Shown here: positions 1 through 64,000 of the stretch, one piece after another | Layout: every line of letters starts with the position of its first letter | Position numbering within the stretch: position 1 is the stretch's first letter | DNA from: Ectocarpus siliculosus | Taxonomy: Eukaryota; Sar; Phaeophyceae; Ectocarpales; Ectocarpaceae | DNA length: 64,000 nucleotides | Direction of reading: 5' to 3' | Assembly: GCA_000310025.1 (NCBI GenBank) | Contig: FN649735.1 | Span: forward strand, 3,230,318-3,294,317 | Notes under the pieces: generated by a model | Databases searched by the model: none | Seen by the model: only the letters and a program-made list of their open reading frames with translations | Told to the model about the DNA's origin: nothing | Translations under genes and position numbers: made by a program

Positions 1-109
1 CACTAGGTTGCATCGCTGTCTTCCAAGTCCCACGACCACAACACGGAACTCATACACGGTCCTCGGGGACGCACACACACGCGCGCGCAACGCACGACCC
101 GCCGCTCAC

Positions 110-3100
110 CTCAACTTCCGGTCGATCGGGGGCCTCGAACACCACCGGACCGCCCCGAATGCTCCCCGACTCCCCCGTGGTCGTCCTCCAGCACACTTCC
201 ACCCGGCCCAGCGTGTGGCTCCCCTCCCCGAACCCGCCCTCCCCCGCATCGCCCCCCGCCCGCGCATCCCCACGAACGGCGTCCAAATATCCCTCCTTGC
301 CCGGGGGGGGGGGCGTGGTTTCTTCCTTTGGACGCACGGAGTACATCAGCTGGTGACCCTCCTCGGGGCGGAGGAGCACGCGGCCGTCGAAGCGCTCCAC
401 GGCCGTCAGTAGGCAGCGGTCGTCGTGCGGCGGTGCTTTCCCTTCCGCCCCCGCCCCCCCGCCCGGTGACGGGCCCCGTCCGTTCCCCCCGCCACCCCTC
501 CACCAGCGATCTCTCCTCCGAGCCCCCTTCGTCGTCGCGGTACTCGTTCTTACCCCCCCGCTTTCCGCTTCTCCTTCTCCCTGGAGAGGTGGTCTTGCCC
601 CCCCGTCCCTCGCGGTGTCCGCGGTCTCATTGTCCTCGTCCCACGGCGATGCGGCCAGGGGGTCGCCGCCCTCGCCTCCCCCGAGGAGCGACGCCTCCAC
701 CCCGCCCTCCGGGATGAAGTGGCACGACTCTAACAAGAGGTCCATCTACTCGAAAGGAAGAGCGGAGAGGGGAACGGTGATTAGTCACAAATGAACCGCT
801 GTTTCGTGGGGGGGGGGGAGGGGGGGCACTGCTGTGGGAGGGGGAGCACTCGTTCTTGTTGGCTGCAGTAACAAAAAGGCCCTACAATGGTCAATTGCAT
901 CTGAGGTGAGATGAAGCGCCGCCCCTTGCACCATTTACTGGAGTTCTTGTATCCATTCCCACCCTTGTAAGTGCCACTTCCGGTGTGTGTTGCTCGTCGG
1001 GCGATTGATTTATTCTGATTTTTCGTGGTTTGCGTTAGCCATCTCCTGCACGACGTATGTGTAGTCTTTTTCGGCCACAACGTCCCGCGGCATATTTCTG
1101 CTGCTCCGTAAATCTAGTGCCAGCTTCATCACACTCATTCTTCACACGTTAGGGGGCGTAAATGAGGACGGGGAAACTCGTGAAGCGTGCGTAAGATGAC
1201 CAAAAGAAGGGGCTTCTTTCTTCATCTACCCTTCTCTCCGGCAAAAAGCCTTGCGGGTCGACGAGACTGGCCGCGAATAGCAGGTCATGCCGGGGCCCCG
1301 AAAATGGGAACGTCACTTCGAGAATAGACAGGTCACCCAGCACCCCGGCCCTTGATATTTCCAGCCACCAAGACCCTCCTCCGGCCACCAGCAGACACGA
1401 AGATTAGGAACGCGATTTCTGCGATGTCTCTCTCACTCACCTGCGTGGTGTTGACCAGCTGCACCTCCACGAAGGGGCTGCCCCTCACCGCTGTGCAGAC
1501 GGGATTCACGCTCACGGGGTTCATCACCGAGAACCGGTAAAACTTGCGCATGCTGCGCGGCTCAGACCCTTCGGGATCACCGGCCACGTGGTACTTCACC
1601 GTAACCTGTCGCGAGGCGACAGAGAGAGTGAGAGAGAGAGATCAACACAAAGTGCCCCAGAGGAGAAAAAGAAACAGCTGGAGACTCTCAAGGCGCTCGA
1701 CACAGCAACTGCGATAAATAACTGGAGCCCGCTCGCTTGCCAAGGCCTACAGCACGGCGGAAATGTCTCCAATTGCCAAAACAATGCCCACAGCTGGGTG
1801 TCTGCACATCACAACTATTAGCCCACTCCTGCTCAAGCTGGGCACAAAGCAGTTAACAACACGCGACAAAACAACTTCTCCATTCAGTCATTTTCTCCAT
1901 ATATTCCCCCTCCCTCGCTGTCTCTGGCACTCCTTGGGTCGCTCCGTGCTGTGTCTTATCTCTTCAAGTTCTACGCCCTATGATCTGTCCTCTTTGCCCC
2001 TGTCACAGATCAAGCCCCCCATCTCCCATCCCCAACCGTTCGCAGTAAATGTTGCCGTCCCGGGGGTTTGTCTGCTCCTAGAAGGACAGTTGTTATCCTC
2101 TCTTTTCTCACCCTGAGCGTGTGCGTGCCGAGTTCCTCCAGAGTGTGCTCCACGATCATGTCCAGGTTCTCCGAGGGGCTGAGCAGGGGGGCCGGGTTTG
2201 GGCGAGACACGCTCGCACCCCTCGCCGTGCGCCTGTCCTCCAGATCCACCCGGCCCGTCGGGGACTGAAGCTTGGCCGACAGCGACGCGTTAACGAGCAC
2301 CGTCGTCGACATGTGGTTCAGCACGCTATTGGAGAAGGGTAGGAAGACGAACAGCAGTAGGAACGGTTTTGCGGCGAAATATCAAGGGTTTGAAGATAAG
2401 ACTGAACTAGCGGGAAAGTGGATGCAGTGATGGTTACGTGGGGAACCCAGGAGAGGCGCCATGAGAGCAGAGTCCTTTTCTGTTAACGGTGGGTTCTCAA
2501 CAACCATCTGTGCATTGTGCATCATGAGAGCAGCGCGCTTTCCTATAGCACCGCCGGCTCTCAACAACCCGACCTGCTTAGCCCGCATGCAGGTTTAGCC
2601 TGCAGCATGTGACGTTGCCGTTCCCCCGGGCTCTCTACTGCTGCTTCTTCACTGGCACCAATTTCGGGTGGCGAAGTTTCTTGGCGACACAAGGGAAGGA
2701 CACGATTCGCTGCAAGTCTGCTGCTGTGTGTGCGGACAGATTTTGCGGGAGCAATCTACGGAGAACCGCGGGGGGAGTGGAACAAACAGGTAACACCCAG
2801 CACCCACCAGACCACTACCGGAAACACCACATATGACCACATGACAGATGATAGAGCTCTCGAAATATAACACCGGGAATGTGGGCAGGCACCGAGGCCT
2901 CTGATTCACACCAACAGATCGGCGGTATGTTGCGAGCAAACCCTGTAAAACATGTGTTGCTGGCGTACATTAGAAGGTTCCATCTCGGTGTGGGTATGTG
3001 AGCAGATGATGGTGACATGGTTTTTTAGTGTGGGGAGGGGGAGGCCATATGCGTGTCCTCTCGAGGGTAGAGAAGAAGCAATCGCTGCTGCAGCTGCAAA

Positions 3101-3523
3101 AAACTGCGCCGAAGCCATTTTGTTCTACAGCAGTTGTATCTACAAAGGCTGTGTATTGCAAGAGCAGCAAGTATCTCCGCGGTGTACGTGTAGTCGTATA
3201 TACCGCTGGCCTCCCCGGAAAAGGAGCATCAAGATGCCCCAGCTCTCGTCACTTGCTCGGCAACAAAGAAGCCTCGCAAAACCGTACCTGATGTAGGCCG
3301 TGAAAGTCTCGCCGAGGTAGATGTTCCCGAAGCTATCAGGGAGTTTGAGGGCGCTGCTGAGAGCGAAGTCGCCCTCCCCCCTCGTCGATCCCAACGACAT
3401 AGGATCAGAGGGGGTAGCTGCGGAGCAGGGCGGAAGCACTCTGCGACCATCTAATCGGGGCTTGTACAGCCGCATCACGCGCAACGTGGGCTGTTCGCTC
3501 GTATCCGCTGGTGCAGGCGGCAT
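110..3523 (-). CDS. TRAPPC13: TRAPPC13 (TRAPP complex subunit), 3' part beyond window
   Basis: Subunit of the TRAPP vesicle-tethering complex, acting in ER-Golgi traffic and autophagy (family knowledge). Exons on the minus strand: 3288-3523, 2112-2325, 1441-1605, about 1230-1350, 110-745; the gene continues past the left edge. The ATG at 3521-3523 opens the first in-frame stretch. Exon 1 ends with SFGNIYLGETFTAYI, matching the family's NFGNIFLGETFSSYIS. Exon 2 carries VLNHMSTTVLVNASL and ELGTHTLR; exon 3 RKFYRFSVMNPVSVNP and VEVQLVNTT; exon 5 HQLMYSVRP and GRVEVCWRTTTGESG, matching human YLYCLKPK and GKLDIVWKTNLGERG. Splice phases agree except at exon 4, whose upstream junction needs either a GC donor at 1444 or a shifted GT donor. 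Exon 5 has a Gly/Arg/Glu-rich insertion after its first 20 codons. Confidence 0.88.
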
Positions 3524-4072
3524 GGCTCCCCTGGCATCTACAAGCACCAGCAGCTATCGAAGTCTCGTGTGTGTCTTGCTTCGCTTGTCGTGTTCTTGTG
3601 TTGCTTGCCTGGAGGGGCTCTCCAGCCTGCTCATGCCGAACTTTGATCCGCGGAACCCCCGGCGGCGGAACCAAATGGCGAAACGCGAACCAGGCGGAGA
3701 TTTTCCTAGGGAGATCTTTGCGCGAGTGGGACCATGATACCATTCGGTTACGGTAGCTGGGCGACACGTGTGTGCCGGCCTTGGGGCCGAAGGGGTAGGG
3801 GAAGGGGCTGTCGAATCACGATACTTGTCATACCGCGTGCTTTGCTAACGAGGGGGAGGAGACACGATCGTCTCGAGGCCAGATTCGGATCGCCCGTCTT
3901 GGGATAAAATAAGCATCACGATTCCTCCCGGAACACAGCACACAACCCTGTCGGACGGCGAAATTATTAGCCAGAGAGAGCACAGCGGGGCGTTGAGATA
4001 GACAAAGAAATATTTCTACTTCTTGACCACGAACAGCATTGGGTGGCCGCGGGACCCCCTTCACGTCAGACC
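3524..4072. promoter_or_regulatory. Divergent intergenic region TRAPPC13/KATNB1
   Basis: About 550 bases separate the ATG of the minus-strand TRAPPC13 from that of the plus-strand katanin p80 gene, so both promoters and 5' UTRs must lie here. I see no clear TATA box or binding site. Assignment rests only on the head-to-head arrangement. Confidence 0.45.
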
Positions 4073-7000
4073 ATGATTCAACCCGGACCAAGCTCCCTTG
4101 GCTCTTTTGCTGCTTTCAAGGCGCACGAGTTTGTGGCACACGCCGGCAAGACCAACTGCGTCGCCGTTGGGCCGCGATCGGGACAAGTCCTGGCTACCGG
4201 AGGAGATGATAAGGTGCGTGCAGAGAGCACGGCAGCACGCGCCATAGTAGTAACTCCGTCATTCCCCGAAGCTGTTGTTGGACCGTGCGTGCTCGAGCAC
4301 CAACACACCTCGCGGGGAGCTGCAATCTGACAAGTGTAACCCCAAACTTGTGTTGCTAGCAGGTCGCGAGAAATGGTGGGGGAAAATGTCATGAGCGATT
4401 GGCAGAACACGGCGCAATGAGCATACTGACTGCTGTTCTTTTTGGTGTACAAAGTACACAATGTACTGTCTAGTTGTACCCACATGTGATCATTCTCGTT
4501 TGGGTTGTCTCATGACGACGTTGTGACCGGGGCAAGCGTAATATGACATCATGTCTCTAGCGACAGACAATCAGTCATGCACGCAAATAGACCTGTGGGG
4601 AGCCTGCCTGAGTCATATGCATAGTTCTCGCCTTACCATTGTTTGTTCCCCTCACGACCTCGTGTCGAAGTTGACCCATCAATCGGTCTTATGATATTCT
4701 CAAGATAGGCCGTGGCGACCAGGAAAATCTGCTAAACACGGTGAAACCAAGTTCGCCTCGTATCCCTCTTATCCATCGTTTCTGACGGCGGGGACGTTCC
4801 CCATTAGGTCGGTGAAGGGCTCGTCTCACGCCCAAGCGGCCTAGGAAGTCTACCACAACCCGAAACCGCCATAAACTAGTATTTTTCTACCCGATGGCAT
4901 GTAATGTACAGAGCCTGCTTCAAAAGCACAACGAACCAACACATGAGAAGTACTTCCGAGGAAGGGAGGCCATGAAACGACCGGGGATAAGTGGAACGGT
5001 CATGTGGGCACGCTGACTCAGCCATGATCAGGCCGCGGAGTCATCATGGAGACCTCATTCCCCGGGAAAATCTCGTGGCCTTGTCGCCACGACACCATGA
5101 TTCTATGACCTAGCGTGCCCGATGGTTTTCTCACGCGAAAGCGTACGATCGTTGTCCCAATGATGCATGAGGATTGCCAAGATTGTCTACCAAGATTGTC
5201 TGCCAAAACCACGGCACCACACGTAGTCAGGAGAGTACACACAACCACGGTGCAATCTTGCAGCAGATCAGGAAACCATGCCTGGAAAAGTCGGGAATAC
5301 CTGGAAGTGTCTCACATTCCCATGCATACCGGGGGTAGAGTACTTACAGATGTAAACCTTCCTCGGCAAAACCCATCTCGTTAGAAACGTTTGACGTTAT
5401 GTCCATCGCGGTTGACAAATCTGTATGCACTCTAGACTTTCCTTACGAAAGTTCCGAGAAGTTTGCGTCGCATGGGGCATATTTCTAGGCCTACCTCCTG
5501 TTTCTCGGCCAATGGCGGGCGCGAAAGAGGCGGGCGCCTATGGTCAAGACCTCGTCTGTATCGTGCGCACTCCGGGCAAAGCTCCTAGAAAAGCACCGGT
5601 TCCACAAAGGAAGGGCTATAAGCTGTCCCCCGCTGCTCCGTCGCTCATTCTGACACACGTGGCCGCTTCGGGACAGAGAGTAAATGTGTGGCGAATTGGA
5701 CGTGCCAGCAGCATTTGGAGCCTCACGGGAAACAGCTCGGCCATCGAGAGCCTGCGGTTTGATCCCACAGAAGAGTTCCTGGTGAGCGGGAGTGCGGGGG
5801 GTGCCGTAAAGTTGTTCGACCTCAGCGCCGGCAAGATGACCAGGCACTTCCGAGGGCACATGTCCAACGTAACCGTCATCGACTGCGGTAGCTTCGACCG
5901 CCGTTTCGTCACTACTGGTTCGATGGACTGCCAGGTGGGTTTCAGGGCAGATACACCCCACGTTGAGATTGTGAGACTCGTATAAGTATATATTTTGGTG
6001 CTCTTTGGTGAGTAGTGAGCCCCCAATCGTTGACTGTTGGCATCCAGCACCGGCTAGAGAAGCTTTGGTTTGTCATCCTGTCGCCACAGAAAAGTCGGTG
6101 GATTACAGGTGTCGTACCAGCCGTACCTGTGGTCGGCATGTATCACCACGCAGAGGAAGAAACGTCTTACGATATTGTAGGGACTCCTTATTCGAACGCC
6201 TGAAGGCGTTTACCGCGAAGGTCTTGACCTTTCATGTTCGAGTTGACTCCTTCCTATTTTTGCTCCTGTTCAAGTGCAACGGTCGAGTGTGGCCTTTCGG
6301 ACGGAGCCTGAAAGCGAGGCAATCAAACATCACGTTGTCATTGAACAATGTCTGCTCCGACGCGGTGCAGGTTAAACTGTGGAACGTGGAGACGAAGGAA
6401 TGCGCCATGGCGTTCAAGGGGCACAACGCAGAGGCAAGCACTATTTGCAAGAGAGCTCGGTTTAGGAAGTAGGACCATAGGTCCTGTAAGTGCTTCAAGA
6501 GCTCAGAAAAACGAGCCGGGGTCTGAAGCACTCGTATAGGTGCCGTTGCTTTGACCCTCACGAAGATGTAGTCATCCAATATAGTAGTAGCCTGGTCTGC
6601 GACTATCCCGTTCATCCACCGCAAACCTAACATCAGCCATACCTCCGAAAGCGTTTGACTCTAAACGTTCACGGAACTTTGCCCGCACCTCTTGATAACA
6701 CTTCATCCCTTCGGGGTTTCGTCCAAAGCTGAAGACAAATGTGCAGTCGCCACCCTGCCGGGAAGAATTGTGTGCTGAAGTTCTCCGCACACGGTGAGGT
6801 ACCGTCGACTTGCTTCGCGCTTTGCCTTTTTCAGGTCACAGACGTCCAGTTTAGCCCCGACGGCCATATTCTGGCCTCGGCGGCCGCGGACGGACAGGTC
6901 AAGCTGTGGGATCTGAGGGCCGGAAAGCCCATGCACACGTTCCAGGTGAATGGCACCGGTACATAGCCTTGGCGAAGAGGTTTGTTTGGATGGGCCTTCC

Positions 7001-10000
7001 TGGACTGAAGTGCGGGGAGTTAGATTTATTTCGTGTGCAACGATAAATCCCGTGGAACCATGATTTTTCCAGGGTTGGCAATCCTAAACCCGTACGGCCC
7101 AGGCTAGTCATAGCCCTTAAGCAAACGCCACAAAATAAGCTCCTGTTTGATCTCTATGTACTTTCCTTCACCCGTTGACTGTGATTGGTTATCAGGCGAA
7201 CGAAAGCCGAATATCTCGACATCGATCTCATACTATTTCTATGGCTCGGATGTGTCCTCAACCATCGCATTTTCTACGTGATTGCAGTTGGTGCGAAACC
7301 CATCGGTCGGACACCAAATAACGAACAAGTCAGACTCAGACTAGTGCAACGAAGAATTTGATATCATCTTCGATCACCTCTTTCATAGTGTACAGAAGAT
7401 ATAGCCGGTGCAACTCTCAAGCCAGAATATCCTGCGTTCCCACATGCTGATCGTACAACGCAACGCGCGCATGCTCTAACACAACGCTGCCCTGCAGGCG
7501 TGCTCGGGAGCTGTGCGCGCGATTCGATTCAACCCTCAGGAGTTCTTGCTTGCGGTGGCCACGAGCGATCGGACGGTGAAGCTCTACGACATCGAGTTCA
7601 TGGAGCTGTTCTGTCCCACGGCGCCGGATACATGCCCGACCAGGTGGGAAAAACAAAAAATCGGCTGGTAAAGTTCTAGAGGCTGTGTGGTCGCTGACTT
7701 CACGACCGGCATACCTGAGTTCTTTCGCACACTCTACAGATCCGGAATAATGAATGGAAACCTGGTTTTGTATGAGCCGTACAAGATTCATCACGGCGGA
7801 ACAGACTGCCCCCCACATCGTCCTTCGGCGCGCACCGGTGCTCCCAGGGCCACTGCGTTCTCTGCCGGTGTCGCCCCCTAAAACTGATGCCGCCGCTGTT
7901 ACTGTCGCTGCTGCTGCTATTCCAACTGTTCTGCTGCTACCGCAATAAACTATTGCCAAAACTTTACGAGCCCCTTGGTGCCGACCCTGTTTCTTCTTCC
8001 GTACAGGGCGATCACCTTCGACCCAGACGGGCAAAAGATGTACTGCGCCAGCCCTTCCGGCCTGCGGAGGTGGAGCTGGGACAACGACACCGCGTCCGCG
8101 CGGCTGGAGGCCATGGGTGACGTGCCGTGGGGCAAGGTCGGGGCCGGAGCGCTTCACTACAACGCCGACGGCCAACAGGTAGGGCAGTGCTCGAACTTGC
8201 TACTTCATGTTTTGCCTGTTGAGGTGTTCATAGCAATCTCCAGGAAGTGGGCACTCGCTTTCTGTAGAGGACCCTCTATCGACGGCTTCGTTCGCTTCCG
8301 GACACCCCCCAAGGTGGTGTGGCCCACGACTAAATCTCTACCCTTAGGGTCGCAACTTGAGTACCCTGTACCCCATGTTTCTTCAGTGTAATCCGTGCAC
8401 GTAGCGTCTACCCCACCACACCCTCTTTTCTCCGGTCTGTCGACGCCTCACTCTTGCTCCCTTCGCTCCCCCCCTCCACGTCCTCACGTCAGCTCCTAGC
8501 TGCTTCATGCGCCGGTAGCCGGGTTTCCGTTTGGGCAGTCGATTTCGACTCTCGGGACGTTCTCCAGTCCCGATCGCATCACCAACAACAGCAGCAGCAG
8601 CAGACCAGAGACACTTTTGGGTCAGCTACAGCAGCATCAGCAGTAGCAGAAGTCGCATCAGAATCATCGCCCCCACTCGGTACACCGGCGCGAGGGGCAA
8701 CGACAACAGCGACGGAATCCCCCTCCGACCCTTCTTTGTCGACGACGGATAGGGAGTACGGGGATGGCGACGCTAAGGTGCCTGAGGTATAATGAATCCG
8801 GCATCTGGGCCTCTGCTCTAGTCATTATTTATGAAAGAACGATATGATGGAGGGTCTAACCCAAACTCTTTCGCATAGGATACCATGCTGGGTTTCGTTC
8901 ATTCTGGATAAACCGTGACGATGATAGTCGAGAGGGCCGAAACATTGGCTCTAGAGGGAGAGAAGCAAGAAAACATGCTCCTTGCTGAAGGAGTTATTCG
9001 GTAGAAAAACGACGACCAAAAACTCATATCACGGGCCGCCCTTCCACACTCATTGCTAGGCTTACGCTTACCCCGGGCAAAACCACCCCTTCCCTGTTTC
9101 ACCGACAGCAGTCGAGACCCTCGAGGGGTAACACGTTTCCTGCAAGCAGAGACGGGCAGCGCTCCCACAGCCGGGATTCCAAGCCGACGATGGAAAAGGA
9201 AGCAAGCGGCGGCGACGACGGCTCGAGCGGCGGCGGCTGCGCCGGCAACGCCGGCAACGCCGGCATGCCGGCCTTCCAGGTTCTCGGCCGACAGGTGGTC
9301 CTTCTCCCAACCGCCGCCGAGGAAAAAGTGAGGTCTTCTTCCCCGCTGGGGGGCCCAGCCGCCACGCCAGCAGCAAATCCTTCGGGGGTGACGGTAGGAG
9401 GGCCCTCTTCGGCCGTCGGCGGCAGGCTCCAGAACCGACACGCGGCCCGCGCGGAGGCCGTGGCGGCGACGGTCGCCGCCGTTGCCTCCGCCAAGGCCGC
9501 CACCGACGACGCGGTCGCCTCCGTGGCCGGCTCGATCCGTCACCGTAGCGTCGGCACCTCCATCTCGGACACGCTCGTCATCGCCGACGGCGGCACGGCC
9601 GACCAAGCAGACGACAGAGCTGGGGGCAGGGAGCATCGGCCGGCGGCCTGGTCCGAGCCAGCTCCCGGAAAAGATGACGGAGGGAACTACGGCCGTGACA
9701 GCGGCCGGGGCGTTGCCGCGGCCCTGGGCGTGGTTGCCGCCGGCGATCGTCACCGCCTGGGCGGTGAACGGCGGGCGGCGGGGGGAGCCGGCGGCGACGA
9801 CGACGAGTGTAAGTGGCACAAGCGCGTCGCGGGCGCGTTCGCCGGAGTGGAAGGCACAGCGGACGATGAGAAGGGGGTGGAGCGAAGGGGCGATAGCGGC
9901 GGCGACGGTAGCGGCGGCAAGAACCGAGGAAAGCGTACCGCGGATGAAAAAGAGGCGCGACGCGAGGAAGACGGGACGGATAGAGCAGCAAATGCTGGCG

Positions 10001-10386
10001 TGTCTTCGGGTGTCACGCCCCGGTTTACGGTGAACCCTTGGCCCAAAGATTCGCGGGTAGAAGCAGGAGGTAGAATCAGGACTGAGGTACCGGGAGGAGG
10101 ACAAGATTCGCCTCCGCTCTTGGGCTCTCCCGAACCGGCTCCGGCTGCCGCCTCGAACCCAGCTCGAAGCAAGAACGAACCTCCATCTTTCCCGTCTTCG
10201 TCTCGGCGGTCTCCGGACCGCCCTCAACCGAGAGAGAAAACACACGCCGTCGTCACGCGCTCGTCTGCGGTGGGATTTCCTATCACGACGGCCGACGGCA
10301 GCAGTAGCGGTGGCGAGAGCAATAGCCCGCCTGCCCCCTCCGGAGGTTTGCCGCCGGAAGCGCGTAGAGCGGGGGGTGTCAGCGCG

Positions 10387-10418
<32 letters not shown>

Positions 10419-12827
10419 GTCTGGGTCTGAACCCGAGGGTCTGAGTGTTGCCGATATCTTCGGAGGCGGTGGCGGCGGTGATTGTGGTGGTGGTGGTGGT
10501 GGTGGTGACGAACTGGGCATGACGCGTCCTAGAACGGCCACGAGGCGTTGGGATAGACCGGGGCCACCAGGCGACGACGAGGTCATCGCCAAGACGCTGC
10601 TTTCGCGGGCAACCGCGACCTCTACGCTGTCGAATCGGTGAGATAACCGTATGCAGTTGCGTTCGTTACCAACGTGAGGCGAGATGCTTTTCTCCACCCG
10701 ACGAACGTTGTCCAAACAGCCTGTGAATGCAGTACATGAGACTTGCAAACCGTGGACGCGAGTACCTTTCGTCCCAAGGCGCTCCCGCCTCTGCACGCAC
10801 AAACTCTGCTACGAACGATCAGATTGGGCCTATGAACAGATGTTCAACGTCACACAAACTCTTGTCGATTGACCACTTTACTCCCAGTTTTCGTGCCGCT
10901 TGAGCACGTGCGAGACCATGTTCAAGCACTGACCGAATGCTACCCCACCTGCCCCGTCCCGTGCGACAATTGTAGCTTGACTCACCTCCGGATGCTCCGG
11001 TATGGTTGGGCGGACGGCGACGTGTCTGGCACCATCTCGAAGCTGACACGGCTTGAGAGGTAGGTCAGCAGGCAGGTCATACCCGCCAGCCCCCTCCCTG
11101 TAGCGACGCGTGCCACAGGAGCTACAGCGATCCCGAGAAATCGCAGTAGGATTACGGCTGTTTGTTGAACGACAACTCGAAGCCAACGGCAGCGGTTCTA
11201 TGGCACTAGTGTGATGGGCGACACCCCCGGGAGGTCCTTCGTCCATCAATTTTGTCGTAGCCGGTAGCTGGTGAGTCGTCTCATGCTGATATGACGGTAG
11301 CTTCCCCGTAAACACGACCCCTTTATAACCATCTGTACCTGATGTGCTAGTCACCCTGTTCGTCGATTGGTGCACGCAACCTAGGTCCGCCACTGTTGCC
11401 GACGATTCTCCGAGGACTGTGGTGGCGGACTTTCTGTGGGTGGTGCCTCTCGACGGGACTCGGGTGACCCTCGACCACTGCTTGGAGCTGATGCCGCTCC
11501 TGGAGGGGTTGTGGAAGGTGGCTGAACCCCCCGCCTGCTGCCTTCATTCTTGACGACTCGGTTCGCTCCAAAGTAATCGTTCCCTGTGATCGGAGTGTTC
11601 AATCATCTTCGTCCACCTTTTAGCTTCATTGCGGTTCGTGTTAGGGATCTGAAAGATAGCTGTGGCAATAGGGGCGCACCGTACTACCGCAATGGAAAAC
11701 GGTGAAGCACGTAAGGCTCGGGCTAGAATTGTTCCTAGCACTGCGCTTACAAAGCCACTTCGGAGCAGTGAAATTCACGTTGTTTTCCCCCTCATATTTT
11801 CGCTTGAAGGCTCTGACCTCTTCTTTGAAATTCATCCAAGACTATTTCCCACGTGTTGACTGTGCGCAGCTCGATGCGGGCAGTTGTGTCGCCGCGGCGA
11901 CGCGGTGCCTGGAGTCGATCGTGCGACGCTTTGGAGGCTTCATTCGGGACACTCTTGCGGCCCCGGTTGCCGCGGGGAGGGTGGACTTAGCCAGGGAGGA
12001 CAGGATAGCTCGCTGCCGTGAGGCGCACAGGGTGAGTTAGGACGCGACGGAGATTCGGGGGTGCGCGTGGGGGGGTGCGCGTGGGGGGGAGGGGGTGGGC
12101 AAGGGCAAGGTCAAAGACAAGGGGGGAGAGGGGAAACATTGCAAGGGGGTCCCATTTGCCCGAAGGTTTTTCTTTCACAGCTGTGATGTCACAATGTCAC
12201 CGTCAGGGGTCTGATCAGCACGACCCGTCGACACTGCATGCTCCACAGCTCTGAGTTACCTTACCACCAACCAAGATGGATCTGAGCACCCACGCGAAGA
12301 GTGCACGCATGATTTGGGTCAGATTGTAGTGGGTGCCCCCCCGACCTTGTTCCCCGGGTATGAAATGGTGGATATTGGCGAGGTACCGGATTAAGGACTC
12401 GTTCTATCCTGACGTGGCAAGACGCCACCTCCGCCACACCCACTACGAAGACCGAACACCTCCCATCGTGCACGTTCTCCCTGAACTAACACTGTGCTAT
12501 ACTGAGGCTGCGTTGATCACAACTGCCGATTCCCCCAAGCCGCCGTAGCACAAGGCAACACGAATCGAGCGAAAAAAGATTAAATCAAAGTGTTTTCGTG
12601 TCCTCATTCGTGCCGATCATCTGCTTTCTCCGGCCGTTTTCTTCACTGTTTTCCTGCTGTTCGGCGGTGCGCGCAACACGCCCCACTCCACCCCCCCCCG
12701 CTCGAAGGCCTTCATTCGGGGCTATCATCACCTCGAGAGATCCGAAGGGGAGTTCTACGAGGACAGGAGGATAGCGGCCGTGGCGGAACGACTGCGACCC
12801 TTGTTCGAGAGCTACTTCATGTCGTGA
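4073..12827 (+). CDS. KATNB1: Katanin p80 WD40 subunit B1
   Basis: Regulatory subunit of the microtubule-severing ATPase katanin; it targets p60 to centrosomes, basal bodies and microtubules (family knowledge). Exons: 4073-4213, 5677-5934, 6371-6433, 6835-6945, 7498-7643, 8007-8178, 8493-8786, 9109-10637, 10976-11059, 11385-11517, 11870-12031, 12708-12827. All phases agree, giving 1070 aa. Residues 1 to about 315 are WD40 repeats (EFVAHAGKTNCVAVGP, GHMSNVTVIDCGSFDRR, VTDVQFSPDGHILASAAADG, VKLWDLRAGKPMHTFQ). Residues about 885-1070 are the con80 p60-binding domain (NRLTHLRMLRYGWADGDV, RVDLAREDRIARCREAHR). The linker between, mostly exon 8, is over 500 aa of Gly/Ala/Ser/Glu low complexity with an Ala run, so the protein is far longer than human p80 (about 655 aa). 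The intron after 6433 starts with GC. The end of exon 7 could instead be at a GT two codons earlier. Confidence 0.92.
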
Positions 12828-14695
12828 CATGCAGCTCGAGCCGTCATGCGGTGAATTGCTATCGCAGACGTCGCTTTCTCTCTCTTGGACACTTAATGAG
12901 AACGCAGATCCAGGACCTTTGGAGTGGTTCCGGGGGTGCGGAGGGGAGCCGCAACATCGTGCACGGCAAATCGTTGAACTTGATCAGCAACGAAAAGGTC
13001 TCTTAGTAACGTTGGCAAGTCAATGTGTTGGGTTCTAATCCCTGGTGTGACACGTCTGGTTACAGCAAGCGCTTGTGTGTGTATGAAAAAGGGGAACGAC
13101 AGCAGTTCAGCCTCTTTAGTGATAAAACTTGAAGGCGAACACCGCAGACAAGTTCTTACGTGGCTCCGGCTGGTACAACCAAAACACATACGACTGTGTA
13201 GCCCAGGGCATCCAGAATGGATGTTTTTTTTCAGTCAACAATCCGCGCTTTTTAAGCAGCTCTGGTTTCCCAGAGTAGCTGGCCTGAGGGTTTGGAGTCT
13301 GCCGGTATTTCTTAAGGGCGCTCGCCAAGCACCGGGACAGCGGTTCAACAATGCTGAGCCTTGTGTCGTCGCATATGCGAAGAGCGCTGCATGAGTAGCT
13401 GGGTTCAGGGCCACACAGAGAAAAATCGTTCGGCGATACATGCCTAAACGTTCAGCACGAAAGAAGGGTTCAGCAGTCCTTCCATTGTTATTCTCACGAA
13501 CAAGCGCTTTCCGCCAACCACACGAATGTACCAAAAGCGGAACACGCAAACCTCATAGCCACATGGTTTTAGAGAATGCGAAACCGCTTCCGAGGTGTCC
13601 ATGACTTCCCATTTGAAGGAAGAGACAGTGCGGTAGTCCCTCCTTGCCCACCCTAAAATGTCGCGGACATTGACCCTACCTAGTGGAATCCAGGCCTGAT
13701 TTGTACCGTCTCGATTGCACTTACAATACGTATTTGACGGCTCGAGAGAATCTCGCCTTCCGCACACACTGTCACATGGGTATACGCAACGCAGAAAGAA
13801 AGTATGCTCGGTGATGGCACAGGGAGGACACTGCATCCCTGTACTTCGGCATCTCAACTGAAAGCCTGAATGCTGTGGGCGCACAGGAAATGACTCCTCA
13901 ACGTCTCCTTTTCGTCAAGCGTGTACAATAACATTCGTAGGTTAGACGCCCAGCAACTCTGTTCGTGGGAGCGGATCAAACCACCTTTTGACGCACAGGG
14001 GCATTTTCTAGGCGATTTCTTGTGAGAAAGCGGAGCGAACCAAACCACGAGAGCAAGGCCGGAACAATTGAGGCTCTCTGCTGCGCCTTTGGAGCGTGTG
14101 GACCCATCCACTAACGCAAAAAACAACGTAGCCTTTCGCCACCGGCTCAAGTCATGGCAGCACGACCATAAGCAAAAAAGACCTACGCGGATTTGGTAGC
14201 AACAAGCCGAGAAACTTATGCGGAGTGTTCAATGATGATCTATCTACTTTCACTAGGGAGGGGATGCCTGAGCAGATGGTACATGTTTCCTCGTTGACAA
14301 ACTCTAGAGTCCGCGCAAAATGTTCTAGCGTGTCATTGAAGAGCCACTGGTTCCGCAACAACTAACGTAGGAAACATCTCCACCAATACGTCCGTGCTTT
14401 CTGCGGCCCGGTCTCCCAATGACCGCAATGCAGGTTAGAGCAAGTAAACAACGTACAGCAACATTGTTCAAAAACTCATGGCTCACCCTTGAAGACGAAA
14501 CCGTAAATCAACGTGGTCGCGGAAGGAACACGATACACCAACGGTCATGCACGTGCTTGCCTCACAGGGACCATTCTTGCTTCAAGCCACAAATAAGCAC
14601 CCTTCTGGTTGAAAAAACAACGACCATTTGGATACAAACGTGATTATCCCAATGATTTCCAAACAGAGTGGTATGTGAGGCGCCTTCTTGTTGGT
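12828..14695. other. Convergent intergenic region with unidentified minus-strand open stretches
   Basis: Lies between the 3' ends of katanin p80 and the exopolyphosphatase. On the minus strand three open stretches follow one another (14361-14152, 14150-13854, 13884-13444) in different frames. The last includes CRSTGMQCPPCAITEHTFF and a Cys-rich CVYPCDSVCG. I recognise no family. Base composition is nearer 50% GC than the GC-rich exons either side. It could be a decayed gene, a decayed mobile element or chance. The rest (12828-13440, 14362-14695) shows nothing beyond UTR-like sequence. Confidence 0.3.
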
Positions 14696-17600
14696 TCAGC
14701 GGCCCACAACGGACTCGTAAAAGGACGCGATAACGGGAGCAAGCTGCTTCCTCGAGGCCCTGACGTTCCTCAAATCCCATCGCAAAAACCATCCGCTGGC
14801 TCCCTCTTCTGATCCCTCCACCTCGTCACCGCGGCCGCCGAAACCAGTTCCCGGTGGCGCTGCCGCCTCTAGCTTTAGGAACTCCCCGTGGGCGCCTTCG
14901 AGGTACTCCCGCATCTGGTCGCCCCGAAGCTTGGTGTGGGTGAAGATGAGCAGTTCCTTCCGCATGTTTTCCTCTTCGTCCAGAGTACTCTGTGCAGGGG
15001 TAAAAAACGCACAAGACCCACGCGAGGGGTTGAAAACCGTATCCCAAACACGAGGAAAAGGATTATCCTGGTATTTATTGGTTTGTCTTGAGTGCTTCGT
15101 GTTCTTCAGGTAGTGACGCATCTAGCGGACAAACGAACTTTCACATTGCGCTTGTTGAATGGCGAACCACCTACGTCACGACAGCGGTTGCCACCTCCCC
15201 ATCTACGCTGTCGATCAACTAGAAACCTCCGTCGGGCATTCCATCAATGCGATACGGTAGAGGTTGGCGCTAAGTGCTACAACTTATCCCCGCCAACCAA
15301 GCCTACCGTCATCACTGCCAGCGAGTCCACCCCCTGGGAGACCGCAAACGTGCGCATGGCATCGCCGAATCCTTTGTCTCCTCCCTTCTCCGCAAGCGTC
15401 TCCAGCCGGCACAGGGTAGAGCTCATTCCAAACTTCAGCGGACGGGGCGGGTTGTCGTGATTTTGACGGTCGTCACGGTTACTGGAGGTCCCTGCCGAAT
15501 TTAAGGGAGAGGCGGAGAGGAGCGCTACTGATGCGTGTTGTGTCAAACGTGACTCCGCTTGTGACCATTCCCCCCGCCCTTCAATCGAGCCACTTCCTAA
15601 CACGACAACGACGACGACGATAAAAACGACGTCCACACCCGGTTGCCGGCATCTGCCTCACCGCCGATCTCGCCCGCCGCATGAAAACTCTTGTAGTCGT
15701 AGCGCAGAGTGTCGATCGCAGAGATTTCTCTCCAAAACGCCGGATCGAACTTAGCATTTCGCAGGGTATCGAACAACTCGTCCGCCGTGGTGCAGCAGCG
15801 ACCTGCGGTCGAGCAAAGGCGCAGCTTGTCGTCAAGCCCCTCAGTCAGGGTTTGACCTGCACCCCTTTTGTTCCTGTTGCAGACCAGCCAACTCACATAC
15901 TGGTGTTGCGAGCGACAGGAAAGGATCTACTGTGCTCATCGAGCGCCTGCAGCCTCCTGCATGTACGAGCCGTTGCAAACACATTTTGCACCAGCGAGGG
16001 GGGGGGGAGGATTTGGTGCGCACATGTCTTCTCGTTCGCCCGACCACCCTCCGTTGGCGTCCAAGCCGTCATGTCAATGTACATACTACGTATGCATCCG
16101 AGGAAGAAGAAGCCTCACGTGCTGAAGAGGGAGAACATTCCCCAGAACCTCGCGCAGACGATGGCGACCACGACACCCGGCGAGACAGCTCCTGCGCAGC
16201 GGCGATATCTCGACGCGTCGCCCGTTTGATCTCCATGTCGAGGTTCAGCGTGTCCACAAGAATCTGGCGGCGGGGGGACGGAAGAGACACCAGGTTTCTT
16301 TGGCAGGGCGAGAGACGCTAGAGCCAACAGATTCAGAGAAACGTGGGTAGTACAGCCCATCAATTTGCCTCACCTGTTTGTTCCTGTGAGACGCCATCTC
16401 TACGATGTCGACAACACTCCCACCGCCACCCCCCTCCCTCCTTCTCACCACGCCCAGCAGAAGTTGAGCAACGTCCGAAGAGAGCAACGCCGGCGCCTGG
16501 TCGAGCATCCTCTCGGCAACGATCGTGCAGCAGGAGCCCACCAGCGCCTTCCCGCCCCCGTCATTCGCTTCGAAGGCGACGTCCCTGCGGCTTCCTTGGA
16601 CGCTGGGGTGTTCTCCGAGGTCAACGTGGTGGTCGACGATCTCGACGACGGCATCTCCCAGTCCGGAGAGCCCCCCAGACACGGCGTTGTGGTCCGTCAA
16701 GGTAATTCGCAGTTTTCCTTCCGCCTTGTGTAGCGGAAAACGCGGAAAATATATATAGCAAGCCGAGGGCGTGGACGCGGCCGGTTAGGTTGTAGGAATT
16801 GGGCCGGAGGAAGGCATGCAGTGCGTCCTGTTGGGTTGGGGCTTGTTTAGACCAAGCGGAACGTGGAGTGCGAGAGCCAGCCACGGCTTTCCTTTCGTAG
16901 ACCAAATTCAAGACCACCGAACCAGAGCGTCAACAAACATGCAGGTCGTCGCAAAGAAAAGGCGCGCGAGTATCTCCAGCGCGACGACCCCCGGTAGGTT
17001 TGATCGCGCCTTCGTGCTTTGTTACTCGCTCGCGCTCGCGAATCTTGCACGAATTTCGAGATGAACTTGAACGCAAACTTGTTCATCATAGGTGCCGCGT
17101 ACCTGCAACGCGTGCAAGTCAAGCTCGTCAGCGAACACAATCGCCGAGGGATCGACACCGCACAGTTCGAACAGCACTAGCACCTCGCGCCGCAGCGCCA
17201 GGTCTCCCCGCGGGATCGGCATCACTGTCCACTCGAGAAAACAGGCAGAGAAACAAATGAAGATGAGAAGGGAGTACGGGCTGCGCAGATGAGGGGCGTA
17301 GCAGGAGAGAGCACTGAAAAGGTGCAACCGAATGTGCGTTATGCTCCATGACCATTTGACTGTCTGATTGTTGGCCCTTGCCACGCCGTGGGGATCTTAG
17401 TTCGAAGTTTCGTTGTGGGCAGCGTATGCCATACCAGGTGAATACTTGACCATCAACTATGCTCCGCGGCACAACGTCTTGTTGATGGATCTACGACAAC
17501 GAGCAACGATTAGCTGCGCTCTCAACCAGGAAAAGGCGGAACGTCTTCGTCTATGTGCCCAGAGCTGAACTGACAGCCTCGGGGTGTACACCAGTGGAGC

Positions 17601-18431
17601 CGGTGTAAGCTTCAAAAGATGGTTTACAGTTCAAAGATAGATATAACAGAGGCGGTCACGTTGCTGTCCAACTCTAGAGGCCTGTGATACGCCACGAGCG
17701 ATCACGCTGTACACACGTGATTCAGGGCATCGTTCACAGCACGAACATATTACTTGCCAGAACAGCCGCTGCAACTGATGCTGTTGTAAGCGATCAGAGC
17801 ACGTATTCACGCAGACTTATCCTCCTCCGACCTATCACACACGGGGCTTTTTTTGCTCACCCGGAACATGAACGACGTCGCCACCATCATCCGCAGCGGC
17901 AAGGGCGGCCGTTGCCTGCTTCAAGAAGGCCATGCCGATAGCGCTGCACATGCTGTCAGCGTCGCATGCTTCATTGCCCGAGAAGACGTGAAACAGCAAT
18001 GTCTCTGTCTCTGCGGTTGCTTTTGCAGTGTTGGCCTGGCTCTGTTGTTGCCTCCTCGCCCTGGAGGAACAGGTCTCGAGGAAGCTCGGCAGACTCGGCA
18101 ACTTTTGCGCATTGCTGTTGCTTCCGTCCATAGTATCGCCACCGGTCACCGTTGCTGCCGTGGAAACGGCTCGTACAGCACTCTTAGTGGCTCCGCTGCT
18201 ACTCCCCACTCTAGCCCTGTTGATGCTGCTTTTGGTGGTGCTGCTATTGCTGCAGCCACGCACGTGTTGGCGTTGAGAGGAAGCGAAGGCGAGTTGCCGT
18301 CGAAGAAGCTTCGGGGTTTCTGGCAGGGCTGTCGCTGGGAGAGCAGCGCGCGGCGCGAAGAAGAGCAAGGTGGCCGCAAAGTAGCGAGCCGCCGAGAACT
18401 GAGAGTTGGCCGTTGCCCAGGTCGCCCGCAT
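14696..18431 (-). CDS. DHH-family exopolyphosphatase (PPX1/Prune-like)
   Basis: Metal-dependent phosphohydrolase predicted to remove terminal phosphate from polyphosphate. Exons: 17862-18431, 17103-17231, 16374-16724, 16119-16263, 15662-15856, 15307-15491, 14696-14989; all phases agree, 622 aa. DHH motifs are in order: GNEACDADSM (about 152-161), PIPRGDL and FADELDL (about 225), TDHN (about 243), EIVDHHVD (DHH 264-266), VGSCCT (about 295). The DHHA2 half has LVDTLNLDMEIKRAT, LFDTLRNAKFDPAFW, FGMSSTLCRLE and DSLAVMT. The full DHH triplet, rather than the DHR of animal Prune, suggests a working phosphatase. The chosen ATG adds about 100 residues with a hydrophobic stretch (YFAATLLFFAPRAALPATA) that looks like a signal or organelle-targeting peptide. 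A second in-frame ATG, at MDGSNSNAQK, would give a cytosolic form. Confidence 0.9.
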
Positions 18432-18874
18432 ACGCCGAATCCGCTCGCGGCAGACAGAGCACACGGTAACAAAGCACAGACCTGTGGACCGTCTATTTAT
18501 GCATATGATGAGTGTTCAACCTCGCGGGTGTGTTGTACACACAATTCTGCCGGCCTTTGCACTTGCTCCGTTGAAAATGAGACCGGAATCACGACGTGCC
18601 CCGGCGCTATGGAAGCATATGCTTGTTTTCTGGCCGCCCCCTTCGGTACGCCCAGGCAGGGCGCGTGTTGCACAGCGTAGTTGGTGGACTATGTACAGCG
18701 GCAACGCGGCGCAATTACGCATGATTCGGGGCTCCGTGTTGTAGACTTCTTCTTTCTTCTTGTACCTGTCGGTGTCCCGCGAATCAAACCAACAATCATC
18801 CCGCACAGCGCACAGAGTGCACTATCCACAGGAGCGAGCAAGCGAGCAGACAGCGAGCGAGAGCGAGACCGGGT
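18432..18874. promoter_or_regulatory. Divergent intergenic region exopolyphosphatase/FAM149-like
   Basis: About 440 bases between the start of the minus-strand exopolyphosphatase and the proposed first exon of the plus-strand FAM149-like gene. Both promoters should be here. A GAGC/GAGCGAGA-rich stretch precedes the plus-strand ATG. No specific site recognised. Confidence 0.35.
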
Positions 18875-21111
18875 ATGGCTGAGGCCGCGACCCATTCGCG
18901 ACCTATCCCGAGCGGATGGTCAGACAGCAGTGACGATGTGAGTGTCTACATGATCGATTTCAAAGTTTAAGTTTTGACCCACGTTCGTGATTTGTACGTG
19001 AAGTTCACCGGAGATGATTGCAACGTTGCAACATCACCACCAACGACAACCGCAGTATGCGGTGGAAACACCGCGGGATTACTGCTGCCTACATAGATAG
19101 CTGGTGCTTGCACACCCCATTGAATGTTATTTGGCACTAAGCGGCGGTCTATCCAGAGCTACTGCTTGTTTGCTCCTATCCAGCTTGACCGTGCAATACG
19201 CACAGCAGTAGTCTCGAGGAGGCGCGGTGAGATTATTACCCTTTCCGCACGCCGTCTTAGTCGCGAGCCGTATGCAGTGGGTTAAGACAGCACGAACCAT
19301 GGGGTGATATGAAAAGAGGATAACGAACAAAGAAACAAGTTTGTGTCACACACACGGGATTGGTTGATTGGTTGTACTTTGGCAGTTTGGTCAGTTCCCG
19401 ACGTACAGAACCCCGCCATCGGAGATATCGGAGATATCGCAGATATCGCAGACTAACTCTGTAGAAGTGGAGGTTTGTTGTTTGGCAGGAAGACTGAGAT
19501 GTTGTGTGCTGGAAATCGAGGCGTAAGAAGCCACGGCGAGCTTTTCCTCAATCCCCCCATCGTTCGGCGTGTCCATCTGCGCAAGCAACTCTAACCGTCG
19601 AAGACCCTTCGTGTAATGAAGATTGGTGCCGGCGTAGTGCAACCCGTACCCCAAACCGAGTGCAAGCCTTTTTGATGTCGTTGGCTTTATACCCAGGTTG
19701 TTGGGTGATGTTGTGGCCAGCCCGACCCATTCAGACTGAAGCACATGGGGATTCGCGTGGCGCTTACCGCTGCAACATGTACCCTAGAAGGCAACGTCGT
19801 GTTGTTGTGCTACTGAATCGATTATGGCAATTCGTGCCGAACCCGGGGAGCACCAAACAAAACCACTCGACAGACAAATTAGCATTTCTCGATTCTTGTC
19901 GTCTACGTCACCCATCAAGACGCGATACGTGTACAGCCAGCAGAGGGCGCTGTAGAAAACACAACCTGACACTAGGTCTCCCCCCCCCCCTACGACGACC
20001 TCTCGTTCGGCTCGCAATGGCGGACAATTAAATACGAACCACGAAGGGCAACAACAATAGGGACGACGCGGCAGCAGGACGGGGCGGTGGCGGTTTCGAC
20101 GACAGCAGCAGCGACGGCGGCTGGAGCGGTGGCAGGGGGGGTGGCGGCGGCATGCGGGAGTTCGAGCGGAGCTCGGCCGAGAACACTCGAGAGGCACTGC
20201 TCGACAACGACGCTCTGCTGCTCTGCGAGCCTCCTGCCTCGGCGAACGCCGGCAGCGCCGACAACGACGGGAGGCAGACTTCTCCGTTGTCGCCCCCGCC
20301 GCCACCGCCGGTGCCGTTGCGGTATGTCCCGGGGGACCCTTTCGCCAACGAAGAGGCCGACGTCGGAGCTTGGGCGAAGCACTTCACCTATCTCTCGGTG
20401 GTCCCAACAGAGAGGGGGGAAGGAGGCGACGCGGAGAAGCGGAGCAATGATAACGCGGGCGGCGGGTTGTTGGAACGGGGCCCCGTGGCGGAACCTCCTC
20501 CTGTGCGGGATGTGATGGAGACGGACGAGGAAACGGGCGGAGTTGCGGCTGTTGAGGGGAGTAGAATACAAGACTTAACACCGGAGGAGGCGGCGGCTGA
20601 GCTGGCAGGGCGACGATTAGAGGAAATGCCGCAGGGGGAGGAAGTCTTCGCGAGCCACGGCGTGTACGAGGAGTATCTGGCGTACGACTGCCGACCCCCC
20701 GGCTTCGATGACGTCACTTCTCCGGGCGGAGAAACCATGGGGCCCGGAGAAGAGGACCCCAGATTGGCGGCCAAGGGTAGCGGGGCTTGGGCCGTGACCG
20801 GGGTTGTTCCGAACGCAAACTCCGCCGTGGGACAGGGGGCGTGGGTGAGCAACAACGCTGCGTCAGAACCACCAGCGCTAGGAGCAAGTACAACGGGGGG
20901 CTCGCACCGAGTGGTCGCGAGGCTAGACACGCCGCAGCGTGAACTTAGGCAGGAGATCATGGACCGTCTGTTCGACGAGCTGTGGGAACGAATCACGCCG
21001 GACTTGTTGCTGGTTCTTCGGCAGCAGCAGGCGGCGGCCGGTGGCAGGGGAGGAGGGGAAGGGGGGGGGGAGGGGCTCCGCACAGCTACGCGAAAGGACA
21101 TGGAGGACTGA
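18875..21111 (+). CDS. FAM149 (DUF3719)-like protein
   Basis: The main exon, about 20047-21111, stays open to a TGA. Three blocks resemble animal FAM149B1 in order: AWAKHFTYLSVVP (animal QWTASFPHLRILG), SHGVYEEYLAYD (SEGIIEEYLAFD), and RQEIMDRLFDELWERI (KEDVLAYVFDSVWCKV). The region around EALLDNDALLL matches the animal TAIDELLY block. FAM149B1 is a ciliary protein, mutated in a Joubert-type ciliopathy (established), so a flagellar role is a reasonable guess. The 5' end is uncertain. Exon 18875-18937 (starting MAEAATHSRPIPSG, ending before GTGAGT) joins in phase to an acceptor at 20046 and gives 375 aa; otherwise the first in-frame ATG is at 20152. The rest is Gly/Pro/Glu-rich and looks disordered. 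The family call is from remembered sequence and needs a profile search. Confidence 0.6.
19391..19777 (-). other. Unidentified open reading frame inside the FAM149-like intron
   Basis: A minus-strand frame of about 125 codons reads SGKRHANPHVLQSEWVG, then KPTTSKRLALGLGYG and LELLAQMDTPNDGG. Its residue composition looks more protein-like than neighbouring frames and is not low complexity. There is no clear ATG, so it would be an exon or a fragment of a decayed mobile element. I do not recognise the family. Confidence 0.25.
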
Positions 21112-22679
21112 TTGGTCGAACTTTCGTGTTTTAGGGCATTGGACAGACTAGAGGGGGAGGACCAGAGCATCACGACACCCTCGCATCACTCAAGTGTATC
21201 CCGCGGTTCGCGATTGGACAGGCAGTTGCTGAACGCGAGTGACGAGTGAGCGAGATGGAGATCTGCAACAAGGGTTGGTTGTCTTCGAGTTTTGTCTTGA
21301 TTTCTTGGGTGCATACAGTACCTGATCTTCGCGCGCAATTCGCACGTGCGTGTGATTTAAAGGGAAAATGCTACCCAGACGAAAGCCGGATCTGTCTCGC
21401 CCGGGGCACAGGGTGTTAAAACGATTAAACGAAAACATGTCACGCGGATAACGTGTTGAACGCGAAATGTCGGGCATCGCAGCAAGCACACCGCGAAAAA
21501 AAAAACGCAGCGAAAATCTCTTTGTTCGTTTTGTGTCTGCTCGCTTTCACCCTCGACTCGAAACACGATCACCATGTAAAGCATGGGGGTACACGTGATC
21601 ATCGCCATATCACCATGTATCGAGGCACACTTGTTGTGTAGCAGCCATGCGTTTTAGTGATAACAAGGCAGAAATACAGAAACGCCGTCCGATTTTCTTG
21701 CGCTTTGATGATGTTCCCAAAAAGATCGTTCCCATCCTTGGGATGGGGATGCTTCCACTTGAAACAGACTTGTTTCTCGGCAGATAGACCAACACCCATA
21801 TAGCAGCGACCATGATAGCCAGAGAGCGCCCTGTACTCTACAATCCCCACCATCAGCAAAGTTCGGACTTCCTCCCCCTGCCTCTCCGCAAAACCACGAA
21901 ATATCCTACGGCAATCAACTACAACACAACCTTCGGGCCTTGCCTCTACGGGTCAAACTTTTGGTGTGCGGAAATTTTCTGCTATCGAACCGACTGGCCA
22001 ACCAAAGCGATCGAGCACCAGATGCGTTGCTGCTGTTCAGGTGGCACCCACCACCCACGAACGCCCTGCCTGCGGAAACCCGTTCGCAAAGAACAACGGG
22101 AAAAGCTTGCTCCTGATCCCCTTCTCCCCGCGCTTCAAACCAAACTTCATGGTCCCTAGAAACCTCTCAGTTGGCCCCTGAGAGGTACGCGGGCGTAGAC
22201 CCCCCCCCCCCCCCCCCCCCCCCCCCCCTTCCCCTTTTTCCTACACCTCNNNNNNNNNNNNNNNNNNNNNNNNNNNNNNNNNNNNNNNNNNNNNNNNNNN
22301 NNNNNNNNNNNNNNNNNNNNNNNNNNNNNNNNNNNNNNNNNNNNNNNNNGAAATAAATTAAAACCAACCTTTGGGCCTTGGCTTTTGGGGGAAAAATTTT
22401 GGGGGGGGGAAATTTTTTTGTTTTGAACCGGCGGGCCCAAAAAAAGGGTTGGGCCCCAAGTGGGTTTGTTGTTTTTAGGGGGCCCCCCCCCCCCCAAAAC
22501 CCCCCCCCCGGGGAAACCCCTTTCCAAAAAAAAAAGGGAAAAAGTTTTCCCTTTTCCCCTTTCCCCCCGGCTTAAAACCAAAATTTAGGGGCCCCAAAAA
22601 CCTTCCAATTGGCCCCCGAAGGGGACGGGGGGGTAGGCCCCCCCCCCCCCCCCCCCCCACCGCCTCCTTCCGATTATTC
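21112..22679. other. Convergent intergenic region with assembly gap and degraded duplicate
   Basis: Lies between the 3' ends of the FAM149-like gene and PSMA4. It contains a 30-base C run at about 22201-22230, 100 Ns at 22250-22349, and from 22350 to about 22660 sequence that follows 21890-22240 step by step with homopolymer runs in place of mixed bases. No gene seen. Confidence 0.75.
22250..22349. other. Assembly gap, 100 N
   Basis: A run of 100 Ns, a conventional length that need not reflect true distance. The flanks appear to be two reads of the same locus, so the true gap may be zero or negative. Confidence 0.95.
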
Positions 22680-25600
22680 CTACACGTCTCCCTGCGTGGC
22701 GGTTTCTGCTGCCACCTCCTTGAGGATCTTGTCCGACTCTTCGTCAGTGAGGATCTTGTGTACGATCTGAACAAGTACCGTTCGTTCGCCAGAAAAGCAA
22801 GGGTGGGGAAGGGGTGTGCCCATGTTAAGCATGTATTTTATTTGGTAGACCGTTGACCACGCGTCCTCGAGAGGACGGAGCGTGGTTTCCACCGGACCAG
22901 GTACATGGGGGAGGGGGGGGGGGGTTCACTAGGAGGGGCGATCACGTTGGGAAAGGGGGGGTGGGAGAGAAAGGTGTTCGCCGGTACACAAGAAGCATAT
23001 CACGTTATTTGACCTACAAAACGGCAGGTCTACTGCGTTCACCCTGAATAAAGGGAGAACGCATATGTGTGTAGCGGCGTGCGTCTCTCGCGTGCGATTC
23101 AAGACTTGTTCATTTGTCGCGATGCCACGTCCGAGAGAAATGCCAGCCTTTATCCTTTCTGCTTCAACACAACCTCTTTATCGGCTCCTTTACGCCCCCA
23201 AATCCAATATCACGATCACGGGGTGCAAGGACCGCCCGTGGCCCCCTATCCCGGGGTCCCAGGAATTTTTATGCACCACGGCGCCCCCGTGCAGTTTCAG
23301 TTGCCAATCTGCACAGCGTGAACAAAATATCCCACAAGAACAACGAAAAAAACTCGCCTTTCCGTTGACGCGTGTGATGGTGGTAAACTCCATCTTCTCC
23401 GGGGACGGGGTTGTGCTGTCCATGGTCTTGTTGAGCACCTTCACGGCCAGCTTGAGGCACTCGTCCACGCTCGACTCCTCCACGTAGTCGGTCTTGAGCA
23501 ACGCCTTGCCGGCCTGTTGTTGGTTTCGAAGGAGACGGTTCGATGAGAACTAAAAAGCGACCAGAAAAGAAACCGACAATTGACGGTTACATATTTCAAT
23601 GGAAATTTTTCTTTTCGCTTCAGGCAAAACTTGGCAGCATAAACTGCACTTGTTGAAACGCCGATCTCGACCTACTTGCCGGCTTCGTCTTTAAATGCCG
23701 CCCCCGACCACACAAAACAACACGAAGCGAGACACGAGATCGCGAAACAACAAAAAACGGTTGTGGGAAATAATTGGAACCAACAGAGAGGCTGGAGAGC
23801 ACGGTAAAACCTAACACCAGGTATCTGCGAACCCATTGTGCCGGTTGGTTTTAAAACTCCCGAAGACAACGTCATGGTGGAAGTGGATCAGCTTCGTAGA
23901 CCATTGAAAAGTAGGATTATCCACTCGATTCGAGTCGCTCAGCGCTTCACCCTCCGGACATACCGTCCACCATTACATGGTGTTGCGCATTCAGCCGCAT
24001 GACAACAAACGTTCGAAACAAAACGTGAGGAGTGTCTCAATTATTCCTTGGACACCGCCACCTCCACGACAACGCCAAACCAAACTCTAGCGCGTTCCTT
24101 ACCACCCTACGCATCCAACTACAAGCGGAGGATGCAAACCAAAACTGTAGCGCATTGCTCCACCGCTCCGCTACAAGCGGAGAGTTTACCACGAAGATTC
24201 TAGACAGAGAGAGAGTAAGGAAGACAAATCGACCCTCCTCGCCTGGTTGTTGGCCCCGATGGCCGTTGCCTTCCAACCCCCGTAGTTGCCACTCGGGTCG
24301 CTGTGGTAGAGCTGGAACCCGTGGTGCTCGTCCCATCCCGTAAAGAGGAAGGAGACGCCGAACGGCCGCAGTCCCCCGAATTGTGTGTAAGCCTGGATAA
24401 AGAAGACACCATGCCGGTGCGGGGGGGGGGGGGGGGGTTGACAAATTAGCGAATTCAATTCTGTGCGTTTGCTCTAGTCTTGAGGCAACTCTGCGGAAGA
24501 AGGAGGAAGCCTATTCCTCTAGCACTTTCTTGTTGCTATCAACGGCCGCGTTCAACCTTTGAGTGCTCTTCTGGCTTCTGCTGAAAGCGGCAATTCCACG
24601 AAGCAGCAGCAGCAGCAGCCCTCTGCCGCACAACGTCGCAGCTTCAACGAAAATTCACCACCAGACCGCCGCTTGGCAAGTCTGGTGCAGTAGACGAAAG
24701 CGCACATGGAAAAAACCAAGGGAAAACGCACGTACTGTCGTATGCGCAACAGCCAACCACGACTACGACGACTCCGCCACGACTTAAATCGACCCATGAA
24801 CATCTCCCTCCGAGAAGTTCTAGACCCCCCTCGACACAGGATGCCTCACGGGGCTTCGCGCTTGGTGATGTGAGAGTCTGGGGTGGTGAAAACCCGGCGT
24901 GCTCCGTCCCGGCTTCGTAGGATGCGAGGTCAATGGTCTAACGACTACGGCATGCACGACTATGAGTACACCCACCCCCTCGCCACAGGATGCACAAATG
25001 AACAACCAGGCTGACTACAGCCGGTCTGTCCGTCCAAACGACTCCAGATGAGCACGCGTAACCGCTGCAGCGCTTGCGTCGTCATCCAGACCAACACGGG
25101 CCACTTCACCGCAAAAAAAATCACTTACGGGTGCTACACCCTCAGCTCCGGTCCACGCACACACACACACACACCAGCTCGTGGCCTTTGGAAGCATCTT
25201 GTGTTCGTGTTTTCAACCGCACTGAGACTGGCGTCTTTTCGTTGGCCAGAACCGGTTAGCGCGGTCGATGCTAACAACAAACACACCCACACACCTGCTT
25301 GTAGTTGCAGACCTCCTTGACCAACTGCTCCAACGGCATCTGCTCCCCATATTGGTAAAGGTACCGCTGTGCCGACACCCTTGCGTGGTTGACGAGGAGG
25401 TTCGCATCCGCCGTGAGGCCCGCTACCACGCAAGAGGCGTTTTCGTACAGCCTGGGTGATGGGGGCACCGTAAAATACCGGGAGGGGGGGGGGGGGTTAC
25501 CCACGATCACGTAGGTTCGAAAAACATCGTCATTGCTGCTCATGTTGAATAATTCAATAATTCAATCACAGGCCAAGCTTTTAACCGGTACGGCGCAGAA

Positions 25601-26750
25601 GCGTCCTTTCGTCATGATACTGGCAAGCTCCAACGTTTTTTTTGTTGATGCTCACCGGTACGTCTTCTCTGATGTTTTGGAGGGCGCGAGGAGCTTGGAC
25701 ACGACCTTCCGCTCCGCCGCCATGATGATGCCATCCTTCGCCAAGATACCCACGCACGTTCCGGCGTTGTTGATCGCCTCTATCGCATACTCAACCTTTG
25801 GGAGGAGCGTACCGGAGACGGGGGCAGGGAGAAAAAATTCAGAGAGGGGGGGGGGGTTCCCTTCGAGAGCAAGGGGTGTTGGTTTTGATGTATGTTAGTG
25901 GCCTCCAGTGGGCAACCAATGATCGGCCCGGTGGGGTTGGGGGGGCGGGGGTCGAGACAAGATACGCTGTAACAGCGGCGAACGGGCGATATAAGGGGGA
26001 GAGACGTGGGGGGGCTGGAGAAGGAAAGGGAACCTTAATTTTCCTTCACCTAGGCTAGCAGATTCCTTTGTTACAATCCTCATGATGCTATCTACTTCGT
26101 ACAATTGATGCGCCTTGACGACCCGTCATGGAGGTGGATGAGACAGTTGGAAACACAACGTTTTGGACCAAAACGGGTTGCGATTGCCAAGGGAGTCAGA
26201 GATGCATGGGTGCACTGAACGAATCGTTTTGAAGCACCGCCTGTGGAAGGACACGACCCACATCCCTGAATTGCATGTCGACCTTCTCCAAAGGAGGAGG
26301 ATCTGGGCCACTGCTGTAGGCCTGAAGCAACGGGACTATCGTAGGTGACACGACGTAAGATATCACACCCCCTGGACCGATTTTCAAAGCTCGATTACTC
26401 CACGACGAAGAGAATTGCATAAACCACACGATGAGAGCTTTCGGAAAGATCCTGGCGAGACGGCTACAAAGCTGCCATTCTCGGCACCGCTAGTCTTTCT
26501 GCTGTAGGAGCAAATCAAGCGTTGAAAATGGGTCTAGATGGTGTGATATCTTACGTTTCCTACGGTGGTCGGTAGAGGTATTGGAAGTTGCAACATTGTT
26601 AGATAGCAGTCGGTGGAACAACCACGACAGACCCAAGCACTCCACGCGTGCGTTTTGCATAGACACAGCAGCTGCTGTCGGTGGACTCACCTGATGCAAT
26701 CTCCCCTCGGGGGAGAAGGTGGTGGTGCTGCTGTCGTACCGTCGAGCCAT
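22680..26750 (-). CDS. PSMA4: 20S proteasome alpha subunit type 4
   Basis: Structural alpha-ring subunit of the 20S proteasome, cytosol and nucleus. Exons: 26691-26750, 25656-25795, 25295-25451, 24243-24392, 23358-23513, 22680-22766; phases agree, 249 aa against about 261 in human. It starts [20 protein letters not shown] followed by [19 protein letters not shown], the proteasome alpha signature. Later blocks [34 protein letters not shown] and [11 protein letters not shown] are near-identical to the family. The charged C-terminal tail is shorter than in animals and ends TATQGDV. Introns 4 and 5 begin with GC (CAG|GCGAGG and AAG|GCGAGT), and the frame demands these sites. Intron 1 holds a MITE; intron 3 begins with the splice-site repeat and also holds a SINE-like repeat. 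Confidence 0.97.
24848..24972 (-). repeat. SINE-like repeat, family S, copy 1
   Basis: In PSMA4 intron 3. On its own sense strand it reads from GTACTCATAGTCGTGCATGC through GACCTCGCATCCTACGAAGC to CATCACCAAGCGCGAAGC. It matches five other copies (46358, 46552, 56366, 60288, 61345). See the family S finding. Confidence 0.75.
25208..25294 (-). repeat. Splice-site-proximal repeat, family R, in PSMA4 intron 3
   Basis: Starts at the donor of exon 3: GTGTGTGGGTGTGTTTGTTG, then TTAGCATCGACCGCGCTAAC and CAGTCTCAGTGCGGTTGAAA. The same unit in the same orientation begins introns of the gene at 43097-56939. Confidence 0.7.
26341..26563. repeat. MITE, family M, copy 1
   Basis: About 223 bases with inverted ends. 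The left begins GTAGGTGACACGACGTAAGA then TATCACACC; the right ends GGTGTGATATC then TTACGTTTCCTAC. No coding capacity. It lies in PSMA4 intron 1. Related copies are at 47915 and 49233. Confidence 0.7.
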
Positions 26751-28503
26751 GACTTACTGCTCACGGTAACCAACTGTCTTTCCAGCTAGTGTCAAATATT
26801 CCCAGCTGTATCTGCTTTGAAGGAACGGAACAAAGGAGAAGGAGGTCAGAATATATGAGAGGGGAGTTAAACACGTGAGATAGGTAAGGGGCACGATAAC
26901 AGCAGTTAGTTGTCGCCAGGCTCGAGAGGTTGGCCATCAACAGCAGGGGAAGTCGGTAGACAGATACGGGAGAGCGCGGAGCTGTGGGCCAAATGCAATT
27001 GTGACCTGGGTTGACCCATGCCCGTTTTCAGTCCTGCAAACGACTCATCCTTTCATGTCGCATTCACTTCCATGGTTTCGCAATGTTGTCCTCGTTAACC
27101 TTGACCCTTGCTCTTGCCCACGCCAACGCTGGCTGCTTGTTGTGCAGTGTGGAGCCAACATCAAGAGATCAAGAGGGGTGTTTTCTGTCGAGGACAGCAG
27201 CACAAGAGTTCTGCCAAAATCAATCTCCGAACGGTGAGGAGGCACGACGTTTCAATGCGTTGACCAGGCGTCCTCTGCAAGAACAACTTGTCACCTATTG
27301 TCGTGTACCCGTACCTGTCGCGGTGGTAGTCGGGTCGTGCAGCAGTGCAGTGCAACCGCAAGCAACCCACGCACGATCATCGATGTTCGGCGACGGGGGC
27401 GCCGTGAGACAAGATTGCACCGTACGCAGGGGTGGGTACAGCCGATCTGCGTCACACGTATCCGTTTAATTCCGCCGCATGTCGTGGCAGATGGGGCATG
27501 TTGGCATGTTCTAATGCATCCCTGTGACTACCGACCCACCCCACACACGCTGGAGCTATGGGCTGGAAAAGATCGATGGAGATTTCGAGGTGGCTGATTT
27601 TTGCTGTCATCAGCGCTTCCAGCATCGCCAGGTGAGCTGCGGTTTGGGCAGCAGCCGCACCCAAACCTGCTGTGCATGTTTCCTGCTGTGGGCTCCGTAC
27701 ATGGTGATTCTCGACTCTCCCTGAGGACCCGATTTGAGGCTACATACAGTAGTTTGGAATGCCCGTGTTTCTTGACTCCCTCACATGGAACTTCAGCTAA
27801 ACACTCTCTTGACGCAGTGCTTCGTTAGTTTGCTGCACCAGAAACCCAATTTTCTGTCTAGACGTCGCCCGAAATGCAACGGGCGTTGTGGAGGGCGTAA
27901 CCCGGCACAGCAGCGTACATTATTGTACCGGTGTAGACAGGAAGACGAGCTTGCGTGCATCTCTACGAATCGCTAGATAATATCCCGTTCGTTTGCTGTG
28001 CCCTCAGTCTGCCAGCCTACTCTCTTCCTCGTGTTCCTATCGATGCGTGCGTTATCACTCTCAGCGGGGAGCAACCCCCCGCTTCTCCGCCTTCCCAGCA
28101 CGGGATTCGCATCGACAGCCTAGCAAGGCCACCCCCGTCACCCGATGCCGCCGCGGCAACATTAACAACCAGTTCCTCGCCAGCGCCGATATCGCCATCG
28201 CCATGGTCTTCTCCACCACGACAGCAACGGCACTCGACGGTGCTATCAACACGAGGAGACGGCTGCGCTGGCTCCGCCAGCGCGCCAGCTGCTGCTTTTC
28301 TCGGGCATTCTTCTCCCGCCGCAGCCGCAGCAGCGGCTGCAGCGAGCGTAGCGTCGGCTACCGCCCGGGTACCAGTGCTGCGACAGCTGCCATCGAAGGC
28401 CGCGAACGTAACCCGGACCCTGTTGCCGCTGGCGCCCTTCGTCATCGAAGTCCCGGCGCTTGCGGCGCACGCCCGCGCCGCGTGGCCGTGGGCGCGCTCC
28501 GCG
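26751..28503. promoter_or_regulatory. Divergent region PSMA4/methyltransferase, possible 5' exon
   Basis: The first part must hold the PSMA4 promoter and that of the methyltransferase gene. From 27955 to 28503 the methyltransferase frame stays open and is Ser/Pro/Ala-rich, so true coding may begin upstream through an unseen exon. A short frame at 27083 starts MLSSLTLTLALAHANAG, resembling a signal peptide, and runs into a GTGAGG at about 27235. No phase-matching acceptor was found to link it. Confidence 0.4.
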
Positions 28504-31500
28504 ATGACCGCCGCCGTCGCCTCCGCATTCTCCCGCCGTCCGTTCGCTTTCGTTCTTTCCCCCACCCAACCCCGACCCTACCGGCGATGGCATCAGCATC
28601 AGCAGCAGCAGCAGCAGCAGCAGCCAAGAGCGATAGCGAGAATACGGGAGGAGCGAGAAGAACAACAAGCCTGCTGTGGACCTTCTCCGCTGGGCAGGCG
28701 CGTTTTTTTTAGCGATAGCGGTGGTGGTGGCGGTTCCGGATCCGACGGCGGTAGTAGCACGAACGACCGGAGCGCTCTTGATCCGAATAGTCGGTCTCCC
28801 TCTTGCTGCCGTGACGTCGACGTCGCGACGCCATCCTTAACACGACGTGGGGCAATAGAGGAAACGCTTGTCTCCATGGCGCGGTGGTGGGCAGTGGCAG
28901 CGGCGGCATCGTCGGGGGCGTTCGCGGATACTGACGTGGGGGCAACAGGGGTTGGGGACCAGCTCAGTTCGAAGGCGCTCACGAAGGAATCCTACGACGG
29001 TTTCGCCGAGGGGTACGATAACCTGGACGGCGGTTGGGCGGCATCGGCCATCGGACTGGAGGCGAGTTAGACCGCGCTTGAACGTGTGCCCTTCTTGGTT
29101 TTTTTTTTCTCTCTTTTTGAGCGCAACAATCTTGGTTTCTTCTTCTACGCGGCGAACGCACACTGGTGCACACCACCTTATTTATAGCATCGTGGAGTTT
29201 CTCTAACGGTGTGACCAGTATGTACCAATCGACACCAATCATGTGAGCTGTTGGTTGGCGATGTCCTGGATATCTGCGTTTGTTTCACCCGAACCGCTCA
29301 TCGGTGCCGCCCAAGTAACCGGTTACCCACCGTACCCGTTCATCGAGAGCAGTACGGCAGTCGGAGGGCAGTTCACGACGTGCTCGTTCTTCGTGAGGGA
29401 AACCTTGCACGTTCCTCAACTTGCTGCCGTCTGGATGTACTTCCCGCAGGAGCTACGATCACAGTTGCTAGCAGGCGCCACCGGGCGGGTGCTAGAGGTC
29501 GGGGTGGGTACGGGACTCAACCTGCGGCATTACCGGCGTGATCTCGTCTCTGGCATCGAGGCGGTGGACCTAAGTCCGGGCATGCTGAGCCAGGTTTGAT
29601 TCCGTCCTTGTTGACCTAGGTCTTGCGTTGATTTTCTCTGGGGCGTCTCTGATTGCTTGTCCTTGTTGAGCTAGGTACTCAAGATTTGTGTGTTGGTTTT
29701 CTCTCGAATGTCTTTGATTCTGTCCTTGTTGAGCTAGGTCCGCAGACATGTGTTCGTTTGCTCTCGATCATTTGTAACTGTCCGAGTTTGTGTACACCGA
29801 GGGGGTTCCGTCTCTCAAGTCCTTCTCGTTTTTGCTCCAAGACAAACGCCGAATGTGTACGATACGTGGCACACCTGACGGTGGGCAAAGGCTTAAACCG
29901 CAAACAAGTACCATGCACGGAAGTTGCGCATGGTCACCACGCGATATGTGCACGGTTTGTGAGGCAGTCGATTGGCTGCCTCAGCCTGCAAGAATGAATG
30001 CTCATCCAACAGCAGGCTGAATGATTCGACCATTGGCCACACGCGGTTCTGCTGTGGACCAAAATGCCTTCCTGCTCAAGATTGACCAAAGATACTCCCA
30101 CATAAGACAACAACCCCACAGCAGTACCTCACCCGGTGGCACAGGTTAACATGAGGAGCCCACAACACAGAAAACTACTCTCAAGATCCACGTGCTCGGG
30201 TGCAAGAAGGTACCATATACCCCCACAGAAAACACACGCAGGGAGGGGGGGTGCTTTCTTGCGTCACGTACGTTATGTAGTGACACAAGGATGCCTTTCG
30301 AGGATGGAGTTTTGTGTCAATGAACACGATACGAAGACGCAGCAGATGCTGTGGCATTATCAGGACGCACAGTTCGACGATGAACACAAGACTGTTACCA
30401 GCGTCCACGTGTATTTTGGCATTTTGCGGGCACGAGAGCTCGCTCTTGTTCTCACATCGGCCTAACACGACCGTCCTCAACAATTGGCGGTGCTACGCGA
30501 TGACCCACGCAGTTTTGACATTTTGCCGAACAAGAGCTCGTGCTTGTCATCACAACACGAGCTAACACGACCGTTCGCAACAATCGGCGGTGCTTTCGCG
30601 ATGACACGGGCAGGCATCGTCCAGGAGCGAGTCGCTGGGCATGGAACGGCTCGTCAAGCTGTCGGTGATGGACGCCGAGCACCTCGGTTTTCCATCAGAG
30701 GCGTTCGACACGGTCGTGGACACCTTTTCTCTCTGCGTTTTTTCAGACCCGGTGCGTGCAGCAGTAGCTTATGTGTTTGTTTGTTTTCTTGACACCACAG
30801 ACCGTATCGTGCCAATCCCGGGAACAGGAGGGAATCGACAAACTCGTTTACGGACTGTAGAGAACGATGGTTGATGGTCGGGTCCATCGGAACACGGTTT
30901 GCTTCCTACGCTAATCTCTCTTTCGAGTATATATATTTTTCTTCGCGTTGCGGTGTGGTAGGTTGTAGAAGACCGTCCTCGTTGGTTCTCTGCGAGAATG
31001 TAATAGCATTCTATGCCGATAGACTCTCTGTCGTTGTGTCCGGGACCTTCTTTTTCTTGGAGCGATTGTATTCGAAACGATTCGGAGGAATGGAAGAGTA
31101 CGATGTGCCATTGCCGTTTAAACGTTGTGCACTTGGAACTACGCCCGTAGTTTGGAAGCAGATTGTTTTATTGGGCTCGTTTCTCCCAGTACACGTCCAC
31201 TCTTTGGTAGAAACTGGGTGCCTTGCGTTATAAGGAGGTAATCTAATCGGCGGTGTATGTACACGGTCACGGGGAGGTCAGGTGTATGTAAAGACACTGC
31301 GTAGATTCCTCCGGCGAGCCGCTCTCTCTCTCTGCACACCGCTGCAGCCAGGGGTGTTGCCGTAAGGTGTACCACGTGCTGCTCATTCTCGAACCAGCGT
31401 CACGTCGTGTTGGTGCTCGCTTCTCGGACCAGCCTTGCATAGTGGTCGTTCATCGTGTTGGTTGGTTGGCGCTACTAGCTTTTCGGAAGATCCTCGCATC

Positions 31501-32627
31501 GTGCGGTTGTGTCGGTGCTTGTGTCGTTTCGGCTCTTCTTGCCTTGGTCCCTACGTTTTATCCTCGGCGGAGCGTGTGTAATTGTGTAGCCGCAGACCAA
31601 CACCGTCGTCGCCCAATTGATTGACCACCGCCGTTGCCGTACCCGCTTGCCGTCTTGGTATATGTGCACGCACACACACACACACACACACCCTGCGGGT
31701 ATTTGACATGTGTGCACGCATACGCACAACCTGTGGCGAAACCATGCGCGACGAAGTAGTCGGCTGCTCTGCGAGAGATGGCGCGGGTTTGCAAGCCGGC
31801 GGGACGGGTTCTTCTTCTGGAGAACAGGTGGGTTTTGTGGCATGGCTTGGTCTGGCTGAGTCGGGAGGCCCCTCGAGAAGGGTAGGGACGGCAGAAACAT
31901 CCAGCGCAAGAAACCGCTGCGTGATATCATGCGTTATGTCCAAGTCAAGCTAATGCCACCTACGCCTGGCATCTCTACCTCATTTGCTGACTAGTGTGCT
32001 AAATATTGGTTGTTTCCCCTCGTGTGGCACGCACGCACACACATCTATGCTATTTGGGGTGCTCGGCAGAGTATACTGTCTACGGGGCCTCCGGGGGATC
32101 CACGGATGGTATATGTTGATGGACATGCTGCACGGCGATGGTGTTGCCTACCGCATGTCTCTCACTCTCTAAGCAACAAGGTCTTGAGTCAACCTTCTTT
32201 CTCTTTCGGCCTCTGACGAGCTACCGCACCCAAACATACGCGTTCTTGATGTACAGCGTGTTTGCGTTTACCCCGCTACTGCTGTATACGGCTGTATCCG
32301 CTATAAAGACTGTCGCTTTTCATCGGTCAGCCGATTGGCTCGGTCGATGCTCATTGATTAAATACACCTCCGTGAGCAACCAACCCCTCTCCCGCCCTTA
32401 ACCTCACGTTCACTCTCTGCAGCAAGAGTGACTTCGGTCCTCTGGCCGCGTACCAGGACCTCACGGCCTCGTTTTTGGTCAACAAGGGCGGCGCTAAGGG
32501 GTGCTTCTGGAACCAAGACGTGGAGGCGTTGTGCCGGGGGGCAGGGCTGGAGGTTGTGCGCTCGTCGCCAGCCCTTGCCGGGGGGTTGTTTCGCACTCTG
32601 GAGTGCGCGCCTGCGAAGGGTAGCTGA
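28504..32627 (+). CDS. Class I SAM-dependent methyltransferase (Methyltransf_11, METTL7/OMS1-like)
   Basis: Predicted S-adenosylmethionine methyltransferase, substrate unknown. Exons: 28504-29061 (5' end uncertain), 29450-29593, 30614-30751, 31760-31827, 32423-32627; phases agree, at least 370 aa. Motif I is RVLEVGVGTGLNL (about 199-211), post-I IEAVDLSPGML, motif II FDTVVDTFSLCVF, motif III EMARVCKPAGRVLLLEN, and the C-terminus has KGCFWNQDVEALCRGAGLEV. Just before the fold is YDGFAEGYDNLDGG, typical of this group. The first exon is Ala/Gln/Ser-rich, with a Gln run from CAG repeats and MARWWAVAAAASSGAFA, a possible membrane segment or targeting sequence. The intron after 29061 begins GCGAGT. 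The ATG at 28504 is the first in frame, but the frame is open upstream to 27955. Confidence 0.85.
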
Positions 32628-32884
32628 TCCATGCCGTTGTCTAAAGCAACCCGTGGTGCTTACTTTTTTGGCTGCGTGCTTCACACGACGAGGTGTCATT
32701 GTTGATCGTTTTCATGGCACGGTACGATGCTGGTAGATTCACGGGATTGTATCGTGTGGTTTTGTAGTGTGCGTCAGGGTGGATGCTTGCCAGTCTAAAA
32801 CATGTCCAACAATCGTTGCGCATGTATGTGTAGCAGAAATGTTGCGTTGGGTTCTGGCTTGCTCGTTACATTTTTTGTGCTGTT

Positions 32885-33112
32885 GTGGAAACCAGGATAT
32901 AGGTATCTTCCACACATTCGACCGGCAAGGATCGTGGGACTACATGAACCTGTTCTAGGTCCGAAGACAATTGCCAGGAAAGAACATATTATGTGGATCT
33001 TTCCTGGCAATTAACTTTGTGCCATAGAGTAGGTTCATGTAGTCCGACGATCCTTGCCGGTCGCATGTGTGGCTTTACCTCTAGAAAGATACCTATATCC
33101 TGGTTTCCACAC
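32885..33112. repeat. Fold-back (hairpin) element
   Basis: Left arm begins GTGGAAACCAGGATATAGGT and includes ACTACATGAACCTGTTCTAG. The right arm is its near-perfect reverse complement, ending ACCTATATCCTGGTTTCCAC. The arms are about 100 bases with almost no spacer, so the transcript would form a long hairpin. Non-coding. Confidence 0.8.
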
Positions 33113-33833
33113 TGACTGTATTTCGTTTTTTACTGTGTTCACAATCCAGTAAGAACTGTGATAAGTATTTTCACCCCAGGAAGAACAAGATGGATCGTTA
33201 CAAAATCCCGTTTGTGGTTCTGAGCGCGAATTTGTAGAGGCCCTCCAGTGCTGTGTTGAAATGTACGCGCGAACACTCACTGCTGCGGTGTTGTGCTGTA
33301 CGATGACGCTTCGAGGTCACATCCTTGACGTGTTTATCCAACATTCATCTCAACGTCGATCTGTGAACCCTTAGGCCTACTCCCCCCGCTTACCTCCTCC
33401 TCGAATATGTTCACCAAAAACACTTGGATCGCATGCATGCACCGCTGGAAGGATCAGGCCACACCAGGGAACACGAACAGAAGACAAACTGAATCAGGTC
33501 ATCCCGGTCTCTCTTATCTGCGGATAGAGATGAACTCGTTTGTGTTTCTGTAAGAAATGTAAGAACAAATATGACAATCGTTTTCACAAGTACACCCACC
33601 ACACGTTGGGCGAATTGCTGGGTGTAGGTCGTTCCGTACGTAAATGCTGGCGAATTCCCCCAAAAGAGTTATTATCTGTTCAGGTGGCTAAACCGATACA
33701 TAACGGCTTTAGTATCGGAACCCTTTCTTTTTGCAAGAGTTGAAGGCGTTGCCGCTGGCGGAGTCCCCGCTGTCAGCTTTCGCGTTGTCAGCAACACAAA
33801 CGACGCGGAGCTTCGTACTTGTTTTTACGTGAA

Positions 33834-33962
33834 AGACTAGTCTACGGTATACATATGCACACCAGGTTTGTGCTTTCTAATTGAGCGCGTTGTTTTGATT
33901 CTTGTGTTGTTATTGGTTGGAAAGGCAACAACAAGCTGTAGACTATGCATATGTAGACTAGA
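33834..33962. repeat. Small inverted-repeat element (MITE-like)
   Basis: Ends are CTAGTCTACGGTATACATAT and TGCATATGTAGACTAG, imperfect inverted repeats around about 90 bases of AT-richer non-coding sequence. A possible end fragment (TATATGTAGTCTACG) is at about 35482. Confidence 0.55.
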
Positions 33963-33984
33963 GTCACTAAAAAGGATTTTTTTT

Positions 33985-34215
33985 TAGCAGTGGCCAAAAT
34001 CGGGTGCACCCGGTCCAAACACGGCCATAATCGGGTACCCATACAAGACGCTGCTGGGAGCGACGCATGACACCATCTGATTGGCCGACGCCCACTCCTA
34101 CCCGACCTTGACCGTCTTCCACCGGGTGCACCCGATCTTGGCTACTCACCCCCCGGAGGGGTACCCGGTTTTTCTTTCCCCTACCCGAAAATGATCGGGC
34201 TGTTCGGCCAAAACC
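33985..34215. repeat. Inverted repeat with GGGTGCACCC cores
   Basis: GGCCAAAATCGGGTGCACCC near 33992 is answered by GGGTGCACCCGATCTTGGC near 34124 in inverse orientation, with further GGGTACCC and CGGTTTTT blocks outside. It is probably a decayed inverted-repeat element. Confidence 0.45.
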
Positions 34216-34574
34216 CATGCCCACTATCACGGGTCGGACGCACACCACTGGCCCTCGTTTGTCGCCAATAATGAGAAAGTAGCGGGAGAGAGAGAATATG
34301 TCTATTTTTGAGATGAGAAGGGTGTCGTTTTGCTTTCAGTTTCGTTTCGTGTCGTTTGCCGTTTCAAAACGCGGAGCAACACATCGACCACTCGACGAAA
34401 AGACCAAGAAAAAGGACGGGCGCACAACCCAGACTACTTGGGGTCTTGGGGTGATATACACCTCAGAATACTTTGAATGCCTGAGATACAGACGGACCTA
34501 CATCGACATTGGCGCGCGATAGGCCGGGGCATATTTGGTAACCATCGGCCGCACCCTCGTGTGCACAGAGGAAG

Positions 34575-37500
34575 ATGGCCGTCCTAATGGCCAAATGCGA
34601 GAGGCTTCGGCAGGCTTACTCGGATTACAAGGTAAGACGCAGCAGTAGTCTAATAGGTCAGAATTCAAACGAACCTGCTCTCTCGTATATTGCCTCTTCT
34701 TTCTTCGAAGCGGCAGCGGTAGACGCACGAGCCAGACGATGGTTGATGTTGACAGTAATTATTGACGCCAGCGACACGGTAGTTTTCTGCAACCTGCATC
34801 AGGCACCTACCTACAGTATACCTCCGCATCGCTATTGTTGGTTCAGGGCTACTGCTGCTGTGGGCCGAGGTTGCACTGTACACTAGGCTACATGTAAACC
34901 AACATGCGGTCGTACAAACTGTAGGGCTAGGCTGCATGCACGTGGCGCAGGAGTGATCAGCAAATGCACGGGTAGGTGACATGGGCAAGCCCCAAGCACG
35001 GGCTGCACGAAAGCTTGGGCAAGGTCTGAGTATTGAAACTTGTACGACCGACAACCCACTAGTTTAGTACACGCATTTATCAACGGACAACAGCAACCTG
35101 TGAGTACATGTGTTTCTGACCGAGGCTGAGCCCTCGCGTCCGGCCATTTCAGCATCTCTCGACGGACAACTTGTCTTTCGTGGCGGGATTGCGAGGCCGG
35201 CCTGTCCCCGCCCCGGGTGCGGACCTCGGGCGGTGCAAGGTTCGCCGGCGCCCCAAGCCCGATGATGTCCCCAAGAGTGAAGACGACGAGGTAAGTCAAT
35301 GTATTCTCCTGCGCAGTAGTCTGGCTCAGCGTTATACCCTCAAATTCAATGCAGAACGAGTGTTCAAGCGTGTTAGGTGCAGAGACTCTCCTCTGTCGCA
35401 ACGTCGTTGAGTGTATGTAAGTTCGACACAACGATCGAAGCCGGCGTGCGTTTTGTAGTAGAACAACCTAGATCACCAAAATGTATATGTAGTCTACGGG
35501 GGGAGTTTTATTTACATAACACCGAAGTCCAACTATAGATGACGTCTATTCGTGTCCACCGCTACGTACTTGAGCAAGTTCTACTTCTATGTAGGTCTAC
35601 CCTTGAAACAAGTTGGCACGATATGAACGGATGCCAGATTCGTTGACCCCAACGCCAGATGTCATAGCTTGTGGAATACCCAGATCACGAATCGAACCCA
35701 CTCGGATCGATTGAGTGCTTGTTGCTGTAGCTGGAATGTTCACGTTGGCTTCGCTTCTTCTTCGAACAACATTGTCGTTCTTGTATGGATCTTACCTTGC
35801 GCTCTCTCCTCTTTCTACAACAGAAAGTCGAGGAGGACGATGATAGCTCTCTGGAAAGCCAGGGTGCGAAACAAGCCTGCCCGAGCCGCTCTTGCGCCCC
35901 TAGAGTAGATAAGCTGGAGGCTATGACGGAAAAGAGGGTGGCGGCACAAACAGCCCGGCAAAAGGCGCAGTCGAGGCTGGTGAGGTGCTGTACTCCAAAG
36001 TGTGTCGGACGCTTGGAGTAATTGTGCGCGTGATCTCTTTGATGCCAGTGATGTTGCGCATACACTTGCACTATTGCTTACAGCCTGTTTTTCTTCAGAG
36101 AAAATCTCGGTGTAGTTCTTGAGACTTTGCTTCCGTAGAAACGGTAAATGCGATTTGAATCCACCACCTGCGCTGCTGGATCCCTAGACCAACGCCACCG
36201 ACGCACACATACGAGAACCCTCGTACCATGGTGGTTGATGACATCAATTAGATGGGAGTCATGACGAGAGTGAGGTCGCTATTCACAACCACGACGAGGG
36301 CATGTATTTCTGGTAATGGCGATTCCTTCTTAGAAAATGTACATAACAACACGAAAAGACTACCCGTTCCAGACATAACCACAGCAGTCGAAAGGGATGT
36401 ATGTGCTGGAGTGTTTTCAGTGAGTGGAGGGAATCCGGCTAGATACTGGGCTTATTTTGAGTGTGTTTAAGACTACATTCCTATCTGAGTTATGCCAGTG
36501 ATACCAGCTGGTGCTAAGCAATGGCGATTCCTTCTTGATGGGAATTCGTCTCTTTGGCTTCAGGGGTCGGCGCGCGAGAGGTCCCAGGAGGCAGAGACCA
36601 AGCTGGAAGAGGCCAAGGCAGAACTGGTACGCATGACCAAGGCCATCGCAGAGGTGAGAAGCTGAGCGTCAACAGAAGAAGATGATGCACAAACGCATGT
36701 CCTGACACTCCTTTCCCTGCTAAACGCCCCCCCGCCCCCGATGATGGTCGGTGAACAACACCGAAAGACAGTACAACCAAAAGAAAATATCTCGCTCGAA
36801 AACATACTTAAAAACGATTATCCGGGACTATCTTTCATGAGGCCTTCTCTCCGCGGTAGCTGGGGTAGAAAGAGACTCCGTCTCGGAACGATTGGCTCAA
36901 GCACCCCTATGTTATGGTGCTTGAGCGTAGACATGTGATCGTGGTTGACCATGGTTATTTGGCGCCGTCGGATGCTAAGACGTGACGTCATGCTAGATAA
37001 GGGCTTTATGCCGAGGCATGTGACCTTCTGTTCAGTGTCCGTGCAGACGATCCCTGATCGTGTGTGCGTGGGATATTGTGAGTTGGCTTGGAAAGCGTTA
37101 CTCAAGAGAAAGAGAACCACGGAAAGCAACAACAACCTGCACCTGTGGTCGGACAAGAGAAGTTCCACACAGCATAAAGGTGATTGATTCTGAAGGAAGG
37201 GGTCAAATACCATTACACGCATAGATACGTTCCCTACACCCCCCGGCCGCCCTCCGCCCCCAAGAAAGGGTGCGCTGGCATTGACGATATTTCGCTCCAT
37301 GGTGCCGTAACTGGAAGCAACAACCCCGACGATACCTCGCTAGTCTGCCTCTTTCCACTGGTGGTTCCGATCTTCTTGTACTCCCCACCGCATATCAATC
37401 GCCGTGTTACCCACCGTCGTCATCTTTGGGATGCTCGTCTGTCTGTCCTCGCTGCGCAGGGTGACGAGAGAACGGAAGCTCTTCAGGACACGCTGCGCAA

Positions 37501-38539
37501 CGAAGGATCGATCAACAAGGCCGTCGCGGAAGAGCTGGATATGTTGCTCGTGGTGTGTAAAAAAAGCAGAATGAAAAGAAACGTCCCCACTACTTTCAGC
37601 TGCGAGCGAGCCTCGGCAGCTGCCAAACAAGACCCATACAGTAGTACAACGACAAATCTTTTGTCACAAACGCGCACGGTGGGGACCTACCTAGCTCTTT
37701 CTTCATTGGGCGGGACCACCGCCAACCAGCCGTTCTCGACAGTGATACTTGGCAGAACCCTCCCTGCGCAAAAATTTGAAACCATGCGCCGCGAAGGGGT
37801 GTGTGTGAGCCCAGGATCGGAGGCAAGACCGTACAAGTAGAGGGCAGGTGGTAACTGCGAGCTAAGGTCACATACTTGTGCCCGGCGGCTTCGCGTGTTG
37901 TTTAGCGGCTTCTCTTTTGTTTACTCCGGCTCTCCTTGACTGACGCTCTCTCCTGAGACATTCTCTCTCTGTCTCTGCAGGAGGCGATGAATCTGCGGAG
38001 GGAGTTTGTCGTTGACACCCTGCCGCCTAGGCCCACCACCGTGATCGTTCCCGTCGACGAGGGGGAAGAGGACAATGATGCTCCCAGCTACCAAGAGGAC
38101 GGGTAAGCCCGCCGCGGGGTGCTTCACCCGGCGCCCGGCCGCCGCCTTTTGTCAGGAGGTCCGACCCGTACATATCGAGGAGGCATTGAGTCCGCGCTAC
38201 AACAGAAGCCTACAGCGTCATTTGTTATTTCGATGAGAAAAACGCTGAGTGCCACGAAAGACTCTTTTCACGTCACATTCAAAAGAACTAAAACACTTTC
38301 AGCAACCTTTCCCATCAAGCCCACACGTATGCACACCCTTTATTTACTACAACGCAGGAGATCCCTCGAGTCTCCCGTCATAGCACCCGGACAACAGCTC
38401 CTGGCGAGAGATGGCGGTGGCAAGGGCGTCGGCAGCGGCGGCGGCGGTGGCGGCCCCCACGACGGCAGCAGGGAGTGGATCCACAGCGGGCGGCTCGCGC
38501 ACACGGGGATTTTCGTCCGCCCCCCAAGGCCAAAAAGCC

Positions 38540-38577
<38 letters not shown>

Positions 38578-40978
38578 AGCGGCAACAGAAACCCTCCCTC
38601 CTCTCCGCAGGAAAGCAGCAGCGACCAGCAGAGAAACAGCGGCGACAGCAGCAGCAGTGGCAGCCGTTCGGGCCTGCTGGAGGCGGCGGCGGCGGCGGCG
38701 GCGGACGCGGCAACGGGTCGCGACGGCGGTGAGGGGGTTGGGGTTGAGGCGGAGGCGGCGGCAGGTGACTACGGGGGTGGCAGCAAGGGCCGGTCCGAAG
38801 GGGAGGACGCCTGGTCGTGCTGCGGGAAGCCGGTCTTGAGCGCTGGCCGTGGGTGCGAGCCGCGGGAGCCGCTCGCAACGGTGAGAGACGTCGTGTTTTT
38901 TGTAATGTTCGCCAGCCGGAGCGTACGTGGTGTTTGTATTGCGCCGCATCTTTAGAGTCGCAGCTCGACGATGATGCACGGCCGCTCGCGGGGCCCGCTG
39001 ACCAGGGATATGACAAAGGCGTTGGAGGGTCCGCGGAAAGGAGTGGAACGTTAATTCACCGGCTTTCCAAGTGCCTGTTACGCTTATGGTACATGGGACC
39101 ACGCCTGAGACCTGGATGTTCCCACTCTCTTCGTGGGAAGCAACCAATCAACAGCAAAATGAAAAACACAAACTCTTGAAAAAAAGAGCCAAGCGGCAAC
39201 CTTTCGTTCGGTTCCCAGTAATACCGTTGCAGCGAGAGCAACAATAGCGGCTCTGCTTGCAGCGACAGCCCTGGGTCGAAGTGCCAAGCTTAATTTCGTG
39301 GCACTCTACTTGCGTGCCTACCACTGCCGCCGCTGCCGTCGGCCCAAGCGGACGCTTGGATACTTACCTTTTCGAACATCGTTACTTTGTTTTTCCGTCG
39401 TTGGAGCAAAACAAATAGTGGTTGATTGTGTTCAATAGTCTAGAAGCGGACACCAAACCATTACACTATAATAGTCAGCGCTGCCTAGTAAAATGGTTTG
39501 ATTTCGGTTTCTATCGTTCGTTTGTGCTGCAACACACCAAGATCATCTCCACGTATGCCGAACAAAATGTTATCGAGTGCCATGCTGGCCTCTCTCGTAA
39601 CGCTTGCCTCCCACTCTCCCGTTTGCGTCGGGCGTGGGTGCGACAGCCGGAAGACCTGCTCCTTGATACGATCGATCCGAGGTCGAGGTTGGGCCAGCCG
39701 TTGGACTTTCGGGACTTCCTCCCCCAGATAGCTTGGTTGGGGCTGTCGCCAGACCCGGGTAAGCTCATTTTTTGTTTCTTGCGCGCCCGCACCGTCCATC
39801 TGACATCCACCGTCGAAGTAGCTACATAGCTCGTCTACCCTGTGATAATCAAGGGCGGGGCAACCACGCCCGAAAAGCAACAAAGCACAGTACCTATTCC
39901 AGACTAAGCGGCGACGCTTCAGTAGTACTGATTGTCGGGCTGTTGTAATAGACATTCCTACATTGGGCCATGCCGCCTGGCTGGCACCCCTACCCTTCAC
40001 CCCACAGATGTCCAAGGCCCGCCCCGTCGACTGAATCATTTCCCATTTTCGCCTGGTCGTGAAGAGTGCCTTTCACCCACCGCGGGCGGACTCTTGCCAG
40101 AAACAACGCTTGGATGAGCCGATCTCCTCCCCCGTAGAACTTCATCAAAGCGCAAAGCAAAACGTTTGTTTGATTTCTCCATCAATCTCGCGCGGTGTGC
40201 CGTGGTCTGGTGCTGATGTTGCCTTGCGTTCACGACGAAACCCTATTCATCAGTGCGCCCTCTGCCCGGAAGCCCGGGCGACGGCACCCTCCGCCCCCAC
40301 ACCGCCCCGGAAAGGCTGACGGACGCTGCCGGGCAGTGGAGCCCTCAAGGGTGGGCAGGAGGGGACGCGAATAGAGAGTACGACCGACGAGCATCTAGGA
40401 GTAGAAACGGGGGGCTAGTGGGGGGGGTGTGGGCGAGCGGAGGAAGGAGGAGGCGTGGGCCGGGGGGGGGGTTGGGGGTAGCGCATCCCCCCTCCCTGGA
40501 CAGCGGCGTCAACACCTGGTGGAAGAACAAAACGCCCCACCAGCGGGGCGGCCGCGGTGGCGGCGGTGGCGGCGGAGGCGGCGGCGCCAACGGAAGGGGT
40601 TCGAGGACGGAGGCAGGAGAGGCGCCTCTTCTTCCGAAGCGGCACGCGTTTCTCCGCCGATCCCATCCCACCGCTACGACGGCGACGTACGCGTCGTCTC
40701 GCTCGGGCACTACCCGCAACAACGGCGACGCGCGGACGGGCGGCGGCGGGGAAAGCACTTCTACCGCCGCCGCTGCTGCTGCTCGTGCCGCAGCGTCAGC
40801 CGCGGGCGTTGATGAGTTTTGGCCAAGGACTCAGATTCTGGGGATGAACGGGGGTAGGTTGCCGACAAGAGTGAGGCAGGTGCCAATCGACAGGCCGCTC
40901 ACCGCGCCCTGCGGGAAGGTCGGGCGGCGGAGAGTGCGGACACGCGGCGGCAACAAGGGGGGCGCCAACAGACCTTGA
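34575..40978 (+). CDS. Acidic coiled-coil protein of unknown function
   Basis: Exons: 34575-34631, 35153-35290, 35824-35979, 36564-36653, 37460-37552, 37981-38102, 38358-38880, 39647-39758, 40254-40978. All phases agree, 671 aa. The N-terminus is MAVLMAKCERLRQAYSDYK. Residues about 66-195 form a charged, heptad-like coiled coil (EAETKLEEAKAELVRMTKAI, ALQDTLRNEGSINKAVAEEL). An acidic patch DEGEEDNDAPSYQED follows. Residues about 220-390 are Gly/Ser/Arg-rich with a Gly run from a GGC repeat. Exon 8 has a conserved-looking hydrophobic block, LDFRDFLPQIAWLGLSPDP. The C-terminal 240 residues are Gly/Arg-rich and basic. I recognise no family; a cytoskeletal or scaffold role is only a guess. A further 5' exon cannot be excluded. 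Confidence 0.65.
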
Positions 40979-41689
40979 GAGAAGAAGGAAGAGCACCTGT
41001 CAATCCTTGGTACCATAGACAATGTGGTACATACCATAGACTACATGTACGAGGTTCAGGAAAACTCGGGTGTGGGTCCGATGGTACAGTAGTGCACAGC
41101 CCTTACTATTTTAGTCTAAAGTTCGCGAGATAGGCACGCTTAGCTGGTACCACGTAATAGATGTTGCGTGTTATCTACGAACGTGCGAGACAGGCTAGAC
41201 GTATTTATTTGTGGTCGGTTACGATCCACGAACGATGCGAGGTTCCACAGTAGTATAGGAAATGCGCTTGCTTGTGATAACGGCTAACTAGAACGGTTGT
41301 GTCAAAGCAACGGCAGCAAGATGGCGAGCTATTGACTACGTACCGGCCGGTTCGGCGTGCGAAAACGAGTGGTTCTGCGAGACGACGAAGTGAATGTCAC
41401 CAGACTCAGGACAAACGCATCATTTTCTGCCCTACCCATTTACTACTACTTACTGTAACTAACGTTTCATTTCTCGACTTTTGGTGAGACTTGTGGTGCG
41501 CTCTCTCCGACCCGTCTGGCCCTGTCACTACCAAAACTAATTTTACCAGCTCGGCTTGAGGATAGTCCCACGATATAGGCCTGAAATGTACCAACACACA
41601 CCTCGATGCATGTGTGGCCATCTGATTTTTAGCGCGAGATTCAACCAGTGTGGTGAATGGCGGTACGTACGGAGACAACACGTGATTTC

Positions 41690-41782
41690 TGGGTGCCAGT
41701 TGGACCGGCACGGACATTATTAGGTACTGACCGGAGACCGGACCGGTTTTAATCTGAAAAACAACAACAACAACAACCTCAA
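41690..41782 (+). repeat. CAA-tailed repeat, family C, copy 1
   Basis: Reads TTATTAGGTACTGACCGGAG then ACCGGACCGGTTTTAATCTG, ending in AACAACAACAACAAC. The simple tail following a shared 3' block is the pattern of a short retrotransposed element. Other copies are at 42530, 45150 and 57935. Confidence 0.55.
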
Positions 41783-41850
41783 CAAACGGTACGATACAAG
41801 ACATATGGGGAGTGGGAGCCCCTAATGGGAAACGCATGACGATCTTTAGG

Positions 41851-42000
41851 CCACGTAAGGTACCCCACCCCCTTGGACCGATCTTCAAGCTCGAATAATA
41901 AAAACACACACAAGATGTACTAGTATCATACACCAAGCGATATATTCCCGTAAAGCTCTCCACGACGGTTTACGGTTGTCATTTTTCGGCACCATCGGTG
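41851..42000 (+). repeat. MITE family M, left-end fragment
   Basis: CCACGTAAGGTACCCCACCC then CCTTGGACCGATCTTCAAGC follows the left arm of the copies at 26341 and 47915. No matching right arm was found. Confidence 0.45.
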
Positions 42001-42529
42001 CTGTTATTATGCGGAGCGTACACAAACAGCAGTAGTTGTCGCTTTGAAAGTCGGTCCATGGATTGGGGTTTGGCATCTTGATGCGACCCTTCCTTATTAT
42101 TGTTGTCATGATATATGCAAGCACGCACAGACCTCAACCATCGGTGTAGCACAGCCTCACACCTCACACCCGGACGCATAGTTTTCTCGAAGTTATCGCA
42201 CCCTAATGCCACCACTGCGAGGGAGTGGCGCCATCAGTCGCAGTCTTACGGCCGTGCACAACCTTCAAGTTACAACAGGAGGTGGCAACAACGCAGGAAA
42301 TGGAAGTGTATGTCAACGGCCCGCCCGTCAAAGACCCGCAGCGCGGTCTGTATCTAGAGCTAACTTGGCGCACGAAAATCCCACCAAAATACGAGCCTTA
42401 GACTAGATCCAGCTCTGTTGGATAATCGAATCCGGGCTCCCTTTTCCAGCACCCCCCCGACGAACCGCTCGCTGGTATTGTACTCTCGTGACCACGGGCT
42501 GAGAGTCTTTGCTAGATTTTGGCATTTAG

Positions 42530-42582
42530 CAATTGGCATACGGTTTAATGTGAAGACAACAACAACAACAACAACAACAATT
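42530..42582 (+). repeat. CAA-tailed repeat, family C, 3' end
   Basis: ACGGTTTAATGTGAAGAC followed by an ACA/CAA run of about 27 bases. It shares the 3' block of the copies at 41690, 45150 and 57935. Confidence 0.5.
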
Positions 42583-43096
42583 GTTGAATGCCAAAAATGG
42601 TTGGATCTGATATATATTTAAGGAATGTAATAAAAACACACAGAAAGACTACATTTTTTTTTTTTCTTAATATATATGACACCACGAAACCATCTCCATC
42701 ATAGAAAAGAGTCTACATTTTCTACGTTCTTTATTGTTGTGAGGTTCTCCATAGAAACGACAAGTGACGGCTTGTGCATCGTCGGAATGCCAAACAGGCA
42801 CCGTGCTGGCTGCAGAGACGCCAGACGTCAGCCTGCACCACTGGTTCGCCGCACCTCGCTCTTCGTTCTGGGTGCCCTACGAAGCATGGAAGTGCGACAA
42901 CGCAGAAGAACCTGCCCGCCGAGTAACGCCGACAAGCTCTAATACTTCTCCTGATAGACGTGAGAGACAGCGTGTCCGGTTCCATCAAAGGGCAGCCACA
43001 GCAGCAGCAGTCAACACAAAACAAAATTCACACACTCGTCTTGTTCGACCCTTTGCTGCGTATACGCTTGGAGGGAGGGCTCTCGTCGGGTAAGCC

Positions 43097-46000
43097 ATGC
43101 TACCGTACAGCCCAGGAAACCGCGGCGGCGGCGGCGGCGGCGGCGGCAACGACCCCTGCAGCATCATCAAAAGCGTCAGCAGCAGCAAGAGGGGAGGGTG
43201 CGGCTGCTGCCGAACGGTGAACCTGGTGAGCCGACGAACCTTTGTGTTTGTCTTCGCGGCTGGGCTTCTCGGAGCCGCGCTCGTGCTCCTCCTCTCGGCC
43301 GGCGACCGCGACAGATCCTCTTCGCTCTCGTCGTCGTTGCCGTCGACCTCAGCGACGACTGGCTTCAAGGCAACGATCCCGCCGGGATCGCAGCAGCAGA
43401 GCGACCTGCAGGAGCTCCGAGGCGGCGGCGGCGGCGACACCTCCCCATCATCAAACACGGAAACGAGCGGAGGAATAGCGGAAGAGGAGGAGGAGGGAGA
43501 GGGGGGCGACAAGCCCAAGATCACGGTGAGACAGGCGGAGGGCCGAGGCGCTGGGGGGGGCAAGGTGTCCGTCTTCGTCTACGACGGCGTGCCCGAGCTG
43601 GACCACTCGTGGCTGGTGCCGTGCTACCGACAAGTTCGCGATGGCGTCTCCCCGTGGCAGGACGAGAGAGCGGACATGGCGCAGGACATGGGGGAAATAT
43701 GGCTGCACCGGTACGCAAACCCCACCCCTCCCTAATACTGCTGTTTGATCCGGCTGGTGGGTGCTTCTTCTGTGCTCACAGATGGGTGTTGTTCCCTACG
43801 CGCCAGGGGGGCACACATGTAGCGTTTGCCGTGCCTGCGTTTAATTTTTAACACGTCTGCTGGTGTGGTTAGAAACAACAACACACGCTGCTTGTTGCGG
43901 TGCTGGCTCTCGGCATGAACAACACCAGTTCTGTTTGGCAGGTGCACGTTACAATAGATGCGGCGATTACTTTCTAGAGGCGCATCAGGCTCCGGCTGGG
44001 AGTATTGCATGTACAGCCGGTTTCCCTCCACTCACTGAAAAGACTCCACCAGATCCCGTTCGACTGTGGGTATATCTCGAATGGGTAGTCTTTCTGTGTG
44101 TGTTTTTATTATTCCTTGATGTACAGGCGGCGTAGAGGCACCGCTTGGACAGGGTGAATGAAGTACTGCCCTCCCGGGTTTTTGTCATTTGACCTCTTTT
44201 TTTATTTAACTAGTCCACAGAGTGGTGGCTACGGTTTACCAGCAATCCTTTTCAATAGAAAGTAGGAGTTGCGATACTGTACATTCGAGATAAATAATTT
44301 TCCATAATCCAGCGATTCTCCCCTCTTGTGGATAACAGGCACCACAAGACAGTTTAGTGGCCATCTTGTGCATCGGACTATATGTTGTGCTTTTCTAATA
44401 TGATTCTCGAATGAGCGGCCTCCGAACGGTCGTGTGAACAAGAACGTGCTGGTGCTCTATTGGTCGTGGCCCCGATAAAAAGAAGGTCGACGGAATGTTT
44501 GCCACACCACCCTCGAATCTCGGACCCAAGACTGCTTGTACCATGGGTACTCTTGTGTTAGGTCTCGCCACCAACCAGTCTCCACCCGGTTGTTTTCTCT
44601 CTTGCAACGACCAACACCGAACGATCTTGTTGAGCCTATTACCCAGCGGGGAGATGCCGTATCGCTGTATGCTGCACGGGTAACCGTAGAAGCACAGTAT
44701 ATAGTGCTTTACGCTAACGCTATGGATTCATTACTGATCTATCCCGAACGGACTCTTTTAAGTATATCTGTGGAAGAGATGGAGATGTGTTCTTGTAAGT
44801 ACGAAAAATAACAAGATACGATTCTCTGTCGAAAATGCTAAGTTTGTAACTTCGGATTGTCTCTCAAGTCTGGTTTGTAAGCACAGGTGTCCAACGGACA
44901 GCGGTACTTTGCTGCAACACAAGATACGATCCTCTGTCGAAAATGCAAAGTTTGCAACTTCGGGTAGTCTCTCAAGCCTGGTTTGTAAGCACAGGTATCC
45001 AACGGACAGCGGTACTTTGCTGCATGCACGAAATGGGGCGGTGGGTAGCTCGAGTCCCTTACATAACCCCGCTTGTGTACCCCCCGGCTTTGCTGCGGGG
45101 AAAGCCCCAACCACACCACGATGGATTGAGGAAAAGCATGCAGTTAGTTGGACCAGCCCGGATGCATTAGAAGGTAATGAGCGGAGACCAGAACGAGTTT
45201 TAATGTGAAGCTGACAACAACAATGCAGCAGCCCATGCACGCACCCTTGTCCCCTGCCCCCCTCCCCCGCCCCGGTTCGCCCCCCCCCCCCCAACAACAT
45301 CAAATGACACTGGCAAGAGAAGGTAGTACAGTACCTGGGATAGTCTGTTCGCCAGAGAATGAGCACCGCGCTGGGTGAGACCGTATGTAGCTACGTGTGG
45401 CAGGTCCACGAGAGAGATGTCAAGAATGAGAGCAGCTCGGTGGGTTTCAGGACTGATAGACTCTTTCCCACCCGCTCACCACCACCACCCCCTGTTTTCT
45501 CTCTTGCACTTGGTGTTTTAGCGCAATGCTCGCTCACCCGTGGAGAGTAGCCAACCCGGAGGAAGCCGACCTGTTCTACGTGCCCATGTATCCGGTGCTG
45601 AGCACGAAGCTGGGCAACAACAGGTCAGAGGTTTTTACTCCTGTATGCGCATTTTGTGGGATTCTAAATGTCTAGGTTGTCTCCTTTTTTCGTGTCTTGT
45701 TTGTCATCTCAGGGTACGCGAGAAGTTTCATCCAGCGCACATACAGCAGTAGTCATGCAGGTTTTTCGAAGTAAGCAAACATACTGGATACAGTATAGAA
45801 CAGGCTAGGTTGGGGTTAGGGTTAGGATTGGTATGCGTGCCCCCAGCCTGGTCTATTTTCGTAATAAACTTACTTTCTTTGCGTAGGCAATCCCGCACAT
45901 ACCTAGGTACCCCCCGCCGAAGTGCCGAACATTTTTTCGGTTATTTTGCTCCTCTTGGGGCGTGCTCAAAGCCCGCTTCGCTCAAGCCGCTTACGGGGGA

Positions 46001-49000
46001 CGACACATGGTGTGCTAATACTAGTCTAGTGTCATAGCGACGAACGTTACACGCATGCTTTGAGCGGGACAGGTGCTGTCGATGCAAACGTATCCGTTGT
46101 GTGTGATGATTGCTTTGCTTGAGGGTACTGATATCCTTCCCCGATGTTTTCGCTTTACTCTTTCATGGCAGCTCCGTTTGGAGGGGGAGAGAGCCCCCGC
46201 CCTCCCAGTCAGTGTCCGTTTTGTCCCGCTTTCGTTTTCGGAAAGCCCTCAAACGACAAGTATCTAACGCCGCCGTTTCGACACTATCATATCGATCATC
46301 CTGGTGTATACTTCGTAGTAATGAAGCTTTGAAAATCCGTCCATGGGGGGGGGGGGGTGTACTCAATAGTCGTGCATGCCGTAGTCGTTTGACCATTGAC
46401 CTCGCATCCCTACAAAGACGGGACGGAGCACTCCGGGTTCTCACCGGACCAGGCTCTCACATCACCAAGCGCGAAGCACCGTGAGGTATTCGGCGAGTCG
46501 CATGAAGGGTGCGCTGCAACCTGCTAAGTGTGTTCGGCATCCGGTCCATGGGGGGGTGTACTCATAGTCGTGCAAGCCGTAGTCGTTTGACCATTGACCT
46601 CGCATCCCTACAAAGCCGGGACGGAGCACGCCGGGTTCTCACCGGACCAGGCTCTCACATCATGGACCGGGGGGGGTGATTTTTTTCGTTATGTCACCTA
46701 CGGTATTTGTCGCGACTCTGCTGTCCACGGTCGAGAGTCTTCGAACCCGCAGACCTTTCCTGATCATAAGCCGTTGTGTAAGTATAGGGGGCGAGACCCC
46801 TCCTCCGGGTTGGCATTTTTAGAGTGTAACAACAACAACAACGGTTCCTGTGTAAAGGGTGGTTCTCTGTCTTCTTAATAAATGGTCTGAGGCGGAATAC
46901 AACAGATCGCCAAGGATGAGGCCGGTGCAAACCCTGACACGGATGGGAAGCTGTGTCTCCATAGTTATTGTATGAAAAATATATTCATAGTAGCACTAAA
47001 ACTCTTCCCGAACACAAACCTATCTTCGGTGGCAGGTGCGGGGGCAAGACGCACGACGAGCTCATCAACACCTCTGTCGAGTACCTCGCCTTGTCCAGCG
47101 TCTACTTCCGCCGCTTCGGCGGCGCCGACCACACGCTTGTGTGCGCTTGGTGGAACTGCAAGTCGGCGCTGGGGCCGAAGCCCCGGATGCTACTGCGCCG
47201 CACGGTCGTCGGGATCAACGAGAAGATGCTTGAGTGGACCAGGTGCGCGCGCGGGCGGCGGAGTCTGGCTCTCATTCTGTTTACCGGTGGGGGGGGGGGG
47301 GGGATCCTTGATATGAATGCTTTTTGGCTGTTAAACCCAAATGGGGGGGGAGGGGGCTAGAGCTGGGCAGGATATATCCTTGATGTGAGTGCCTCACTCT
47401 TATTGGCTGCTACATGTAGCCGCACGATGGTGTGGGGGGGTAAAGCTGGGCGGGGGATCCTTGATATGAACGCCTCACTTTTTTTTCTTTATTGCCTCGA
47501 GACTGGTGTGGGGGCCCGACGAGCTGTTTTTTGTCGGTAACCGGGGTTGTAGCGTCACCCACACCTACGTACGGGGCACGCCGTGCGTTGGTTGTTGGAT
47601 TCCTACAAGTAGAGAGAACGGTTTGGCCAAGTCGATCGGTATTGGAGGAGCCTCGTGGTAATTTACTAACCAATCGCGTTATTGCCCCGCAACGTGTCGC
47701 CCCGCAACGACAGGTGGGGGTGCGGGTTGGACAAGATGGTCACCATCCCCTACACGGCGAGCAGCGTCCTCACCACCAGCGAGATGATCGGGGGGCGCGC
47801 GGCTGAGGACCGAGATATACCCTTCTTTTTCGTGGGCACGGCCCGGGGTCGCCCGGAGCGCCAAAACTTGGACGTGAGTCATCACATCATCATCGCGAGA
47901 AAGGAAGACTCACGCACCGATGTGACGCTAGATATCAGACCCCCAGGGCCGATTTTCTTCAACAAAAGCTCGATTACTCCCACCACGAAGAGGATGCGTT
48001 AATCCGACGATATGTTTTTGGAAAAGCGCTTGAACGAAACGAGACACTGTCATTTTCGGTGCCGTCATTTCTTTCTGCTGTGGAGTACTCGAGGGTTGAA
48101 AATCGGTCCAGAGGGTGTAATGTCTTACGTCATGCCACCTGCGGTAGGTTCCTCCCGCCCTTCGGGTCTCTTCTGGTTGTATCTGGTCTCGAAATAGGAC
48201 TGAGGGTAAGTATTAAAGTACGTTCGAAAAATACTGCTGTGTCTTCTCTGATATGCTGATGGAAGAAGACTGGGGGGCGCAACTCAGTCTCGTACGGGCG
48301 TTCCAATGTTGCTTTTTGCAGAACAAATATGTGACTATTCTTCTTGTATTTTTCTTGGCGTCTTTTGGACGGTGTGATAGTGAACCTGCCATGATACCCC
48401 CGATGCGTTGGTCATATACGCACAGTAATCGTGGTGTCGATATACGAGGGTGGTGTGACAGAGATCCTCGACCCTCTTATATCTCGGAGCCCCCCTCTTG
48501 CACCGGAATAAGAGGGTACCCATCCTCGACCCCCTTATATCGGAGCCCCCTCTTGGAATACAAGAGGGTACCCAACTACACGACATGTACAGCAGGACGA
48601 GTCCGTGACAACCTGTTTCGGCCCTCCTATACATATAAGAACCCCCTCTTACTCGGCGGTACTCTTATATATCGGAGCCACGACCGTACGTTCGATTCTA
48701 ACGGATCTTTGCATCGTTGGCGTGCCGAATTTCCTTCAGGTGGTGACGGGCATGGCGGAGGGCAGTGTCATGATGCTCGGCGATCATCAATCGGACTGGG
48801 GCATGAACTCGACGCAGTACGCAGCACACATTGCCCGCAGCAGGTGCGACTGCTGCTGCGACTGCTGCTGCTGCTGCTGCTGAAGCGTGGATGTGAAGAA
48901 CATGCGTATTTTGGTAGAACCCTACTGTAGCCGTGTACTTCTTGTTTGGTGTACACGTGTGGTATTTTTTTTTTTTTTTTACCACTTAGAACGTCAAGAG

Positions 49001-50282
49001 TCGCGTTGTCTGCGATAGCACGCATTCATTCGACGCCAGCGTATGAAGAATGAAGAGCCTGCAATGGTTTCGCGTTGTGAACACTGCTGTCTTCCGTGCT
49101 GTACAGCAGTTCGATCGCCCTCTTGTGTTCTCCTTAACATAAGGTACCTTTTTGTTGTTGTTTGTTCACCGTAATAAGGCCCAGCTATAATATAACTACG
49201 CAGCACGGAACACGACATAGCAGCATAAGTAGGTGCCGTATGTGACACAAGATGCCACACCCCCGCAACCGTTTTTCACAAACACGAATACTCCACAGCA
49301 GATATAGTGGCGGTGGCTAAAATGGTGGCGATGAAATTGCCTCGTTGAGATCTTTTCGATTGGCTATCGTTTGGTGTTGGCATCCTCTTCGTCGTGGATG
49401 GGTGGAGCTTTGGAAATGGGTTTGAGAGGGGTGTGGTATATTGCGTCATGTCACATACGGTACTTTTATTAGATCGAAAGAATGCTGAAATCAGACCGTC
49501 GTCGTCTACAACAACAACCTCCACCCACTGTAAAGGCTTCAACACGTCCCCTTGGACTACTATTGTTGAGGTATTTTCTCGAACAGGTAGTAAATCTGTT
49601 TCTGCTGCATGATGTGTTTTATCGAGAAGAAGAAGAGGAGACGATTTATCGAACTTGAACTGACGGATGCTTCCGTCGATCGACATCCCCTTCGACTGTG
49701 GTGTTATCTCGAACCGGCAATCTGTCTACGTTTGTTTATTTTCTAAAGAACCAAGAAGAAATGTGCTACTTGTAGTGAAACTCGAACCTACGGGTGCTTC
49801 GGTCGGTCGATCGAGCAGGTTCTGCTTCTGCCCCAGGGGGGACACGGAATCGAGCCGCCGCATCTTCGACGCCGTTGCCGCGGGCTGTACGCCGATCGTC
49901 ACGGAGGCTTCGGTCGCCGTCCTGCCGTTCTCCGAGTGAGTGCTTTCTTGACACGGGGGATATCCTGTTGGTGTTTGGGGGGGGGGGGGGGGGGGTGATC
50001 CCTGTAACCAAGGCTCNNNNNNNNNNGTGGAGGGGGGGGGGGTCTTCGGTGACCGTCCTCAAGTTCTCCGAGTCAGTTCCCGTCGTTATGGTGTTTGGGA
50101 CGGGTCGTGACAGGAAAAATGGAAGGTGGTTGACAGTTCGGGGGCACCACCGGGGAGGGGGGGGGGGGGGGTCTTGTGTATCTTTTTTTCTTCAACCTTA
50201 TCTCTTGGTTTGTTCGCTAATTTTGTCTATTCCGTTCCCTCGGTCGTTTTTTTGCTTTCTCGGGGCGGGTGCGGGGTGCGCC

Positions 50283-50328
<46 letters not shown>

Positions 50329-52102
50329 TCAGGCATGTGCTCAACTACTCGGACTTTGCCGTGGTCGTGGACCCAGACGCCTTCACCACGCGGGAGAGAG
50401 TGACGAAGGTCGTTCAAGATGCCCTCTCGAGGTGATGGTCGTGTCCTTCTGGTCTGGTTTCGTTTTTGCTGGTTAAGCTCCTTGGCAAAGGGTAAGTGAG
50501 GGGTCCGCGAGAGAAGAATTTGGGGCCCCGCGAAGGGAAATTGGGCGTCCCGTGAATCGTGAATGGGAATTGGGGGTCCCGCGAGTGGGAAACAGGGGTT
50601 CCGCGTAATGGGTCGGGGCGTCGTCCACCGTAAAGACGCAGGCACGAACAATCGCAGTGACGAAGTTTGTTTTGACAAGAGGCGCTGCAAACTATTTTGT
50701 GATTATTGAAGCCGTCGATTTTTTTGTTGTACCGATCGACCGATGACGACAATGCAGGTCGGAAGCGGAGGTGGAGCAGTTGCGAGAAGGCGGGAGAAGG
50801 GGCATCAGCGCCCTCCTGTACGGAGTGACTATGGGCAAGGAGATAGGCGACATGCGGCCCTTCCTCGGCACCGCTACGAAGTTCGTCCGAGCGGTGCGTG
50901 CTGAATCTGCGTATGCTTCCCCCCGCCGCCCCCCCGCTTTTTTGTATGGCCTTTGTGTTTGTCTGCGGTAGTAACCGTGATGGTGGTCGAGTAGATCATG
51001 TTGTACGGGGTGGAAAACCCTCACTCCGCACACAGGGGATGATCGGACTACGTTGTGTTAACGTTGGCCAAGCACCCCCCGAGGCAGTTACACAATGGTC
51101 TCTGGAAGTAAAAGCGCCAGAAAATGCATCAAGTCATTCGCAGCCATCATCCGTATGCCAGGAAGCAAGCACAATATGCCGAACACCCTTAACAGGACGC
51201 AGCGCGACCTTTACTAGCCAATCAGCGCTCGGCCCTTTCCCTACTACGAACCAACAATCCAATCAGAGCAGCGTTCCTTTTCCAAAGAAACTGACCAATC
51301 AGAGCACCGAAGAAACTAGCCAACCAGCGCGCTGCCCCACGAAACCAACCAATCAGAGCTACGCGCTCGCGGGGGGAGGAGGGACTGAGGGCGAGGGCAG
51401 ATCGGCAGACATGTGGACCTGCAACCGGTATGATCCCAAGGGCGAGGAGGTCGACGCGGCTCCGCGGACGACTGCGAAGCTACCCCCCCCTGCCGGCGCA
51501 ACGTGAGAGGATGGCCAGAGTTTATAGCAACAGCAGCGGAGTGTGCTGTAGAGAGGGTATGGGCATGCAGTAGTAGTAGCAGCAGCAGAGTGGGATGATC
51601 AGCATGCGGTGTTGCTGTAGCAAGAGCAGAGTGTGCGCCGTGTAGATAGGATGAGATCGCAGCACGTAGATAAATTTAGATGATGCGGGGGTGGCGCAAG
51701 TACTCCTGCGCAGAGACCGAACGATTTTTACTGCTGTAGCTGCAACAATCAATCATTTCATGATGAACTACAAGAACAATCGAATTATCCAATTCCCTAT
51801 TCCGCTTCCCCTCTCGGAAAAAACCATGGCCAACCCCGGATTGCAGGCGACAGTGGCTGGCCGAGACAGAGACAATCGTGAACGAGGAGCGGTCCCTGCT
51901 TTTCTGCGCGCCCCCGAACACCGGGTCGCTGCAGTTCAGGATGCTCGCCAAACGGATGCAGGTATGTCCCATGTTGTTCAGGCTGCCGTTTGTGTGTCTT
52001 TTTATTGTTAGCATCGACCGCGCTAACCGGCTGACCAATGAAAAGACGTCACTCTCAGTGCGGTTTGACACCGACAAAAGGTCACGATCTGGGACCCCTT
52101 GC

Positions 52103-52134
<32 letters not shown>

Positions 52135-52241
52135 GGTTGTTAGCATCGACCGCGCTGACCGGCTGACCAATGAAAAGACGTCACTCCCAGTGCGGTTTGA
52201 CACCGACAAAAGGTCACGATCTGGGACCCCTTGCTTTGTGC

Positions 52242-52278
<37 letters not shown>

Positions 52279-52291
52279 TGTGTGTGTGTGC

Positions 52292-52323
<32 letters not shown>

Positions 52324-55300
52324 GTTTTGGTTGTTACCATCGACCGCGCTAACCGGCTATCCACTGGCAAGACGTCAGTCTCAGTGCGGGATAAGAACAC
52401 CAACACGCCCGCTAACCACACGGTTCTACCGACGAGCGCGGCGTGCAAGTTTGTACGACAGCAGTGTCCTGCTTTTTTCTCGTAAAACAACAATATGTAC
52501 CCAGCGTCACTTTTCTTAGCCCTTCCCGTTCTCTCTGTTGACTGCGGACACCGGCTCGGACCCAAAACAGTGAAGCCCAACTCAGAGGGGGGCGTCATCG
52601 CCCATCCTTCTGTAGTACTCGCGAGCTAGACCTGGTGGTTTTTTCACCTAAAACGATAGTTGTCGATCGCGAAATAGCGGTGCGGTGTTTGTTCCGTAAC
52701 GTTGAGTTGTCAAGCTTTTTTCTGCTGGGTGGTATACAATAGTATTGGGTGGGTGTGTGTTTTATTGGATAGTTTTCAGTGTTGGGGACGCAATATGCAC
52801 ACAGCGTATCGCTTTCTTCTCCCAACCCTGCCCGTCTGACACAGACACACCACCGGTTCGTAACCCAAACCCGAAAGAAATAATTGGAAGGGTGGCGTCA
52901 TTTCTCCATCCTCCCGTAGTACTCACGAGCTAATTTTGGGAGTTTTTTTTTTTTAACAATATGTACACAACACATCACTTTCTTCTCCCAACCCTACCCG
53001 CCTGACACCACGGACACACACCGGGTTCGGAACCGAACCCTCAAAATTTCGAAGGGCCTCCCGCACTGGGCGGTGTCCAACGACCGGTCGCTGGTGTTCG
53101 ACAGAGAAGCCTCGGGGCTCGAGCTGCTGGATGCGACGGACGGGCACCTGATGGAGGAGATCTACCAGGAGAACGGGTCCGGTTGGATCAAGATCGGCCT
53201 CGTGCGTGACCCGGTCACCCGGCTGCTTTCGGCCTACCTCGACCTTGCCGACAGGTGGCGAGAGGCGTTGTCGCCGCCGGGGGGGGCGGCGGATGATGCT
53301 GCTGCCGGGCAGGTGTGTGTGTGTGTTTTGTTGTTGTTATTATTATTGTTAGCATCGACCGCGTTGACCGGCTGACCAATGAAAAGACGTCAGTTTCAGT
53401 GCCGCCGAAAACAGAAAAACCGCTTGTGTGTGTGCTCCTCTGTTTCCCTTCTGGTTGGCTTTAGTGTGCGCATCGACCGCGCTAACCGGCTGACCAATGA
53501 AAATACGCCAGTCACGCCTAGAAACGGCACACGCGTCTAAAGGCATGTGTGCGCTATTTATCAATAGGTTCTCGAGAAGTGCTCTTTTTTCGCACACTAG
53601 GGAGAACCGGAACATGCTCGAAAGTTCCATTGCCGTTTCGTCATGTTGCTGCATTTGCCTCAACTACTGCTGGAAGTTCACGGCAAATGTATAGTAGAGG
53701 TGCGTGAACGCGCCAAGACAACTCTCAACAGGAACCGTTTGCTGCCGACCGCTTACTGAGCCCCACCCCCGCCGCCACCGCAGAGTTCCAACCACGATCG
53801 ACGGCGGCTACGGCAATCGCCGGACGAGGGGGAGCCTACGGGCGAAGATGATGACCGACATCACCAGCAAGGGGGAAGCAGAGACCATGCACCGCTCACC
53901 GGAAGCGAGTGGGACTTGTTCGACGCTATCGTCGACAGGCGAAGGCGGCGGCGGCGACAGCGGGGACCGGGGCCCCGGCAAGAGGAGGAAAACGAGGGAA
54001 TCGCCTACGAGGGTTTGCACGACAGCGGAGGCGTTTTTGATGGAGAGGGCGGCAGCGGAAGCCGCAACGAAGGAACCGACAACCAAGGGGGCGCTAACGC
54101 CGGCGGCGGGAGGGGCGCGGACGGGCGATTACTACAAGGCGAGAGAAGAACCGACGCAGCAGACCAACCCGTCAAGGCTAACAACGACGACGGCCGGGAG
54201 GTGTCGCCGGAGCACCACCCGCTACGACACCGCGAAATGGAGGAGGAAGGAGAGAGGCGTTTCTTCTGGCAGGGTCCCGGGGGTTGGGACGGCCCCGGGG
54301 CGGCAGGCGAGGACGGCGGCGACAGGTCCGCCGTTGGCGGCGGCGGTGACGGCGACGGCGATGGTGTCGGCGTCCCTACGTTCGTGGAGGTTGTGGAGAC
54401 CCTCAAGGCGGACGTCTGGGGCGGCCCCGTGGCGTTCCGGCCGGCGGTGAGCCTGTGCGGCCAGCGCAACTCTCCGTTCGACAGCGTCATCCCGTTCGAG
54501 AGGCTGCAGGTGTGTGTGTGTGCGTGTGTGCGTTTGTATTTTGCATCGACCGCGCTAACCGGCTGAAAAATGCGTCAGTCTCAGTGCGGTTGAAAACATA
54601 AAATGATTCTAAAGACCTCAATCTGGGACCCCGTGACCGCACGTCATTGGGAGTCCACGCTACTCTCTTGATTAAAGACAGATACCGTAGCAGTGTGTGT
54701 GTGTGTGTGTGTGATGCTCTGTCTCTCGCTGTCTCTACTTGGAGAATGGCACAACTCCAACATATTACACGATTTCAACGGGACTACTATTGCGGGCCAG
54801 ACGCTAGTCGACCGACAGCAATGAGGTTCCCCGTAGTATCTCCCTGCAACCTTCAGTAGTCTTCACGGCCTCTTCTGGCTAACCCTTGCACACGAGATCG
54901 CGACGTTTACCCTCAAGTAGAGAACAATTGCATACAACAAAAGGGTTCTCAACACCAACCAATCTAAGCCGAACCAACCTAAGCCGTCCTCGGGTTCCTT
55001 GCCGAACGAGCACTTGACGGGGCAACTTAAGGTTAATGGAGGGTCGCGTTGCAAGACGATAATGTGTTGCAGAACACGCTCCACCGCTTAAGAACCTCTT
55101 GTTTTGCCCGAAGCTCGTTTCTTTCTCCGTCTTTGCGGGGTAACGCAACATGGACTACGTAGTTTGTGGTGCTGGATTATTAACTCAACACCCGTCGCTG
55201 CGGTCAATATGTTGGTACTCATAATTTTTCAGAGGTAAGGTGTGACGCGTTCTGCTAGTAAACTTTTCTTTCGCCAATTCGTTCCACAAACAGACAGCGA

Positions 55301-55881
55301 ACCCTCTTTGTTGTTCCCCCACTACCCAACTTCGCGAAATATCCTACAGCCACCTTGCCGTCGCACTGACGACAATGCAGAAATGTGACACCCCACAAAC
55401 TAATTTTTTGTGAAGAAGTTAAAGTTCGCCTTCATACCCCTGTATGACGACGAAAACAAGTACCCAAACCCTACGACCACAACACGCCGTGGGTGGTGCC
55501 GATGCTGCAGAAACGTTACACCCCACCATCCAGCCTCGTGGGCCTACCCTACAATCACAGCACGCCTTGGTGGTGGTGATGATGATGAGGATGATGATGA
55601 TGATGATGATGGTATAGAAACGTTATACCCCACCAACCAACTTTTGTGAGCCGACCCTGCAACCACATATAATGATGCAGCAGAAGCGTTACATCCCACC
55701 ACCAACTTTCGTAAATCAACCCTGCAACCACATGATACTATTTATGCGGAATTGTTACATCCCACCAACCAACTTCGTGAACCAATGCTGCAACCACATA
55801 TAGCAATGCAGCAGAAGTGTTACATCCCACCAACCAGCCTCGTGGGCCTACCCTACAATCACAGCACGCCTTTGGTGGTGG

Positions 55882-55928
<47 letters not shown>

Positions 55929-56939
55929 TAGAAACGTTATACCCCACCAACCAACTTTTGTGAGCCGACCCTGCAACCACAGACAATGATGCAGCAGAAG
56001 TGTTACATCCCACCAACCAGCCTCGTGGGCCTACCCTACACACCACAGCACGTCTTGGTGGTGATGATGATGGTGATGCAGAATGTTACACCCCTTCCAA
56101 CCAAACCCTACGCGGTGTTGGTGGCCACCGGCTACAATGTGCAGAAAACCTCTACCGAGCTAGTCAAGTCTCTCCCCGGAGACATCTGGGAGGCGTTCGG
56201 GAAGTCCGGGTGGGGGCCAGAAGGGCAACACGCCTTCATGGAGTTCGACTACGGCCGGAACGCCCGGCGGCGGCAGGGAGGGCCGGTCGGCGAGGAATCA
56301 CAACGACCAGAAGGTTCGTTCACGAAAGCACCGTCGCCTTTGCTTGGGGCGGGGGGGGTGGGGGGTGTCCTCATAGCCGTGCATGCCGTAGTCGTTAGAC
56401 CATTGACCTCGCATCCCTACAAAGCCGGGATGGAGCACGCCGGGTTTCCGCCGGACCAGGCTACCGCATCACCAAACTGATAACGTACATGCACTGGTCG
56501 TTTTAGCATGGGGATTGGTTTCAAGTTCACATGCGTCGACGCGTTCGAAACCTGAAATCCAACGTGTGTACCAAGTTCCTAACTGGTGATGCCTTCTGCA
56601 GCTTTCCTCCTCTATCTCCTCCTCCTCCTCCTCCTCCTCCTCCTCCTCCTCATTCACCTCCTATCATTTTAGTCTTACTCCGACTCCCACTCCTACTCCT
56701 ACTCCTACTCCTCCGTTTACTCTGGGTGCGTAGGCAACGACAAGGACGAGCCCTTGCCGCCGCGCGCGCGCGATCTCTTCGACGGGGAGGACCTTTGCGC
56801 GTGGGCGGAGTACTACAACGACCTGGAGACCCTAGAGACTGTTGGCAAGATCTACGAGTTGGACTACACCTACTACCGCTGGTACCGGCTTGATCCGTGG
56901 AGGGAGAGACTGCAGGCCTGCTTGGCTGCCAAGCGTTGA
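43097..56939 (+). CDS. Predicted bifunctional exostosin (GT47) glycosyltransferase-sulfotransferase
   Basis: Exons: 43097-43710, 45522-45623, 47036-47242, 47714-47873, 48740-48843, 49819-49935, 50333-50431, 50758-50893, 51357-51502, 51847-51961, 53055-53312, 53784-54509, 56145-56313, 56734-56939. Every junction is in phase: 1052 aa. Residues 48-68 (TFVFVFAAGLLGAALVLLLS) are a signal anchor, so a type II Golgi protein. Residues about 150-513 are exostosin-like: KVSVFVYDG, ANPEEADLFYVPMYPVL, KMVTIPYTA, IPFFFVGTARG, FCFCPRGDTESSRRIFDAVA, AGCTPIV. Residues about 565-1052 are a carbohydrate sulfotransferase: 5'-PAPS loop CAPPNTGSLQFR (582-593), 3'-phosphate motif VRDPVTRLLSAY (R651, S659), SLCGQRNSPFDSVIPFERL, and C-terminal VGKIYELDYTYYRWY. 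Exon 12 inserts about 150 acidic and basic low-complexity residues. Exon 9 (acceptor uncertain) is the bridge. The alternative is two adjacent genes. The 10 N gap lies in intron 6. Confidence 0.8.
44811..45035 (-). repeat. Tandem pair of about 110 bases with zinc-finger-like coding
   Basis: Two tandem units (about 44811-44922 and 44923-45035) lie in intron 1 of the glycosyltransferase gene. On the minus strand each reads AAKYRCPLDTCAYKP, then LRDYPKLQT or LRDNPKLQT, the CxxxxC start and spacing of a C2H2-type finger repeat. It is probably a fragment of a zinc-finger gene or element; no complete frame. Confidence 0.5.
45150..45226 (+). repeat. CAA-tailed repeat, family C, copy 3
   Basis: ATTAGAAGGTAATGAGCGGA then GACCAGAACGAGTTTTAATG and a short ACAACAACAA tail, like the copy at 41690. 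Confidence 0.5.
46358..46484 (+). repeat. SINE-like repeat, family S, copy 2
   Basis: GTGTACTCAATAGTCGTGCA then TGCCGTAGTCGTTTGACC and GACCTCGCATCCCTACAAAG, ending CATCACCAAGCGCGAAGC. Same orientation as the host gene, in intron 2. Confidence 0.75.
46552..46662 (+). repeat. SINE-like repeat, family S, copy 3
   Basis: Second copy within 200 bases of copy 2 and very similar to it, including GGGTTCTCACCGGACCAGG. It is followed directly by a MITE right end (46664-46703), so the elements are nested or abutting. Confidence 0.75.
46664..46703. repeat. MITE family M, right-end remnant
   Basis: TGGACCGGGGGGGGTGATTT then TTTTCGTTATGTCACCTACG, matching the right arm of the copies at 26341, 47915 and 49233. 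Confidence 0.45.
47915..48146. repeat. MITE, family M, copy 2
   Basis: Left arm CACCGATGTGACGCTAGATA then TCAGACCCCCAGGGCCGATT; right arm ATCGGTCCAGAGGGTGTAAT then GTCTTACGTCATGCCACCTG. About 230 bases in intron 4 of the glycosyltransferase gene, 40 bases after the donor. Confidence 0.65.
49233..49462. repeat. MITE, family M, copy 3
   Basis: Left arm GTGCCGTATGTGACACAAGA then TGCCACACC; right arm GGTGTGGTATATTGCGTC then ATGTCACATACGGTAC. The arms are clear inverted repeats. It lies in intron 5. Confidence 0.7.
50017..50026. other. Assembly gap, 10 N
   Basis: Ten Ns in intron 6 just after an 18-base G run. Sequence after the gap partly repeats the end of exon 6 (GTTCTCCGAGT and GGTGTTTGGG recur), so this may be a read-merging problem or a real small duplication. 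Confidence 0.9.
52009..52420 (+). repeat. Three tandem copies of splice-site-proximal repeat, family R
   Basis: Copies starting near 52009, 52141 and 52338 carry GCATCGACCGCGCTAACCGG, CTGACCAATGAAAAGACG and CTCAGTGCGG, and are separated by long TG runs. They fill the 5' half of intron 10. Further copies are near 53353 and 53470 (intron 11) and 54543 (intron 12). Confidence 0.75.
52490..53054 (+). repeat. Tandem repeat ending at a 3' splice site
   Basis: Three related units start near 52490, 52787 and 52958: CAATATGTACCCAGCGTCAC, CAATATGCACACAGCGTATC, CAATATGTACACAACACATC. Each goes on to a pyrimidine-rich stretch, a GGTTCG-type block and an AG followed by G. The last unit supplies the AAG|GGC acceptor of exon 11 at 53055. 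Confidence 0.6.
55370..56100 (+). repeat. Minisatellite with ATG/GAT microsatellite cores
   Basis: About a dozen imperfect units of roughly 60 bases such as GTTACATCCCACCAACCAGC then CTCGTGGGCCTACCCTAC, interrupted by GATGAT runs near 55570-55612 and 55875-55929. Entirely within intron 12, ending about 45 bases before exon 13. Confidence 0.75.
56366..56477 (+). repeat. SINE-like repeat, family S, copy 4
   Basis: GTCCTCATAGCCGTGCATGC then CGTAGTCGTTAGACCATTGA and GGACCAGGCTACCGCATCAC, in intron 13. Confidence 0.75.
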
Positions 56940-58484
56940 GGAGAAGCAGCGGTCGCCAGAGAGCGGGCATGTATTTAGTCGCTGGCTGTGTGAGGTTTCG
57001 ACCCCCTTAGGGGGTGATGGGGTCAGGCTGCCGGTGTGGCGAACACGCGTAAATTGTTTGGTTTTGGTGACGCCGGCGGTGGCGGGGGAGGGGAGGGGGG
57101 CGGGGGGCGGGGAGTACTTGTTTTCTTGCCAATTTTGTCTTGTTTTTTTTTTTGCTTCCACGGGTGCCGCGTGTTTGCCGGGTCTCAGGTCGACGCTGCT
57201 CAATTGGACACAGATTTTTCGTGCAGCAGCGGTACGGCAGAAGAGCATGTCCGAAGCGCGTTCTTTTTCGTCCGTTCGCGAGGGAGCGAACGTGCGCCCG
57301 AACGCACGTACGTATGCATACGTACGCGTCCTGCTTCGGTGTGGATTCTTGTGCACGGCATGTAGGTAAACGGTCGACAGAGCGCAAATCGTCGTGCTTG
57401 GTGGGTGTGCGCTACCGTGATGGGTGTGGTCCCGGAGGCGGCTCGCGTGGGACAATGTGCGTCTCGGTTTTGCCGGATCGTGTGTGGACGGCAGGTGGGT
57501 GAAGGGGGTCCCGGGAAATCGGGGAAGCTCAAGTTTGAGTGAGCACCGGACCAATTGGAAACGTGCATCGTGTTTTGTAGAGATTTGCCCTTTGGGGCGT
57601 TTGTTTTGATGGGACGTTTGTTTTGATGGGACGGGATTGATTGTCGACAACGTCACTGTAAGGAGAAGTTCACACGTGCTGCATGTAGCTGTTCAAACCA
57701 GGCAGAAAAAAATTGTATACACTACGAGCCCAGGGAGCTCGATGTTAGGTCTAGGAAGTAACTCTGTCCACGTGTTGTTGGTTACTTAGCAGTGGATTTA
57801 CGATTTGAAACTTGTTTTTTTGTTTGTTTGTTTTCTTGTCGTCCCATGTGTCGTTGATTTCAGTTGGCTTGCGGACCCTCCGGGTCCATTTTATCCGAGC
57901 ACATTCTTTGGGATCAGTTAGCCTGTGGCCACGGGCATTGACCGGTCAAGTGCTTGATGAGTACGGACTGATGAGAGGTACTGGGTGGAGATCGGAACGG
58001 TTTTTAAGGTGAAAACAACAACTACAACCTATTTCGTTCTGGGCGTCGGTCCTTACGTCTTTCGGTGTATTTCTGGACGCACCGGCCGGGGTCACACAGG
58101 AGGAACGGCAGACCACACAGTTAGTTGTATTCTCCGCCTTCTCGTGCGGTGCGTGCCTTGATCTGTATCGCGAGAAGAACTCATTCAGCCTTTCCTTTCC
58201 CTCGTCGGTAGGCTTCATAAATAGGACTATGAGTTTCTTTTTCCCCTCAGTCTGGTAAGACCCATAAATCCCAAGATGAGATTTGGAAACTCGAGCACTC
58301 CTGTGCCCGCGGATGCGTCAGTACGGACGCTAATCGCCAGCGGATGTAGGAGGGCAGAGCTGTCTAAGTTGTTGCACAAGAGGGCCGCAGGCAGAAATCT
58401 GCATCGCCCGATGTCCGTCCTCCGCTGTGTATGGACCTATTGTTAGTCTCGGGCGTATGTGGACAACGCAATCAAATTACAGGT
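56940..58484. other. Region downstream of the sulfotransferase exon, no gene seen
   Basis: 3' UTR-like sequence, then non-coding DNA. A palindrome-rich stretch near 57290-57330 contains repeated ACGTACG steps. A CAA-tailed repeat copy lies at 57935-58029. No supported coding region. Confidence 0.5.
57935..58029 (+). repeat. CAA-tailed repeat, family C, copy 4
   Basis: TGAGAGGTACTGGGTGGAGA then TCGGAACGGTTTTTAAGGTG and AAAACAACAACTACAACC, similar to copies at 41690 and 45150. Confidence 0.5.
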
Positions 58485-58765
58485 TGTAGCACTCGCACTT
58501 TAGAACCTCTATTATAGTGTTGCCCAAGGCTGGGGTTCTTAGTTCCTATCATTGGGTCATGCTACGAAAGGTCGCTATATTGGTTTTAGTGGTACTTAGG
58601 AACCTCTATTATAGTGTTGCCCGAGCCTTGTACTCGAAGTTCCTATATAGTTGTGCTACGAATGGTCGCTATATGTTGGTTTTTAGTGTAGGGTTTCCTA
58701 ACCGAGCTCGCAAGTGGTGCACTAGTGTCTATGTTTGATACGATGTTGAGCATGAAGTTCTTACA
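58485..58765 (+). repeat. Left partner of a long inverted pair, with internal tandem duplication
   Basis: Two tandem units (about 58490-58590 and 58595-58690) share AACCTCTATTATAGTGTTGC and TGCTACGAA..GGTCGCTATA. The block ends AGCATGAAGTTCTT. Its reverse complement lies at about 63530-63706. Confidence 0.6.
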
Positions 58766-60287
58766 CTAGCTGCCAAGTCTTCCAAGTGCGGGCGTTGTCT
58801 GTGTTCCAATGTTCGCAAGCCCATCTTTGTCTTGGGAGCGATTATTATGCTGAATTCCAGAGCCTCGGCGAAGATCGAGCGTTCGTTGCGTCTTCGAGGC
58901 CCCGCGGGCGTTTGAGGCGGGGGCGTGTGAATATTGTTCAGGGTTTGATTGAACACCGATCGTTTAAAGTCTTTTAGTATCAGACAGACCTCTCTCGTGC
59001 TGCCGTGATCCTTCCCGGCGGTAGCAACGAACCCCGACCACAGATTGGCTGGGTCAGCAGCACGAGAAACCTGAATAATTTTCTGCACTTTCAATCAGCG
59101 CTCACAGCGTTTCTGCCGGGTCGGAGCTAGCTGCTCCAATCCGTGGTCACACAGAATAAGGGGTCCCTCTCCCTACCCACCCCTCTTCTTGCTTGCGGAG
59201 CTTGCCTTCGATGTTTAACGCGCGAAGAGTGCAGCTCTCTCGCTCCTCAACGTGTACTCATGCACTGCCGCCTTGGCTTTTTGTTTCGTGGCACAAGCAA
59301 TAGGTTATCCTGTTGAGCCAGTATTTCGGACCTGGGCGAACCGGCGACGGGGATGACAAGGACCCGTGAAACGCCGGCAAGTGTCGGCAAAACGTCGCAA
59401 AAAGAGAAACGACGAAGCGTTGGGGGACTGTGTGTGGTTTCTTACCGTGCACGCATCGGACTTCACGGAAGAAAGGCATACCTCGCATTTCCCACAGACC
59501 GTCAAGCACACCAGACCCTAAACCACCGCGGTTACCGCTTCAGGAAAGGGTGCATGCTAGCTATGCATAGTGCGATAGCATCACAACGCCACCTACCTAC
59601 CCCACCGCACGCCCTTGGCCACTTGTTTCGCATCATCTAAAGGCAAAAATAAACCAAAAGAAGACACGTGAAGTACATTCGGCGAGTAGGTGCTGTAGAG
59701 CAGAGTGCGAGACTTGGAAAAACGTGTCGTTTGTGCCCGCCCCCCCACCGCTCGTAGTGTACCCCACAAGAACTGGAGAAGGATGAGAATGTGACTGGGT
59801 CTGGTGCAGGTGACTCGAACATGCGTGCACACGAACCAACACGAGGATGCTACATCCGCACGTCCCTCCAGCCAGCGCTCTTCCTTTTTTATGTGTCCTC
59901 CCCAAACCAGAAAAAAATGCGAAGTGTGGGTACAACAACATGATCTACCCCCATGTGGACATCCCCACAAAGGGTACAATCTCCCCAAAGTCTGTCGGCG
60001 ACGACTCCCTCTCTTCGCGCACATCCCAACAAATATGCTGTCTTGTACGTACATGATTACCTTGTGCCTAGACTAGTTCACCTATGTAATCCGTGTGCAC
60101 TGGTACACCACGACGCTGGATTGTGTCCACAACGAACCGCTGTCAAAAGCCGGACGGTTCCTTTCCGCGAACCTGCCCGCAAGTCAACGGCATCTATCTC
60201 CGGCGCTTGCAGGTGGCAAACGACGACACCAGTCTCTGTGGCATTGTCGCCGAGAAAAACGAGCACCTACAAATACTTGGGGTTTTC

Positions 60288-60390
60288 ACGCGGTTTTCCC
60301 TTGTTCAACCGCGCGTTGTAGGGATGCGAGGCCAATGGGCTAACGACTACGGCATACAAGTACCGGTATGCGTTTACATGATGAGTACCC
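60288..60390 (-). repeat. SINE-like repeat, family S, copy 5
   Basis: Reverse-complement copy: GTAGGGATGCGAGGCCAATG then GGCTAACGACTACGGCAT. Slightly diverged from copies 2-4. Confidence 0.6.
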
Positions 60391-61344
60391 CCCCCGTCCA
60401 ACCACAACAACAGTAACAACAATAACAACGCGTCAACGGTCGGCGACTGAGCACCGCTGGCGACCAACGTTAGGGTAGAATGGCTCCGATGCCCAGCGAG
60501 TAGGACCCCCTTTGCATGAAGTTTCGGTGTCCAGCGGTATCGAAAGTGACGTCCCACGACCCGCCTCCTCCCTCGTTCTCCTGATTGGCGCGGCGCGTTT
60601 ATTCGTTTGTGTGTGACACAAGTCATCATGTACTTCAAAGTCAGCAAGAGGGCTTCCTCGTGAATATTCGATACTCTCAAGGTAACTTCCGAAGGTGCGC
60701 CCACGTCGTCCGCGGCTATTGGCCGTGATCCAATGTGAGCGGCTGATATATGTCGGACGCACGAAGGATCGTGAAGAAATAGACATCTCCTCACTTTTTT
60801 CATGGTCTCGAAGGGATTGTGCCACGGTGAGGATTGAATGGCACGTGCCGAAGATACTTGTTATTGTCGTACAACCGACGTTTACCGTATTACACCACGG
60901 ATTAGTTAGGCGATCTTGTTTTCCCAGACGCGCATCACACCGGCGGTGGAATTTTTGTTCCCGTACCTTGGACGCATGCACACCACACTCGCCCGATGCA
61001 CCGTTCCTTCCCATCCTCTACACACGGCGGCACGCCTCTTTGCACCATTTGCGCGAAACGCCGTACATACCATCAGCTTTTGTTCGACGCTACCCTCCGT
61101 CCAACATGCTCAACTCACCGCCGCATCAACCCGAAAACGATGGACGATGGGCACCGCCACTAAATGCGCGCATTTGGCACGAATTTGACGTGCGTATGGT
61201 GTACAACTCTATGCGGACAGCAGTATCTAGTTGCGACACTAGGCGCCGCAGCCCCGCAGAAACGGGGCGTAGACAGGTCATCCTCACGGTGTGGGTGATT
61301 TCTCCACAGCGCCCTAGTGTACAGATCGAGCACCCTCCTGTGCC

Positions 61345-61440
61345 GGCGAAAACCCGGCAAACCGCTCCATCCCGGTAGCATTGCAGGGATGCGAGGTCTA
61401 CGGTCTACCGACCACGGCATGCGTTGACACGAGTACGCCT
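61345..61440 (-). repeat. SINE-like repeat, family S, copy 6
   Basis: Reverse-complement copy: GCAGGGATGCGAGGTCTACG then GTCTACCGACCACGGCATGC. The most diverged of the six. Confidence 0.55.
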
Positions 61441-61666
61441 CCGCGCCCGAGCCCGTCCCCCAAAAGCACACACACCTCAAACGCTTTCACCCAAAGAAAA
61501 CCCATTGCCTCACACGTTTCCTAACATCAAGCCATGTACGGTGGTCCATAGACGATGTGATGTCTGTCCTTTTTACAACACCGGCTTCACCACGGCGGTT
61601 TCCCGGAACCGCGTTGTTTCGTCGCACCCTACCCCCTGATGGTGTCCACCCACCGACCCACCCTAC

Positions 61667-61953
61667 CTAAAGGACGGCAATTTGACGAATATGCTCGACA
61701 GGCTGTCTGCGCAGCCTTGCCCAACCTCCGCAGCCGCGTGTCGACCACACCGATTGTCAACTCTCTGCACAAGGACGTGAGGGCAAAAAGGTGTAGTCCA
61801 TTTTTTGTACCCACCTGTGCCTGAGCGTAGCTTTCGGCCGACGCCAGCACGACACGCTCGAGACGACCCTTCCCCTCCCTCAAGGAAAAACGCCTCCAAG
61901 CCATGGTCACGGAAGGTATGTCCAAGTCGTCCAGCGCAAACGCGTTCCACCCC
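61667..61953 (-). CDS. Possible two-exon fragment of an unidentified gene
   Basis: Candidate exons 61815-61953 and 61667-61764 have fitting splice sites (CATCAG acceptor, CAG|GTGGGT donor, GTGCAG acceptor, TTTAG|GTAGGG donor). They read GWNAFALDDLDIPSVTMAWR, then RLERVVLASAESYAQAQ, and RVDNRCGRHAAAEVGQGCAD. GC is higher than the surroundings. No family recognised, and neither the start nor the end of a gene was found, so it may be chance. Confidence 0.22.
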
Positions 61954-62669
61954 CTGATGTCGAACAGTTTGGTTTTGGGGGAGCACAGGTTGCTATGAGC
62001 CCTTCTGTGATCTGCTTGTAGACGTGGTAGCTGTTGCTTGATTGTGCTGCGAGTACGATTAAGGCAAGGTGGCTGAGAGAAACTGATGCCAATCTTACAC
62101 TTACACATTAGTGCGGTTGCTCCACAACCAACAAGATGTAAAAACCGACCGAACGTGCAACGAAACTCTCATTTGATGAAACGTTTTACTTTACCAAGAC
62201 AGCTCTTTTCTGCATGGCAAGCCTCTTGATTGTGGGGCAATGGGGCTAGGAGAATCCGTCTTGGGGGGGGGGGGGGGGGTCACTCGCACAATGACATGAC
62301 CACTTGAGCTATTTGATGGTGCTGGCTGGTAGCTCATACTTGTAAGGTTATTGCGTAGGCCTCCAAGACATTGAACCTTTAGTTCCTACCCTAAACCCAC
62401 TGTTAGCCATGTCTCGTGACGTTTTTCCTGCCTATCGTGGGGTTATCGTGCAAGTTTCGTGAACACCGGCCAAGTCGGCCCCGTTTTCCGTACTCTGCCC
62501 CTTCATCAATAAAACGAGTCTACACGACTGAGTTCCAACGGGCAACACAATGTTAAGTGAAGGAAGCGAAACGCATGATGATCGGCAAGTCGGGTGGACC
62601 CACGCTGATGGTTGCGAGGGCAAGGCCGCTCAAGCGTGATAGACAGCAAGCTTTACACGGTGGTAGTAA

Positions 62670-63090
62670 GATTGCTTTTGATCTCCCCATCCGGCGACGC
62701 GCAGGCGACCAGATTGAGACCGGACATTGTCTCGACCATGTTGAACATGTTGTTCGAGATTTATTTGGAAATGGCGTCCGACCACGTCCGGCAAAGAACC
62801 CTTCGTATTTTCCCTCCCCGATATACCGAAGAGGCAGAGTATCTTCGCATCCATCCTCTACACGTGGCTACTACTATAGTCATAGGCATCCCATCCCTAC
62901 AACTGAGGATGAATACGAAAGAAAATCTGCCTATTCGGTGCGTCGGGGAGCGAGCTTCCGAAGCACTCGTTGCAGGATCTGGTCGGACGTCATTTCCTTC
63001 TCCCGAACTACGTGTTCAACATGGCCGAGACAACGTCCGGTCTCAATCCGATTGCTTGCGCGCCGCCGTATGTGGGGTCACCGACGACAA
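62670..63090. repeat. Inverted pair of about 110-base arms
   Basis: The left arm (about 62690-62800) contains GATTGAGACCGGACATTGTC and CATGTTGAAC. The right arm (about 62968-63065) contains the inverse, GTTCAACATGGCCGAGAC and GTCCGGTCTCAATC. The spacer is about 170 bases. Probably a decayed fold-back or inverted-repeat transposon; no complete coding frame. Confidence 0.55.
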
Positions 63091-63204
63091 GTATATACGC
63101 GCTTGTCAAACATGTCAACATAATCCACTACTCCGGTTTATTTCGGGCCGATTGCCCCCTCCTCGTTGTCGAAGGTTTACTAGACTACAGATAGCGCCCG
63201 CAGG

Positions 63205-63535
63205 TAGTAACTTGGCCGTTAAGAACTTGACAGTTTCAGAACTTGACAGTTTCAGAACTTGACAGTTTCAGAACTTGACAGTTAAGAACTTGCTTGGCAG
63301 TTAAGAACTTGACAGTTTAAGAACTTGACAGTTTAAGAACTTGACAGTTTAAGAACTTGGCAGTTTAAGAACTTGGCAGTTAAGAACTTGACAGTTTAAG
63401 AACTTGGCAGTTTAAGAACTTGACAGTTTAAGAACTTGGCAGTTAAGAACTTGCTTGGCAGTTAAGAACTTGACAGTTTAAGAACTTGACAGTTTAAGAA
63501 CTTGGCAGTTTAAGAACTTGGCAGTTAAGAACTTC
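63205..63535 (+). repeat. Short tandem array, unit about 17 bases
   Basis: About twenty copies of AAGAACTTGACAGTTT or AAGAACTTGGCAGTT, with occasional AAGAACTTGCTTGGCAGTT variants. Units touch directly, so this is a satellite-type array, not a spaced array. Confidence 0.85.
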
Positions 63536-63706
63536 ATGCTAAACATTACGTCGAACATAAGAACTTGAGCACCATTTGCGAGCCCGGGTAAGAACCCCTG
63601 CACTAAAACCAATACACATCCTGTAGTGGAAAGTTGTAACCTAACCCTATGAACTAAGAACCCCAGCCTCGCCCAAAAAATATTATTGAGATTCTAAAGT
63701 GCGGGC
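63530..63706 (-). repeat. Right partner of a long inverted pair
   Basis: The reverse complement reads CACTTTAGAATCTCAATAAT, then GGCTGGGGTTCTTAGTTC, TATTGGTTTTAGTG, GGCTCGCAAATGGTGC and AGCATGAAGTTCTT, in the same order as the block at 58485-58765. Confidence 0.55.
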
Positions 63707-64000
63707 GCTGAACATTAACTACCACACATATCTCATATACTCAGAGTACTTGTTTGCTTAAGGGAACTGAAGTTTTCTTAGCAAGATGTGAACAAGCAAA
63801 CAATGGCGCAATTCAAAGCCATGCCCAATCTACAACGAGCTATCGGAACTGCATGGTGAAATTAAGAGAATTGTATTGCTGTCAGGATAAAGTACTGGAA
63901 GACATGAAGCAAGATATCCGACTTTGAAAGTAGGAGAATGCTCAAGGAAGTCAAGGCGGAAGTGAAGAACCGTTCTTTACTTCCGCCTATACTTCCTTTA
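63707..64000. other. Right edge, no feature seen
   Basis: AT-richer non-coding sequence. A small inverted repeat GGAAGTGAAGAACCGTTC / TTTACTTCCGCC sits at the very end. No frame or repeat family recognised. Confidence 0.4.

Follow-up and report, generated by a model that had tools for sequence, protein, structure and literature searches.

A predicted gene of the brown alga Ectocarpus siliculosus raises the question of whether a GT47 glycosyltransferase and a carbohydrate sulfotransferase can be carried by a single polypeptide, and of what the second half of such a protein would do. The gene lies on the forward strand, at positions 43097-56939 of a stretch of 64,000 nucleotides of genomic DNA, referred to here as the window.

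Exon structure of the gene

The original prediction of 14 phase-compatible exons stands: all introns are of the GT...AG type, there is no internal stop, and the start at 43097, the stop at 56939 and the span of exons 8-10 (50758-51961) are as first proposed. The donor of exon 9 had to be corrected, with the exon now running from 51357 to 51502 and followed by GTGAGA from 51503, which gives a predicted protein of 1052 aa. An alternative end at 51427 also keeps the frame, but it loses 25 residues that are present in P0001 and P0002. The Ectocarpus protein P0001 is 89% identical over the window protein and aligns to each of the 14 exons, and chance agreement of phases is thus ruled out as the source of the model.

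Exon 1 (43097-43710) encodes the N-terminus, a membrane anchor, a low-complexity stem and the start of the GT47 domain, where P0001 agrees at 175 of 196 aligned residues. The signal anchor proposed earlier corresponds, by hydropathy, to a hydrophobic stretch of 19 residues (48-66; Kyte-Doolittle mean 2.61). The GT47 domain continues, with identities to P0001 in brackets, through exon 2 (45522-45623; 30/33, and also matched by tblastn), exon 3 (47036-47242; 62/68), exon 4 (47714-47873; 51/53), exon 5 (48740-48843; 31/34), exon 6 (49819-49935; 37/38), which matches PF03016 and contains the donor-site signature FCFCPRGDTESSRRIFDAVAAGCTPIV, and exon 7 (50333-50431; 32/32), and its half of the protein ends in exon 8 (50758-50893; 41/45). 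Exon 9 encodes an inter-domain linker with MWxC, PRT and PPP elements, 43 of whose 48 residues are identical in P0001, without gaps, and 44 of 48 in P0002. The sulfotransferase-type domain starts in exon 10 (51847-51961) with the 5' PAPS loop CAPPNTGSLQFRMLAKRM, where 36 of 38 residues are shared with P0001 and 37 of 38 with P0003 of Scytosiphon. Exon 11 (53055-53312; 80/86), which falls within the PF03567 match, carries the 3'-phosphate motif VRDPVTRLLSAY; exon 12 (53784-54509; 212/239 aligned) holds a low-complexity insert and then the conserved CGQRNSPFDSVIPFERLQ; exon 13 (56145-56313; 54/56) contains KTSTELVKSLPG...FMEFDYG; and exon 14 (56734-56939; 64/67) provides the C-terminal end and the stop codon.

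Domain assignments

The order of elements in the window protein is membrane anchor, GT47 (PF03016), linker and Sulfotransfer_2 (PF03567). When the two halves were scanned separately against Pfam, both families proposed at the outset were found above their cut-offs, PF03016 with 121.4 bits (E 5.8e-35; cut-off 33.4) and PF03567 with 26.0 bits (E 1.2e-5; cut-off 22). In the C-terminal half Pfam lists Sulfotransfer_2 and no GT64, and no deacetylase family is listed for the protein, the partner domain being GT47. Among the relatives scanned as whole proteins, PF03567 scored above the cut-off of 22 in P0039 (34.7), the compact Undaria protein P0008 (33.8), P0007 (27.4) and P0003 (23.0), and below it in P0001 (19.5 bits) and P0013 (13.4 bits).

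On comparison, the first half is a GT47 fold, with a GT-B architecture resembling that of solved GT47 enzymes, and the second half is likely to adopt a sulfotransferase fold. Foldseek searches with predicted models of modest quality (mean pLDDT 55.9 and 64.6) returned no sulfotransferase match better than E 0.5, and a PDB sequence search with the sulfotransferase piece P0023 found no sulfotransferase. Profile A3 matched exostosins and just one sulfotransferase, at E 2.1, and an NCBIfam search gave no informative match. An exon-by-exon search of the same genome with PF03567 matched at a single place, C10:2807045-2807128, outside the fusion gene and not within it; the 5' loop exon of the gene at that place was not found.

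Fused relatives and the two-gene alternative

The architecture was sought in other brown algae, and fused relatives were found, besides Ectocarpus, in Scytosiphon, Ascophyllum, Undaria and Laminaria; we take the five genera to represent three orders. Orthologues are thus not always split into two genes, and the predicted protein is, on these comparisons, a single polypeptide that is conserved in brown algae, in agreement with the original prediction. The pairing also occurs in one metagenomic protein and in the green alga Sanguina aurantia, where the sulfotransferase match is weaker; the sulfotransferase match of P0039 is weak when scanned domain by domain, and a protein search from P0039 gave just two matches, both in Sanguina. 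Altogether 41 proteins were retrieved, of which 19 have signatures of both domains, three cover mainly or only the sulfotransferase side (P0015, P0018 and P0023) and 19 have GT47 only; among this last group, P0024-P0038 are 15 fragments, 315-447 aa long, with ena or lgn as their source. Pattern searches of viral contigs and of prokaryotes, with one genome per species, yielded 52 and 76 stretches, respectively, none of them a relative.

Two adjacent genes could have been wrongly joined in prediction, namely a GT47 gene that stops beyond exon 8 and a sulfotransferase gene that begins ahead of exon 10. Exon 8 can indeed be read through to a stop near 50970, the stretch 51218-51356 directly before exon 9 holds four CCAATCAG boxes, and the GT-only model P0021 is not marked partial. 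Against such a split, exon 9 codes for protein and is conserved in relatives outside Ectocarpus, and the open frame of exon 10 offers no ATG ahead of the PAPS loop. Both NCBI records and EukProt entries, the latter named in two other styles, contain fused models, which argues against the fusion being the product of one gene-prediction pipeline. In a shuffle test of the linker against 15 of the 19 listed proteins, the observed match was equalled by none of 1000 shuffles for nine proteins, by 2 to 43 for another five and by 68 for P0015. Since fused relatives exist in five genera, the linker is conserved and the GT and sulfotransferase trees show no strongly supported conflict, two separate genes are very unlikely. 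The same four boxes, which lie in intron 8, all on the forward strand and inside 139 bases, might instead belong to an internal promoter that yields a short sulfotransferase-only form beside a genuine fused protein, and CCAATCAG occurs seven times on both strands of the window, against a shuffle mean of 2.2. The short form would however be devoid of the anchor and the boxes may be repeats, which makes this arrangement improbable.

PAPS-site motifs and possible functions

Known sulfotransferases have Lys or Arg at a defined position of the 5' PAPS loop, and the carbohydrate sulfotransferases of PF03567 share the 3'-phosphate motif RxPxxRxxSxY. The original prediction that both PAPS-binding motifs are present holds as far as the letters go, with RDPVTRLLSAY fitting the 3' pattern, but the 5' motif, CAPPNTGSLQFR, has Asn at the usual basic position, as do all 20 brown-algal sequences (19 proteins and the window). 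Sulfate addition by the second half is consequently not certain, since a residue central to sulfate handling is altered.

Single fused proteins in which both halves work are the reading towards which we lean. The product would be a bifunctional type II membrane protein, presumably resident in the Golgi, whose conserved linker connects an exostosin-type GT47 domain with one of the Sulfotransfer_2 type. The GT47 domain would extend a matrix polysaccharide by transfer of a sugar, for which GlcA, Gal and Xyl are the likeliest candidates since these are activities known for GT47, and the second domain would sulfate the same chain from PAPS near the site of addition, so that elongation and sulfation would be coupled. 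If working, this sulfotransferase would use a non-classical 5' PAPS loop. It is possible, if somewhat doubtful, that the GT47 domain is active while the sulfotransferase-fold domain no longer transfers sulfate and instead binds PAPS, PAP or a sulfated acceptor, thereby steering or regulating the glycosyltransferase. The invariant Asn is consistent with this, as is the absence of Lys and Arg from this position in every relative examined: alignment places Tyr there in P0013, and Leu in both P0039 and P0041. A further change affects the 3' motif, whose Ser gives way to Asp in P0013, Ala in P0039 and Phe in P0010. However, 13 of the 14 brown-algal alignment rows keep this Ser, and in an exon-by-exon comparison with five brown-algal relatives from outside Ectocarpus the exon bearing the PAPS loop, exon 10, showed the highest conservation, features that a pure scaffold would not need to preserve; in the outliers exon 10 is poorly conserved (7/38 in P0013 and 7/32 in P0039).

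Among known systems, the exostosins EXT1, EXT2 and EXTL3, heparan sulfate polymerases that pair GT47 with GT64, resemble the algal protein in the fold of the GT47 domain and its donor-site region and, putatively, in being two-domain enzymes whose polysaccharide undergoes sulfation, whereas the algal protein has a sulfotransferase-type domain in place of GT64. The PF03567 carbohydrate sulfotransferases, which include HNK-1ST, CHST8-14 and 2-OST, share with it the Pfam match and the 3' motif RDPxxRLxSAY, but the algal protein differs by its 5'-loop Asn and by the GT47 fusion. In NDST1, the heparan sulfate N-deacetylase/N-sulfotransferase, PAP is touched via K614-T618 according to extracts of PMC10864358; K614 lies in the PAPS loop, where the algal protein has Asn at the basic position, and the partner is a deacetylase rather than a glycosyltransferase. 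Gene fusions are also known from brown algae in FK-GFPP and ST-alpha/beta hydrolase, which PMC6418280 assigns to the sulfated fucan pathway; these join other partners and include no glycosyltransferase.

Literature searches within an open-access library yielded no description of a GT47-sulfotransferase fusion, in line with the initial statement that no described enzyme was known to have this pairing. Excerpts of a 2026 review limit the candidate fucan fucosyltransferases to GT10, 23, 41 and 74, so that a fucan would be no more than a possible product of the algal protein, and state that no candidate has been biochemically characterised (PMC13380512). Neutral chains are likely polymerised first and sulfated later, according to a passage of PMC11468063.

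A broader proposal, which we regard as rather unlikely, is that of an old algal polymerase family, spanning brown algae, a metagenomic organism and a green alga, that would combine sugar addition and sulfation in one polypeptide with an active site lacking the canonical basic residue, and that would represent either a novel means by which the transfer of sulfate is stabilised or a PAPS sensor tying wall-polymer synthesis to sulfate supply. The finding bears on which enzymes build and sulfate the matrix polysaccharides of brown algae. A conserved glycosyltransferase-sulfotransferase protein suggests that polymerisation and sulfation may be coupled for at least one polymer, and the fusion offers one expressible protein in which such coupling could be tested.

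The fused gene and its relatives

The rebuilt gene at 43097-56939 (+) comprises 14 phase-compatible exons, as originally predicted, with GT-AG introns throughout, and its predicted product is 1052 aa long. The sole point to settle was the end of exon 9, which encodes the linker between the GT47 half and the sulfotransferase-type (ST) half. A donor after 51427 keeps the frame but would remove 25 residues that two relatives, P0001 and P0002, retain and that match a donor at 51503, which is therefore preferred. The window protein is 89% identical to P0001 (Ectocarpus sp. CCAP 1310/34), which aligned to 14 of the 14 exons in an exon-by-exon comparison, and all 14 matches of P0001 in the gene's own genome (189 Mb, 492 contigs; 21 candidates scored), which its protein matches assign to an Ectocarpus species, fall inside this gene.

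A total of 41 related proteins were retrieved: 13 from a first search (7988 candidates scored), 39 from a profile search (7993 scored), comprising 27 new ones and 12 of the first 13, with P0013 absent, and one more from a third protein search with P0039 as query. The named sources are several of Ectocarpus, Scytosiphon promiscuus, Ascophyllum nodosum, Laminaria digitata, the Undpi1 genome, which we take to be Undaria, and Sanguina aurantia. Signatures of both domains were found in 19 of them (P0001-P0014, P0017, P0019, P0022, P0039 and P0041), so that the architecture is indeed present in brown algae outside Ectocarpus, for instance in S. promiscuus. Certain lineages have probably seen an expansion of the family, given the GT47-ST trio P0004-P0006, whose consecutive EukProt model names (g9922-g9924) suggest that they probably adjoin each other in one genome, and six partial L. 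digitata members (P0011, P0012, P0014, P0015, P0018 and P0023), which are 60-79% identical pairwise and sit on contigs of differing size. P0003 and P0009 probably share a Scytosiphon contig, since each lies on one with a length of 45,854.

The linker exon is identical to P0001 at 43 of 48 positions without gaps, and remoter relatives retain a tryptophan-x-cysteine and a proline pair upstream of a WLxE(S/T)ETI block. In a shuffle test on 15 relatives (1000 trials each), shuffled linkers scored as high in none of the trials for nine relatives, in 2 to 43 for five and in 68 for one. Separate trees built for the GT half and for the ST half recovered the same close groups, with no strongly supported conflict among the 16 rows, of which the long rows P0013 and P0039 were not placeable; kelp and Ascophyllum rows had no resolved position in the ST tree.

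Intron elements and other loci

In intron 8, a stretch of 139 bases (51218-51356) contains four + strand CCAATCAG boxes, the fourth of which overlaps with the acceptor of exon 9. The window holds seven on both strands against a shuffle mean of 2.2, and those of intron 8 are possibly repeats or an internal promoter. A varying repeated element, about ATCGACCGCGCTAACCGGCTGACCAATGAAAA, occurs in introns 10, 11 and 12 (51981-52400, 53350-53520 and 54540-54590); in introns 10 and 12 it lies next to stretches rich in GT. Elsewhere, the window has a WD40-repeat exon at 5416-5985 (+; PF00400, 43.6 bits, cut-off 27), which may belong to a katanin p80-like gene. Another contig of the genome (G000:C241, 69879-213235) has four GT47 exon matches in a stretch of 145 kb, which look like a GT47 cluster.

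The sulfotransferase-type site

Both PAPS-binding motifs had been predicted; the 3' motif RDPVTRLLSAY is intact in the window protein, but the 5' loop has Asn in place of its basic residue in all 20 brown-algal sequences reaching that position. To our knowledge, classical sulfotransferases require Lys or Arg there. NDST1 contacts PAP through K614-T618 of this loop (PMC10864358), whereas the brown-algal GT47-ST has Asn at the basic position. In the alignment, the outliers P0039 and P0013 have Leu and Tyr, respectively. Exon 10, which encodes the loop, is the most conserved exon in P0003, P0005, P0006, P0007 and P0008 (37/38, 32/38, 30/38, 31/38 and 29/38 identical, against 32/38, 27/38, 24/38, 24/38 and 26/38 for the GT donor exon), and the brown-algal site, as judged from these comparisons, is thus under strong constraint. 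Exon 10 is poorly conserved in P0013 (7/38) and P0039 (7/32). The domain is termed sulfotransferase-type rather than classed as a classical carbohydrate sulfotransferase, and may work like one. A separate PF03567 exon with VRDPAERLVSAF (L009; G000:C10:2807045-2807128, minus strand), on the same contig ~0.42 Mb from the window, is apparently an unfused sulfotransferase.

Distribution and putative function

Beyond brown algae, the chlorophyte Sanguina protein P0039 has PF03016 and PF03567 domains that both exceed the Pfam cut-offs; it matches the GT profile at E 1.4e-61 and the ST profile at just E 9.8e-5, through three short pieces in the correct order, each weak. P0013 (632 aa, ena source) matches the GT profile at E 3.2e-112, and its match to the brown-algal linker plus ST-half profile has an E of 4.8e-12 with Z fixed at 1000. 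The pairing outside brown algae may reflect common descent, independent fusion or transfer.

With regard to the literature, brown-algal genomes hold nine GT47 genes on average and brown algae about ten ST orthologous groups, and no GT47-ST protein was found in the available part of that study (PMC11468063). FK-GFPP and ST-hydrolase fusions have been described (PMC6418280), and the main text of a paper on kelp STs (PMC7291590) contains neither exostosin nor GT47. No description of the pairing was found in titles and abstract beginnings of the open-access papers searched; a mention in a subscription paper is possible. PMC7359372 attributes to plant and animal GT47 enzymes the transfer of Gal, GlcA, Xyl and Ara, and candidate fucan fucosyltransferases have been assigned to GT10, 23, 41 and 74 (PMC13380512). 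A fucan backbone synthase is therefore less likely, and the more probable role of the GT47-ST enzyme would be to incorporate GlcA, Xyl or Gal into a sulfated heteropolysaccharide.
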